IMG/VR virus record: IMGVR_UViG_3300046170_000379
Span: 1-35,958 of that record
Reading direction: 5' to 3' (one strand)
From: a virus
Length of the DNA stretch: 35,958 bases
Below the pieces are notes generated by a model, which saw only the letters and a program-made list of their open reading frames with translations, was not told where the DNA came from and did not search any database. Numbering within the stretch: position 1 is the first letter of the stretch; every line of letters starts with the position of its first letter. This document shows positions 1 through 35,958 of this stretch, piece after piece. The position numbers were made by a program, and so were the translations under genes.

Positions 1-2
1 AG

Positions 3-233
3 GAAGTACAAATTGAGATATCTGAAGGCCAAAGGCATTTGATTGCTATTGATTATATTTCAGAGGTTTTCGGTTGGGATTCTGATTACTTTATTGAAGA
101 TGGTTGGGTTATTAAGCGCGAGATCGCTCATACTTCACATTCATTTGAAATGAAGAATAAAGTGAGAAAAGCTGACAAGCAGGATCAATACCTGTATGAC
201 ATCTTTAAAACCTTGAAGAGGCGGGTTGTTTAA
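3..233 (+). CDS. Hypothetical protein, 5' end cut by window edge
   Basis: The reading frame is open from the first base of the window and stops at 233, so only the C-terminal 76 codons are present. A TTG at 39 could be read as a start, but the frame stays open upstream of it with sensible residues, so the gene almost certainly begins outside the window. The product is acidic and aromatic-rich, then ends in a basic tail. I recognise no domain. It converges with the reverse-strand gene ending at 230 and overlaps it by 4 nt. Confidence 0.6.
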   Translation, partial: EVQIEISEGQRHLIAIDYISEVFGWDSDYFIEDGWVIKREIAHTSHSFEMKNKVRKADKQDQYLYDIFKTLKRRVV

Positions 234-472
234 CCGTTAAAGACCGAACCGTCTCCAGTATAACGTAACCCAGCATCAAAAGGAGAAATATACAGAGAGG
301 CGTCCTGACCCAAATCTCTGATTTTTTTATTGAATTCTCTACTGATGTGGTCATTCAACTCACTATCAGGATAATCGTTATAAAAACCAGTGACTTCCGC
401 TCTATATCCAGTCCAAGTTCCTGATGCTGCAGAAAAGTCCGAGTGTATTTTTGATTGAGTTAATCGTGGCAT
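230..472 (-). CDS. Hypothetical protein, 80 aa
   Basis: An 80-residue soluble protein with no recognised domain and no membrane segment. It begins 3 nt after the stop of the 476-991 gene on the same strand, so the two probably share a transcript. The predicted protein is rich in Ser, Asp, Gly and aromatic residues, a composition common in small phage structural or accessory proteins, but nothing in it fixes a function. Confidence 0.6.
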   Translation of the reverse strand: MPRLTQSKIHSDFSAASGTWTGYRAEVTGFYNDYPDSELNDHISREFNKKIRDLGQDASLYISPFDAGLRYTGDGSVFNG

Positions 473-475
473 ATC

Positions 476-991
476 TTATTTTCCTTTAGCTTTTTTTATT
501 TGATCAGATGTCGGCGCTCCTTTGTCACCTTTTTTTCTCATCTTTTCTCCAGAGCCTCTTTTAATTCTTTCTTTTTTCTTTCTAATATTCTCCCAAAGGC
601 TACTGTCAGACTTCTCTTTTTCTTTTAAGATCTCATCGTGGCGCTTCATGAAAGTTTTGTGATCTGGCCCAGCCATATATAAAGTTTTACCATCCTTTGT
701 TTTGTGTGGGTGGATTCCTTCAAGGCCCATTTTCTTAGCGTCTTTTAGTGCTTCTTCTTTTGTCTCAAAGTAGTGCTGCATTACACTGGGCGCTGCGCTA
801 GAAAAGAACAAAATCTTATCTTCTTCTCCAACAACTGCAGAAGCTTTACTCTCAGCATCTTCAAACTGAGAGGAGCAGACGGCAGCTCTCTGTTTAACGT
901 CTTTAAACTCATCTTTTGCAGTCAGATTAACCATGCAACGGCTCATGAATTTAGATCTTTTTTCTCCGTTTTTAGGTGTCGGTAAAGGCAT
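476..991 (-). CDS. Conserved phage protein with Cys-containing N-terminal motif and basic tail
   Basis: 171 aa. The N-terminus (MPLPTPKNGE, then SRCM at about residues 17-20 and AAVCSSQF at about 36-43) follows a pattern I associate with small modules near phage portal and head genes, where KxRxAVCYxQW-like motifs recur. That link is from memory and is not proven here. The middle (residues 65-120) looks globular. The last 50 residues are very Lys/Arg-rich and probably bind nucleic acid. It lies upstream of the 230-472 gene in a two-gene reverse unit. Confidence 0.65.
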   Translation of the reverse strand: MPLPTPKNGEKRSKFMSRCMVNLTAKDEFKDVKQRAAVCSSQFEDAESKASAVVGEEDKILFFSSAAPSVMQHYFETKEEALKDAKKMGLEGIHPHKTKDGKTLYMAGPDHKTFMKRHDEILKEKEKSDSSLWENIRKKKERIKRGSGEKMRKKGDKGAPTSDQIKKAKGK

Positions 992-1023
992 ACTATTGAT
1001 TACACCTAAAATGATTTATTTTT

Positions 1024-1314
1024 TCACTTTTTTAAGTGTTGATGGTCTAAAACCCAAGGGATAACTAGGTTTTCCACGCACCTGACATAAGCTTCCTCAT
1101 CATTTTCTGCCATAAAAGCTATCCCTGAGAGTTCAAATATCATGTGTGTGACCTCATGAACTAATGTCCACCAGTGTTGTTCTGGGTCTTTGAGGCATTT
1201 TTTATTTAATTTAATAATTTTATTATCCATAAGGCATTCGCCCCAATCCTCCATGTCTTCGTAAACAATTTTTATTTTTTTATTCAAAACATTCACGAAA
1301 GACAGCTTCTTCAC
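1024..1314 (-). CDS. HEXXH zinc metallopeptidase-like protein
   Basis: From the GTG at 1314 the product is 96 aa. It has a clear zinc-peptidase signature, HEVTH at residues 53-57, with acidic residues at 70-74 (ENDEE) that could supply the third metal ligand. This layout resembles small gluzincin or SprT/ImmA-like phage proteins; the substrate is unknown. The frame continues upstream to an ATG at 1419. I prefer the GTG because a GTGTAAT motif sits exactly 14 nt before it, the same spacing seen before four other genes here, and because the longer N-terminus would overlap the divergent promoter of the 1375 gene. Confidence 0.65.
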   Translation of the reverse strand: MKKLSFVNVLNKKIKIVYEDMEDWGECLMDNKIIKLNKKCLKDPEQHWWTLVHEVTHMIFELSGIAFMAENDEEAYVRCVENLVIPWVLDHQHLKK

Positions 1315-1328
1315 ACTATTAATTACAC
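1315..1328 (-). promoter_or_regulatory. GTGTAAT-type promoter motif, reverse strand
   Basis: On the reverse strand, GTGTAATTAATAGT is followed at once by the GTG start at 1314. The distance from the first G to the start codon is 14 nt, as at 18618, 30815, 31206 and 34758. If TGTAAT acts as the -10 box, transcription would begin at or next to the start codon. This is inferred from the recurrence of the motif. Confidence 0.5.
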
Positions 1329-1335
1329 TTTTCAG

Positions 1336-1364
1336 TTGATTTTTTGGTTGATATTTCGTATATT
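1336..1364 (+). promoter_or_regulatory. Sigma70-type promoter for the 1375 gene
   Basis: TTGATT at 1336-1341, a 17-nt spacer and TATATT at 1359-1364 form a good sigma70-type promoter. Only 10 nt separate the -10 box from the ATG at 1375, leaving a leader of a few bases at most. Confidence 0.55.
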
Positions 1365-1374
1365 CTTGCGAGTT

Positions 1375-1599
1375 ATGACTGTAAAAGAGGAGATCGAGCT
1401 GATTAAAGAGGCTCAACAAGCTTTAGCTGGGTTAGATTTAGAGAAAAAAAGGATTTACGATGAGTTAGTGGAAAAGATCCAACCCAAACCTAGATTAGAG
1501 AGTTCGATGTGGGATTATATTTATAATGGCGTAAAATGTTATATCTACGATATTGAAAATTTGCTTAAAAATAGGAGAAAATCGCTTGACGAGGAGTAA
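1375..1599 (+). CDS. Hypothetical protein, 74 aa, helical
   Basis: The start is set at the ATG at 1375 (MTVKEEIELIKEAQ) because a promoter ends 10 nt before it. An upstream ATG at 1336 lies inside that promoter. The protein is charged and probably mostly helical, with a coiled-coil-like first half and an aromatic segment (MWDYIYNGVKCYIYDIENLL) before a charged tail. I recognise no family. It heads the forward block that continues with the 1623 gene. Confidence 0.65.
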   Translation: MTVKEEIELIKEAQQALAGLDLEKKRIYDELVEKIQPKPRLESSMWDYIYNGVKCYIYDIENLLKNRRKSLDEE

Positions 1600-1622
1600 C
1601 TGGTAGATACTATTAAGGGGTC

Positions 1623-2120
1623 ATGAATATATTTTGCCTTGATCAAGACCCTGAGATTGCAGCTAGACAGCATTGTGATAAGCATTGCGTTAAGATGATT
1701 CTTGAATGCAACCAACTTCTTTGCACCACATTTTGGATGCAGGATCTTGAAGCTCCATACAAAAAAACTCATTACAATCACCCATCTGCGATATGGACTA
1801 GAGAGTCTCGCGGGAATTTTGAATGGCTTGTCCAACATACTGCGGCGCTTCTGAATGAGTATACCAGTCGATACGGGAAGCGCCACAAAAGTACAGAAAC
1901 TTTTATTTGGATTTTAGAAAACAAACATCGCTTACATTTCAAAAAGCAGGAACAGACAGAATTCGCTGTCGCTATCGCTCAAGATCAAAAGTGTAGGTTG
2001 GTTAAAGGTTTTAGTGATATGTCAGTGGTAGATAAATACAGGCAATATTACAATCACGACAAATCTTATATGGCTAAGTGGCAATACAGCAAAACGCCAG
2101 ATTGGTATGAGCCAGCATAA
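1623..2120 (+). CDS. Conserved phage/large-virus protein with HCDKH motif
   Basis: 165 aa. The N-terminal stretch NIFCLDQDP, then HCDKHCVKMILE (residues 18-29), KKTHYNHPSAIWTRES and YGKRHKS match a conserved protein I recall from many large DNA phages and some giant viruses, with no function I can state safely. The conserved His, Cys, Asp and Glu residues suggest a metal-binding or catalytic site. The last 14 nt overlap the start of the glycosyltransferase gene, so the two are probably translated together. Confidence 0.7.
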   Translation: MNIFCLDQDPEIAARQHCDKHCVKMILECNQLLCTTFWMQDLEAPYKKTHYNHPSAIWTRESRGNFEWLVQHTAALLNEYTSRYGKRHKSTETFIWILENKHRLHFKKQEQTEFAVAIAQDQKCRLVKGFSDMSVVDKYRQYYNHDKSYMAKWQYSKTPDWYEPA

Positions 2121-2868
2121 AGTAGCTTTTTTGAATCTTAGTTTAGACTCCTTTAATCGAGAGGATGTCTGGAGGCAGTTCTTTAATGGTGGAGACAAAG
2201 AATTATTTAATCTTTATATCCATTCTAAAAATAAAAAATGCCCCGTATTCAAAGATTATTTTATTGAGAATACCGTACCTACAAAGTGGGGACATTTCTC
2301 TTTAATTGAGGCTACAATAGAGCTAATTAAAGCTGCGTTAGAAGACAAACAGAATGAATATTTTACGTTGATTAGTGACTCTCACTTGCCTCTCTATAGC
2401 TTAAATGAAACTGTAGAATTAATAAAGCGGAGGTATAGCGTTTTAACATTTGCAAAACATTTTAGTTTTCATACGAAAGTCAAGAGTCAGAGAATATTGA
2501 AGGAGGGTGTTCGGGGTTATAACTTTGATAAGTATAATGCTGTTTGTCAGTTTTTTACATTTAGGAGGAGTGACGCTGAGATATTCGTAAATACAATAGA
2601 TCAATTCTCAAAATATTTCGTGAAGGATAAGGTTATCTTTGCTGATGAGTTTTATTTTTGGGCTATTGCTAGAGAATTAAATATTGATTTTAAAATGGGT
2701 CAGGCAACAACATATTCTGATTGGAGTTTTAGAGAGTTGCCTAATGGCCGTCTCGAAAGAAACCCAAGAACTTTTAGCTCGTTTACTAGGCCAATGCTTT
2801 ACATCTACAGGAAGGAAGGATTCCTATATGCTAGGAAAGCTACGTCAGACACGATAATAACATTTTAG
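2107..2868 (+). CDS. Core-2/I-branching (GT14-like) glycosyltransferase
   Basis: 253 aa. The segment VPTKWGHFSLIEATIEL (about residues 57-73), then ALEDKQNEYFTLISDSHLPL and ADEFYFWAIA, follow the pattern of core-2/I-branching beta-1,6-GlcNAc transferases and the plant DUF266 family (WG..S.I.A, F.LLS.S..PLY). Such enzymes move a sugar from a nucleotide sugar to a glycan. In a phage the target could be host surface glycan, virion protein or modified DNA; nothing here decides which. There is no signal peptide or membrane segment, so it is probably cytoplasmic. The start overlaps the upstream gene. Confidence 0.7.
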   Translation: MSQHKVAFLNLSLDSFNREDVWRQFFNGGDKELFNLYIHSKNKKCPVFKDYFIENTVPTKWGHFSLIEATIELIKAALEDKQNEYFTLISDSHLPLYSLNETVELIKRRYSVLTFAKHFSFHTKVKSQRILKEGVRGYNFDKYNAVCQFFTFRRSDAEIFVNTIDQFSKYFVKDKVIFADEFYFWAIARELNIDFKMGQATTYSDWSFRELPNGRLERNPRTFSSFTRPMLYIYRKEGFLYARKATSDTIITF

Positions 2869-2877
2869 TTTAAAAAC

Positions 2878-3495
2878 ATGACAAATACAGTAGAATTATT
2901 AGGACACTATGGTAGTGATGAAGTTATTGCTTGTAGTGCTTGGACATCAACTTCAAGAGAACTAGATGAAAAGAAGAGACAGAGAATTCCGAAGCTCATC
3001 GACATGCTTTGGAGCCACGGACATGAAACACCCTTTGAAAAAGGTAGCGTTCATTTCCTTGTTGATTGTGATATCGCCTCTCATATTCACCTACTTAAGC
3101 ATCGAATATCTTCGCTTAATGCTGAGTCGGCGCGATACAAAGAACTGAAGGAAGATAAAACATTTATACCTGATGATTGGCCAGAGTTTTGGCAACAAAA
3201 ATTAAAGCAATACACTGAAGATGGTAATAGACTTTACCATAAATGTCTTGCTGATCTTGAACCAGAGTTAGGGCGTAAACGAGCAAAAGAATCCGCTCGT
3301 TTCTTTAAGACTTACAATAGCCGCATACAAGCTGATATCCAGTTCAACATGAGGAGTTTTGCAAACTTTATTAAACTTCGTAAGAGCGAACATGCTCAAA
3401 AAGAAATCAGAGAAATAGCAGAAAAGATGCTTGACTTGGTCAGAGATATAAAAGATAATCCGTTTCAACATACCTTAAATAGCTGGGGTTATTAA
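2878..3495 (+). CDS. thyX: FAD-dependent thymidylate synthase ThyX
   Basis: 205 aa. ThyX makes dTMP from dUMP using methylene-tetrahydrofolate, FAD and NADPH. The family motif RHRxxSxNxxSxRY appears at residues 74-87 as KHRISSLNAESARY, with Lys in place of the first Arg. His47, Glu50 and the downstream SARFFKTYNSRIQADIQFN helix also fit the fold. The length is slightly short for the family (about 220-250 aa). It supplies thymidylate for phage DNA synthesis. It is separated by 9 nt from the glycosyltransferase and 3 nt from the next gene, so it is part of an operon. Confidence 0.9.
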   Translation: MTNTVELLGHYGSDEVIACSAWTSTSRELDEKKRQRIPKLIDMLWSHGHETPFEKGSVHFLVDCDIASHIHLLKHRISSLNAESARYKELKEDKTFIPDDWPEFWQQKLKQYTEDGNRLYHKCLADLEPELGRKRAKESARFFKTYNSRIQADIQFNMRSFANFIKLRKSEHAQKEIREIAEKMLDLVRDIKDNPFQHTLNSWGY

Positions 3496-3498
3496 ATT

Positions 3499-3744
3499 AT
3501 GAAAATTAAAAAAACTGAAGTTCGCCCTCTGCAGCAGGTCCGAACTTACGAATTAGAGGACGAGGATATTATTGATATCTTTGGTTCGATAAAGAGATTT
3601 AAACAGGTTATCGGAATAGATACTTCTGGAGAAGAGCCTACAGAAGAGGAGGGCGAAATGGCGTCTGACCTTCTTGGTAATTGTCCAGTAGACGAAGATA
3701 ATATTATGGGAGGGATTGAAGAATCATTTTTTGAACATGAATAA
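3499..3744 (+). CDS. Hypothetical acidic protein, 81 aa
   Basis: A basic N-terminus (MKIKKTEVR) is followed by a strongly acidic body with many Asp/Glu residues. No domain is recognised. It starts 3 nt after the thyX stop and overlaps the next gene by 8 nt, so it is translated within the same operon. Confidence 0.6.
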   Translation: MKIKKTEVRPLQQVRTYELEDEDIIDIFGSIKRFKQVIGIDTSGEEPTEEEGEMASDLLGNCPVDEDNIMGGIEESFFEHE

Positions 3745-4174
3745 ATTATTTAAAATATCATTAGTTTTTGCTGTATTATCCTTAATCTTTAAATTTGGGG
3801 TGGACGCTTATATTAATAGGGGCGCAGATTATCCAGAAGGACCGACGATAAACGGGGAAGAGTTGTTTGTTGATATGAGTTCAAACACATTTTATACTTC
3901 ACCAAATATGAGTGACAATGATCTATTCACAGGCACTTCTATTCGTTATCATATCAATGGAGAGATGCTCGCTAAAGCTGGGGTTTCTAAAGGTAAGCTT
4001 CATGGTCCTTTCGATAGCTGGTATGAGAATGGGCAAAAGCAAATGTCTTTAATATGGAACGAAGGAGATAAATTTCGGAATTTCAAAGCTTACCGTTCAA
4101 ATGGGGAAAGAATTGAGGGTGACGGCAATGAAATAGCGAAGAAGGTATTCTCTGGTGAAATGATACTAGAATGA
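3737..4174 (+). CDS. Membrane-anchored MORN-like repeat protein
   Basis: From the ATG at 3737 the product is 145 aa; a TTG at 3716 in the same frame is less likely, since the ATG overlaps the upstream stop as elsewhere in this block. Residues 5-24 form one hydrophobic segment, so the protein is probably anchored in or secreted across the inner membrane. The C-terminal half has MORN_2-type elements (KLHGPFDSWYENGQ, then a second YRSNGE unit), which in other proteins mediate membrane or protein contacts. The role is unknown. Confidence 0.6.
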   Translation: MNKLFKISLVFAVLSLIFKFGVDAYINRGADYPEGPTINGEELFVDMSSNTFYTSPNMSDNDLFTGTSIRYHINGEMLAKAGVSKGKLHGPFDSWYENGQKQMSLIWNEGDKFRNFKAYRSNGERIEGDGNEIAKKVFSGEMILE

Positions 4175-4419
4175 TAGAAGAATCAGAAATGTTGGTTATG
4201 GTCGGCTACGACGATTGTATCGTTGGGACTGTCGAGAGGTTTGGCCAGCCTACTATTTATTGCTATGACAAACAAAAAGTAATTAATCGTTTGCAGTCTG
4301 ATGGTATGACTGAAGATGAAGCTTTTGAATTCTTTTACTTTAATCAAATCGGAGCGTATATGGGTGATACAACCCCATGTTTCCTTTCTAAAACTGAGCT
4401 AGATGAAGAACCTAATTAA
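4171..4419 (+). CDS. Conserved hypothetical phage protein, 82 aa
   Basis: It starts in an ATGA overlap with the upstream gene. The sequence MVGYDDCIVGTVERFG...IYCYDKQKVI and DGMTEDEAFEFFYFNQIG resembles small proteins I recall from many phages of aquatic bacteria, with no known function. It is compact, acidic and soluble. Confidence 0.65.
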   Translation: MIEESEMLVMVGYDDCIVGTVERFGQPTIYCYDKQKVINRLQSDGMTEDEAFEFFYFNQIGAYMGDTTPCFLSKTELDEEPN

Positions 4420-4630
4420 AAAAATATTACAATTTAGAATGTTCCACCCCGCTGAGTGGTTCATGAAAAGAGAGCCTAAGTTCGGGTATGAAGTCCTTAA
4501 TCCTCCTTCTTGGAGGGAGAGAAAAATACAGAACGAAATGATAGACAGGCTATACGAAGAGTCTGTAAGAGCTAAGGCTGATCAAAAACAACCTCATTGG
4601 TCAGATAAATACGAGAAACATTTTATATAA
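4403..4630 (+). CDS. Hypothetical protein, 75 aa
   Basis: It overlaps the upstream gene by 17 nt and the next small gene by one base (TAATG), so it is embedded in the operon. The protein is basic and aromatic with an amphipathic N-terminus. No domain is recognised. Confidence 0.55.
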   Translation: MKNLIKKILQFRMFHPAEWFMKREPKFGYEVLNPPSWRERKIQNEMIDRLYEESVRAKADQKQPHWSDKYEKHFI

Positions 4631-4725
4631 TGAAGAAAGTTCTTTATATTATATCGGCGGCTTTATTATTAATCTTGATTAAAGCTTCAGGTATAATTAA
4701 TTTTCTTTTCCCAGATATATTTTAA
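4630..4725 (+). CDS. Small membrane protein, 31 aa
   Basis: This short ORF shares the A of the upstream TAA stop (TAATG), a strong sign of coupled translation. The product starts MKKVLYIISAALLLILIK and is essentially one hydrophobic helix with a Lys-rich start, as in small phage membrane proteins. The stop is 2 nt before the tRNA gene. Confidence 0.55.
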   Translation: MKKVLYIISAALLLILIKASGIINFLFPDIF

Positions 4726-4727
4726 AT

Positions 4728-4801
4728 GCGCTTGTAGCTCAGTTGGTTAGAGCAGGGGTCTCATAAACCCTTTGTCACTGGTTCGAGTCCAGTCGGGCGC
4801 A
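4728..4801 (+). tRNA. tRNA with anticodon CAU (Met, or Ile if lysidine-modified)
   Basis: The sequence folds as a full cloverleaf: acceptor GCGCTTG pairs with CGGGCGC (two G-U pairs), D stem GCTC/GAGC, anticodon stem GGGGT/ACCCT with loop CTCATAA, and T stem ACTGG/CCAGT with loop TTCGAGT. The discriminator base is A and CCA is not encoded. It is not an initiator: position 1-72 is a normal G-C pair and the anticodon stem lacks three G-C pairs next to the loop. The T arm and variable loop resemble Ile2-type tRNAs as much as elongator Met, so the amino acid is left open. Confidence 0.92.
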
Positions 4802-4813
4802 CTAATAATTAAA

Positions 4814-4842
4814 TTGAGAATACTAGACTTTCAAACTATAAT
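4814..4842 (+). promoter_or_regulatory. Sigma70-type promoter for the beta-propeller gene
   Basis: TTGAGA at 4814-4819, a 17-nt spacer and a perfect TATAAT at 4837-4842 lie 8 nt before the ATG at 4851. A second TATAAT overlaps at 4842-4847. Transcription would start about at the start codon. The gene is therefore expressed separately from the operon and tRNA upstream. Confidence 0.6.
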
Positions 4843-4850
4843 ATAATAGC

Positions 4851-6119
4851 ATGATACATAGCATAATTAGCAAACTGATAAAGGATCTAACAAAGTCATT
4901 AAAGGATCTGGAAGACTTGAAACAAGAAGCTTCCAGCGCCGAAACCTCTGCCGAATATACGAGTGCCGAAACCTCTGCCGAATACACGAGCGCGGAGACT
5001 ACTAGTGCCGAATATACGAGCGCCGAAACCTCTGCCGAATACACCAGTGCAGAAACGAGTGCAGAATACACTAGCGCGGAGACTAGTGCTGAGACTAGCG
5101 GTCAGGTTTTCTGGCCTATGTTTAAGTATCTGTCTGGCGAGATCAAGGGTAACCTTACCAAGACACGGACTATGGCTATTGATAACAAAGGCGTGATTCA
5201 TTCATTGGGTTACAAGTCTGATATGCATATAGAAACATACACTTCTAATGATTCTATTAGCAGAAACGTCACGGGTCATAAGGGCTTTATAGGAAATGTG
5301 GAGTCTTCGAACGGTTTTACTTACTTCTTGCCAGCTTATTCAACATCTATAGGGCGTTTAAATAGGGATACAGGAGCTATAACACTCGAAAATAAATTCC
5401 AAAGTTGCCCACAGGTTAGATCTGGAGTAGAGGGTGCGAATGGTATCATTTATATGCCTTCTTATACTAAAACTCTAAAAATATACACTTTAGATACTAA
5501 AACTGGAGAAACTGGCTGCTTTACTCCTCCACAACCGGGGTTTTTCGGTCATGTATGGGGCGCAGCAGCAGATCCAGAGGGGAATGTTTATATGCCGCCA
5601 GCTTTAGGCAATAAGGTTCTCAAGATAGATAAAGATGGCAATAGCTCATTACTAAAGGGTAAACCTGTTACATCGGGGGTATCAGGGTTTAGTGTAAAGT
5701 ATGTTGGGGCAACATATGTAAAGAGTGTGAACAAAGTTTTCTGTCTCCCTAGAGTAGGCAAGAAGATTCTCATTATTGATTGTTCTGATGATAGCTACGA
5801 AGAGATTGATCTACCATCTGATTATCTAAAGGTGGCTAATAAAAACAAAAACTTTCATGGGTTCTTGGCTCCTGATGGTTGGCTTTACAGCGCATTCTGG
5901 GCTGACACAAAGTGTTTCCGTATTAATCCTCACACTAATGAGATTCAATGGAAAGATTATGAACATGAATTCAGTGATGGTTATTTGACAGCTAAAATGG
6001 GTTCTGGTATCATGAGTTTAGGAACTGGTTACTCCACCTGTGCATTGACAAAAGGGAATGACGTTTACCTTGGACTAGCAGGGACTTCTAGAGCTATCAA
6101 GCTTGAGTTTAAAAAATGA
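4851..6119 (+). CDS. Repeat-stalked beta-propeller protein
   Basis: 422 aa in three parts. Residues 1-27 are a charged helix with coiled-coil character. Residues 29-83 are 12 SAE units in SAET and SAEYT forms, a low-complexity stalk. The rest has about seven blade-like repeats of roughly 42 residues, each with a pattern such as GNVYMPP...NKVLKIDKDG, typical of NHL/SMP-30-like beta-propellers. The shape suggests a binding head on a flexible stalk, perhaps an adhesin or carbohydrate-binding protein, but it lies far from the structural genes and has its own promoter. No signal peptide is evident. Function is inferred from architecture only. Confidence 0.65.
   Translation: MIHSIISKLIKDLTKSLKDLEDLKQEASSAETSAEYTSAETSAEYTSAETTSAEYTSAETSAEYTSAETSAEYTSAETSAETSGQVFWPMFKYLSGEIKGNLTKTRTMAIDNKGVIHSLGYKSDMHIETYTSNDSISRNVTGHKGFIGNVESSNGFTYFLPAYSTSIGRLNRDTGAITLENKFQSCPQVRSGVEGANGIIYMPSYTKTLKIYTLDTKTGETGCFTPPQPGFFGHVWGAAADPEGNVYMPPALGNKVLKIDKDGNSSLLKGKPVTSGVSGFSVKYVGATYVKSVNKVFCLPRVGKKILIIDCSDDSYEEIDLPSDYLKVANKNKNFHGFLAPDGWLYSAFWADTKCFRINPHTNEIQWKDYEHEFSDGYLTAKMGSGIMSLGTGYSTCALTKGNDVYLGLAGTSRAIKLEFKK
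4935..5099 (+). repeat. In-frame tandem repeat encoding SAET/SAEYT units
   Basis: Degenerate 12- and 15-bp units alternate to give an approximate 27-bp period (9 residues, SAETSAEYT). Twelve SAE units are present, with one SAETT variant. Synonymous changes between units (GCC/GCG/GCA, GAA/GAG, ACG/ACC/ACT) show that the array is not freshly duplicated, although a few neighbouring units are nearly identical. Confidence 0.85.
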
Positions 6120-6331
6120 AAGGTTACAGGCAAGTATATTTGATTGTAAAAGATAGGGGTTTTGTTTATCAACCAGTTGCAGATATACCAGAGTTTCACA
6201 AAGAAAGTGACGCTTTGAGGCATTGGGAGTATAATAAAGAGAGTATCTTGGATGCTAATTTCTACAATGATCCTATTGTTATCATAAGAAAAGAAGTTAA
6301 CAATGTAAAAACAAAAGATTTGTATGTTTGA
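6116..6331 (+). CDS. Hypothetical protein, 71 aa
   Basis: It starts in an ATGA overlap with the stop of the beta-propeller gene. A small mixed-charge protein (MKGYRQVYLIVKDRGFVYQP...) with a probable alpha/beta fold and no recognised family. It overlaps the next short gene by 8 nt. Confidence 0.6.
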   Translation: MKGYRQVYLIVKDRGFVYQPVADIPEFHKESDALRHWEYNKESILDANFYNDPIVIIRKEVNNVKTKDLYV

Positions 6332-6482
6332 GAATTTTGAGTTAGACGATTTAGGCCGCATCATATATAGAATCACCAGAGAAGGTGGCTACACTGAAGA
6401 GTGGTGGTTTGAATATGATAAACGGGGTGAGAAGATATTAGTTAAGTACATTAAAGAAAGAAAACCATTTTTAAAATTATGA
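6324..6482 (+). CDS. Small hypothetical protein, 52 aa
   Basis: ATG at 6324 overlaps the upstream stop, and the TGA at 6480-6482 overlaps the next ATG (ATGA). The product begins MFENFELDDLGRIIYRITRE and contains a YTEEWWFEYDKRGEK segment, which looks like a short beta-rich fold. The double overlap makes a real gene likely. Confidence 0.6.
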   Translation: MFENFELDDLGRIIYRITREGGYTEEWWFEYDKRGEKILVKYIKERKPFLKL

Positions 6483-6904
6483 AAAAAACATTATTATTCG
6501 CGTCTGTTTGTCTCCCCTTGTGGGGAGTAGCAGCTTGGCATGGTTATAAAGAGCCTAAAATACAGGTCAGAGAGACTGTTAAAGTAGTCTCTCCAGAGAA
6601 TGTAGAAGCTCATGTAATGCTCACTAAGTGGCAACTGGATAAAATGCTCAGTTGGTATGGGGAAGACGCTCATCCTGCTGATACAGTAAGATTTAAAACC
6701 GTTGTTAAGAACGATGGTGGCGATGGTTGGAGGATATCCTCAACTCATTTAGCCAAAAGTGCTGAACCAGCTATAATCCCAGAGGGTAAGTATTTTGTTA
6801 TTGATTCTTCTTATGTGGACCATGCAGGAGATTTCAAGTCTTGTGTCGAATATGCTGAGAGTTACAAAAACTTTCATGATTATATCGTGATTAGCGCTGA
6901 ATGA
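6479..6904 (+). CDS. Secreted or membrane-anchored protein, 141 aa
   Basis: The N-terminus MKKTLLFASVCLPLWGVAAW is a signal peptide or signal anchor. The remainder is soluble, with a KVVSPENVEAHVML segment, a central WQLDKMLSWYG helix and a conserved-looking GKYFVIDSSYVDHAGDF section. No domain is recognised. It is probably exported to the periplasm, by inference from the leader. It is in the operon with the genes before and after it. Confidence 0.6.
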   Translation: MKKTLLFASVCLPLWGVAAWHGYKEPKIQVRETVKVVSPENVEAHVMLTKWQLDKMLSWYGEDAHPADTVRFKTVVKNDGGDGWRISSTHLAKSAEPAIIPEGKYFVIDSSYVDHAGDFKSCVEYAESYKNFHDYIVISAE

Positions 6905-6905
6905 T

Positions 6906-7073
6906 TTGAAATCTAAATTATGGAGAATATGGTGTAGGACGATGGGTGAGAGGGTGTCAGACAACCCACGGGAAGCTGACCTTGCCGCCCTCATCCGAAC
7001 GTTCTGGTGGTTTGTCCACATAACAACGTGTGGATTCATCATCGCGAATACAATCAGGCACTGGAACGATTAA
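6906..7073 (+). CDS. Small conserved phage protein, 55 aa (TTG start)
   Basis: Read from a TTG, the product is MKSKLWRIWCRTMGERVSDN, then PREADLAALIRTFWWF and a C-terminal hydrophobic helix ending NTIRHWND. This matches a short protein I recall from T4-like marine phages (LWRxWxKxxGE, then EAD, IRT and NxIRxWN). The function is unknown; one membrane helix is likely. It starts 1 nt after the upstream stop. An internal ATG at 6942 would drop the conserved LWRxW motif. The gene is GC-richer than its neighbours. Confidence 0.65.
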   Translation: MKSKLWRIWCRTMGERVSDNPREADLAALIRTFWWFVHITTCGFIIANTIRHWND

Positions 7074-7134
7074 AAAAACTTAAAAAATATCTATATAATA
7101 TATAAATTACTTCATTTCTGTTTATCATACATAA

Positions 7135-8091
7135 ATGGAGAAATGTATTTTAAAGTCTGTTGAGATATCTAAGAAGATTGATTTGGCGGTAGAGTATATG
7201 GTCAATCAACACAAATACAAGCCTTATCAAAAAGAGAATCTTTACAGAGAATTTTTTAGCGGGATAAATCTGTATGATGCCAATCAAGTAAAAAAACTCA
7301 GAGAAGAATTTTGTAGCCGGGGTTATGGAAGAATAGGTCGCAATTCTTCTGTTTATATCATTCTTGATGAAGATACAGGCTTTTATAAAATAGGTAAGGC
7401 AGACAATCCAATTAAAAGATTAAAATCAATTGCTAGTGATAGAGGGCGAACAACAAATTACCCAAAAGGACGGCAAAAAGAAAGGTTAAATTTAAAATTG
7501 ATGGCCGAGTTCAAAGGTTTAAATTGTTTTGATGAGTTCTTTTTTCATGTTTGTTTCCGAGAATTTAGGCTTAACTTGGGTAGAACTAAGAAATTAACTG
7601 AATGGTTCGACCTACCTGATGACCTAAAAACTGTAAAATATATGTCGAAATACGCTAAGTTCTTCGGGGCTAGTGTAACATTTCCAAGCGTCTCGAAAAA
7701 AAGATCTTCAGATTCAAAACAACCTTTATTAGATCTCCAATACTCTGAGGCTTCTAATACTCGCGAATACATAAATTATCAAAGAGATAACCATTTATCA
7801 TTTATAGACAATGGTAAGGCCATAAAAACAGGATCTGATGCTATATGGAACGAATATGTTTCTATATTACCTCAAGATGATTGCGGTTTCATATTTATTG
7901 GTGGGCCTTATCATGGAAAGAGTTGGGTTGAGGCGTGTAAAGAGCCAAGATGTAGCGAATATATAAAATTTATCACTACACATACTCTTGTGACAAAGAG
8001 GAAGCATAAGGAAAACCCACTCCGCGAACAATTTCCCTCTCCAAAAAACGATTTTAAACTTTTTAAAAGCCTTACTAAAGAAAAAAGATGA
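7135..8091 (+). CDS. GIY-YIG (T5orf172/MUG113-like) endonuclease
   Basis: 318 aa. Residues about 72-155 match the T5orf172 branch of the GIY-YIG nuclease fold: SVYIILDEDTGFYKIGKADN, with Arg95 in NPIKRL, then the Glu of CFDEFFFHVCF and the closing EWFDLP. Such proteins cut DNA and are often free-standing, homing-like enzymes in phages; some may act in host DNA breakdown. The N- and C-terminal parts are unassigned and may bind DNA. A TATCAT box 6 nt before the ATG suggests its own promoter, though no clear -35 is visible. Confidence 0.75.
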   Translation: MEKCILKSVEISKKIDLAVEYMVNQHKYKPYQKENLYREFFSGINLYDANQVKKLREEFCSRGYGRIGRNSSVYIILDEDTGFYKIGKADNPIKRLKSIASDRGRTTNYPKGRQKERLNLKLMAEFKGLNCFDEFFFHVCFREFRLNLGRTKKLTEWFDLPDDLKTVKYMSKYAKFFGASVTFPSVSKKRSSDSKQPLLDLQYSEASNTREYINYQRDNHLSFIDNGKAIKTGSDAIWNEYVSILPQDDCGFIFIGGPYHGKSWVEACKEPRCSEYIKFITTHTLVTKRKHKENPLREQFPSPKNDFKLFKSLTKEKR

Positions 8092-8165
8092 ATATACAAG
8101 AGATATTAATCTTGACACTGGTGTCTGTGGAGTTATTAATACTGGTGTTACTTTATAGAAGATAA
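8088..8165 (+). CDS. Very small membrane protein, 25 aa
   Basis: ATGA overlap with the GIY-YIG stop. The peptide MNIQEILILTLVSVELLILV is one hydrophobic helix ending in LLYRR, with correct positive-inside charge. Size alone makes this less certain, but the overlap and clean membrane signature support it. Confidence 0.45.
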   Translation: MNIQEILILTLVSVELLILVLLYRR

Positions 8166-8180
8166 AAAAGCTAAGATTTT

Positions 8181-8363
8181 ATGAAACAAGATAGCAATAA
8201 AAATAAATTTGATGTGAACCTCGATCCAGAGCAAACAAAGAGGTTAAAAGAAATTTTCGGACTGAATAAAAAGCAGCCCTTTGGGGACTTCATGGTTGAC
8301 AATTCAAAAAAAGGGAAGTTTTACGATAAAATCAAGAAGGAGCAAGCTAAAAAAAATAAGTAA
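8181..8363 (+). CDS. Hypothetical Lys-rich protein, 60 aa
   Basis: A small basic protein (MKQDSNKNKFDVNLDPEQTK...) with a helical centre (QTKRLKEIFGLNKKQPFGDF) and a Lys-rich tail. It could bind nucleic acid, but no family is recognised. Confidence 0.5.
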   Translation: MKQDSNKNKFDVNLDPEQTKRLKEIFGLNKKQPFGDFMVDNSKKGKFYDKIKKEQAKKNK

Positions 8364-8515
8364 GTTTGGTGGACTCGTCTCAAAAAGCCCAGATCGACTG
8401 CGATATTTCCAAATATAGGATATAATTTTTAATCTTTGCAAAATTTTTAAATTTTTATTAAAAAAACTAATCAATTTCTGCGATCAATAAAAAAACATTT
8501 TAAAATAATTAACCA
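8364..8515. other. AT-rich intergenic region
   Basis: About 150 bp with no gene. It holds one AGCCCAGATCG motif like those clustered near 11.86-11.99 kb and long A/T tracts before the 8516 gene. A TTGCAA-17-TAAAAA pair is present but weak. TTTCTGCGATC just upstream of the start resembles ATTTCTGC motifs at 11.74 and 16.40 kb. Confidence 0.4.
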
Positions 8516-8977
8516 ATGAAAATAAAACTTGAGCCAGATGAAATCACAGTTTGCCAAATGCTTGGTCGGATGCGCTCGTTAATCGCAAGGAACTCAGGGG
8601 TTAAGGACGCTAAGATAGGCAAGCAGGATGGGGCTGAAGCTGATGTCTTTGGGGTGATGGCTGAATACGCATTCTCAAAAAGATTTAATACTTTTCCTGA
8701 CTTAGGTTTGACTCCTCGCAGTGGAAGCGCTGATGGCTTACTCAATGGTAAGCGTTACGATATAAAATCGACTACATATAAAACCGGGAGATTACTTTCA
8801 ACAATGAAGGTTAATCCAGACGTAGATATATATGTGCTGGGTATTATAGATAATAATCAAATAGATTTTGTTGGTTGGGCTTCTAAAGAGGACTTAATCA
8901 AAGAAGAGAATGTTGTTAATTTAGGACATGGAAAAGGGTATGCTCTCACTCAGGATAAATTAAATACTTTTAAGTGA
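8516..8977 (+). CDS. PD-(D/E)XK-type nuclease-like protein
   Basis: 153 aa. The order Glu50 (GVMAEYAF), Asp73 (SADGLLNGKR), then Asp82-Ile-Lys84 (YDIKSTT) matches the active site of PD-(D/E)XK nucleases, with the usual helix before and strands around the catalytic residues. Family members in phages act in recombination, repair or host DNA degradation. The substrate is not evident. It is 3 nt upstream of a membrane protein gene. Confidence 0.7.
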   Translation: MKIKLEPDEITVCQMLGRMRSLIARNSGVKDAKIGKQDGAEADVFGVMAEYAFSKRFNTFPDLGLTPRSGSADGLLNGKRYDIKSTTYKTGRLLSTMKVNPDVDIYVLGIIDNNQIDFVGWASKEDLIKEENVVNLGHGKGYALTQDKLNTFK

Positions 8978-8980
8978 TAT

Positions 8981-9238
8981 ATGAAGGGTTTCTTCGAAGA
9001 ATTATTTATTTTTGTTGGTTCTATCGTGGTTGGGATTCCATTAGGCTTGATTGTCGGTTTAATTTGTTGGTTTAGATTCCCTTTCCAAGTATATGTAGAA
9101 GCTAGATCTAAGTTGGCAATTAAAAGAATCCAGAGAGCGCAAGACTTTATAGAACAATATAAAAAGGACAACTCCAATGAAGGAATGTGGGAAAGACATA
9201 TACAAAGAATAAAAGAGAAAGAATCTTATGACAACTGA
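8981..9238 (+). CDS. Single-pass membrane protein, 85 aa
   Basis: A long hydrophobic stretch (about residues 8-32, LFIFVGSIVVGIPLGLIVGL) is followed by a charged, probably coiled helix rich in Lys, Arg, Glu and Gln. No family is recognised. It overlaps the next gene by 11 nt. Confidence 0.6.
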   Translation: MKGFFEELFIFVGSIVVGIPLGLIVGLICWFRFPFQVYVEARSKLAIKRIQRAQDFIEQYKKDNSNEGMWERHIQRIKEKESYDN

Positions 9239-9557
9239 AGAACTACTGAATATGCATAAAGAGACCTGTGAGACTTGCAGGGATATTATGAGGCAAAAAA
9301 ACAATGATTACACTGGGGGAAAGACTTCTAAAGATCCCTTTGCTAATTTCAATGCTGCATCTGTCCTTGGGATTGATCCAGTGCAAGGGTTACTACTTAG
9401 GGTTATTGATAAAATCCAAAGGATTAGGTCTTTCACTAATGACAAGGAGCTGAAGGTCGCAAATGAAAGTGTTGAAGATGCTTGCGATGATATCGTAAAT
9501 TACGCGATATTAGCTAAAGCCATGTTGAAAGAAAAGCGTGATGGTAATTTAAATTAA
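9228..9557 (+). CDS. Nmad1/DUF1599-like, MazG-like all-alpha protein
   Basis: 109 aa. Motifs ETCRDIMRQKNNDYTGG, FANFNAASVLGI, GLLLRVIDKIQRIRSF and ESVEDACDDIVNYAILAKAM match the all-alpha family annotated as DUF1599 or 'nucleotide modification associated domain 1', which resembles MazG/dUTPase-type nucleotide pyrophosphatases. The conserved Asp/Glu residues probably bind magnesium. By family knowledge it may act on nucleotides during phage DNA synthesis or modification; the substrate is unknown. Confidence 0.7.
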   Translation: MTTEELLNMHKETCETCRDIMRQKNNDYTGGKTSKDPFANFNAASVLGIDPVQGLLLRVIDKIQRIRSFTNDKELKVANESVEDACDDIVNYAILAKAMLKEKRDGNLN

Positions 9558-9581
9558 AATTTAATCAAAAAAAGCCTTGCT

Positions 9582-9797
9582 ATGGGGTGTTCGATGATTC
9601 ATAATGACCTCGTTATGGAATTCGAACATCCCATTTTTAATACCCCGGAAGAGTATGAAGAGTATCATCAGATCATGGCTGAGTTAGCGGAGGAGGCTGA
9701 GAAGAATGCCCCTGATCCCCGCCCTCAAGATCTTGGTCTGAATAATAATTCATATTTTAATCAAAAAAAAATTGACTCCCAGAGAACAAAAGCTTAA
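9582..9797 (+). CDS. Hypothetical acidic protein, 71 aa
   Basis: An acidic helical protein (NTPEEYEEYHQIMAELAEEA). A second ATG six codons in (MIHNDLVM) may be the true start. It ends 13 nt before the AT-hook gene. No family is recognised. Confidence 0.5.
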   Translation: MGCSMIHNDLVMEFEHPIFNTPEEYEEYHQIMAELAEEAEKNAPDPRPQDLGLNNNSYFNQKKIDSQRTKA

Positions 9798-9810
9798 CTT
9801 AAATCCAGTC

Positions 9811-10047
9811 ATGAATAATACAACAAAACGAGGTCGTGGTCGCCCCAAAGGTTCAACTAGTTTCATCAAAGTGAAGCTCTCTGATCTTAACGCTAATCTT
9901 GGCCCTAACGCTAAGGTGGCCGTAAGTAAGAAGTGGATAGAGGATATTGGTGTTGAGATCCAAGAATCATCTACTCCATCCTTGACTATTTCTTCAGTCA
10001 CTGACGAGCCTGAAGCTACAGAAACTATCCAATTCCAAATCCACTAA
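9811..10047 (+). CDS. AT-hook DNA-binding protein
   Basis: From the ATG at 9811 the product is 78 aa. An AT-hook core, RGRGRPKG, lies at about residues 8-15, followed by KVKLSDLNANLGPNAKVAVSKKW. AT-hooks bind the minor groove of AT-rich DNA. A TTG at 9772 in the same frame was rejected because it lies inside the upstream gene and adds an unconvincing N-terminus. The gene is 3 nt upstream of the RuvB-like ATPase, suggesting a joint role in DNA handling. Confidence 0.65.
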   Translation: MNNTTKRGRGRPKGSTSFIKVKLSDLNANLGPNAKVAVSKKWIEDIGVEIQESSTPSLTISSVTDEPEATETIQFQIH

Positions 10048-10050
10048 GCT

Positions 10051-10953
10051 ATGTTTGAAAAACTTGTAGGTCAGAGTGAAGTCAAGGGTCGCCTTGGTTT
10101 TTACGCAAAAGCTCATAAGGCTGGCTCTATCATTCCACCGATTATGCTCAATGGAGCTAAAGGTTTAGGTAAGACTGAGTTCGCTAAAGATTTTGCTAGG
10201 GGAATCAAAAGAAAACTTCTTGAGATTAATTGCGGGACAATCCGTAACTCTCAACAGTTTTTTGAGCAGGTCTTCATGCCAGCTATCGCTGGCGAGGAGA
10301 TCACTGTCCTCTTCGATGAGTGTCATGCTCTCCCCAAGGATCTGGTTGAAGTATTCTTGACGGTATTCAATACCGAAGGGGCTAAGAGTAAGCAGGTTTC
10401 GATTGGAGAAGGTTTCGCGACGTTCGAATTTCAAAAACAGAATTTCTTGTTTGCGACTACTGAACTCCACAAGATCTTCGATCCACTGAAGGATCGTATG
10501 ACTATTGTTGATTTTAAACCTTATGTTTCCAAGGAGCTTGCTCATATCATTCAGAAAAAGATTGATTGGATTCAATTCGACGGGTCTGTCCTCAGTCAGA
10601 TTGCTGACACTGTTCGGGGTAACGCTCGTAGCGCTATCAAAAGAGCTTTAGAAATCAAAGCATTCTGTGAAATCAATAACAACCCAAGGATTGACTCGAA
10701 AGCTTGGGCGAAAATGAAACAGCTTCTAGGTATCAAGCCGCATGGCCTAACCAACTTAGAGGTCCAGATCCTTGATGTCCTTAAGTCTAACGGCCCCAGC
10801 TCTCTCCAGATGCTGTCTGCTGTTACTGGGATGTCTCGCTCTGCCATCCAACTCGATGCAGAGAACAACCTCCTAAGAAGCGGATTCATGGAGATAGATG
10901 GTAAGCGTAAGATCACAGTCAAAGGTTCGAAAATACTGAAGGAGTTAGCATGA
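10051..10953 (+). CDS. RuvB-like AAA+ ATPase
   Basis: 300 aa. It has the RuvB layout: Walker A GAKGLGKT (residues 35-42), Walker B VLFDECH (86-92), sensor 1 FATTE, an arginine-finger-like LKDRM, a sensor 2 region GNARSAIKRA, and a C-terminal winged helix (about 228-300). RuvB drives Holliday-junction branch migration; in phages such proteins may replace host RuvB or act as clamp-loader-like factors. No RuvA or RuvC is visible here. It starts 3 nt after the AT-hook gene. Confidence 0.8.
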   Translation: MFEKLVGQSEVKGRLGFYAKAHKAGSIIPPIMLNGAKGLGKTEFAKDFARGIKRKLLEINCGTIRNSQQFFEQVFMPAIAGEEITVLFDECHALPKDLVEVFLTVFNTEGAKSKQVSIGEGFATFEFQKQNFLFATTELHKIFDPLKDRMTIVDFKPYVSKELAHIIQKKIDWIQFDGSVLSQIADTVRGNARSAIKRALEIKAFCEINNNPRIDSKAWAKMKQLLGIKPHGLTNLEVQILDVLKSNGPSSLQMLSAVTGMSRSAIQLDAENNLLRSGFMEIDGKRKITVKGSKILKELA

Positions 10954-11321
10954 GATATGTAATATCACAATGGGGAACTGGTCTATCAGTCGGAATAATT
11001 GGTGGACCAGAGGAGGTAGAAGAAGATAAGAACTTAGCTCATAATATATTTGGGGCTAGATCATATGATGATTTCTTTAATGGGCGCATCAATTTCAGTA
11101 GTATTTTTTATTTTTATAAATTCCTGCTCTATAAATACGCCCTCCCACATATGTTCCAACATAACTGCTCCCTTCGATCAGCTATAAAAGCAACCAAGCA
11201 CAAGGCTAAGGAATGCATTATAATCAAAGACAACTTCATGTTCAAGGTAAATAGATTACCAGCACCATATAGAATAGGATTATACAATGATGGGGATTTT
11301 GGATATGAATACGAGGATTGA
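10950..11321 (+). CDS. Hypothetical protein, 123 aa
   Basis: ATGA overlap with the RuvB-like gene. The N-terminus (MRYVISQWGTGLSVGIIGGP) looks like an alpha/beta start, and the middle is rich in Phe and Tyr. No family is recognised. It is the last forward gene before the long non-coding region. Confidence 0.55.
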   Translation: MRYVISQWGTGLSVGIIGGPEEVEEDKNLAHNIFGARSYDDFFNGRINFSSIFYFYKFLLYKYALPHMFQHNCSLRSAIKATKHKAKECIIIKDNFMFKVNRLPAPYRIGLYNDGDFGYEYED

Positions 11322-11662
11322 TATTTGGGGCTGTGATATATAATATTGTTTATTTGTAATTACAAAATCATTTTGTTTGTTACATATTGTGGTGCCGCAC
11401 ACTAGAACCACAACATATTGTATATTTATACGCCTATATACCTACTGCACATAGCACCTCCCATCGAAGCCTACCCCTTATACCTACAACATATACTATA
11501 ACTTATACATAACAATAATATAAGTAAGAATAAGAGAGGTAAACATAGAGAAAGTAAGGGTTAAAATATGGAATGTGGATTGGCCATATTAATTAATTAA
11601 AAATAATAAAAAACCCCCACACAATAGTTTTCCTTGATTTTAAAGGATTTGCGGCCTTTTTG
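11322..11662. other. Gene-free AT-rich stretch with short dyads
   Basis: No credible gene is present on either strand. Visible items are a perfect dyad ACAAAAT-C-ATTTTGT near 11361, a TTGTGGT...ACCACAA inverted repeat near 11385-11412, and repeated TACCTAC motifs near 11.45-11.49 kb. A CCATCGAAG motif occurs here and again at 11.70 kb inside the candidate RNA. It lies between convergent gene blocks, so it could hold terminators or regulatory sites, but none is clear. Confidence 0.5.
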
Positions 11663-11810
11663 TTTAACGTGGCTGCTACAGTGAGGTTGGTCTTTTCACT
11701 CCATCGAAGTAAAGCCAAGCAAAAAAAATTATAAAAAAAGTCAATTTCTGCACGGGGGTAAATACGAAAAGTTTTTAAAACTATTACCTCGCTGCACCGG
11801 CCACGTTAAA
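11663..11810 (+). ncRNA. Candidate structured RNA with a long closing stem
   Basis: TTTAACGTGGC (11663-11673) is exactly complementary to GCCACGTTAAA (11800-11810). Nested inside, CAGTGAGGT (11679-11687) pairs with ACCTCGCTG (11786-11794) with one G-U pair. A further hairpin inside uses TGG-t-CTTT (11688-11695) and AAAGCCA (11711-11717), and a small AGTTTT/AAAACT hairpin is near 11770-11782. The G-U pairs exist only if the plus strand is transcribed; on the minus strand they would be A-C mismatches. There is no ORF across it. The class is not recognised and no clear promoter was found. Confidence 0.5.
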
Positions 11811-11854
11811 AAACAATAAAAAAAGTGCAGGTTGGGCGGCATTTCGCAAATAAG

Positions 11855-12010
11855 AGATCGCCCCAGATCGAAAGAAATAACGTAAATAATGCAGCGCCCC
11901 AGATCGCACAAAACATTTTAAATAATTGGCGCGAACGTGGCTGGTCCAGATCAACGCAGATCGCCCAAATAAAACTAAATAAACCCAGATCAAAATCAAC
12001 CCCCCAAATA
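11855..12010. repeat. AGATC repeat cluster, candidate replication origin
   Basis: AGATCG or AGATCA occurs at 11855, 11865, 11901, 11948, 11958 and 11986, giving six GATC sites in about 137 bp. Several sit in a longer CCCCAGATCG unit and are flanked by AAATAA-type tracts. On the reverse strand GATCTCTTATTTG resembles the oriC 13-mer consensus GATCTnTTnTTTT. Spacing between units is irregular. The cluster lies at the junction of convergent transcription. An origin role is an inference from this pattern only; no initiator gene is beside it. Confidence 0.4.
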
Positions 12011-12075
12011 AAGGGGCGTTTCACGATACCAGCCAGCGTTTCGAAGTCAAATCAATCTAGAATATAAAAATCGTC

Positions 12076-12152
12076 GTAAGTGACTGATTGATAGTGAGTT
12101 ACGGGGGAGCTGCCGCCCGTGGGCCGTAACTCGCTGATAGTCAACGAGTTAC
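12076..12152. repeat. 77-bp double-palindrome element, copy 1
   Basis: Two 27-bp imperfect palindromes (ends GTAAGT/GTAACT and GAGTTAC) flank a 23-bp GC-rich core. It lies 7 nt past the stop of the last gene (12160) of the reverse operon. T-rich runs flank both sides, as expected for a bidirectional terminator. Copies 2-5 have the same length and layout. Confidence 0.85.
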
Positions 12153-12159
12153 GAGGTTT

Positions 12160-12336
12160 TTATTTAATGTATTCTTTTACAGAGAGGCAGTTAAACTCCA
12201 TTGCCCTTTGATCGGTAGGATCTCCAGCCTCCCCAACCTCAACCAAGTCGATAGCCGCAGCCTCCGAAGAGGCTTCAACTTCAAACTGCAAGCGGTTCAC
12301 TTCCTCCATTATAACCAAGTAGTTTTTAATCTTCAT
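12160..12336 (-). CDS. Hypothetical protein, 58 aa
   Basis: The start at 12336 (MKIKNYLVIMEEVNRLQFEV) is preferred over an ATG five codons upstream because it gives the same MKIK opening as the neighbouring gene and a shorter overlap (11 nt). The protein has an alternating strand-helix pattern with many Glu and Ala. It may be a paralogue of the 12326-12472 protein, which also begins MKIK. Last gene of the operon. Confidence 0.55.
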   Translation of the reverse strand: MKIKNYLVIMEEVNRLQFEVEASSEAAAIDLVEVGEAGDPTDQRAMEFNCLSVKEYIK

Positions 12337-12472
12337 TTGGTAATGGTTCAAAGTTAAAAGTTGTTACATCCTTGTACTTGGCGATTTCATTACAGTACTC
12401 TATCATGACATCGTAAGCCTGTTCCAGATCTTCGACTTCAATGACGTCTTCAAACGTAACTTTAATTTTCAT
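12326..12472 (-). CDS. Hypothetical acidic protein, 48 aa
   Basis: A short ORF beginning MKIKVTFEDVIEVEDLEQAY and ending in an acidic tail. It overlaps both neighbours by 11 nt, a pattern that supports translation. No family is recognised. Confidence 0.55.
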   Translation of the reverse strand: MKIKVTFEDVIEVEDLEQAYDVMIEYCNEIAKYKDVTTFNFEPLPNED

Positions 12473-12752
12473 CTGCTAATGGCTCCTTTCCATAGTCGAG
12501 GTAATGCATATGCTGCCTAGCATATTGGTAAACCTTGTTCATGGCTTCCTTGATCTCTTCTCTTTCTAAGTTAGCCTCTGACCAGACTAACTCTCCAAGA
12601 GGGTAGTAATCCCTTTGATGGAAGTCTGTATCATAAAGGAGTTTAATCTGCGCTTGGCTTACAGCGTCAAACAAATCATTGTATTGTCTGCGTAACCTGT
12701 CCTCTCCCGATCCATTCATGTGGATCACGGGCATTGTATATTTTTCAATCAT
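12462..12752 (-). CDS. Hypothetical protein, 96 aa
   Basis: A soluble helical protein with SGEDRLRRQYNDLFDAVSQA and many Tyr, Glu and His residues; no family assigned. It begins 3 nt after the stop of the 12756 gene and overlaps the next by 11 nt. Confidence 0.6.
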   Translation of the reverse strand: MIEKYTMPVIHMNGSGEDRLRRQYNDLFDAVSQAQIKLLYDTDFHQRDYYPLGELVWSEANLEREEIKEAMNKVYQYARQHMHYLDYGKEPLADEN

Positions 12753-12755
12753 AAT

Positions 12756-13076
12756 TTAAAGGTTGTTATATCTTGAACTTAGATCAGGCTTAACTTGCTT
12801 ATTCCAGATTTTATACATCTTGTGAAATGGGGTTCCTTTACGCCCAGAATAAGGGAAGTATAAAGTGAACTCCTCCATCATAGTATCAAACGAAGATTCA
12901 AACGCGACTTGCTCAGGATTAGCATCCCCCTTTAATCCATCAATAAAACTTGTAGCTTCGTCAAGTGTTATCAATTTAGTTCCATCGCCATTATATATGT
13001 TTCCTAGGTCATTGGTCTCAATGTAGGAGTGGAGGAGGGCCTCAAGTAGTTTCTTTGTGCTTACTTCTTTTTTCAT
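12756..13076 (-). CDS. Hypothetical protein, 106 aa
   Basis: A charged soluble protein with a helical N-terminus (MKKEVSTKKLLEALLHSYIE) and an aromatic C-terminal half ending KQVKPDLSSRYNNL. No family is recognised. Intergenic gaps of 3 nt on both sides place it within the operon. Confidence 0.6.
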   Translation of the reverse strand: MKKEVSTKKLLEALLHSYIETNDLGNIYNGDGTKLITLDEATSFIDGLKGDANPEQVAFESSFDTMMEEFTLYFPYSGRKGTPFHKMYKIWNKQVKPDLSSRYNNL

Positions 13077-13079
13077 AAT

Positions 13080-13262
13080 TTAAATTCTTTCTGTTACTTG
13101 TTCAATGACCAAGACAAAGCCTAGCTCTTTAAGAGCTTCAACGTCGTAGTCGGTTAAAGTTTTTCTTCCTGTTAGTTTCTTGATGGAATTCCTGACAGAT
13201 TCTTTTTTTACATAAGTTAGGGTATTACCGTAAACTTCTTTTCTTTCTACTTCTATTGTCAT
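13080..13262 (-). CDS. Hypothetical protein, 60 aa
   Basis: A small basic protein: a short beta-like N-terminus, then a helix-turn-helix-like segment (SVRNSIKKLTGRKTLTDYDV) and a C-terminal strand. It could bind DNA, but no family is recognised. It lies 2 nt after the upstream stop. Confidence 0.55.
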   Translation of the reverse strand: MTIEVERKEVYGNTLTYVKKESVRNSIKKLTGRKTLTDYDVEALKELGFVLVIEQVTERI

Positions 13263-13264
13263 AT

Positions 13265-13504
13265 CTATTTTCTGTAGTTAGGATGCCAAGTTGGGAATTC
13301 TACTTTTGGGGCCAATTCTGTATACCCTAGCTCTGTGAAATGTTCATGTAACTCAATCGCTCCATGCAAGCTCACTTCAAAAAAAACTTTTTTCTTTTCG
13401 TCAGTATATTCAAAGCAACAATCTGCTCTCCCCGTCTCACACTTAGTTGCTCTAAATGTTTTAGGGAATACTCCTGTCAATTTAATTGTTTTTGGTTCGT
13501 TCAT
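13265..13504 (-). CDS. Hypothetical protein, 79 aa
   Basis: A beta-rich small protein with two nearby cysteine sites (ATKCETGRADCCFEY). It overlaps the upstream gene by 23 nt. No family is recognised; metal binding by the cysteines is possible but unsupported. Confidence 0.55.
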   Translation of the reverse strand: MNEPKTIKLTGVFPKTFRATKCETGRADCCFEYTDEKKKVFFEVSLHGAIELHEHFTELGYTELAPKVEFPTWHPNYRK

Positions 13505-13751
13505 CTCTCGCTTGTTGTATTTTTTTCTTTCTGTCTATTCTGTCATGATACCATGCAGTGCCATATCTAATGTTTCTTGATTTAAAGAATCCGTCGCAAG
13601 CTTGGCTTACAGTACGAGTAATGTTTGCGGGGAATACGTCGTACATCCCAAAGTTTCCTTGAGAGGATTGCTTTATTATATCTTTATCCTCGACAGCTTT
13701 TAGCAAGCCGTCGTCTTTGAGGGCTTCATAGTCCCTATTTCTCATTTCCAT
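13482..13751 (-). CDS. Hypothetical basic protein, 89 aa
   Basis: A helical, Arg/Lys-rich protein (MEMRNRDYEALKDDGLLKAV; tail RIDRKKKIQQARDERTKNN). The tail could bind nucleic acid. It begins just after the stop of the 30-aa membrane protein. No family is recognised. Confidence 0.55.
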   Translation of the reverse strand: MEMRNRDYEALKDDGLLKAVEDKDIIKQSSQGNFGMYDVFPANITRTVSQACDGFFKSRNIRYGTAWYHDRIDRKKKIQQARDERTKNN

Positions 13752-13752
13752 T

Positions 13753-13845
13753 TTAGTTTCTTTTTCTAATTAGTAAAATTAACGATGCGATAACTGTGGC
13801 CCAAAATCCAAGCCCCAACGAGATAAGAGATTGAATCAGTTGCAT
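13753..13845 (-). CDS. Small membrane protein, 30 aa
   Basis: ATG at 13845 lies inside the end of the GP88-family gene (10-nt overlap). The peptide MQLIQSLISLGLGFWATVIA continues as a hydrophobic helix and ends LIRKRN, a good positive-inside membrane peptide. Its stop lies 2 nt before the next ATG. Confidence 0.5.
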   Translation of the reverse strand: MQLIQSLISLGLGFWATVIASLILLIRKRN

Positions 13846-14546
13846 TTTGGCTCAACAACAAAACCTGTTTCGTCTTTTTTAGCAAGACCTTTCTCAACCA
13901 ATCCGACAATCACACCCTTAGGATCTTTAAAGCGCAGATCATTTTCATCTCCATCTACAACGGGATAGCCTAGGTAAGTTTTAGGAAGTGAACCACGGAA
14001 GACGACGGCGACGTTGCCCCCTAACTCAAGGATTGTTTTCATTTTGTTATCACTAGTCTCCTCACTGCGAGAAAAGGTAAGATGGTAGTTGTCAGGCATT
14101 TTGCCATCAAGCCAAGCCCTCATTCTATAAAACCCTTTAGTGTAATCGTAGAAATTCACATTTGGGAATTCTTCAATCACATTTGTTTTACTACCCTTAC
14201 GGACATTCTCCCAAGGGATATCGCTTGTAAGATTAAGTCGGAAGCATGGAATCATTTGCTTTTTAGCTGCGCTAATGATCGCCTTGCCGATTTCAATTCT
14301 AAGGTCCGACATAAAACCGAAGTTATCCTTAAAGAATCTTTTAGTTTTATTTATTCTAGAGGTTTGCACGTTGCTCATGCAACCACGACCCGCAGTATCT
14401 AAACAAGCGGCACGACAACCTGCGCTTGCCCATTGGCAGACATTGAATCCTGATTTATTAGCGGGGGAAAGATGGAGACCGAAAGTGCGATATCCTAGAA
14501 CCTCTCCCTTGAGAGTTTTGGCATTGCCTTGATTAAGTAGTTTCAT
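13836..14546 (-). CDS. GP88-family phage protein
   Basis: 236 aa. The segment GLHLSPANKSGFNVCQWASA followed by GCRAACLDTAGRG matches the Cys-rich start of the GP88 family (named from a mycobacteriophage gene product), widespread in phages and without a proven function. The Cys cluster (three Cys within about 11 residues) may bind metal or an iron-sulfur centre. First gene of a long reverse operon running down to 12160; its promoter is at 14556-14583. Confidence 0.7.
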   Translation of the reverse strand: MKLLNQGNAKTLKGEVLGYRTFGLHLSPANKSGFNVCQWASAGCRAACLDTAGRGCMSNVQTSRINKTKRFFKDNFGFMSDLRIEIGKAIISAAKKQMIPCFRLNLTSDIPWENVRKGSKTNVIEEFPNVNFYDYTKGFYRMRAWLDGKMPDNYHLTFSRSEETSDNKMKTILELGGNVAVVFRGSLPKTYLGYPVVDGDENDLRFKDPKGVIVGLVEKGLAKKDETGFVVEPKCN

Positions 14547-14555
14547 AGCGAAGGT

Positions 14556-14583
14556 ATTTTGTCAGGTTTGGGTTTGGGCGCAA
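14556..14583 (-). promoter_or_regulatory. Sigma70-type promoter, GP88 operon
   Basis: Reverse strand TTGCGC, 16-nt spacer, CAAAAT, then 9 nt to the ATG at 14546. An A-tract region that could act as an UP element lies upstream, then a TGTCAAG box and repeat copy 2. Confidence 0.55.
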
Positions 14584-14644
14584 GTGATTTTTTAATCTTT
14601 TTTAATTATTTTTTATTGCTTTAGGCTTGACACGTAAAACCGCT

Positions 14645-14721
14645 GTAAGTCGTTGATTGATAGGGAGTTACGGGCCGGGGCCGGGACGTGGGCCGTAAGT
14701 CATTGATAGACAACGAGTTAC
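14645..14721. repeat. 77-bp double-palindrome element, copy 2
   Basis: Same 27-23-27 layout as copy 1, with the GC core GGGCCGGGGCCGGGACGTGG. It lies between the terminator of the DUF932 unit and the promoter of the GP88 operon. Arms are less perfect than in copy 5. Confidence 0.85.
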
Positions 14722-14723
14722 AA

Positions 14724-14770
14724 AGAAAAAGCCCCGCCCCCAAAAAAACTAGAAAAAGGGACGAGGCTTT
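14724..14770 (-). terminator. Intrinsic terminator of the DUF932 unit
   Basis: On the reverse strand, AAAGCCTCGTCCC (14770-14758) pairs with GGGGCGGGGCTTT (14740-14728) through 13 pairs including T-G wobbles, followed by TTCTTT. The wobble positions are stable only in reverse-strand RNA, matching the gene direction. Confidence 0.65.
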
Positions 14771-14789
14771 GCTTATGTCTACACGAAAA

Positions 14790-14903
14790 TTATAAAGCCA
14801 TCCTGACAAGTTGGATGAGACCTATAGTGACGACTAAACCGGAAAGGATAACCGCGCAAGTAAAAACCACATTTTCGGCAAAAGTTCTATCTTGTTGTTT
14901 CAT
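14790..14903 (-). CDS. Small membrane protein, 37 aa
   Basis: A short ORF, MKQQDRTFAENVVFTCAVIL then SGLVVTIGLIQLVRMAL: a polar start and one hydrophobic helix. It lies between the DUF932 gene and a terminator, with a CCCCCC-GCAA-GGGGGG hairpin ahead of it. Confidence 0.5.
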   Translation of the reverse strand: MKQQDRTFAENVVFTCAVILSGLVVTIGLIQLVRMAL

Positions 14904-14913
14904 AGGAAAGTTA

Positions 14914-14929
14914 CCCCCCTTGCGGGGGG
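14914..14929 (-). promoter_or_regulatory. GNRA-capped GC hairpin between two genes
   Basis: Six C and six G residues close a TTGC loop (GCAA on the reverse strand, a stable GNRA tetraloop). It lies between the DUF932 stop and the 14903 start, with no T-run. It is more likely an RNA-stability or processing element than a full terminator. Confidence 0.45.
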
Positions 14930-14938
14930 CGTTATGGG

Positions 14939-15703
14939 CTATGCAGGTAAAACTAGAGCTGACTCCTTATCCTCCTGAGAGATAATTTCTGGTGAGTGAT
15001 TGGCGAACTTGTCAAAAATTGACTGCATCCGCATAGTACGGTCTGCAAGCTTGGTGAGATCGCCACCCTTGAGATTCTCAGTGATGGAATTGTAAAGGGT
15101 CCAGAGGGAACCGCCTTTGAATTCTTCGTGGCGAGGGTTACGGAACTCCTCGACGGCCTTGTAGATGTCGCGAGCAGGGAAAGCCTTGGCATCAACCAAG
15201 TCAACAATCATGGCGGCGGCATCACGGACCTCGGTTTGCTGGTAAGCACCAATGCGCTTGCCCATATCTTGCCAGTGGGAAGTGACACGGGCAACGGCTG
15301 AAGCCAGAACACGGGGAAGGTCACCCAAAATGTGGGTGGTGTGACGGCGAGCAAGCTTGACATCCGAAGAGAAGCAAAGGTTTTCGCAAACCATCATCTG
15401 GTTGCCCGCAGCAATAGAAGCGGCGAAAGACTTGTCGTGAGCGTTGCGAAGGCCCAAGACAATGCGGCGATCATCGCCAGTAACATCTTTACCCTTAAGG
15501 GCGAACCCTCCGAAGTAGCGAAGGCCACCACGGGCAAGAGCGTGTTCCTCCTCGGTAACCTCAAGACCTGCGCGGCCAAGAGTTTCGCGAGTCATCTTCA
15601 CCAAGTGGTGATGCGGGATTGGAGTGTGGGAATCTGTCCCCTCTGGGGTTTGAACTCCAGCAAGTTGCTCCGAATCGACTTTGTTTTTTGCGTAGATAAG
15701 CAT
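14939..15703 (-). CDS. DUF932-family protein
   Basis: 254 aa. The motifs IVLGLRNAHDKSFAASIAAG, MVCENLCFSSDVKLARRHT and the later YNSITENLKGGDL match the DUF932 family, common on phages and plasmids and without an agreed function. Codons are much GC-richer than in the structural genes, which may reflect transfer or selection for expression. It starts a unit with its own promoter at 15749-15776, a dyad in the leader, and ends before a GC hairpin and the 37-aa gene. Confidence 0.75.
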   Translation of the reverse strand: MLIYAKNKVDSEQLAGVQTPEGTDSHTPIPHHHLVKMTRETLGRAGLEVTEEEHALARGGLRYFGGFALKGKDVTGDDRRIVLGLRNAHDKSFAASIAAGNQMMVCENLCFSSDVKLARRHTTHILGDLPRVLASAVARVTSHWQDMGKRIGAYQQTEVRDAAAMIVDLVDAKAFPARDIYKAVEEFRNPRHEEFKGGSLWTLYNSITENLKGGDLTKLADRTMRMQSIFDKFANHSPEIISQEDKESALVLPA

Positions 15704-15723
15704 AATAGTAGTTAGGTTGAAAA

Positions 15724-15740
15724 CGAGAGACCATCTCTCG
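15724..15740. promoter_or_regulatory. Perfect dyad in the DUF932 leader
   Basis: CGAGAGA-CCA-TCTCTCG, 7-bp arms with a 3-nt centre, falls between the predicted transcription start and the ATG at 15703. It could be an operator or an RNA hairpin in the leader. This is the clearest reverse unit with a leader of tens of bases. Confidence 0.5.
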
Positions 15741-15748
15741 ACAAGCGA

Positions 15749-15776
15749 ATTATGACAGAAAACAGATTGTGTGCAA
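15749..15776 (-). promoter_or_regulatory. Sigma70-type promoter of the DUF932 gene
   Basis: Reverse strand TTGCAC, 16-nt spacer, CATAAT. Unlike most promoters in this block it gives a leader of about 40 nt. A-tracts and two TGTCAAG boxes lie upstream. Confidence 0.5.
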
Positions 15777-15921
15777 TACCTTTTTTAATGTTTTTTAATG
15801 TTTCTTTGTAGCTCAGGATATTTCTTGACAAATAACTAGAAACTCCCACGACAACCACAAATAAGCCAAATAATGCTTGACAGCCCCCACCACCCCAGAA
15901 ACGAAGTCACAAAAAAACCTC
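15777..15921. other. Non-coding upstream region of the DUF932 unit
   Basis: No gene. It holds A/T tracts next to the promoter and two CTTGACA motifs (plus strand, near 15828 and 15874), read as TGTCAAG in the direction of the genes. The same box recurs upstream of the 14546 and 17229 promoters. Confidence 0.45.
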
Positions 15922-15998
15922 GTAAGTCACTGATATTCAATGAGTTACGAGGCGGGGCCGGGGCGTGGCCCGTAACTCGCTGATACACAACGAGTTAC
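15922..15998. repeat. 77-bp double-palindrome element, copy 3
   Basis: Same layout. Outside the element CCTC and GAGG extend the outer pairing, and A and T runs follow on both sides (AAAAAAACCTC...GAGGGTTTT), so arms 1 and 4 can form a bidirectional terminator-like stem. It starts 7 nt past the stop of the 16006 gene. Confidence 0.85.
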
Positions 15999-16005
15999 GA
16001 GGGTT

Positions 16006-16230
16006 TTAGTCCTGCGCGGCCTCTTGCTCGCTATGCTCATGTATGGCCACCCACTCTTGGGCTTCGGCATAGGCCGTTCGCCAAACCCCCATAGCCAACT
16101 CCCCGTCTTCAAACATTTCTGGGATCACCCACCCCCGATAAGACCTTGGGCAAGTCATGCTCTCCTGCCCTTTGAGTCCTGCCTGATAAGCAAAGTCATA
16201 TAACTGATGTACATTTAGTAGTGTTGCCAT
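16006..16230 (-). CDS. Hypothetical protein, 74 aa
   Basis: A soluble protein with helix-rich ends and a central YRGWVIPEMFEDGELAMGVW segment; no family assigned. It is a single-gene unit between repeat copies 3 and 4 with a strong promoter 6 nt before its ATG. GC content is higher than in the late genes. Confidence 0.6.
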   Translation of the reverse strand: MATLLNVHQLYDFAYQAGLKGQESMTCPRSYRGWVIPEMFEDGELAMGVWRTAYAEAQEWVAIHEHSEQEAAQD

Positions 16231-16236
16231 GAGGGG

Positions 16237-16265
16237 ATAGTAGTCGCAGAATTAGTTTTTGGCAA
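16237..16265 (-). promoter_or_regulatory. Sigma70-type promoter, leaderless layout (16230 gene)
   Basis: Reverse strand TTGCCA, exactly 17 nt, TACTAT, then 6 nt (CCCCTC) to the ATG. A-tracts lie directly upstream of the -35. The start of transcription should coincide with the ATG. Confidence 0.65.
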
Positions 16266-16293
16266 TACTTTTTTTAATTTATTTTTTTTAGCT

Positions 16294-16370
16294 GTAAGTT
16301 GCTACTAATCAACGAGTTACGGGCCGGGGCGGGGGCGTCGCCCGTAACTCCTTACTAATCAGTGAGTTAG
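16294..16370. repeat. 77-bp double-palindrome element, copy 4
   Basis: The inner arms GAGTTACGGGC and GCCCGTAACTC are a perfect 11-bp inverted repeat around the GC core. It is downstream of the tmRNA-like RNA and upstream of the 16230 promoter. The last base of the right arm differs (GAGTTAG). Confidence 0.85.
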
Positions 16371-16495
16371 AGCGTTTTATCCGTGTCAAGTAAAAAGTGG
16401 CATATTTCTGCGAGGGCTATGCCAGACCCACGACCCTTCCTTATTTAACGTCTTACGGATCGCTTAACCGTGTTTATACTCACTTGACGGATTGT
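16371..16495. other. Non-coding 3' flank of the tmRNA-like RNA
   Basis: No gene of credible length. On the reverse strand there is a TTGACA near 16383 without a suitable -10, and a short ACGG...CCGT hairpin near 16455-16471. An ATTTCTGCG motif recurs here. Confidence 0.4.
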
Positions 16496-16561
16496 TGGTG
16501 GATGGCGGGGGGATCGAACCCCCATCCGCGACTTGCGTCCCGTCGAAACCATTGGCCACCC
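16496..16561 (-). ncRNA. tmRNA-like RNA reduced to the tRNA-like domain
   Basis: Read on the reverse strand: acceptor GGGTGGC pairs with GCCATCC, including the G3-U70 pair that specifies alanine, with discriminator A and an encoded CCA end. Four bases after the acceptor comes GGTTTCGACGGG, the conserved D-loop signature of bacterial tmRNA. The T arm GGGGG-TTCGATC-CCCCC follows GCGGAT, as in tmRNA 3' ends. Where tmRNA has its mRNA-like domain and pseudoknots, this RNA has only GAC-GCAA-GTC, a GNRA-capped 3-bp hairpin. No normal D arm or anticodon arm can be drawn. It starts 7 nt after the stop of the 16569 gene, so it is probably cut from that transcript. Confidence 0.7.
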
Positions 16562-16568
16562 AAACTTT

Positions 16569-16793
16569 TTACTTGCCGTAGATCCAGCGAAGCTCATTGC
16601 TCCACTCCTTGACCATCTTAGCCTCATGCCCCTTTGGGTTCTTGCAAGCGGCGGGAAGCCACTTCCTGATCATGCGCTGGAGCTTCCGCATCCTAAGCCA
16701 TTCACCCAAGTGAATGCCAATGGCGAAAGGGTAAGTGAGAATGAGAAGGGCTTTGCCCTTAGTATCTTGATCTTTGAAGTTGTGTAGGTTCAT
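16569..16793 (-). CDS. Hypothetical basic protein, 74 aa, next to the tmRNA-like RNA
   Basis: A hydrophobic segment (about residues 14-28, ALLILTYPFAIGIHL) is followed by a strongly basic, Trp-rich half (RMRKLQRMIRKWLP...). It could associate with membrane or RNA. It is not recognisable as SmpB. It starts 4 nt after the stop of the 16798 gene, and its stop is 7 nt before the tmRNA-like RNA, so all three share a transcript. Confidence 0.6.
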   Translation of the reverse strand: MNLHNFKDQDTKGKALLILTYPFAIGIHLGEWLRMRKLQRMIRKWLPAACKNPKGHEAKMVKEWSNELRWIYGK

Positions 16794-16797
16794 AGTC

Positions 16798-17025
16798 TTA
16801 GTGTGCTGATTTTACTTTGTTGTCTCTGAATGTAGTGAGAGCGTCGTTTAGATGTTTGGCAAGGTGAGGGTCTGTAGCCTTGAGGAGCCAGATAGCCTCG
16901 GAAACTTTATAGTCTAACTCACGGGCAGCGCTCTGCTCCTGCATAAAGTTATCAAAGTTTAGGTTAGCTCTCTCTTGGGCGTGTTCAAATGCTGATTTGG
17001 CGACATCAAATGCTGTGTTAGTCAT
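16798..17025 (-). CDS. Hypothetical helical protein, 75 aa
   Basis: Almost entirely helical (MTNTAFDVAKSAFEHAQERA; then AARELDYKVSEAIWLLKATD), with no family recognised. First gene of the unit that contains the 16569 gene and the tmRNA-like RNA; the promoter is 6 nt before its ATG. Confidence 0.6.
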   Translation of the reverse strand: MTNTAFDVAKSAFEHAQERANLNFDNFMQEQSAARELDYKVSEAIWLLKATDPHLAKHLNDALTTFRDNKVKSAH

Positions 17026-17031
17026 GGGAGT

Positions 17032-17060
17032 ATTCTAGTGTAGAGTTGGGGTTAGTGTAA
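17032..17060 (-). promoter_or_regulatory. Sigma70-type promoter, leaderless layout (17025 unit)
   Basis: Reverse strand TTACAC, 17-nt spacer, TAGAAT, then 6 nt (ACTCCC) to the ATG. Drives the two small genes and the tmRNA-like RNA. Confidence 0.6.
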
Positions 17061-17064
17061 AGAT

Positions 17065-17229
17065 TTATTTTGTTTTTTTAAAGACTACTTTGCCAGTCTC
17101 CATACTAGCTTTATAGTCGATAGGGTTGGCTTCGCGCTGTTCTTGGCGCTTCATTGCGTCCTTCCAAAGTTCTTCGCTAGCATCTAAAACTCTTTCGTGG
17201 TAAGTGCGTCCTGTTTTCTTTGCTTTCAT
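17065..17229 (-). CDS. Hypothetical basic protein, 54 aa
   Basis: The ATG at 17229 (MKAKKTGRTYHERVLDASEE) is chosen because a TATAAT box lies 6 nt before it; the upstream ATG at 17250 overlaps that promoter. A charged helical protein of unknown role. Confidence 0.6.
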   Translation of the reverse strand: MKAKKTGRTYHERVLDASEELWKDAMKRQEQREANPIDYKASMETGKVVFKKTK

Positions 17230-17235
17230 GCGTGG

Positions 17236-17241
17236 ATTATA
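17236..17241 (-). promoter_or_regulatory. Extended -10 promoter (17229 gene)
   Basis: Perfect TATAAT on the reverse strand, preceded by TG plus one base (TGTTATAAT, extended -10), 6 nt before the ATG. The -35 region (TTTTCT) is weak. A GTGTCAAG box and A-tracts lie upstream. Confidence 0.6.
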
Positions 17242-17346
17242 ACATAGCATCTACTAAAAGAAAAGCTTTTTTTACATATAAATGCATTTTTTATTTATTA
17301 AAAAAGACTTGACACACTACCTCTTTATGGTATGGAGAAAGCCCTC
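17242..17346. other. Non-coding A/T-rich promoter upstream region
   Basis: No gene. A CTTGACAC motif (plus strand, near 17309) and A/T tracts separate the 17229 promoter from repeat copy 5. Confidence 0.45.
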
Positions 17347-17423
17347 GTAACTCGCTATCGCTCAGTGAGTTACGGGCCGGGGCGGGGGCTTCGCCCGTAA
17401 CTCGTTGATACTCAGTGAGTTAC
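17347..17423. repeat. 77-bp double-palindrome element, copy 5
   Basis: The best-formed copy. Left palindrome GTAACTCGCT/AGTGAGTTAC, right palindrome GTAACTCGTTGA/TCAGTGAGTTAC, and inner arms GAGTTACGGGC/GCCCGTAACTC perfect. Flanked by AAAGC and GCTTTTT, so the outer pairing extends beyond the element. Confidence 0.85.
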
Positions 17424-17465
17424 AGAGCTTTTTATTTTATTGATTTATTTCTTGACATGGGAGAA

Positions 17466-17490
17466 CCCGCCCCCCACCACAGGGGACGGG
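17466..17490 (-). terminator. GC hairpin after the 17509 gene, weak terminator
   Basis: On the reverse strand CCCGTCCCC pairs with GGGGGCGGG (one T-G pair) around a short loop. Only TT follows, so it may be an RNA 3' end stabiliser rather than an efficient terminator. Confidence 0.4.
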
Positions 17491-17508
17491 CTATACACAC
17501 AACACACA

Positions 17509-17808
17509 TTAAAAAATTGTTTTCAGCATTCTGAATGCGGTGCCAAGGCGACCTTGCACCTTGGTGATACCTGCAACGTGGAGGGTGCGAAACTTGCGCT
17601 CCCCTGCGTCATCGAGGTCACGGGTGGCAGCGACGACATAACGCTTCCCATTGGATTCGGCAAATCCGTCCGTCTGGATTCCTTCCACAAGGAAGCTTCT
17701 GATACCGTCAGCCTTGACGGTGCTTTGCCCCGCATTGGCGTAGGTGACTACGCGCTTAGTGAGCTTGGATTCTAGGGCGGCTGGCTTGAGTGTATATAGG
17801 TTTTTCAT
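17509..17808 (-). CDS. Hypothetical protein, 99 aa
   Basis: Start at 17808 (MKNLYTLKPAALESKLTKRV) is fixed by a promoter ending 7 nt upstream; the longer frame from 17844 would run through that promoter. A mixed alpha/beta protein with VVAATRDLDDAGERKFRTLH and a basic pI. GC-rich. No family is recognised. Confidence 0.6.
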   Translation of the reverse strand: MKNLYTLKPAALESKLTKRVVTYANAGQSTVKADGIRSFLVEGIQTDGFAESNGKRYVVAATRDLDDAGERKFRTLHVAGITKVQGRLGTAFRMLKTIF

Positions 17809-17815
17809 CAGAGGT

Positions 17816-17844
17816 ATTTTAGTTGAATAGGTAGTTGAGGTCAA
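17816..17844 (-). promoter_or_regulatory. Sigma70-type promoter, leaderless layout (17808 gene)
   Basis: Reverse strand TTGACC, 17-nt spacer, TAAAAT, 7 nt to the ATG. It lies within the end of the 17953 gene. Confidence 0.65.
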
Positions 17845-17953
17845 TGCTTTTTTGAAAATCTTTTTCGAGATCTTCGGAGTGGTCGATCATCTCCAAGTTG
17901 CCAGCGATGACAAGCGTGAAGATGACCCCTGCGATGGTGAGGATGGTGTTCAT
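17819..17953 (-). CDS. Small membrane protein, 44 aa
   Basis: MNTILTIAGVIFTLVIAGNL is a membrane segment or signal anchor; the rest is acidic (EMIDHSEDLEKDFQKSIDLN). It begins 1 nt after the stop of the 54-aa gene, so the two are coupled. Its 3' end contains the promoter of the next gene. Confidence 0.5.
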   Translation of the reverse strand: MNTILTIAGVIFTLVIAGNLEMIDHSEDLEKDFQKSIDLNYLFN

Positions 17954-17954
17954 A

Positions 17955-18119
17955 TTACTTAGAGGAGTTGATGAGGAGTTTGGCGATCTTGTTGCTAACA
18001 GAAAGCATCTTGCGAGTTGGCTTCACTGGAATTCCCTTGAATTCAGAATTGAAACGGTAAGAGAGAAGCTTGCGAGCTTGGGATTTAAGTTCCTTCTGGT
18101 ATTCTTGTTGCTGTGTCAT
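17955..18119 (-). CDS. Hypothetical basic protein, 54 aa
   Basis: MTQQQEYQKELKSQARKLLS then a Lys/Arg-rich helical body ending KIAKLLINSSK. First gene after a strong promoter 6 nt upstream. No family is recognised. Confidence 0.55.
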   Translation of the reverse strand: MTQQQEYQKELKSQARKLLSYRFNSEFKGIPVKPTRKMLSVSNKIAKLLINSSK

Positions 18120-18125
18120 GTGAGA

Positions 18126-18154
18126 AGTTTAGTTGAATTGTGGGTTGGGTGCAA
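18126..18154 (-). promoter_or_regulatory. Sigma70-type promoter, leaderless layout (18119 unit)
   Basis: Reverse strand TTGCAC, 17-nt spacer, TAAACT, then 6 nt (TCTCAC) to the ATG. Confidence 0.65.
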
Positions 18155-18177
18155 GCACTAATCGCATCTTTTTTGAT

Positions 18178-18390
18178 TTATTTTTCGATGCTGTGAAAAC
18201 GGACGGTCTTCCAAACGTGCTTGTTCCCGGTCTTGCTGTCGTGACTCTTGTCGATGACCTTGCACACTGCGAACCCGTCACCAATGCGGTCGATGCTTTT
18301 GAGGATATACATCCGAACATTCTGGTTGTTAGAAGTGTGGTAAGTGAACTGCTTGTTGGTGAGGCTAGTGATGTTGTCTTTTGTGATCAT
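18178..18390 (-). CDS. Hypothetical protein, 70 aa
   Basis: A basic, probably beta-rich protein (NVRMYILKSIDRIGDGFAVC...VWKTVRFHSIEK). It is the first gene of the reverse block, next to the divergent late region. No family is recognised. Confidence 0.6.
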   Translation of the reverse strand: MITKDNITSLTNKQFTYHTSNNQNVRMYILKSIDRIGDGFAVCKVIDKSHDSKTGNKHVWKTVRFHSIEK

Positions 18391-18396
18391 GCGAGG

Positions 18397-18425
18397 ATTT
18401 TACTCCAAGGATCGACTAAACACAA
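18397..18425 (-). promoter_or_regulatory. Sigma70-type promoter, leaderless layout (18390 gene)
   Basis: Reverse strand TTGTGT, 17-nt spacer, TAAAAT, then 6 nt (CCTCGC) to the ATG. Poly-A tracts lie upstream. Confidence 0.65.
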
Positions 18426-18603
18426 GTTTTTTTTGTGTGTTTGTGCGTTTTTTTTGCCCCCCCGATTAAAATAAAAAACACTTGACACGATACCGCGCAA
18501 AGTCGCGGGGGGAGTCAATTTTCAATTTATAAACAGCCCCCTACCCATTAATTATAAACGTGGCTGGTAAAGATATAAGTAAAATGACAAAACCCCAAAA
18601 AAT
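18426..18603. other. Divergent non-coding region, early/late boundary
   Basis: No gene. CCCCCCG near 18460 and CGGGGGG near 18506 form an inverted repeat around a CTTGACAC box and a CCGCG/CGCGG hairpin. An AACGTGGCTG motif also found at 11669 and 11934 recurs near 18558. The forward late block and the reverse early block diverge from here. Confidence 0.45.
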
Positions 18604-18617
18604 GTGTAACATAAAAT
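18604..18617 (+). promoter_or_regulatory. GTGTAA-type late promoter motif
   Basis: GTGTAACATAAAAT immediately precedes the ATG (14 nt from first G to start), almost identical to the motif at 31192. Confidence 0.5.
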
Positions 18618-19445
18618 ATGACATATCGGAATATGGCGGTGAAAGTGGATGGAGGCGATCCTATTATGGGGACTAGGGTTGGAGTGGATTTCTCCACTAA
18701 AAATCAAGTAAAAAGACAATTGGCCGCGAATATCGACCCTAATGACCAATTACGTTTTAATGGTGATGTTGACTGTAAGATAAGCGTGGATTTTCTTGTG
18801 AGGAGTAGTGATCTGAGTTACGATGGATTGAATTTTATGTCCGATTTGTATAATGGGACTGGGGAGAACACAATGTTAGTGAGTGTTGGGGGTAATGCCT
18901 ATAATGAATGTTATATAGATAATTTTAGTGTTACAGTGAAGCCATTTGAACCTGTGACCGCAAGTGTGACTTTTAGTAGTTACAATCCTAGTAGTGCTGC
19001 TTTAGCTGGGGCGATAGATAATAATACTGATACTCTTTTAGTTAGTAGTGATTTTATATATGGGCATACTTGTTCTTTAAGTAATGCGGGTAATGTGGTC
19101 GCGGCTAATCTTGTTAATAGCCTGACTTATAATAAAACATATTCAAGAACCCCCGTTTATGCGTTAGGTTCACAACGGGCGACTAACCAACTGATAGATG
19201 GAGTGGAAGTGGATGTAAATGTTGAGTCTACAGGTCTAAATTCTTTGATTGATTTTAGCGGTAGTAAATTAGGGGGCAGTTTTGGGGTATTGTTAAATGA
19301 TATCCAGAATAGTGGGGTTCATTATGATTCTGCTGATTTTGATTTAACTGTTAGTGCTGGGGCGCATGTGATTGATGAAGGTTATTCTGTTGATGGTGGT
19401 GGGACTTTAGTCACAAGGGCTACAATAAAAGAAGTAATTCTGTAA
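18618..19445 (+). CDS. Tail tube-like structural protein
   Basis: 275 aa, beta-rich, Ser/Asn/Thr/Val-rich with few charged residues. The segment CYIDNFSVTVKPFEPVTASV followed by TFSSYNPSS resembles YLTDYTVDLSVGSLPTVSVS in the reverse-strand tube-like protein at 31744, so the two look like distant paralogues sharing a tail tube/neck beta-sandwich fold. The assignment is from this internal similarity and composition. A second ATG at 18633 is possible. It opens the late block and has a late-type promoter motif. Confidence 0.55.
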   Translation: MTYRNMAVKVDGGDPIMGTRVGVDFSTKNQVKRQLAANIDPNDQLRFNGDVDCKISVDFLVRSSDLSYDGLNFMSDLYNGTGENTMLVSVGGNAYNECYIDNFSVTVKPFEPVTASVTFSSYNPSSAALAGAIDNNTDTLLVSSDFIYGHTCSLSNAGNVVAANLVNSLTYNKTYSRTPVYALGSQRATNQLIDGVEVDVNVESTGLNSLIDFSGSKLGGSFGVLLNDIQNSGVHYDSADFDLTVSAGAHVIDEGYSVDGGGTLVTRATIKEVIL

Positions 19446-19451
19446 AAAACA

Positions 19452-19463
19452 GTGTAATATAGT
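19452..19463 (+). promoter_or_regulatory. GTGTAAT-type late promoter motif
   Basis: GTGTAATATAGT with the TATAGT box ending 6 nt before the ATG at 19470. First G to ATG is 18 nt, as before the portal gene. Confidence 0.55.
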
Positions 19464-19469
19464 ATACAT

Positions 19470-20195
19470 ATGGCCCGAAAAAAGGTTGCTAAGGAAAAAG
19501 AGGTTCCGTTTCAATTGTTAGCGGATTTTGAGAGATCAATTAAGTTCAATAAAAGAAAATTTAGATTTAGCCCCAAACAAAAACGTTTTTTAGAGTTAAT
19601 ATTAAGTGAAGATTCGAAAATAATCTTCGTGTCTGGCCCTGCGGGAAGCTCAAAGACTTACATGTCCTTATATGGCATGTTGAAACTTATGGAGGAGGAT
19701 TTTAGCAAGGATATTTTGTATGTTCGAAGTATTGCTGAGAGTGCAGATAGGGGATTAGGCAGTTTACCCGGAGATATCACAGAGAAGTTTGACCCATTCC
19801 TTGGTCCTCTCTATGATAAAATGGAAGAAATCGTCGCTCCCGGCGATGCTACCTTCTTAAAACAGAAAGGAAAGATATCTGCAGTGCCAATAAACTTTCT
19901 ACGAGGGGCTAGTTGGCAAAATAAGTTGGTTTTTGCTGATGAAGCTCAGAACTTCACCTTAAAAGAGTTAACTACTTTGATTACTCGTATAGGAGAAGAC
20001 AGTAAAATAATCATAGGTGGTGACTTTTTCCAAAGTGATATCAACGGAAAGAGCGGTTTTAATCCAATGTTCAACAAATTCGATGATAATGAGTCAGAAG
20101 ATATGGGAATTCATACATTCAGCTTCAATGAAAGCGATATTGTGCGTAGTAAAATACTAAAATTCATTATTAAGAAGTTGGAAAGCGGAAATTAG
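19470..20195 (+). CDS. phoH: PhoH-like ATPase
   Basis: 241 aa. Walker A GPAGSSKT (residues 56-63), the PhoH-typical ILYVRS and GLGSLPGDITEKFDPFLGPL, Walker B LVFADEAQN and the sensor region IIIGGDFFQSDI are all present. PhoH-like ATPases are common in phages of aquatic bacteria; proposed roles include RNA handling and phosphate stress, but the phage role is unproven. Its own late-type promoter motif precedes it. Confidence 0.9.
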   Translation: MARKKVAKEKEVPFQLLADFERSIKFNKRKFRFSPKQKRFLELILSEDSKIIFVSGPAGSSKTYMSLYGMLKLMEEDFSKDILYVRSIAESADRGLGSLPGDITEKFDPFLGPLYDKMEEIVAPGDATFLKQKGKISAVPINFLRGASWQNKLVFADEAQNFTLKELTTLITRIGEDSKIIIGGDFFQSDINGKSGFNPMFNKFDDNESEDMGIHTFSFNESDIVRSKILKFIIKKLESGN

Positions 20196-20223
20196 TGTAA
20201 TTATTTATTAATTTTGATATAAT
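20194..20223 (+). promoter_or_regulatory. Promoter region of the zinc-ribbon/sigma operon
   Basis: GTGTAATTAT at 20194 overlaps the phoH stop. Further down, TGATATAAT (extended -10, TATAAT at 20218-20223) ends 6 nt before the ATG at 20230. The second box is the more likely start site. Confidence 0.55.
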
Positions 20224-20229
20224 TGTAAG

Positions 20230-20553
20230 ATGAATCACATTTTTTGTTTTAATTGTGGAGTTAAGATTGAATATAATTTTGCTAAACCTAATTTTTGCTC
20301 TAAATGCGGGGCTAGTTTTGGTGGAGAGCAACAATCTAAAGCGGCTGTGGAGGAGGCTCCCCGCCAAAATAAGGCGTCAGTAGTTTCAGACGACGAAACT
20401 GACGCAGAATCTGTACCTCAGCTGCGTAAACTGGATGTGGAGATTGAAAAAGCTAAAACTTTTACTATTGGTTCGTTAGCTGGGCAAAATACACCGCCTG
20501 ACTACAAGGGGAATGGATCTTATAATTTAGATGATTTCACTTCCAATCCTTAA
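20230..20553 (+). CDS. Zinc-ribbon protein
   Basis: 107 aa. Residues 6-28 form a zinc ribbon (CFNCG...CSKCG). The rest is acidic and disordered, with a conserved-looking end (GNGSYNLDDFTSNP). Its stop overlaps the sigma factor start by one base. By position it may assist late transcription, for example as a sigma partner or co-activator; this is inference only. Confidence 0.65.
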   Translation: MNHIFCFNCGVKIEYNFAKPNFCSKCGASFGGEQQSKAAVEEAPRQNKASVVSDDETDAESVPQLRKLDVEIEKAKTFTIGSLAGQNTPPDYKGNGSYNLDDFTSNP

Positions 20554-21230
20554 TGTCAGAAAAAAAGAAATATGAAGACTTCCAAGACCTCATAGATCGC
20601 GCAGTTAAGAAGCAGAAGTCGAGATGGCGTTTAGAAGCTATTAAGTGGTTTGACTTTGAGGATGTCGAACAGGTAGTAAAATCACACATTGCTCAGAAGT
20701 GGCACATGTGGGACCAGTCACGGCCATTGGAGCCGTGGCTTAGTCGTGTTATAACTAATAGGATGTGGAATCTTATAAGGAATCATTATGGTTCTTATAT
20801 AAAACCTTGCTCCACATGCATTCATGCGAGGGATGAGTCGTGTGCTAAAACATTGAGTGGTAATCAAGATATTTCGTGCAAAGATTATGCTAAGTGGTCG
20901 AAGAAGAAGAAGTTTGGTTTGGAGTTAAAAACTGCGTCAAGTTTAGATGATGCTGATCATGTTATAAATATTAAGTGTGATGCTTATTTTAATTATGATG
21001 CAGATGTGAGTAAGCTTAATGAAAAAATGCGTAAAAAACTTGGTGAAAAGCATTATGGAGCATATTATATGTTATATTTCGAGGATTGTTCAGAAGAAGA
21101 TGTAGCTAAGTATATGGGGTATAAATTGTCTGATACTAATCGTAAGATTGGCTACAGACAGGTAAAGAACCTTAAATGTAAATTTCAAAAAATTGCACTG
21201 AAGATTTTAAAAGAAGAAAGGGAAGAATGA
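20553..21230 (+). CDS. Phage RNA polymerase sigma factor (late sigma candidate)
   Basis: 225 aa. Residues 33-80 fit sigma region 2 (DFEDVEQVVKSHIAQKW, then PLEPWLSRVITNRMWNLIRN). Residues about 165-215 fit region 4 (YFEDCSEEDVAKYMGY, then a recognition helix ending RQVKNLKCKF). Between them is a Cys cluster (Cys86, 89, 97, 109) that could bind zinc, an insertion unusual for ECF sigma factors. By analogy with T4 gp55 it would direct host polymerase to the late genes; the recurrent GTGTAAT motifs are candidate targets. Overlaps both neighbours. Confidence 0.75.
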   Translation: MSEKKKYEDFQDLIDRAVKKQKSRWRLEAIKWFDFEDVEQVVKSHIAQKWHMWDQSRPLEPWLSRVITNRMWNLIRNHYGSYIKPCSTCIHARDESCAKTLSGNQDISCKDYAKWSKKKKFGLELKTASSLDDADHVINIKCDAYFNYDADVSKLNEKMRKKLGEKHYGAYYMLYFEDCSEEDVAKYMGYKLSDTNRKIGYRQVKNLKCKFQKIALKILKEEREE

Positions 21231-22279
21231 TGAATTTAACAGATGATCAAAAAGAGTATATAAAAAATAATGTGAACAAAGTCACAAATTTAAATGAACT
21301 CACCCAAAAATGTTTTAGAGATGATGATTTAGATGGTCGGACGAAGGAGGGTAGGGCTGTTCGTAAATATCTAATAGAGAATAATATTGATTATAAAACA
21401 ACACGCCGAAAACCCCAAGACAAAATTGAATTAAACGATTCTCAAAAAGAGTTTATTATGCAGCAAGCTCAGGAGGGAATGTCGTCGTTGGAGATTGCCA
21501 AGCTTATATTCCCAGAAAAAAGAGTAAAGCCACTAAGTAATGAGCAGAGAACGGTTCTTGCACATATCAACGAGATAAATCCAGACTTCGTACCGTCACA
21601 AGACTCCGCTGCTGTAAGTGATTACGTTCCACCGAAAAGTCAAAGCCGTGTAGTTAAGAAGATTAATGATTCTACAGGATTAGGTTTGGATGATAGTAAA
21701 TTAAATAGGCAAAAGCAAATCTGTATAGAAAAGCTCCAAATCAATCTATCCAATAGTAGATTTTTAAAAATCATCAATAATTATCTTAATAAGGGAGACA
21801 GGGAGTTATTCGAACAGGAATTCATTCGTTTGAGTTGGGATAAGCCCGATTTAACTGCAGACGAAATTAACTTATACCTGAACGTGTGCAAAGAGGTCAT
21901 TAACTTAGAAGTTGTTTCAGCTCACTTAAATAAGCTTAATGAGATGTTTGACGTTGCTGATGACCAGACCGAAATGACCGTGCGTCTTGCGGAGATTATA
22001 AAAGCTAAATCACAAGAATATCATCAATGTGAGACCCGAATTGAGAACTTAACAAAGAAGCTTCAAGGAGACCGGGCTGAACGCATGAAGAAGAACCAGA
22101 AGGACAACGCATCGTTTTTGGCCATCGTCCAGATGTTTCAAGAAGAGGAAGAGCGGAAAAATATGGTTCGCATGGCAGAAATGCAAAAAAAGCTAATTAA
22201 AGAAGAGGCTGAGCGGATGGAGGGTATGGCAGAGTGGAAGGCGAGAATATTAGGTATTAATCAAGACGATGCAATTTGA
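21227..22279 (+). CDS. Putative small terminase subunit or HTH regulator
   Basis: 350 aa. The N-terminal third has two similar units that each begin LTDDQKEYI or LNDSQKEFI and continue as helix-turn-helix-like segments. Residues about 150-260 are helical, and the last 100 form a charged coiled coil (EEEERKNMVRMAEMQKKLIK). DNA-binding front, coiled-coil core and location upstream of the large terminase fit a small terminase subunit, but it is longer than usual and no family match is certain. Confidence 0.45.
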   Translation: MMNLTDDQKEYIKNNVNKVTNLNELTQKCFRDDDLDGRTKEGRAVRKYLIENNIDYKTTRRKPQDKIELNDSQKEFIMQQAQEGMSSLEIAKLIFPEKRVKPLSNEQRTVLAHINEINPDFVPSQDSAAVSDYVPPKSQSRVVKKINDSTGLGLDDSKLNRQKQICIEKLQINLSNSRFLKIINNYLNKGDRELFEQEFIRLSWDKPDLTADEINLYLNVCKEVINLEVVSAHLNKLNEMFDVADDQTEMTVRLAEIIKAKSQEYHQCETRIENLTKKLQGDRAERMKKNQKDNASFLAIVQMFQEEEERKNMVRMAEMQKKLIKEEAERMEGMAEWKARILGINQDDAI

Positions 22280-23285
22280 ATGTAAAGAGTGTGGAAAGGC
22301 GTTTGATACGCAACGTGGTCTGCATATGCACATCAAGAAGCACGATATGCTGCTTGGTGACTACTATGTCAAACATTATCCACGTTTCGATAGACTGACT
22401 GAGAAACCTATCGAATTCAAAGACGCAAAGAGGTACTTCTCTACAGATTTCAACACAACCAGAAACATGAACCTCTGGTTTGAGAAAGCGCCTAAAGATG
22501 AAGTGAAAAAATATATTTTGGAGAAATTCAAAAAAAGAATAGAAAACAAGAACCTTAAACATGCTCCATCGAGCCTGTATTTGAAGACGGGCGACTGGCC
22601 TACGCTAGAAGTCATAAAAAAGCTGTTCGGCGGTTACAACGCATTCTGTGAGCAAGTAGGGGTAAGTCCTGCGTATGGAAAGAATGTATGTAAAGAATTT
22701 TTTGAAGATTACAGCGACGAAGAGGTCTGGATAGACACAAGAGAGAATAAACCTTTAAATTTTAAAAAATCTATTGTTTTTAAGCTAGATTTTGGTGATT
22801 ATACACTACCCCCAAAAAACTATACTCACACTCATGCAGAGAGGAAATCATTCCAAGATTTCGCTGCTACCGTGACAAATGGTTATGCTAGGTTTATTCG
22901 CGAGATAGAAAGATGTCAAAGTTTGGGGTGTTTCTTATTTATTGTTGTTGAGGCTGATTATAATAAAATTTATAAAACAAATAGTGCTGCTTATAAGAAA
23001 TTCAATATGGGATTTGTATTTAGCAGAATGAGATCCATTGAAGCACAATTTAGTGATTGTTGCCAATTTGTGTTTAGCGGATCTAGAGAAGGCAGTGAGG
23101 CGTTAATACCCAAGATCCTCTGCTGTGGCAAGAAGCTGTGGAATGTTGACTTGCAATATTTTTGGGAAAAAGAATTAGAAAAAAATGGCTTGGATAGAAG
23201 GCAATCAGAACCTTTACAGGAAGTTCAGAGAAGTAAACGAAGAGATACTTTCCAAAGAAGGTTACATCGAAGAAAGCGAGGCTAA
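22269..23285 (+). CDS. C2H2 zinc finger plus ERCC4-type nuclease
   Basis: 338 aa. A C2H2 finger at Cys5, Cys8, His21 and His25 starts the protein. An ERCC4/XPF-type nuclease core follows: IDTREN at 155-160, FGDYTL at about 175-180 and ERKSFQDF at 191-198. Enzymes with this core cut branched DNA or flaps; next to the terminase it may trim packaging substrates or resolve junctions. The C-terminal 34 codons overlap the terminase gene by 101 nt and read as an Arg-rich, shadow-like tail, so the true end may differ. Confidence 0.7.
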   Translation: MQFECKECGKAFDTQRGLHMHIKKHDMLLGDYYVKHYPRFDRLTEKPIEFKDAKRYFSTDFNTTRNMNLWFEKAPKDEVKKYILEKFKKRIENKNLKHAPSSLYLKTGDWPTLEVIKKLFGGYNAFCEQVGVSPAYGKNVCKEFFEDYSDEEVWIDTRENKPLNFKKSIVFKLDFGDYTLPPKNYTHTHAERKSFQDFAATVTNGYARFIREIERCQSLGCFLFIVVEADYNKIYKTNSAAYKKFNMGFVFSRMRSIEAQFSDCCQFVFSGSREGSEALIPKILCCGKKLWNVDLQYFWEKELEKNGLDRRQSEPLQEVQRSKRRDTFQRRLHRRKRG

Positions 23286-24390
23286 GCTGCTTTTATATAA
23301 GTTCCTTAGAGAGAATCCATCTTTTACATCTGAATTGTTTACAGGTGTAAAGTTGTTTCCGTTTCAGCATATGGCTATTAAGTCTATGATGGAAACTGAT
23401 TATTTTTTAGGGATATGGAGTCGAGGTATGAGTAAGTCATTCTCTACTGCTGTGTTCGCTATTCTCGACGCCATAATGAATCAAGGTGTACAGATTGGGA
23501 TTATATCGAAATCATTTCGTCAGTCCAAGATGATATTCAAAAAGATTGAGGATATTGCAAAAAGCCCCAAAGCTGAATTCTTGTCTCAATGTATCACAAG
23601 GACATCAAAAATGAATGATGAGTGGGTTATGGAGATAGGCACTAGCAGTATTAGAGCTTTACCTCTGGGAGACGGAGAAAAGTTGCGAGGCTTCCGATTC
23701 CAGAGAATGATCATAGATGAGCTTCTCCTGATGCCTGAAAAGATTTATAATGAGGTTATCATGCCATTCCTGTCTGTTGTTGAAAACCCTACAGAGAGGC
23801 AAGAGGTCTACGACCTTGAAACTAAGATGATCGAAGAGGGCGAAATGACGGAAGAAGAAAGAACCCGTTGGCCAAACAACAAAATTATTGGTTTATCATC
23901 GGCATCGTATAAATTTGAATATTTATATAAGTTATACCAACAATACGAATCATTAATAATTAACGAGAATAAACAAGATGGCGCTCATAGGGTTATTATG
24001 CATTTTAGTTATGATTGTGCGCCCCCACAACTATATGACCAAAATTTAATCAACCAATCTAAATCAACAATGAGTCAGTCTCAGTTTGATCGAGAGTTTG
24101 GAGCTGTGTTTACGGATGACAGCTCTGGATACTTCAAAGTCAGTAAAATGGCTGTATGTACTATTCCTGACGGGGAAGGGCAGTGTGTGGAAGTTATTGG
24201 TGAACCAAACTCTAAGTATATCCTCGCATTTGACCCTTCTTGGTCCGAGAGTGAAAGCTCAGACGATTTCGCTATACTTTTGATAAAGATCCACCCAGAG
24301 ACGAGGAAAGGCGTTGTAGTGCATAGCTACGCCGTTTCTGGGTCGAACCTTCAAACACATATTAGGTATATGGCTTACCTTGCTAACTAA
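23185..24390 (+). CDS. Terminase large subunit, ATPase and nuclease start (split)
   Basis: 401 aa. A terminase Walker A-like SRGMSKS is at residues 79-85, Walker B MIIDELL at about 181-187, the coupling motif GLSSAS follows, and the first nuclease Asp is in LAFDPSWSES. The protein ends at a TAA soon after YMAYLAN, before the rest of the nuclease domain. That remainder is encoded in the +1 frame by the next ORF. It powers DNA packaging through the portal. Confidence 0.85.
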   Translation: MAWIEGNQNLYRKFREVNEEILSKEGYIEESEAKLLLYKFLRENPSFTSELFTGVKLFPFQHMAIKSMMETDYFLGIWSRGMSKSFSTAVFAILDAIMNQGVQIGIISKSFRQSKMIFKKIEDIAKSPKAEFLSQCITRTSKMNDEWVMEIGTSSIRALPLGDGEKLRGFRFQRMIIDELLLMPEKIYNEVIMPFLSVVENPTERQEVYDLETKMIEEGEMTEEERTRWPNNKIIGLSSASYKFEYLYKLYQQYESLIINENKQDGAHRVIMHFSYDCAPPQLYDQNLINQSKSTMSQSQFDREFGAVFTDDSSGYFKVSKMAVCTIPDGEGQCVEVIGEPNSKYILAFDPSWSESESSDDFAILLIKIHPETRKGVVVHSYAVSGSNLQTHIRYMAYLAN

Positions 24391-25051
24391 CTTTAATATT
24401 GAAATGGTTGTAGGTGACTACAATGGAGGTGTCCAGTTTCTCAGTGCGTGTAAAGAAAGTGGTATATTTAAAAAATTAAATTTAAAAATAGATACAGTTG
24501 AGGCTGATTTAGATAACCCCAAAGACTATCCTAAAGGTATTAGACAGTTAAAGAAACTTATAGATAAACCATCAAGAAAATTTGTGTTTTTAAGAAAACC
24601 TAGTTCTACATGGATTCGTTTTGCTAATGAGAGTCTACAAGCGGCGTTTGACCACAAGAGGATTTACTTTGCTGGGGCAGCTATGGATGACAACTACAAT
24701 ATGCAAAGGAAAGCTAACATTCCTATTGAGAAGCTTAAGTTCTTCAGGAATCAAGATGCTGAAGAAAAGAATAAAGGGGCTAAGATGATTGATTTTGTAG
24801 AACACCAAAGAGATATGATGGATCTTATAAAAGTTCAATGCGCTTTGGTCCAAGTTACTACTTCCCCACAAGGCACACAAAGTTTTGATCTTCCACCTAA
24901 CCTTCGTAAGCAGAGAGGCGCTGACAAAGCCCGGAAAGACTCTTATTCTGCTTTAGTATTAGGCAACTGGGGTATGAATGTATACTTCGATATGTTAGAC
25001 GATCAGGGGTCTGATGTTACAGAAACATTTACCCCAATGTTTATTTCTTAA
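24380..25051 (+). CDS. Terminase large subunit, C-terminal nuclease part (split)
   Basis: 223 aa if started from TTG at 24380. It carries the second nuclease acid (MVVGDYNGGVQ) and the final DSYSALVLGNWG motif, so it completes the nuclease of the preceding ORF. The join would be natural (YMAYL-LTNFNIEMVVGD) if one base were skipped at CTT-G-CTA. It is either a +1 programmed frameshift, a separate polypeptide started at TTG, or a sequence error. No intron-sized insertion is present. Confidence 0.8.
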   Translation: MLTNFNIEMVVGDYNGGVQFLSACKESGIFKKLNLKIDTVEADLDNPKDYPKGIRQLKKLIDKPSRKFVFLRKPSSTWIRFANESLQAAFDHKRIYFAGAAMDDNYNMQRKANIPIEKLKFFRNQDAEEKNKGAKMIDFVEHQRDMMDLIKVQCALVQVTTSPQGTQSFDLPPNLRKQRGADKARKDSYSALVLGNWGMNVYFDMLDDQGSDVTETFTPMFIS

Positions 25052-25064
25052 CTTTTAAAAGTTA
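25049..25064. terminator. 16-bp perfect palindrome at the terminase stop
   Basis: TAACTTTTAAAAGTTA overlaps the stop codon and is followed, after 8 bases, by ACTTTTTG. It is AT-rich, so termination would be weak; it may instead be a binding site near the portal promoter. Confidence 0.35.
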
Positions 25065-25078
25065 GAAAGTAACTTTTT

Positions 25079-25090
25079 GTGTAATATAAT
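25079..25090 (+). promoter_or_regulatory. GTGTAATATAAT late promoter of the portal operon
   Basis: GTGTAATATAAT contains a perfect TATAAT that ends 6 nt before the ATG at 25097. It is the clearest example of the recurrent motif and drives the portal-to-capsid block. Confidence 0.6.
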
Positions 25091-25096
25091 AGTGCA

Positions 25097-27073
25097 ATGG
25101 CAAGGAAGTATACGAAACGATCAGATTACTGGAAGAAATTCAGTAAGAATAACAATTTGGAAGATTTAGCGATGAGCCAAGCTTCTGAAGAATCATATAC
25201 CCCAGAATTACTGGGTGAATCATTTTATACGTCAGACGCTTCATATAGAAGTGTATCTGTAGCGCGTAACAACACTAAAGCTTCTGGTAATTCAGCAAGG
25301 ATTAATCGTTCGGCAGTCAGGAACACTATCGACAGATTTTCTAGCATACGGAAGGGTATGCTTCCTTATGAGTATGCGTCTGATGGCGTAAACGTTCGTG
25401 AGGGTATTGAATTATGCCAAAAAGCTTATGCTAACGTTGCGGTTTTCAGAAACGCTGTAGACGTTATGTCTGAGTTCGCAAACACTGAAATTTACTTAGA
25501 GGGTGGGACTAAAAAGAGTCGAGAGTTCTTCCACCAGTTTTTTAAGAGGATTAATCTGCAAAATCTAAAAGATCAATATTTCCGTGAGTATTATCGTAGT
25601 GGTAATATCTTTATCTATAGATTTGACGGGGAATTCGAAGTTGAAGACTATGCTAGGCTTATGAATCAAGTTGGAGCTATTAACCCTTCAGCCAATAAGA
25701 TTCCAGTCAAGTATGTGCTTTTAAACCCTTTCGATATCGTATCTAAAAGGGCTACGACATTTAATGTTGGGGCATATGAAAAAGTCTTGTCTGAGTATGA
25801 GCTTTCCCGCTTGCAGAACCCATCTACAGAAGAAGATCAGTTAATTTATGATTCTTTAGACCCTGAGATGAAGAAACTCGTTAAAGATGGGTCATACTAC
25901 ACAGATGGAATTAAAATTGAATTAGACCCTAAGCGTCTTTGTTTTTCATTCTATAAGAAACAGGATTATGAGCCATTTGCAGTACCATTTGGATATCCAG
26001 TCTTAGAGGATATAAACGCCAAGCTTGAACTAAAGAAGATGGATCAAGCAATCACCCGTACTGTCGAGAATGTTATACTTCTTATCACTATGGGTTCTGA
26101 GCCTGAAAAAGGTGGCGTAAATGCTAATAATATTAATGCTATGCAGCACCTCTTTAAAAATGAGAGTGTTGGCCGGGTTCTAGTATCAGACTATACAACT
26201 AAAGCTAATTTTGTTATCCCAGACTTGAATAAAGTCCTTGGACCCGCAAAATATCAAATCTTAAATGATGATATCAAACAAGGTTTACAAAACATTGTCG
26301 TTGGGGATGAAAAATATAATTCAACACAAGTCAAAGCCCAAATATTCATTGACCGCCTTAAAGAAGCTAGAAGCTGTTTCTTAAATGATTTCCTGCAAAG
26401 AGAGATTAAAAGAATAGCTAATAGTCTTGGGTTTAAGTCTTATCCTACTGCGACGATGAAGGATATTGACATGCGCGATGAAACGCAACTTATGCGTGTT
26501 TCTACCCGTCTTATGGAGCTTGGCATTCTCACTCCTCAACAAGGCATGGAAATGTTCCATAATGGTCAGTTTCCAAATGCAGAAGATATCGCTCCAGCTC
26601 AAACTACATTTATAGAACAAAGAAAAGAAGGGTTTTATAATCCTATTGTCGGCGGCGTCCCAATGATTGAAGACGAAGCTCCTGAAAAGGCTAGCACCCC
26701 TGAATCTGCTGGTAGACCTCATGGGACCACCACAGTTGAGGACCAAAAATTGTCTAACGCAGAATATTCCAGAACAAACATCCAGACCACTATTTACGCT
26801 GTAGAAGCTTTTAATTCTATAGCTAGAGAAAGAGCTGAAGAGAAGTTTGGCGGGGAGTTAAATGAGCAACAAGAAGAGATGGTGACTAAACTATGTGAGT
26901 CAATTATTTGCGCTTCTGAGCGTGGAAATTGGACTCAAACCCTTGAAGCTTGTATAGATGATTTCGAACTTATTGAAGAATTAAATGTGATGAACGAAGT
27001 TTTAAGTGTATCTAATAAGCATAACTTAGAAGTTTATCCGTCAGCAATTTTATATCATAGTCATGAAAATTAA
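25097..27073 (+). CDS. Portal protein
   Basis: 658 aa. The region LKDQYFREYYRSGNIFIYRF, the later FLNDFLQREIKRIANSLGFK and DETQLMRVSTRLMELGILTP follow the layout of large myovirus portal proteins. It forms the dodecameric ring at the capsid vertex through which DNA is packaged and to which the neck binds. The location directly after the terminase and before the protease and capsid genes supports the call. The last 120 residues are an extra acidic extension. Confidence 0.85.
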   Translation: MARKYTKRSDYWKKFSKNNNLEDLAMSQASEESYTPELLGESFYTSDASYRSVSVARNNTKASGNSARINRSAVRNTIDRFSSIRKGMLPYEYASDGVNVREGIELCQKAYANVAVFRNAVDVMSEFANTEIYLEGGTKKSREFFHQFFKRINLQNLKDQYFREYYRSGNIFIYRFDGEFEVEDYARLMNQVGAINPSANKIPVKYVLLNPFDIVSKRATTFNVGAYEKVLSEYELSRLQNPSTEEDQLIYDSLDPEMKKLVKDGSYYTDGIKIELDPKRLCFSFYKKQDYEPFAVPFGYPVLEDINAKLELKKMDQAITRTVENVILLITMGSEPEKGGVNANNINAMQHLFKNESVGRVLVSDYTTKANFVIPDLNKVLGPAKYQILNDDIKQGLQNIVVGDEKYNSTQVKAQIFIDRLKEARSCFLNDFLQREIKRIANSLGFKSYPTATMKDIDMRDETQLMRVSTRLMELGILTPQQGMEMFHNGQFPNAEDIAPAQTTFIEQRKEGFYNPIVGGVPMIEDEAPEKASTPESAGRPHGTTTVEDQKLSNAEYSRTNIQTTIYAVEAFNSIARERAEEKFGGELNEQQEEMVTKLCESIICASERGNWTQTLEACIDDFELIEELNVMNEVLSVSNKHNLEVYPSAILYHSHEN

Positions 27074-27182
27074 TCCAGAAGACATTAAAGTACCTCTTGA
27101 AAAAACTGTCAGTTTTGAAAATGGGGAAGCAGAAGTATCCATTGCTAGTAAGTATAGCGGATCAGAAGCAGGGTTTGTATAA
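27063..27182 (+). CDS. Small protein, 39 aa, after portal
   Basis: ATG at 27063 overlaps the portal end by 11 nt. The product (MKINPEDIKVPLEKTVSFEN, ending SGSEAGFV) has a balanced composition and ends 7 nt before the next start. It accounts for this stretch better than the overlapping N-terminus of the longer +1 frame. Confidence 0.5.
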   Translation: MKINPEDIKVPLEKTVSFENGEAEVSIASKYSGSEAGFV

Positions 27183-27189
27183 ATCTTAT

Positions 27190-27504
27190 ATGAGCATGTG
27201 TGCATCAGACGATAAAGCTTTGACCGATACTGAAGGTATGGACTCAAAAGCTACCTACGCCGCTTGCGCCGTTAAATACGACAAGATGCGAGCCATGATG
27301 ATGGACGATACTAAAGGAGAACTCAGTGATAAACAAAAGAAGCTTCCACCTGCATTACAGAAGGCTATCCTTGATAAAATGAAGAAGGATGGTAAAATCA
27401 GTAAGGAAGACTCTGAAGCTGCTGAAAAGAAACTTTTATCAAAAGATGATGAAGAGGAGCCTGATCCAAAAGGTGAAAAACTGGAGGTTAAGGAGAAAAA
27501 GTAA
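27190..27504 (+). CDS. Hypothetical Lys/Asp/Glu-rich head-region protein, 104 aa
   Basis: The start is set at the ATG at 27190 (MSMCASDDKALTDTEGMDSK), just after the 39-aa gene. It contains ATYAACAVKYDKMRAMM, echoing the AAVCSSQF-type motif of the 476-991 protein, then a very charged tail. It ends 1 nt before the protease/scaffold start. It may be a core or internal head protein; this is inferred from position. Confidence 0.55.
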   Translation: MSMCASDDKALTDTEGMDSKATYAACAVKYDKMRAMMMDDTKGELSDKQKKLPPALQKAILDKMKKDGKISKEDSEAAEKKLLSKDDEEEPDPKGEKLEVKEKK

Positions 27505-27505
27505 G

Positions 27506-28966
27506 ATGCCTTATAAGTATACAACTACTTTTGAATCTGAAATTTTTGCTCATCAAATAGATGATGCGTTCGTATCTAAGGCTTCGTTAAATGAGCTTTC
27601 TTCCTTAGTCCCTAAAAATATTGACTTTGAGAAGAATGTAGACCTATTAGGGGTATCATTTAACGCTGCCGTTGTTAATGTATTTAATAGGAACGGTGAT
27701 GGTATTGATACCTCCACTGCTTTAAAGTATAACGATCAGTTTATACATAAGCCTACTAATATTGAGCATAATAAAGATAAGATTGTGGGCCATATTGTTA
27801 CTGCTGGTTTCAGCGATTATGGCTCTAACAAAATTTTATCGAACGAAGAATTAGAAAATAAAAAAGATCCGTTTAATATAGCATTGGGTGCTGTTGTCTA
27901 TAGATCCGCAAACAAGCAGTTTGCAGAACTTCTAGAAAAGTCAACTGACCCTGAAGACGAATCTTATTATAAAAAAATATCTGCAAGTTGGGAAGTAGGT
28001 TTCTCTAATTATGTTTTAGCGGTGGGAAGCGATAAGCTGAACGAAGCTGAAATAGTATCAGATCCTCATAAAATCAAAGAAATGAATGGTTTCTTAAAAG
28101 CTTATGGCGGTTCTGGTAAAACTGATAAGGGTGAACCTATTTATAGATTGATTACTGGAAAAATATATCCATTGGGTATAGGTTTTACTTCTAATCCAGC
28201 CGCAGATGTAAAAGGAATCTACAAAGATCAAGAAGATAGTGATCAAGATAAATTTTCACAAAAAGATAAAAAAACTGTAACAAAAGAAAATAACATAGCT
28301 ATGGATAACATTGTTAACGAACTTAAAGACATTCTTATCGAGAAAAAAATCGGTGAAGAAACTGTCGCTTCCATGACTCAAACTTTTTCAGACGCGATTC
28401 GTGAAAAGAACGAAGAGTTTTTGAAAGAGAAAGAGGCTCTTCAGAGCGAAAAGGAAGCTGTCAAAAAGGAGTATGAAGATCTTAAGGCTTCTGTCACTGA
28501 GCTTGAAACTAAGCTCACTGAAGCAAATGATCGGATCAACGTTTTTGAAAACGAGAAAAAAGCTGAAGAGGCTGTCGCTCGTTTCAATGTGCGTATGGAC
28601 GAACTTGATTCCAAGTTCGAACTTTCCGATGAAGACCGTCAGTTCCTTGCTGAAGAAGTGAAGTCTCTTAATGAGACTGAAGAAGTGTTTGCTTCTTACT
28701 CTGATAAACTTGAAGTGCTTTGGAAGCATAAGAGTAAAGCTAATAAAGAAGCTTTCGAGGCTGAGATTCAGGCTCGTATTGATGAGGAAGTCGCTAAACG
28801 TGTCGCTAATGCTTCGGAAGAAGTTGATGTCGAGCAAGCTCTCGACAACGCGCAACAGGTTGACGCCGACATTTCCAATAATAACGAAGCTGTTGCTTCT
28901 CAGGAAGAGAGCCTCGTTGATAAATTTAAAAAAGCGTTCTCCCGTGAGAACATAGAAATTTCTTAA
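27506..28966 (+). CDS. Prohead protease fused to scaffold
   Basis: 486 aa from MPYKYTTTFE. The N-terminal half looks like a prohead protease: His in NIEHNKDKIVGHIV and Ser in KISASWEVGFSNY are candidate catalytic residues, matching the H...S spacing of S78/U9-like proteases. Residues about 275-400 are a long coiled coil (KEALQSEKEAVKKEYEDLKA), as in scaffold core proteins, and the C-terminus is acidic with a short basic end. A fused protease-scaffold fits its place between portal and capsid. An upstream ATG at 27389 was rejected as it overlaps the previous gene. Confidence 0.7.
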   Translation: MPYKYTTTFESEIFAHQIDDAFVSKASLNELSSLVPKNIDFEKNVDLLGVSFNAAVVNVFNRNGDGIDTSTALKYNDQFIHKPTNIEHNKDKIVGHIVTAGFSDYGSNKILSNEELENKKDPFNIALGAVVYRSANKQFAELLEKSTDPEDESYYKKISASWEVGFSNYVLAVGSDKLNEAEIVSDPHKIKEMNGFLKAYGGSGKTDKGEPIYRLITGKIYPLGIGFTSNPAADVKGIYKDQEDSDQDKFSQKDKKTVTKENNIAMDNIVNELKDILIEKKIGEETVASMTQTFSDAIREKNEEFLKEKEALQSEKEAVKKEYEDLKASVTELETKLTEANDRINVFENEKKAEEAVARFNVRMDELDSKFELSDEDRQFLAEEVKSLNETEEVFASYSDKLEVLWKHKSKANKEAFEAEIQARIDEEVAKRVANASEEVDVEQALDNAQQVDADISNNNEAVASQEESLVDKFKKAFSRENIEIS

Positions 28967-28985
28967 CTTAAACTAAAATAATATT

Positions 28986-29606
28986 ATGGGACTAAAAATT
29001 CTTCCATTCAGACAATATGACGAACATGATGTCGTCAATCTCTTTCGAGCATCCGATGGGATGGTACTCGATAACACCACCGATGCTGGTTCTGGCGATG
29101 CTGGAACTTTCGTTAAGGTGAGAGCCGGAAACTTCAATGCTGACCCCGTTTCTTACGGAGCCGACAGCTACCTTGGTAAAACTGATTATCCACATGTTGG
29201 ACGCAATCAGTATCCTAAAGTTAGCTTAGAGGTTGAGCCAGCTGGAGCCGGGGATATACCTCTTGGTATAACCCTTATGCAAACCGCAAAAAATGATGAG
29301 AACGGAGAGAAGCTCCTCTACAACCCTCAGAAAGCTGCTGAGCTTCAGGCTGCTATCCCCGGACAAGCTATTCCTGTTGCTACTAAAGGTATCTTTACTA
29401 TCGCTAGCGCCGCTTTCCAAGGTGATCTTGGTGGTGACCTAATTATCGGAAACGGAATTAAGGCTTCTACTGCTGGAACCGTTACTGGTTGCGCTCCTGT
29501 TGATAGTGGCTGTTTCGGAACTATTATCGGAACAGGAAGTCGCGCCACCCAAAACGGTGTCGCTGATCAGTTCGGTGGTGAGTATCTTGTCTTCAAATTC
29601 AACTAA
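28986..29606 (+). CDS. Putative capsid decoration protein
   Basis: 206 aa, Gly/Ala/Thr-rich and beta-rich, with two Cys in a TVTGCAPVDSGCFGT segment. Small, neutral proteins in this position, directly upstream of the major capsid gene, are often capsid decoration or stabilising proteins. The call rests on position and composition; no family motif is certain. Codon usage is capsid-like, suggesting high expression. Confidence 0.55.
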   Translation: MGLKILPFRQYDEHDVVNLFRASDGMVLDNTTDAGSGDAGTFVKVRAGNFNADPVSYGADSYLGKTDYPHVGRNQYPKVSLEVEPAGAGDIPLGITLMQTAKNDENGEKLLYNPQKAAELQAAIPGQAIPVATKGIFTIASAAFQGDLGGDLIIGNGIKASTAGTVTGCAPVDSGCFGTIIGTGSRATQNGVADQFGGEYLVFKFN

Positions 29607-29623
29607 TAGAAAGAATCTAGAAA

Positions 29624-30730
29624 ATGAAAATCACTTTAAAAAGAACTCCAGAACAAATCGAGTTGGTTAAAGCTATGGCTTCTCGTAATCGCACTGTCGC
29701 TTACGAAGCTCAAGTAGCTCTTGCAGAGTTTATTGGGCCTGTGCTTGCAGAGGTTATTAACAACGCACCTACTCTTTCAAATCTTTTCACCGCTCTTCAG
29801 TTTAACGCTGATGACAATCCTTCAATTCCTCTTGATCTCTACTACGATATCAACGACGAAGATTATGTGAAAGTTTACAGTCAGTCTCATGCTGGCGGTC
29901 TCCCAACTAACCAAGTGCTTCCTACTTCATCAGAGATGAAAGTCGCTACTTATAGCTTGGATACTGCTGTCAGCTTTGATCGTCGTTACGCCGCTAAGTC
30001 TCGCATGGATGTTGTGTCTAAGACCTTCACCCGCGCCGCTCAGGAAATCCTTGCTAAGCAGGAAACTACTTCTGCTTCTCTAATCATGGGATCTCTTCAG
30101 GACGCTGAGACTAATAGCCAAGATCACGTTCGCGCTACTGCTGCTGGTAAAAACTTCGTTCTTGATGACCTTAACAAGATGATGACTCTTGCTAAGCGCA
30201 TTAACACCTCTTTCCTCGGCGGGACTCCTGCTGCTGGACAGGGACGGGGAATTACCGACCTCATTGTTTCTCCTGAAACTATTGAGATGCTTCGCGCTAT
30301 CGCTTACAACCCAATCAACACTAACACTGGTCCTGTAGGTGGAACTGGCACTAACGGCATCGCTGCTCCTGATGAGCTTCGCATGAGCGTTTACAACAGT
30401 GCTGGTCTTCCTGAGTTCTACGGTATCTCTATCATGGAGATCCTTGAGCTTGGAGCTGGAAAGCGCTTCACTAAGCTGTTCTCTGGAACTCACGGTGGAG
30501 TTACTTTCAATAGTGCTGCTGATGACCTTGTCATTGGACTTGATCGCTCTCGCGAGTCTCTCGTCCGTGCTGTAGCTGTTGATGAAGACTCTGGTGGTGA
30601 GTTTAGCCTGATTGCTGATGATCAGTATAGCATTCGCCAACAGAAGATCGGTTACTTCGGTTCTATCGAAGAAGGTCGTATGGTTCTCGATAACCGCGCC
30701 CTTACCGCTACTATCATTGACGCAGCTTAA
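29624..30730 (+). CDS. Major capsid protein
   Basis: 368 aa. The layout fits HK97-fold capsid proteins: a helical N-terminus, an alanine-rich FTRAAQEILAKQETTSASLI helix and a C-terminal DQYSIRQQKIGYFGSIEEGR segment close to the end. It uses a uniform, high-expression codon set (CTT, GCT, CGC) and is followed by a very strong terminator. Location after protease/scaffold and decoration genes supports the role. Confidence 0.8.
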   Translation: MKITLKRTPEQIELVKAMASRNRTVAYEAQVALAEFIGPVLAEVINNAPTLSNLFTALQFNADDNPSIPLDLYYDINDEDYVKVYSQSHAGGLPTNQVLPTSSEMKVATYSLDTAVSFDRRYAAKSRMDVVSKTFTRAAQEILAKQETTSASLIMGSLQDAETNSQDHVRATAAGKNFVLDDLNKMMTLAKRINTSFLGGTPAAGQGRGITDLIVSPETIEMLRAIAYNPINTNTGPVGGTGTNGIAAPDELRMSVYNSAGLPEFYGISIMEILELGAGKRFTKLFSGTHGGVTFNSAADDLVIGLDRSRESLVRAVAVDEDSGGEFSLIADDQYSIRQQKIGYFGSIEEGRMVLDNRALTATIIDAA

Positions 30731-30748
30731 TAGCTGGTGCTTAATCTT

Positions 30749-30782
30749 AGAGTCGCTCCTACGGGGGCGGCTCTTTTTTTTG
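30749..30782 (+). terminator. Strong intrinsic terminator after the capsid gene
   Basis: AGAGTCGCTCC and GGGGCGGCTCT pair over 11 positions (two wobbles) around a TACG tetraloop closed by C-G, an exceptionally stable UNCG-type loop, followed by about eight T. Confidence 0.9.
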
Positions 30783-30800
30783 TATATTTTTTAAGATATT

Positions 30801-30809
30801 GTGTATAAT
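30801..30809 (+). promoter_or_regulatory. GTGTATAAT promoter motif
   Basis: GTGTATAAT ends 5 nt before the ATG at 30815. It restarts transcription after the capsid terminator. Fourteen nt from first G to the start codon. Confidence 0.55.
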
Positions 30810-30814
30810 AGTAT

Positions 30815-31192
30815 ATGGACAATTTTGAAAACGTTTCATATGGTAACGGCCAAAACAATTATTTTGGCGCGGAAACTTCAGCTGAGCTTAAGCAAAAGCT
30901 CGCTTCTTATGGGAAATCAGAACTCAGAGGGTTAGCTTCTAAAGTCGGGATAAATCCTAATTATGATAAATCTATCCTGCGTGAGATGATTCTTAAAGAG
31001 TTTCAGAGCTATAAAGCTAAGAACTCTCCTATTCCGGCTCCAAAACCTATGTTTGCTGAAGCTAGCTCAGAAATCAAAGATATGCTAGAGTCTGTCGGTA
31101 AGATTAAAGCTGACGAGCAAGCTAAGAAAAAATGGACCAATAAAAAGAAATGGTCTAAGAAAAAGAACTCAAGTCAAAACGATTCTGAATAG
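30815..31192 (+). CDS. SAP/HeH-like domain protein
   Basis: 125 aa. Residues about 22-65 (ELKQKLASYGKSELRGLASK, then VGINPNYDKSILREMILKEF) look like a helix-extended-loop-helix or SAP-like module that can bind nucleic acid. The C-terminus is Lys-rich. Its role between the capsid and neck genes is unknown. Confidence 0.55.
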   Translation: MDNFENVSYGNGQNNYFGAETSAELKQKLASYGKSELRGLASKVGINPNYDKSILREMILKEFQSYKAKNSPIPAPKPMFAEASSEIKDMLESVGKIKADEQAKKKWTNKKKWSKKKNSSQNDSE

Positions 31193-31203
31193 TGTAATAT
31201 AAA
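31192..31203 (+). promoter_or_regulatory. GTGTAATATAAA promoter motif
   Basis: The motif overlaps the upstream stop and lies 2 nt before the ATG at 31206. If TGTAAT is the -10 box, transcription starts at the ATG. Confidence 0.5.
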
Positions 31204-31205
31204 GT

Positions 31206-31670
31206 ATGAGTGTAATTGGTAATTTGGCGACTGAGATCTTTTCAGATGAATTTGATAGTGATACTGGTGTAGTAGCATCAGGCTCTATCGAGGCTTGGCT
31301 AGAGAATAACTTGGGTCAATTAAATAGTTTGATTTATCAGGATTTTAGCGGGGCTAATGCTTCTCTTGATACTGAAGCTCAATCTATTCATAAAGAGCTT
31401 TATTTATATAATTATTACACGAAACAATCGCGAAATGCCTTGCGAGGCATAACTTCCGCAACGAGCGATAATAAGATATTGTCTTTAAGGGACGGAGAAT
31501 CCGCTGTGACGTTCGTTAACCGAAATGAGGTGGCCAAAGTCTACAGAGGGCTTGCAAGCGATTCTAAGGCTAAGGTAGACGATTTAGCGGCTAGATATAA
31601 TATATACCAAGCTGCCCCGCAGCAAGTTGGTGGGATTGACGGTGAGCTTTTCACGGGTCAGATTCTCTAA
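31206..31670 (+). CDS. Putative head-tail connector protein
   Basis: 154 aa, mainly helical: GSIEAWLENNLGQLNSLIYQ, KELYLYNYYTKQSRNAL and KVDDLAARYNIYQAAP. Helical proteins of this size just after the capsid gene are typically gp6/gp15-like connector or neck proteins binding the portal. I assign it by position and fold pattern only. Confidence 0.55.
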   Translation: MSVIGNLATEIFSDEFDSDTGVVASGSIEAWLENNLGQLNSLIYQDFSGANASLDTEAQSIHKELYLYNYYTKQSRNALRGITSATSDNKILSLRDGESAVTFVNRNEVAKVYRGLASDSKAKVDDLAARYNIYQAAPQQVGGIDGELFTGQIL

Positions 31671-31689
31671 TATCCACAAACTATACATA

Positions 31690-31720
31690 AAAAAAGGGCG
31701 GTAGAAACACCGCCCTTTTT
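31690..31720. terminator. Bidirectional terminator between convergent genes
   Basis: GGGCGGT and ACCGCCC form a perfect 7-bp stem around AGAAAC, flanked by A6 before and T5 after. It serves both the 31206 gene and the reverse 31744 gene, which converge here. Confidence 0.9.
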
Positions 31721-31743
31721 GTTTGAAGGTTTAATTTATGCTA

Positions 31744-32847
31744 TTAGAAAGCTGCTATCGCGCTAATTCCACTAGCGAAGACTCCATTAGTGACATCGTC
31801 TGGGCCTCCTACAGAAGTAGTGAAGGTCAGATCGACGCTCTTGTTAGATCCAATTGATGAGGAGAACGACTCGCTTACGAGTTGAGCGCCTTTCATGGTA
31901 TACTTCATTGCAGTAAATCCATTCTCATTCTTGAGGGTTAGCGTCACAGTCTTACTAGACTCATCATTAATAACATCAGCGAGGTTTCTTGATGTAACTT
32001 CATTAACAATAGCGTTAACAGATAGAGAGGCTTGGACTGGGAAATCTACAGAACGAGCATATGCAAACTTAGTACCGAGTCTTTCTAAGGGTGAACGAGA
32101 AAGCGGGATAGAAAGTGATGCAGACTGAATGTGAGCGCCGTCATTATCCAAAGGATCAATATCGACAATAGTTTGCCCATCAAAAGTCGAGATATCAATA
32201 GTGACATCTCCCGGACGAAGAGCTATTTCTCCATTAACATTTCCAGTTGTAGCATCTGGTAGAGCTACGCTAGCAAGACCATCATGAAGTTTGGTTCCGC
32301 TGGCTTGGCTAACCGCTGGAGTTTCGAGAGAGTTTCCAGCTGAAGAGTTGATGTTTGCAGCTTCGAAAGAGACTGAAACTGTTGGTAGAGATCCTACAGA
32401 AAGATCCACTGTATAATCGGTTAGGTAAGCGTTACCGATGCCAATAGCATCATTATTAGCTCCAGAAACAGCTATCCCGTTAGCGTCTTTTCCTTCTGGG
32501 ACAGTGGTAACATAAAAGTTTTTACCGTCTCCATCAGCTAAGAACCCAGAGATAAAAGACTTCTCGGTCTTATTAGTAGTGTTAGCAACGTAAAATCCTA
32601 AAGCTCTCTCATTGAACCCGTCAGTGACGAGATAAGAAGTATCCATAGATACAGTAGGGGCTTCAAGAACCATTGATCCAACTTTAGAAAGTTGTCCGAA
32701 TTGATTAACATCCTGACGGGATATGTTAAAACTATAGTTTGCAGACTGAACACGATTAAGTTGTTTGTGATCGAGTACGCCTGTTGCGGCAGCGTCTTTA
32801 CTGACGTAAAGAGCTTCTGATTGATAAATTACTCTATTTTTGGCCAT
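31744..32847 (-). CDS. Tail tube-like protein
   Basis: 367 aa, beta-rich, Ser/Val/Thr-rich. The N-terminus (MAKNRVIYQSEALYVSKDAA) and the pattern SYLVTDGFNERALGFYV, then YLTDYTVDLSVGSLPTVSVS, fit phage tail tube or major tail proteins, and the latter segment resembles the forward 18618 protein. It is the last gene of a reverse neck-tail operon. A TGTAAACAT stretch upstream may be a promoter. Confidence 0.6.
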   Translation of the reverse strand: MAKNRVIYQSEALYVSKDAAATGVLDHKQLNRVQSANYSFNISRQDVNQFGQLSKVGSMVLEAPTVSMDTSYLVTDGFNERALGFYVANTTNKTEKSFISGFLADGDGKNFYVTTVPEGKDANGIAVSGANNDAIGIGNAYLTDYTVDLSVGSLPTVSVSFEAANINSSAGNSLETPAVSQASGTKLHDGLASVALPDATTGNVNGEIALRPGDVTIDISTFDGQTIVDIDPLDNDGAHIQSASLSIPLSRSPLERLGTKFAYARSVDFPVQASLSVNAIVNEVTSRNLADVINDESSKTVTLTLKNENGFTAMKYTMKGAQLVSESFSSSIGSNKSVDLTFTTSVGGPDDVTNGVFASGISAIAAF

Positions 32848-32894
32848 AATAAGTTATTTTTTAATGTTTACAATATTTTTGATGTTTTATGAAA

Positions 32895-33725
32895 TTAAGA
32901 AAATCTAAATCTATGAACTTTTAAGTCAAAATCAATAAATCCGACATAAAGATCATTAGCTAAGGACTTCCTTGCTTTGTCTGTTAGTTTTGAAGTAGTT
33001 ACATTTTCTACTAAAAAAGGTTTGGTATTACTATACGTGTTAGACAGCGTATCGTATGAATATGTTCCTCCTTTTAGGTCTCCATATTCGTTGGTGGGAT
33101 GTCCACTCATGGGTATTGGGTAGAATACCTCATTGTGAGAATCTCCGAAAATTGATAAGACTCCATCTAATTTGTATGGGTCATCTGAAAGGACTACAGC
33201 GTTAGCCCTTACTGTTGTCGCTTCTTCTCCTCCGAAAGCTAGCCCTTGGTTTTCCATTGTAGCTGTAGATAAGAAAACTGCTGGCACTACTTGATCATAA
33301 GGAGCTATTCCAGACTGATTGTATGTGGGGACTCTTGAATTTACTTCATATTTATTCTCTACGACTAAGTCGTCTTCTGTTTCATTAGTAAAATAGATAT
33401 TGAAGTCTTTAACAGCGAAAGTGCCTGTAATTGTAGAGCTTGAGGTATAGTTAGAGCCTGTTTCTACGATACGTCCATTATCATAATCAATATAATGGGA
33501 ATCCCCTGCTATTTCTGTAGGTAAAGTCGCTCCAGCAATTGATGAATCCGTCACAAATTGTTTGTAAGGGCTAGAAAATGGGACATAAGAATCACTCAAG
33601 AAATCATCTGGAGTATGATAGAAAGTCCCTGTTTGATTTGAAAAAGCTTCCCCCTTCTCCAACAAAAAGTGATCAAACCAAAGCATAAACGAATTGGTTA
33701 GCGTATGTACGAATTGTTCTTTCAT
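32895..33725 (-). CDS. Putative neck or tail completion protein
   Basis: 276 aa, beta-rich and acidic, with FMLWFDHFLLEKGEAFSNQT, IDYDNGRIV and a C-terminal DLYVGFIDFDLKVHRFRF. No certain family. Sharing an operon with a gp10-like and a tube-like gene suggests a neck, tail-terminator or sheath-adjacent role. Overlaps the upstream gene by 4 nt. Confidence 0.5.
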   Translation of the reverse strand: MKEQFVHTLTNSFMLWFDHFLLEKGEAFSNQTGTFYHTPDDFLSDSYVPFSSPYKQFVTDSSIAGATLPTEIAGDSHYIDYDNGRIVETGSNYTSSSTITGTFAVKDFNIYFTNETEDDLVVENKYEVNSRVPTYNQSGIAPYDQVVPAVFLSTATMENQGLAFGGEEATTVRANAVVLSDDPYKLDGVLSIFGDSHNEVFYPIPMSGHPTNEYGDLKGGTYSYDTLSNTYSNTKPFLVENVTTSKLTDKARKSLANDLYVGFIDFDLKVHRFRFS

Positions 33726-34294
33726 TTGATGTTATTAAATTCTTTTTTATATTTTTTAATCAAAGCGGAAATATATTGAGTATTTTGGAATCTCTGAGAT
33801 CTTACTTTTCTTTTTGATTGTATAGCTTTACCTGAGCGACCTTTGTCTTTTCTAAGTAGGTAGCCTAAGCCAGATATACCCGTTTCTATTCCTTTGGCCC
33901 AGCTTCTCCCTGAAGCCCAAGGCATTGGAGTAGCTTTGAAAATATCAGCAGCTTCAGGTATATTTACATAGAATGTTACCCCAATTTTAGCTTCTCCTGA
34001 ATAATTATAATTCATATTCTCCAAGATTTGAAGTATAGGTTCGATAGGCTTATCAGAAGAGTCAAAGCCTATAAAAGCGAAGAGATTAGAGATTCCCCCC
34101 AAAGTGCCGCTAGTATTACTACTACTTGGTCCACCCATCAATTCAATAGTTACTGGATGACTAAGAAACTCTTTGATCATGGCAGATTTAACCTTAAGAA
34201 AACGCTTCTTAAATTCTTTTTCAAATGGTCTTTTTAAAGCTCTTGGAGCCTTCTTTTGTATGACCATCTGAACATCTCTAGGTAAACGGGCCAT
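33722..34294 (-). CDS. HK97 gp10-like neck/tail-terminator protein
   Basis: 190 aa. The basic N-terminus with FEKEFKKRFLKVKSAMIKEF, the G/S-rich SGTLGGISNLFAFIGF and the basic tail suit the HK97-gp10-type group of neck and tail-terminator proteins. Function is inferred from position and pattern. Overlaps both neighbours. Confidence 0.5.
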   Translation of the reverse strand: MARLPRDVQMVIQKKAPRALKRPFEKEFKKRFLKVKSAMIKEFLSHPVTIELMGGPSSSNTSGTLGGISNLFAFIGFDSSDKPIEPILQILENMNYNYSGEAKIGVTFYVNIPEAADIFKATPMPWASGRSWAKGIETGISGLGYLLRKDKGRSGKAIQSKRKVRSQRFQNTQYISALIKKYKKEFNNIK

Positions 34295-34758
34295 TATTCG
34301 TCAGTTGGGGTGAGTAAAAAAGTGTAAAATTTATTTATGGTTAGGCCGCGAGGAGATCCATCACTTTTTATAGCGAATCTAATCCCATCCAACTCAACTC
34401 TCCGCGCTTCTTGTAGAAACTCGTAAGCATCGCTTTTTACAACAATCTTAACAGAACCATCTGGTAAAATGATTTTATTTTGAGTTCCTTGCTGGTTGTC
34501 ATTATTGGATAAATACTCCTCATCCATATTTACATAGTAAACTCTAGCTTCGAAAGTTTGAGATTCTGTGGTGTATTGTACGTTTGATTTAGAGCCAGTA
34601 TCAGTTCTACCATAGATATTATTGTATCTAGAAGTCGTAGAAATCACGGTTCTTTTAGAGTTCTTGAAAACGGTGATAGTTTGCGCGAAAGTCTCATGCA
34701 ATGTGTCGTACATTGTATTGATTGTAGACTCCATATTAGAAGATAAAAAACCAGCCAT
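34294..34758 (-). CDS. Putative head-closure protein
   Basis: 154 aa from MAGFLSSNMESTINTMYDTL. An upstream start at 34827 would read through the divergent promoter region and begin with an unlikely hydrophobic peptide, so the ATG at 34758, 14 nt from a GTGTAAT motif, is preferred. The rest is beta-rich with a C-terminal SPRGLTINKFYTFLLTPTDE. It heads the reverse neck-tail operon; a head-closure or neck role is inferred. Confidence 0.55.
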   Translation of the reverse strand: MAGFLSSNMESTINTMYDTLHETFAQTITVFKNSKRTVISTTSRYNNIYGRTDTGSKSNVQYTTESQTFEARVYYVNMDEEYLSNNDNQQGTQNKIILPDGSVKIVVKSDAYEFLQEARRVELDGIRFAIKSDGSPRGLTINKFYTFLLTPTDE

Positions 34759-34801
34759 GTAGATAATTACACATTTTTTCTTATAATAACTAGGATAAAG
34801 G
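34759..34801. promoter_or_regulatory. Divergent promoter region
   Basis: Reverse strand: GTGTAATTATCTAC ends at the ATG at 34758 (14-nt layout). Forward strand: TATAAT at 34782-34787 is 14 nt before the ATG at 34802, with an AGGATAAAGG ribosome-binding-like sequence between. The two operons are thus driven from one 43-bp region. Confidence 0.55.
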
Positions 34802-35089
34802 ATGAATGCTAAAAAAAATTTAAACAAGAGGTCTGGAGATGAAGTGTCTTCATTGTTTAAAATGATGTTGATTATGGTCGAGGATATGAAAAAGGACCAC
34901 GATTTTCACTATAATAAACTATATGAGGGAATCCCGCAAAAGTATCATCCAGTAATAAAAGCTGCAGATCATTTCACCCCAGATAAAATATCTTGGATTA
35001 GAAAGAGGATTTTGGACTTTGGCAACGAGAGTTTGCGTAACGTACAAAATGAAATAGAAAATTACAGAGTTGAATTTATATTTAAATAG
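34802..35089 (+). CDS. Hypothetical protein, 95 aa
   Basis: A basic helical protein (MNAKKNLNKRSGDEVSSLFK; then KAADHFTPDKISWIRKRILD). It precedes the tail assembly gene with a 4-nt gap. No family is recognised. Confidence 0.6.
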   Translation: MNAKKNLNKRSGDEVSSLFKMMLIMVEDMKKDHDFHYNKLYEGIPQKYHPVIKAADHFTPDKISWIRKRILDFGNESLRNVQNEIENYRVEFIFK

Positions 35090-35093
35090 GAGT

Positions 35094-35813
35094 ATGGAAT
35101 TAAAATTATTATATCAGTTCACAGTTGACGAAGAAAAAGAGGTTGAAAAAGAATCCTCTAGAAAGAATAGAAAGACTGGTGAAGTTACGATCACTAAGAA
35201 AAAGGTAAAAGAAAAAGTACCTGTTGAGGTAAAAATTAAGAAACCTTCTCGCCGCGAGTTAGAAGATGCTGAGCTTCAATACACTATCGAAATGAGTAAG
35301 TGTATTAAGCAGGGTATTCTCACCAAAGCAATGCTTGCAAAAAAATACGGCGATACTGGAGGAGCTTTTACCGAAGAGGGGCAAAAAGAGTATGGTAAGC
35401 TATACAAGCAGATTTTAGAATTTCAGAATGAATATATCAAACTTGACTCAGCCACAAAACTTAACGACAAACAAAAGAAAAGGCTTGAATTCCTGAAGGA
35501 AGAGATTGCTAAAGTAAAGAGAGAGTTGGTTGAGGTAGAATCTAATCTACAAGGTTTATTTGAGCATACTGCTGATGTTAAAGCCCAAAACAAACTCTTG
35601 CTGTGGTATGCTCTTCATTTAACTTTCATTCAGAGAGAGGAGGATGAAGAGCCTATTCAGTATTTTAAAGGTCTTGATTACGATGAGAAAATTGAAGACT
35701 ACTATAATAAAGAAGAAGAAAACTCTGATCTTTATCAGCAGGTCATTAAGCAAGTCTCTACAACGTTAGCTTTCTGGTTCTACAACCAAGCTTCAACTCA
35801 AGAAGGAGTTTGA
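35094..35813 (+). CDS. Putative tail assembly chaperone
   Basis: 239 aa from the ATG at 35094, which has a clear TAGGAG Shine-Dalgarno; the ATG at 35070 would lie within the upstream gene. The first third is Lys/Glu-rich, the middle a coiled coil, and the C-terminus (LLLWYALHLTFIQREEDEEP; YFKGLDYDEKIEDYYN; AFWFYNQ) resembles tail assembly chaperones that precede tape measure genes. The +1 frame continues past the stop with plausible coding sequence to 35850, so a frameshifted longer form may exist. Confidence 0.55.
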   Translation: MELKLLYQFTVDEEKEVEKESSRKNRKTGEVTITKKKVKEKVPVEVKIKKPSRRELEDAELQYTIEMSKCIKQGILTKAMLAKKYGDTGGAFTEEGQKEYGKLYKQILEFQNEYIKLDSATKLNDKQKKRLEFLKEEIAKVKRELVEVESNLQGLFEHTADVKAQNKLLLWYALHLTFIQREEDEEPIQYFKGLDYDEKIEDYYNKEEENSDLYQQVIKQVSTTLAFWFYNQASTQEGV

Positions 35814-35839
35814 AGGAATTATGGATAAAGTAGAAAAGG

Positions 35840-35958
35840 GTGAGTTATAGTGATGAATTTTATACCTCCCTTGTAGGGGAGATATTTGACGGATACAGCG
35901 TCTCGATCTTTGAAGGTCGGGACGTATTCGTTAAACACATAAACATAAGAGATCAAAA
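35840..35958 (+). CDS. Partial protein, 3' end cut by window edge
   Basis: An open frame from GTG at 35840 (MSYSDEFYTSLVGEIFDGYS, then FEGRDVFVKHINIRDQ) to the window end, with GAAAAGG just upstream of the start. It overlaps the possible frameshifted end of the previous gene by 11 nt. It may be a tail or baseplate protein by position. Confidence 0.6.
   Translation, partial: MSYSDEFYTSLVGEIFDGYSVSIFEGRDVFVKHINIRDQ

Follow-up and report, generated by a model that had tools for sequence, protein, structure and literature searches.

The window, the whole 35,958-nt stretch of DNA analyzed here, is a linear phage fragment of 36 kb from IMG/VR. Its minus strand, read from 16561 to 16496, contains a complete tmRNA tRNA-like domain (TLD) of 66 nt including the CCA end: GGGTGGC-CAAT-GGTTTCGACGGGACGCAAGTCGCGGA-T-GGGGG-TTCGATC-CCCCC-GCCATCC-A-CCA. 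The features of the locus are the following.

16569..16793, minus strand: upstream open reading frame of 74 amino acids, ending 7 nt before the RNA (list of open reading frames)
16496..16561, minus strand: TLD-only tmRNA, 66 nt, CCA included (RF00023 alignment 1-374; 61 further viral contigs)
16555..16561, minus strand: 5' acceptor strand GGGTGGC, which holds G3 of G3-U70 (7/7 pairing with 16500-16506)
16539..16550, minus strand: tmRNA D-loop/P2 junction signature GGTTTCGACGGG (sequence; GAC and GGA flank P2 in nearly all relatives)
16527..16542, minus strand: retained stem P2 with GCAA tetraloop, CGGGAC-GCAA-GTCGCG, replacing the mRNA-like domain (covariation)
16507..16523, minus strand: T arm GGGGG TTCGATC CCCCC (sequence, RF00023 structure, covarying T stem)
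16496..16506, minus strand: 3' acceptor strand GCCATCC, discriminator A73 and encoded CCA (sequence)

The acceptor strands GGGTGGC and GCCATCC form 7/7 pairs, of which the third is G-U, and the 5' strand is followed by CAAT, GGTTTCGACGGG, GCGGAT and the T arm. P2 forms 5/6 pairs in the window; the remaining one is a G-G mismatch, where many relatives have G-U. The initial annotation had claimed all hallmarks of a TLD at this site and the absence of the mRNA-like domain and pseudoknots, and both claims are borne out by the sequence and by the Rfam tmRNA model RF00023. The model aligned with the RNA end to end (positions 1-374, 43.5 bits, E=4.9e-16), with 312 positions deleted and a 4-nt loop in their place; neither the pseudoknots nor an mRNA-like domain carrying a resume codon and tag frame was found in this alignment. 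The score lies below the RF00023 gathering score of 47, which 33/40 of the relatives' records exceed, and neither ARAGORN nor Rfam at gathering cut-offs calls the window RNA. The GAC-GCAA-GTC hairpin described earlier in place of the mRNA-like domain is present, but the comparison with tmRNA identifies it as the retained stem P2 with a GNRA cap and not as a new element. The RNA is thus little more than a TLD and fits the definition of a TLD-only (“standard, no CDS”) tmRNA gene (PMC4131195).

Examined as a candidate tRNA, the window RNA has no anticodon arm and no RF00005 or ARAGORN match. It does not fit the permuted two-piece tmRNAs (RF04321, RF01849-51) either, in which the 3' half precedes the 5' half and a coding piece is present, and no permuted or standard tmRNA reached gathering level in the window. 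When the window was dinucleotide-shuffled 100 times, the search pattern gave 0 matches (expectation 0.00). Folding energy is unremarkable (z=-1.05) and uninformative as evidence; the existence of the RNA is argued from its sequence signature and from comparative covariation.

A homologue of the 74-amino-acid open reading frame occurs at 10 loci of the window's TLD family, most of them ending 6-7 nt before the TLD, and a shared transcript with the RNA is probable. The frame has no PHROG or Pfam match. Directly downstream of the TLD lies a conserved module of ~95 nt (TCGTCAAGTGAGTAYAAACACGGTYAAGCGRTCCG...TCTGGCATAGCCCTCGCAGAAATATGCCAC; window 16395-16492, minus strand), found after various genes in a total of 25 viral contigs; because 18 of these lack a TLD, we rejected the module as a tag-coding piece. 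At one further locus (L102, ~13796), the end of the window's upstream gene and the downstream module are both found with the TLD missing between them, so that the RNA is present in one and absent from the other of two sites that otherwise match. Hairpins built on GTAACTC...GAGTTAC recur in the window (16291-16373, 15971-15999 and 17397-17423) and probably act as terminators separating small genes. Several TLD families have GP88-family genes (PF17338) in the neighbourhood of the TLD (window 13836-14546, minus strand; L050 1620-2408; L026 9771-10421), and no helper gene was universal among the TLD loci. Elsewhere in the window, a plus-strand open reading frame (4851-6119) has the repeat (ETSAEYTSA)n, in frame, close to its N terminus.

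Occurrence in viral contigs and cultured phages

A first degenerate pattern, which fixed TTCGAC, the T loop and ACCA and left U70 free, matched 60 viral contigs, of which ~55 are real. Scanning for longer gaps added one real copy (L063) and a relaxed scan added five (L078, L079 and L082-L084), with two more (L080, L081) neither accepted nor rejected. In total, 61 viral contigs in addition to the window carry TLD-only RNAs, which fall into 19 TLD families at 80% identity. The search for relatives that had been proposed therefore succeeded, with G3-U70, TTCGAC and the short P2 hairpin conserved among them. Six candidates (L009, L015, L024, L029, L042 and L085) were rejected as tRNAs or chance matches. 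Among gaps of 36-66 nt, L063, at the lower edge, was the sole real case, the others being tRNAs or chance; TLD-only RNAs are therefore a discrete size class and not part of a continuum of partial deletions.

The strict pattern gave 0 matches in 84,980 prokaryote genomes. Five prokaryote-genome matches without CCA (L073-L077) were dismissed as chance, since none has a correctly placed acceptor strand before TTCGAC. The patterns are strict: the first three cultured copies that were read, from BRock, LuckySocke and Jojan60, all miss the first pattern. The copy numbers given here are therefore lower limits, and the absence from prokaryotes applies to the strict patterns alone.

Two contigs carry two different TLD-only RNAs each, 3.5 kb apart in one (L092 and L093, contig G036) and 8.5 kb apart in the other (L094 and L095, contig G035). 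A 489-nt tmRNA called by ARAGORN in L049 (636-1124) was judged false, as a TLD with 7/7 acceptor pairs sits inside it; the call joins the 3' half of the TLD-only RNA to an upstream stretch and is a possible source of mis-annotation.

BLAST searches, with a concatenated TLD set and then with single TLDs, revealed TLD-only genes in nine cultured phages: BRock, LuckySocke, GiJojo, Tomas, Naboo, Riptide, Alone3 and pSt2308, all of Streptomyces, and Stenotrophomonas virus Jojan60. The copies in Naboo and GiJojo were identified from full-length BLAST matches alone. A tmRNA annotation is absent from 9/9 of these copies, and in GiJojo and Jojan60 hypothetical proteins are annotated over or into the TLD site. 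The window locus itself gave no match when searched directly by BLAST against cultured phages.

Pairing and alanine identity across relatives

Pairs were counted in a fixed-register alignment (A2) of 38 distinct rows, in which the TTC triplet was entered as a constant and so provides no evidence. This alignment was used in place of model R1, whose automatic structure missed the acceptor owing to the variable linker. Standard pairs occupy 98.0% of the cells in A2 versus 70.5±1.3 in shuffles, and the covariation score is 0.698 versus 0.163±0.017 when shuffled and at most 0.178 with slid partners. P2 is the cleanest test, as it was not used in selection, whereas acceptor and T-stem pairing was used in part to accept candidates. 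It is paired in 94.7% of cells across the 38 rows and 5/6 of its pairs change on both sides, the second swapping among G-C, A-U and U-A. In the acceptor, pairs 1-3 are invariant in the 38 rows and pairs 4-7 swap freely. The strong covariation of P2, acceptor and T stem argues that the structure is under selection. Phages of the window's TLD family whose 150 flanking bases are no more, or hardly more, alike than expected by chance still share 89-92% identity in the RNA.

G3-U70 is present in 38/38 distinct rows and in 57/57 parsed members of the first set, though the first scan never demanded U70. Alanine identity is strictly conserved, so charging has probably been selected.

Proposed interference with trans-translation and alternative roles

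AlaRS reads G3·U70, EF-Tu binds the acceptor and T stem, and SmpB binds the TLD elbow. The window RNA keeps the parts for AlaRS (G3-U70, A73 and CCA), for EF-Tu (the acceptor/T stack) and for SmpB (the TTCGAC D-loop/T-loop elbow and P2). No SmpB gene was found in 39 TLD records, many of which are fragments and several of which exceed 80 kb, and the same search was positive in 10/10 bacterial controls. Because the phages lack SmpB, any SmpB partner must be that of the host.

A “TLD only” ssrA is present in mycobacteriophage DS6A, and a TLD-only molecule strongly inhibited tmRNA in E. coli (both from Mao et al. 2009, as cited in PMC4131195 and PMC11915505). The decoy or SmpB titration raised in the initial annotation thus has a direct experimental precedent, as these two citing papers present it. 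Taken together, known tmRNA biology, the lack of a phage SmpB and the DS6A precedent lead us to favor, with a probability of about 0.6, a phage tmRNA reduced to its TLD that serves as a decoy against host trans-translation. Host RNase P would process the transcript, alanine would be attached to it, and host SmpB and EF-Tu would bind it. The RNA may then either titrate SmpB or enter stalled ribosomes, where it would take over the nascent chain and, offering neither template nor stop codon, block tagging by tmRNA. Since alanine identity is invariant, action as a dead-end substrate that enters the ribosome appears more likely than pure titration. The phage might benefit, as a conjecture, if its incomplete proteins were spared tag-directed degradation or if the resolution of stalled ribosomes were altered.

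Several other readings start from the same conserved parts. The charged TLD, together with host SmpB, could add one alanine and, with no tagging, help stalled ribosomes to be released or recycled, a role that has been proposed for mitochondrial tmRNAs without a tag frame. The strict alanine identity agrees with such a rescue; however, a ribosome left without a resume or stop codon cannot terminate by the known route, and in the sole in vivo bacterial experiment with an RNA of this kind that is cited in the two papers above tmRNA was inhibited, so we regard this role as rather unlikely. Alternatively, the RNA may work off the ribosome, as a small alanine acceptor for another enzyme or as a load on AlaRS or EF-Tu. 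Conservation of the alanine identity and the T arm would be expected in that case, but TTCGAC, the GAC/GGA junction and P2, which AlaRS does not need, are conserved as well, and the conserved neighbours examined included no gene for aminoacyl transfer; a donor or sink of this kind is improbable. Some other role in the charged state is possible.

Two explanations would make the RNA incomplete. Several cultured phages have permuted two-piece tmRNAs, and the TLD could be one piece of such a molecule, the mRNA-like piece being encoded at another site of the phage. P2 has a loop of its own that closes it, however, and apart from the TLD-only copies no standard or permuted tmRNA passed the cut-off in the 39 records, which makes a second piece very improbable. 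The remaining explanation, that an ssrA attachment site left a remnant or that a host tmRNA gene was captured and is decaying, draws on the fact that phages do integrate at ssrA: the attP site of Mycobacterium phage Nibb, which like the window contains 3' TLD sequence, has an integrase beside it. The Nibb site has no 5' half, whereas both TLD halves are present here and P2 covaries. A tyrosine integrase was found in just 1/39 TLD records, in a search that covered tyrosine and not serine integrases. BRock has been characterized as virulent and devoid of lysogeny genes (PMC7453282), and the RNAs form a discrete size class, with one real case among the next longer gaps. The presence of both halves, the P2 covariation and the scarcity of tyrosine integrases exclude an attachment-site remnant for practical purposes, in agreement with the initial annotation, and we assign the remnant reading as a whole a negligible chance.

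Under the decoy reading, invariant G3-U70 raises the question of why a decoy must be chargeable. One answer, which we offer more as a conjecture than as an expectation, is that a widespread and independently maintained class of phage RNAs shuts down trans-translation as charged suicide substrates, G3-U70 being selected for alanylation and ribosome entry and not for mere SmpB titration. Dozens of divergent, covarying phage copies, several of them in cultured phages and none found by the strict patterns among 84,980 cellular genomes, suggest that trans-translation is a common phage target, which is testable.

Related RNAs in phages and organelles

The earlier statement that no natural RNA like this had been described does not hold, as the TLD-only kind is already known from DS6A, plastids and mitochondria. 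The DS6A ssrA resembles the window RNA in consisting of the TLD only; it belongs to a different phage, and the likeness is one of description. Two Mallomonadaceae plastid genes of ~65 bp, of the “standard, no CDS” class (PMC11915505), share the size of the window RNA and a TLD without a tag frame, but they are organellar and no decoy role has been proposed for them. Jakobid and other mitochondrial tmRNAs (Rfam RF02544; Jacob 2004) likewise lack an mRNA-like region and keep the AlaRS G-U pair; they differ in that their genes are usually permuted, their SmpB is nucleus-encoded and they are thought to help rather than to block. The kind has hardly been sampled: of the 97,179 sequences in the 2025 tmRNA database, 9 are “standard, no CDS” (PMC11915505), and the open-licence literature that we found names one phage RNA of the TLD-only kind. 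In that literature, the breadth across phages, the cultured Streptomyces and Stenotrophomonas carriers, the occurrence of two copies per contig and the proof of structure and alanine identity by comparison are undescribed and appear new.

Full tmRNAs are also encoded by phages, in standard form in PegLeg and Calle_1 and in permuted form in Rb1, QDWS359, QDWS595, PHB04, Tunturi_4, Marzo and DLP_6. Those of PegLeg, Marzo, DLP_6, QDWS595, PHB04 and Melnitz share with the window RNA their phage origin and the TLD signature, but they retain the mRNA-like domain that the window RNA lacks. The permuted two-piece genes of Rb1, QDWS359, Tunturi_4, PHB04, DLP_6 and QDWS595 (L117-L119, L121, L123 and L089) are not annotated as tmRNA genes of this type. 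In Tunturi_4 (L119, 118-465), a release-factor gene with an RF-1 domain lies directly upstream of the tmRNA gene, and the two are possibly a ribosome-rescue pair.
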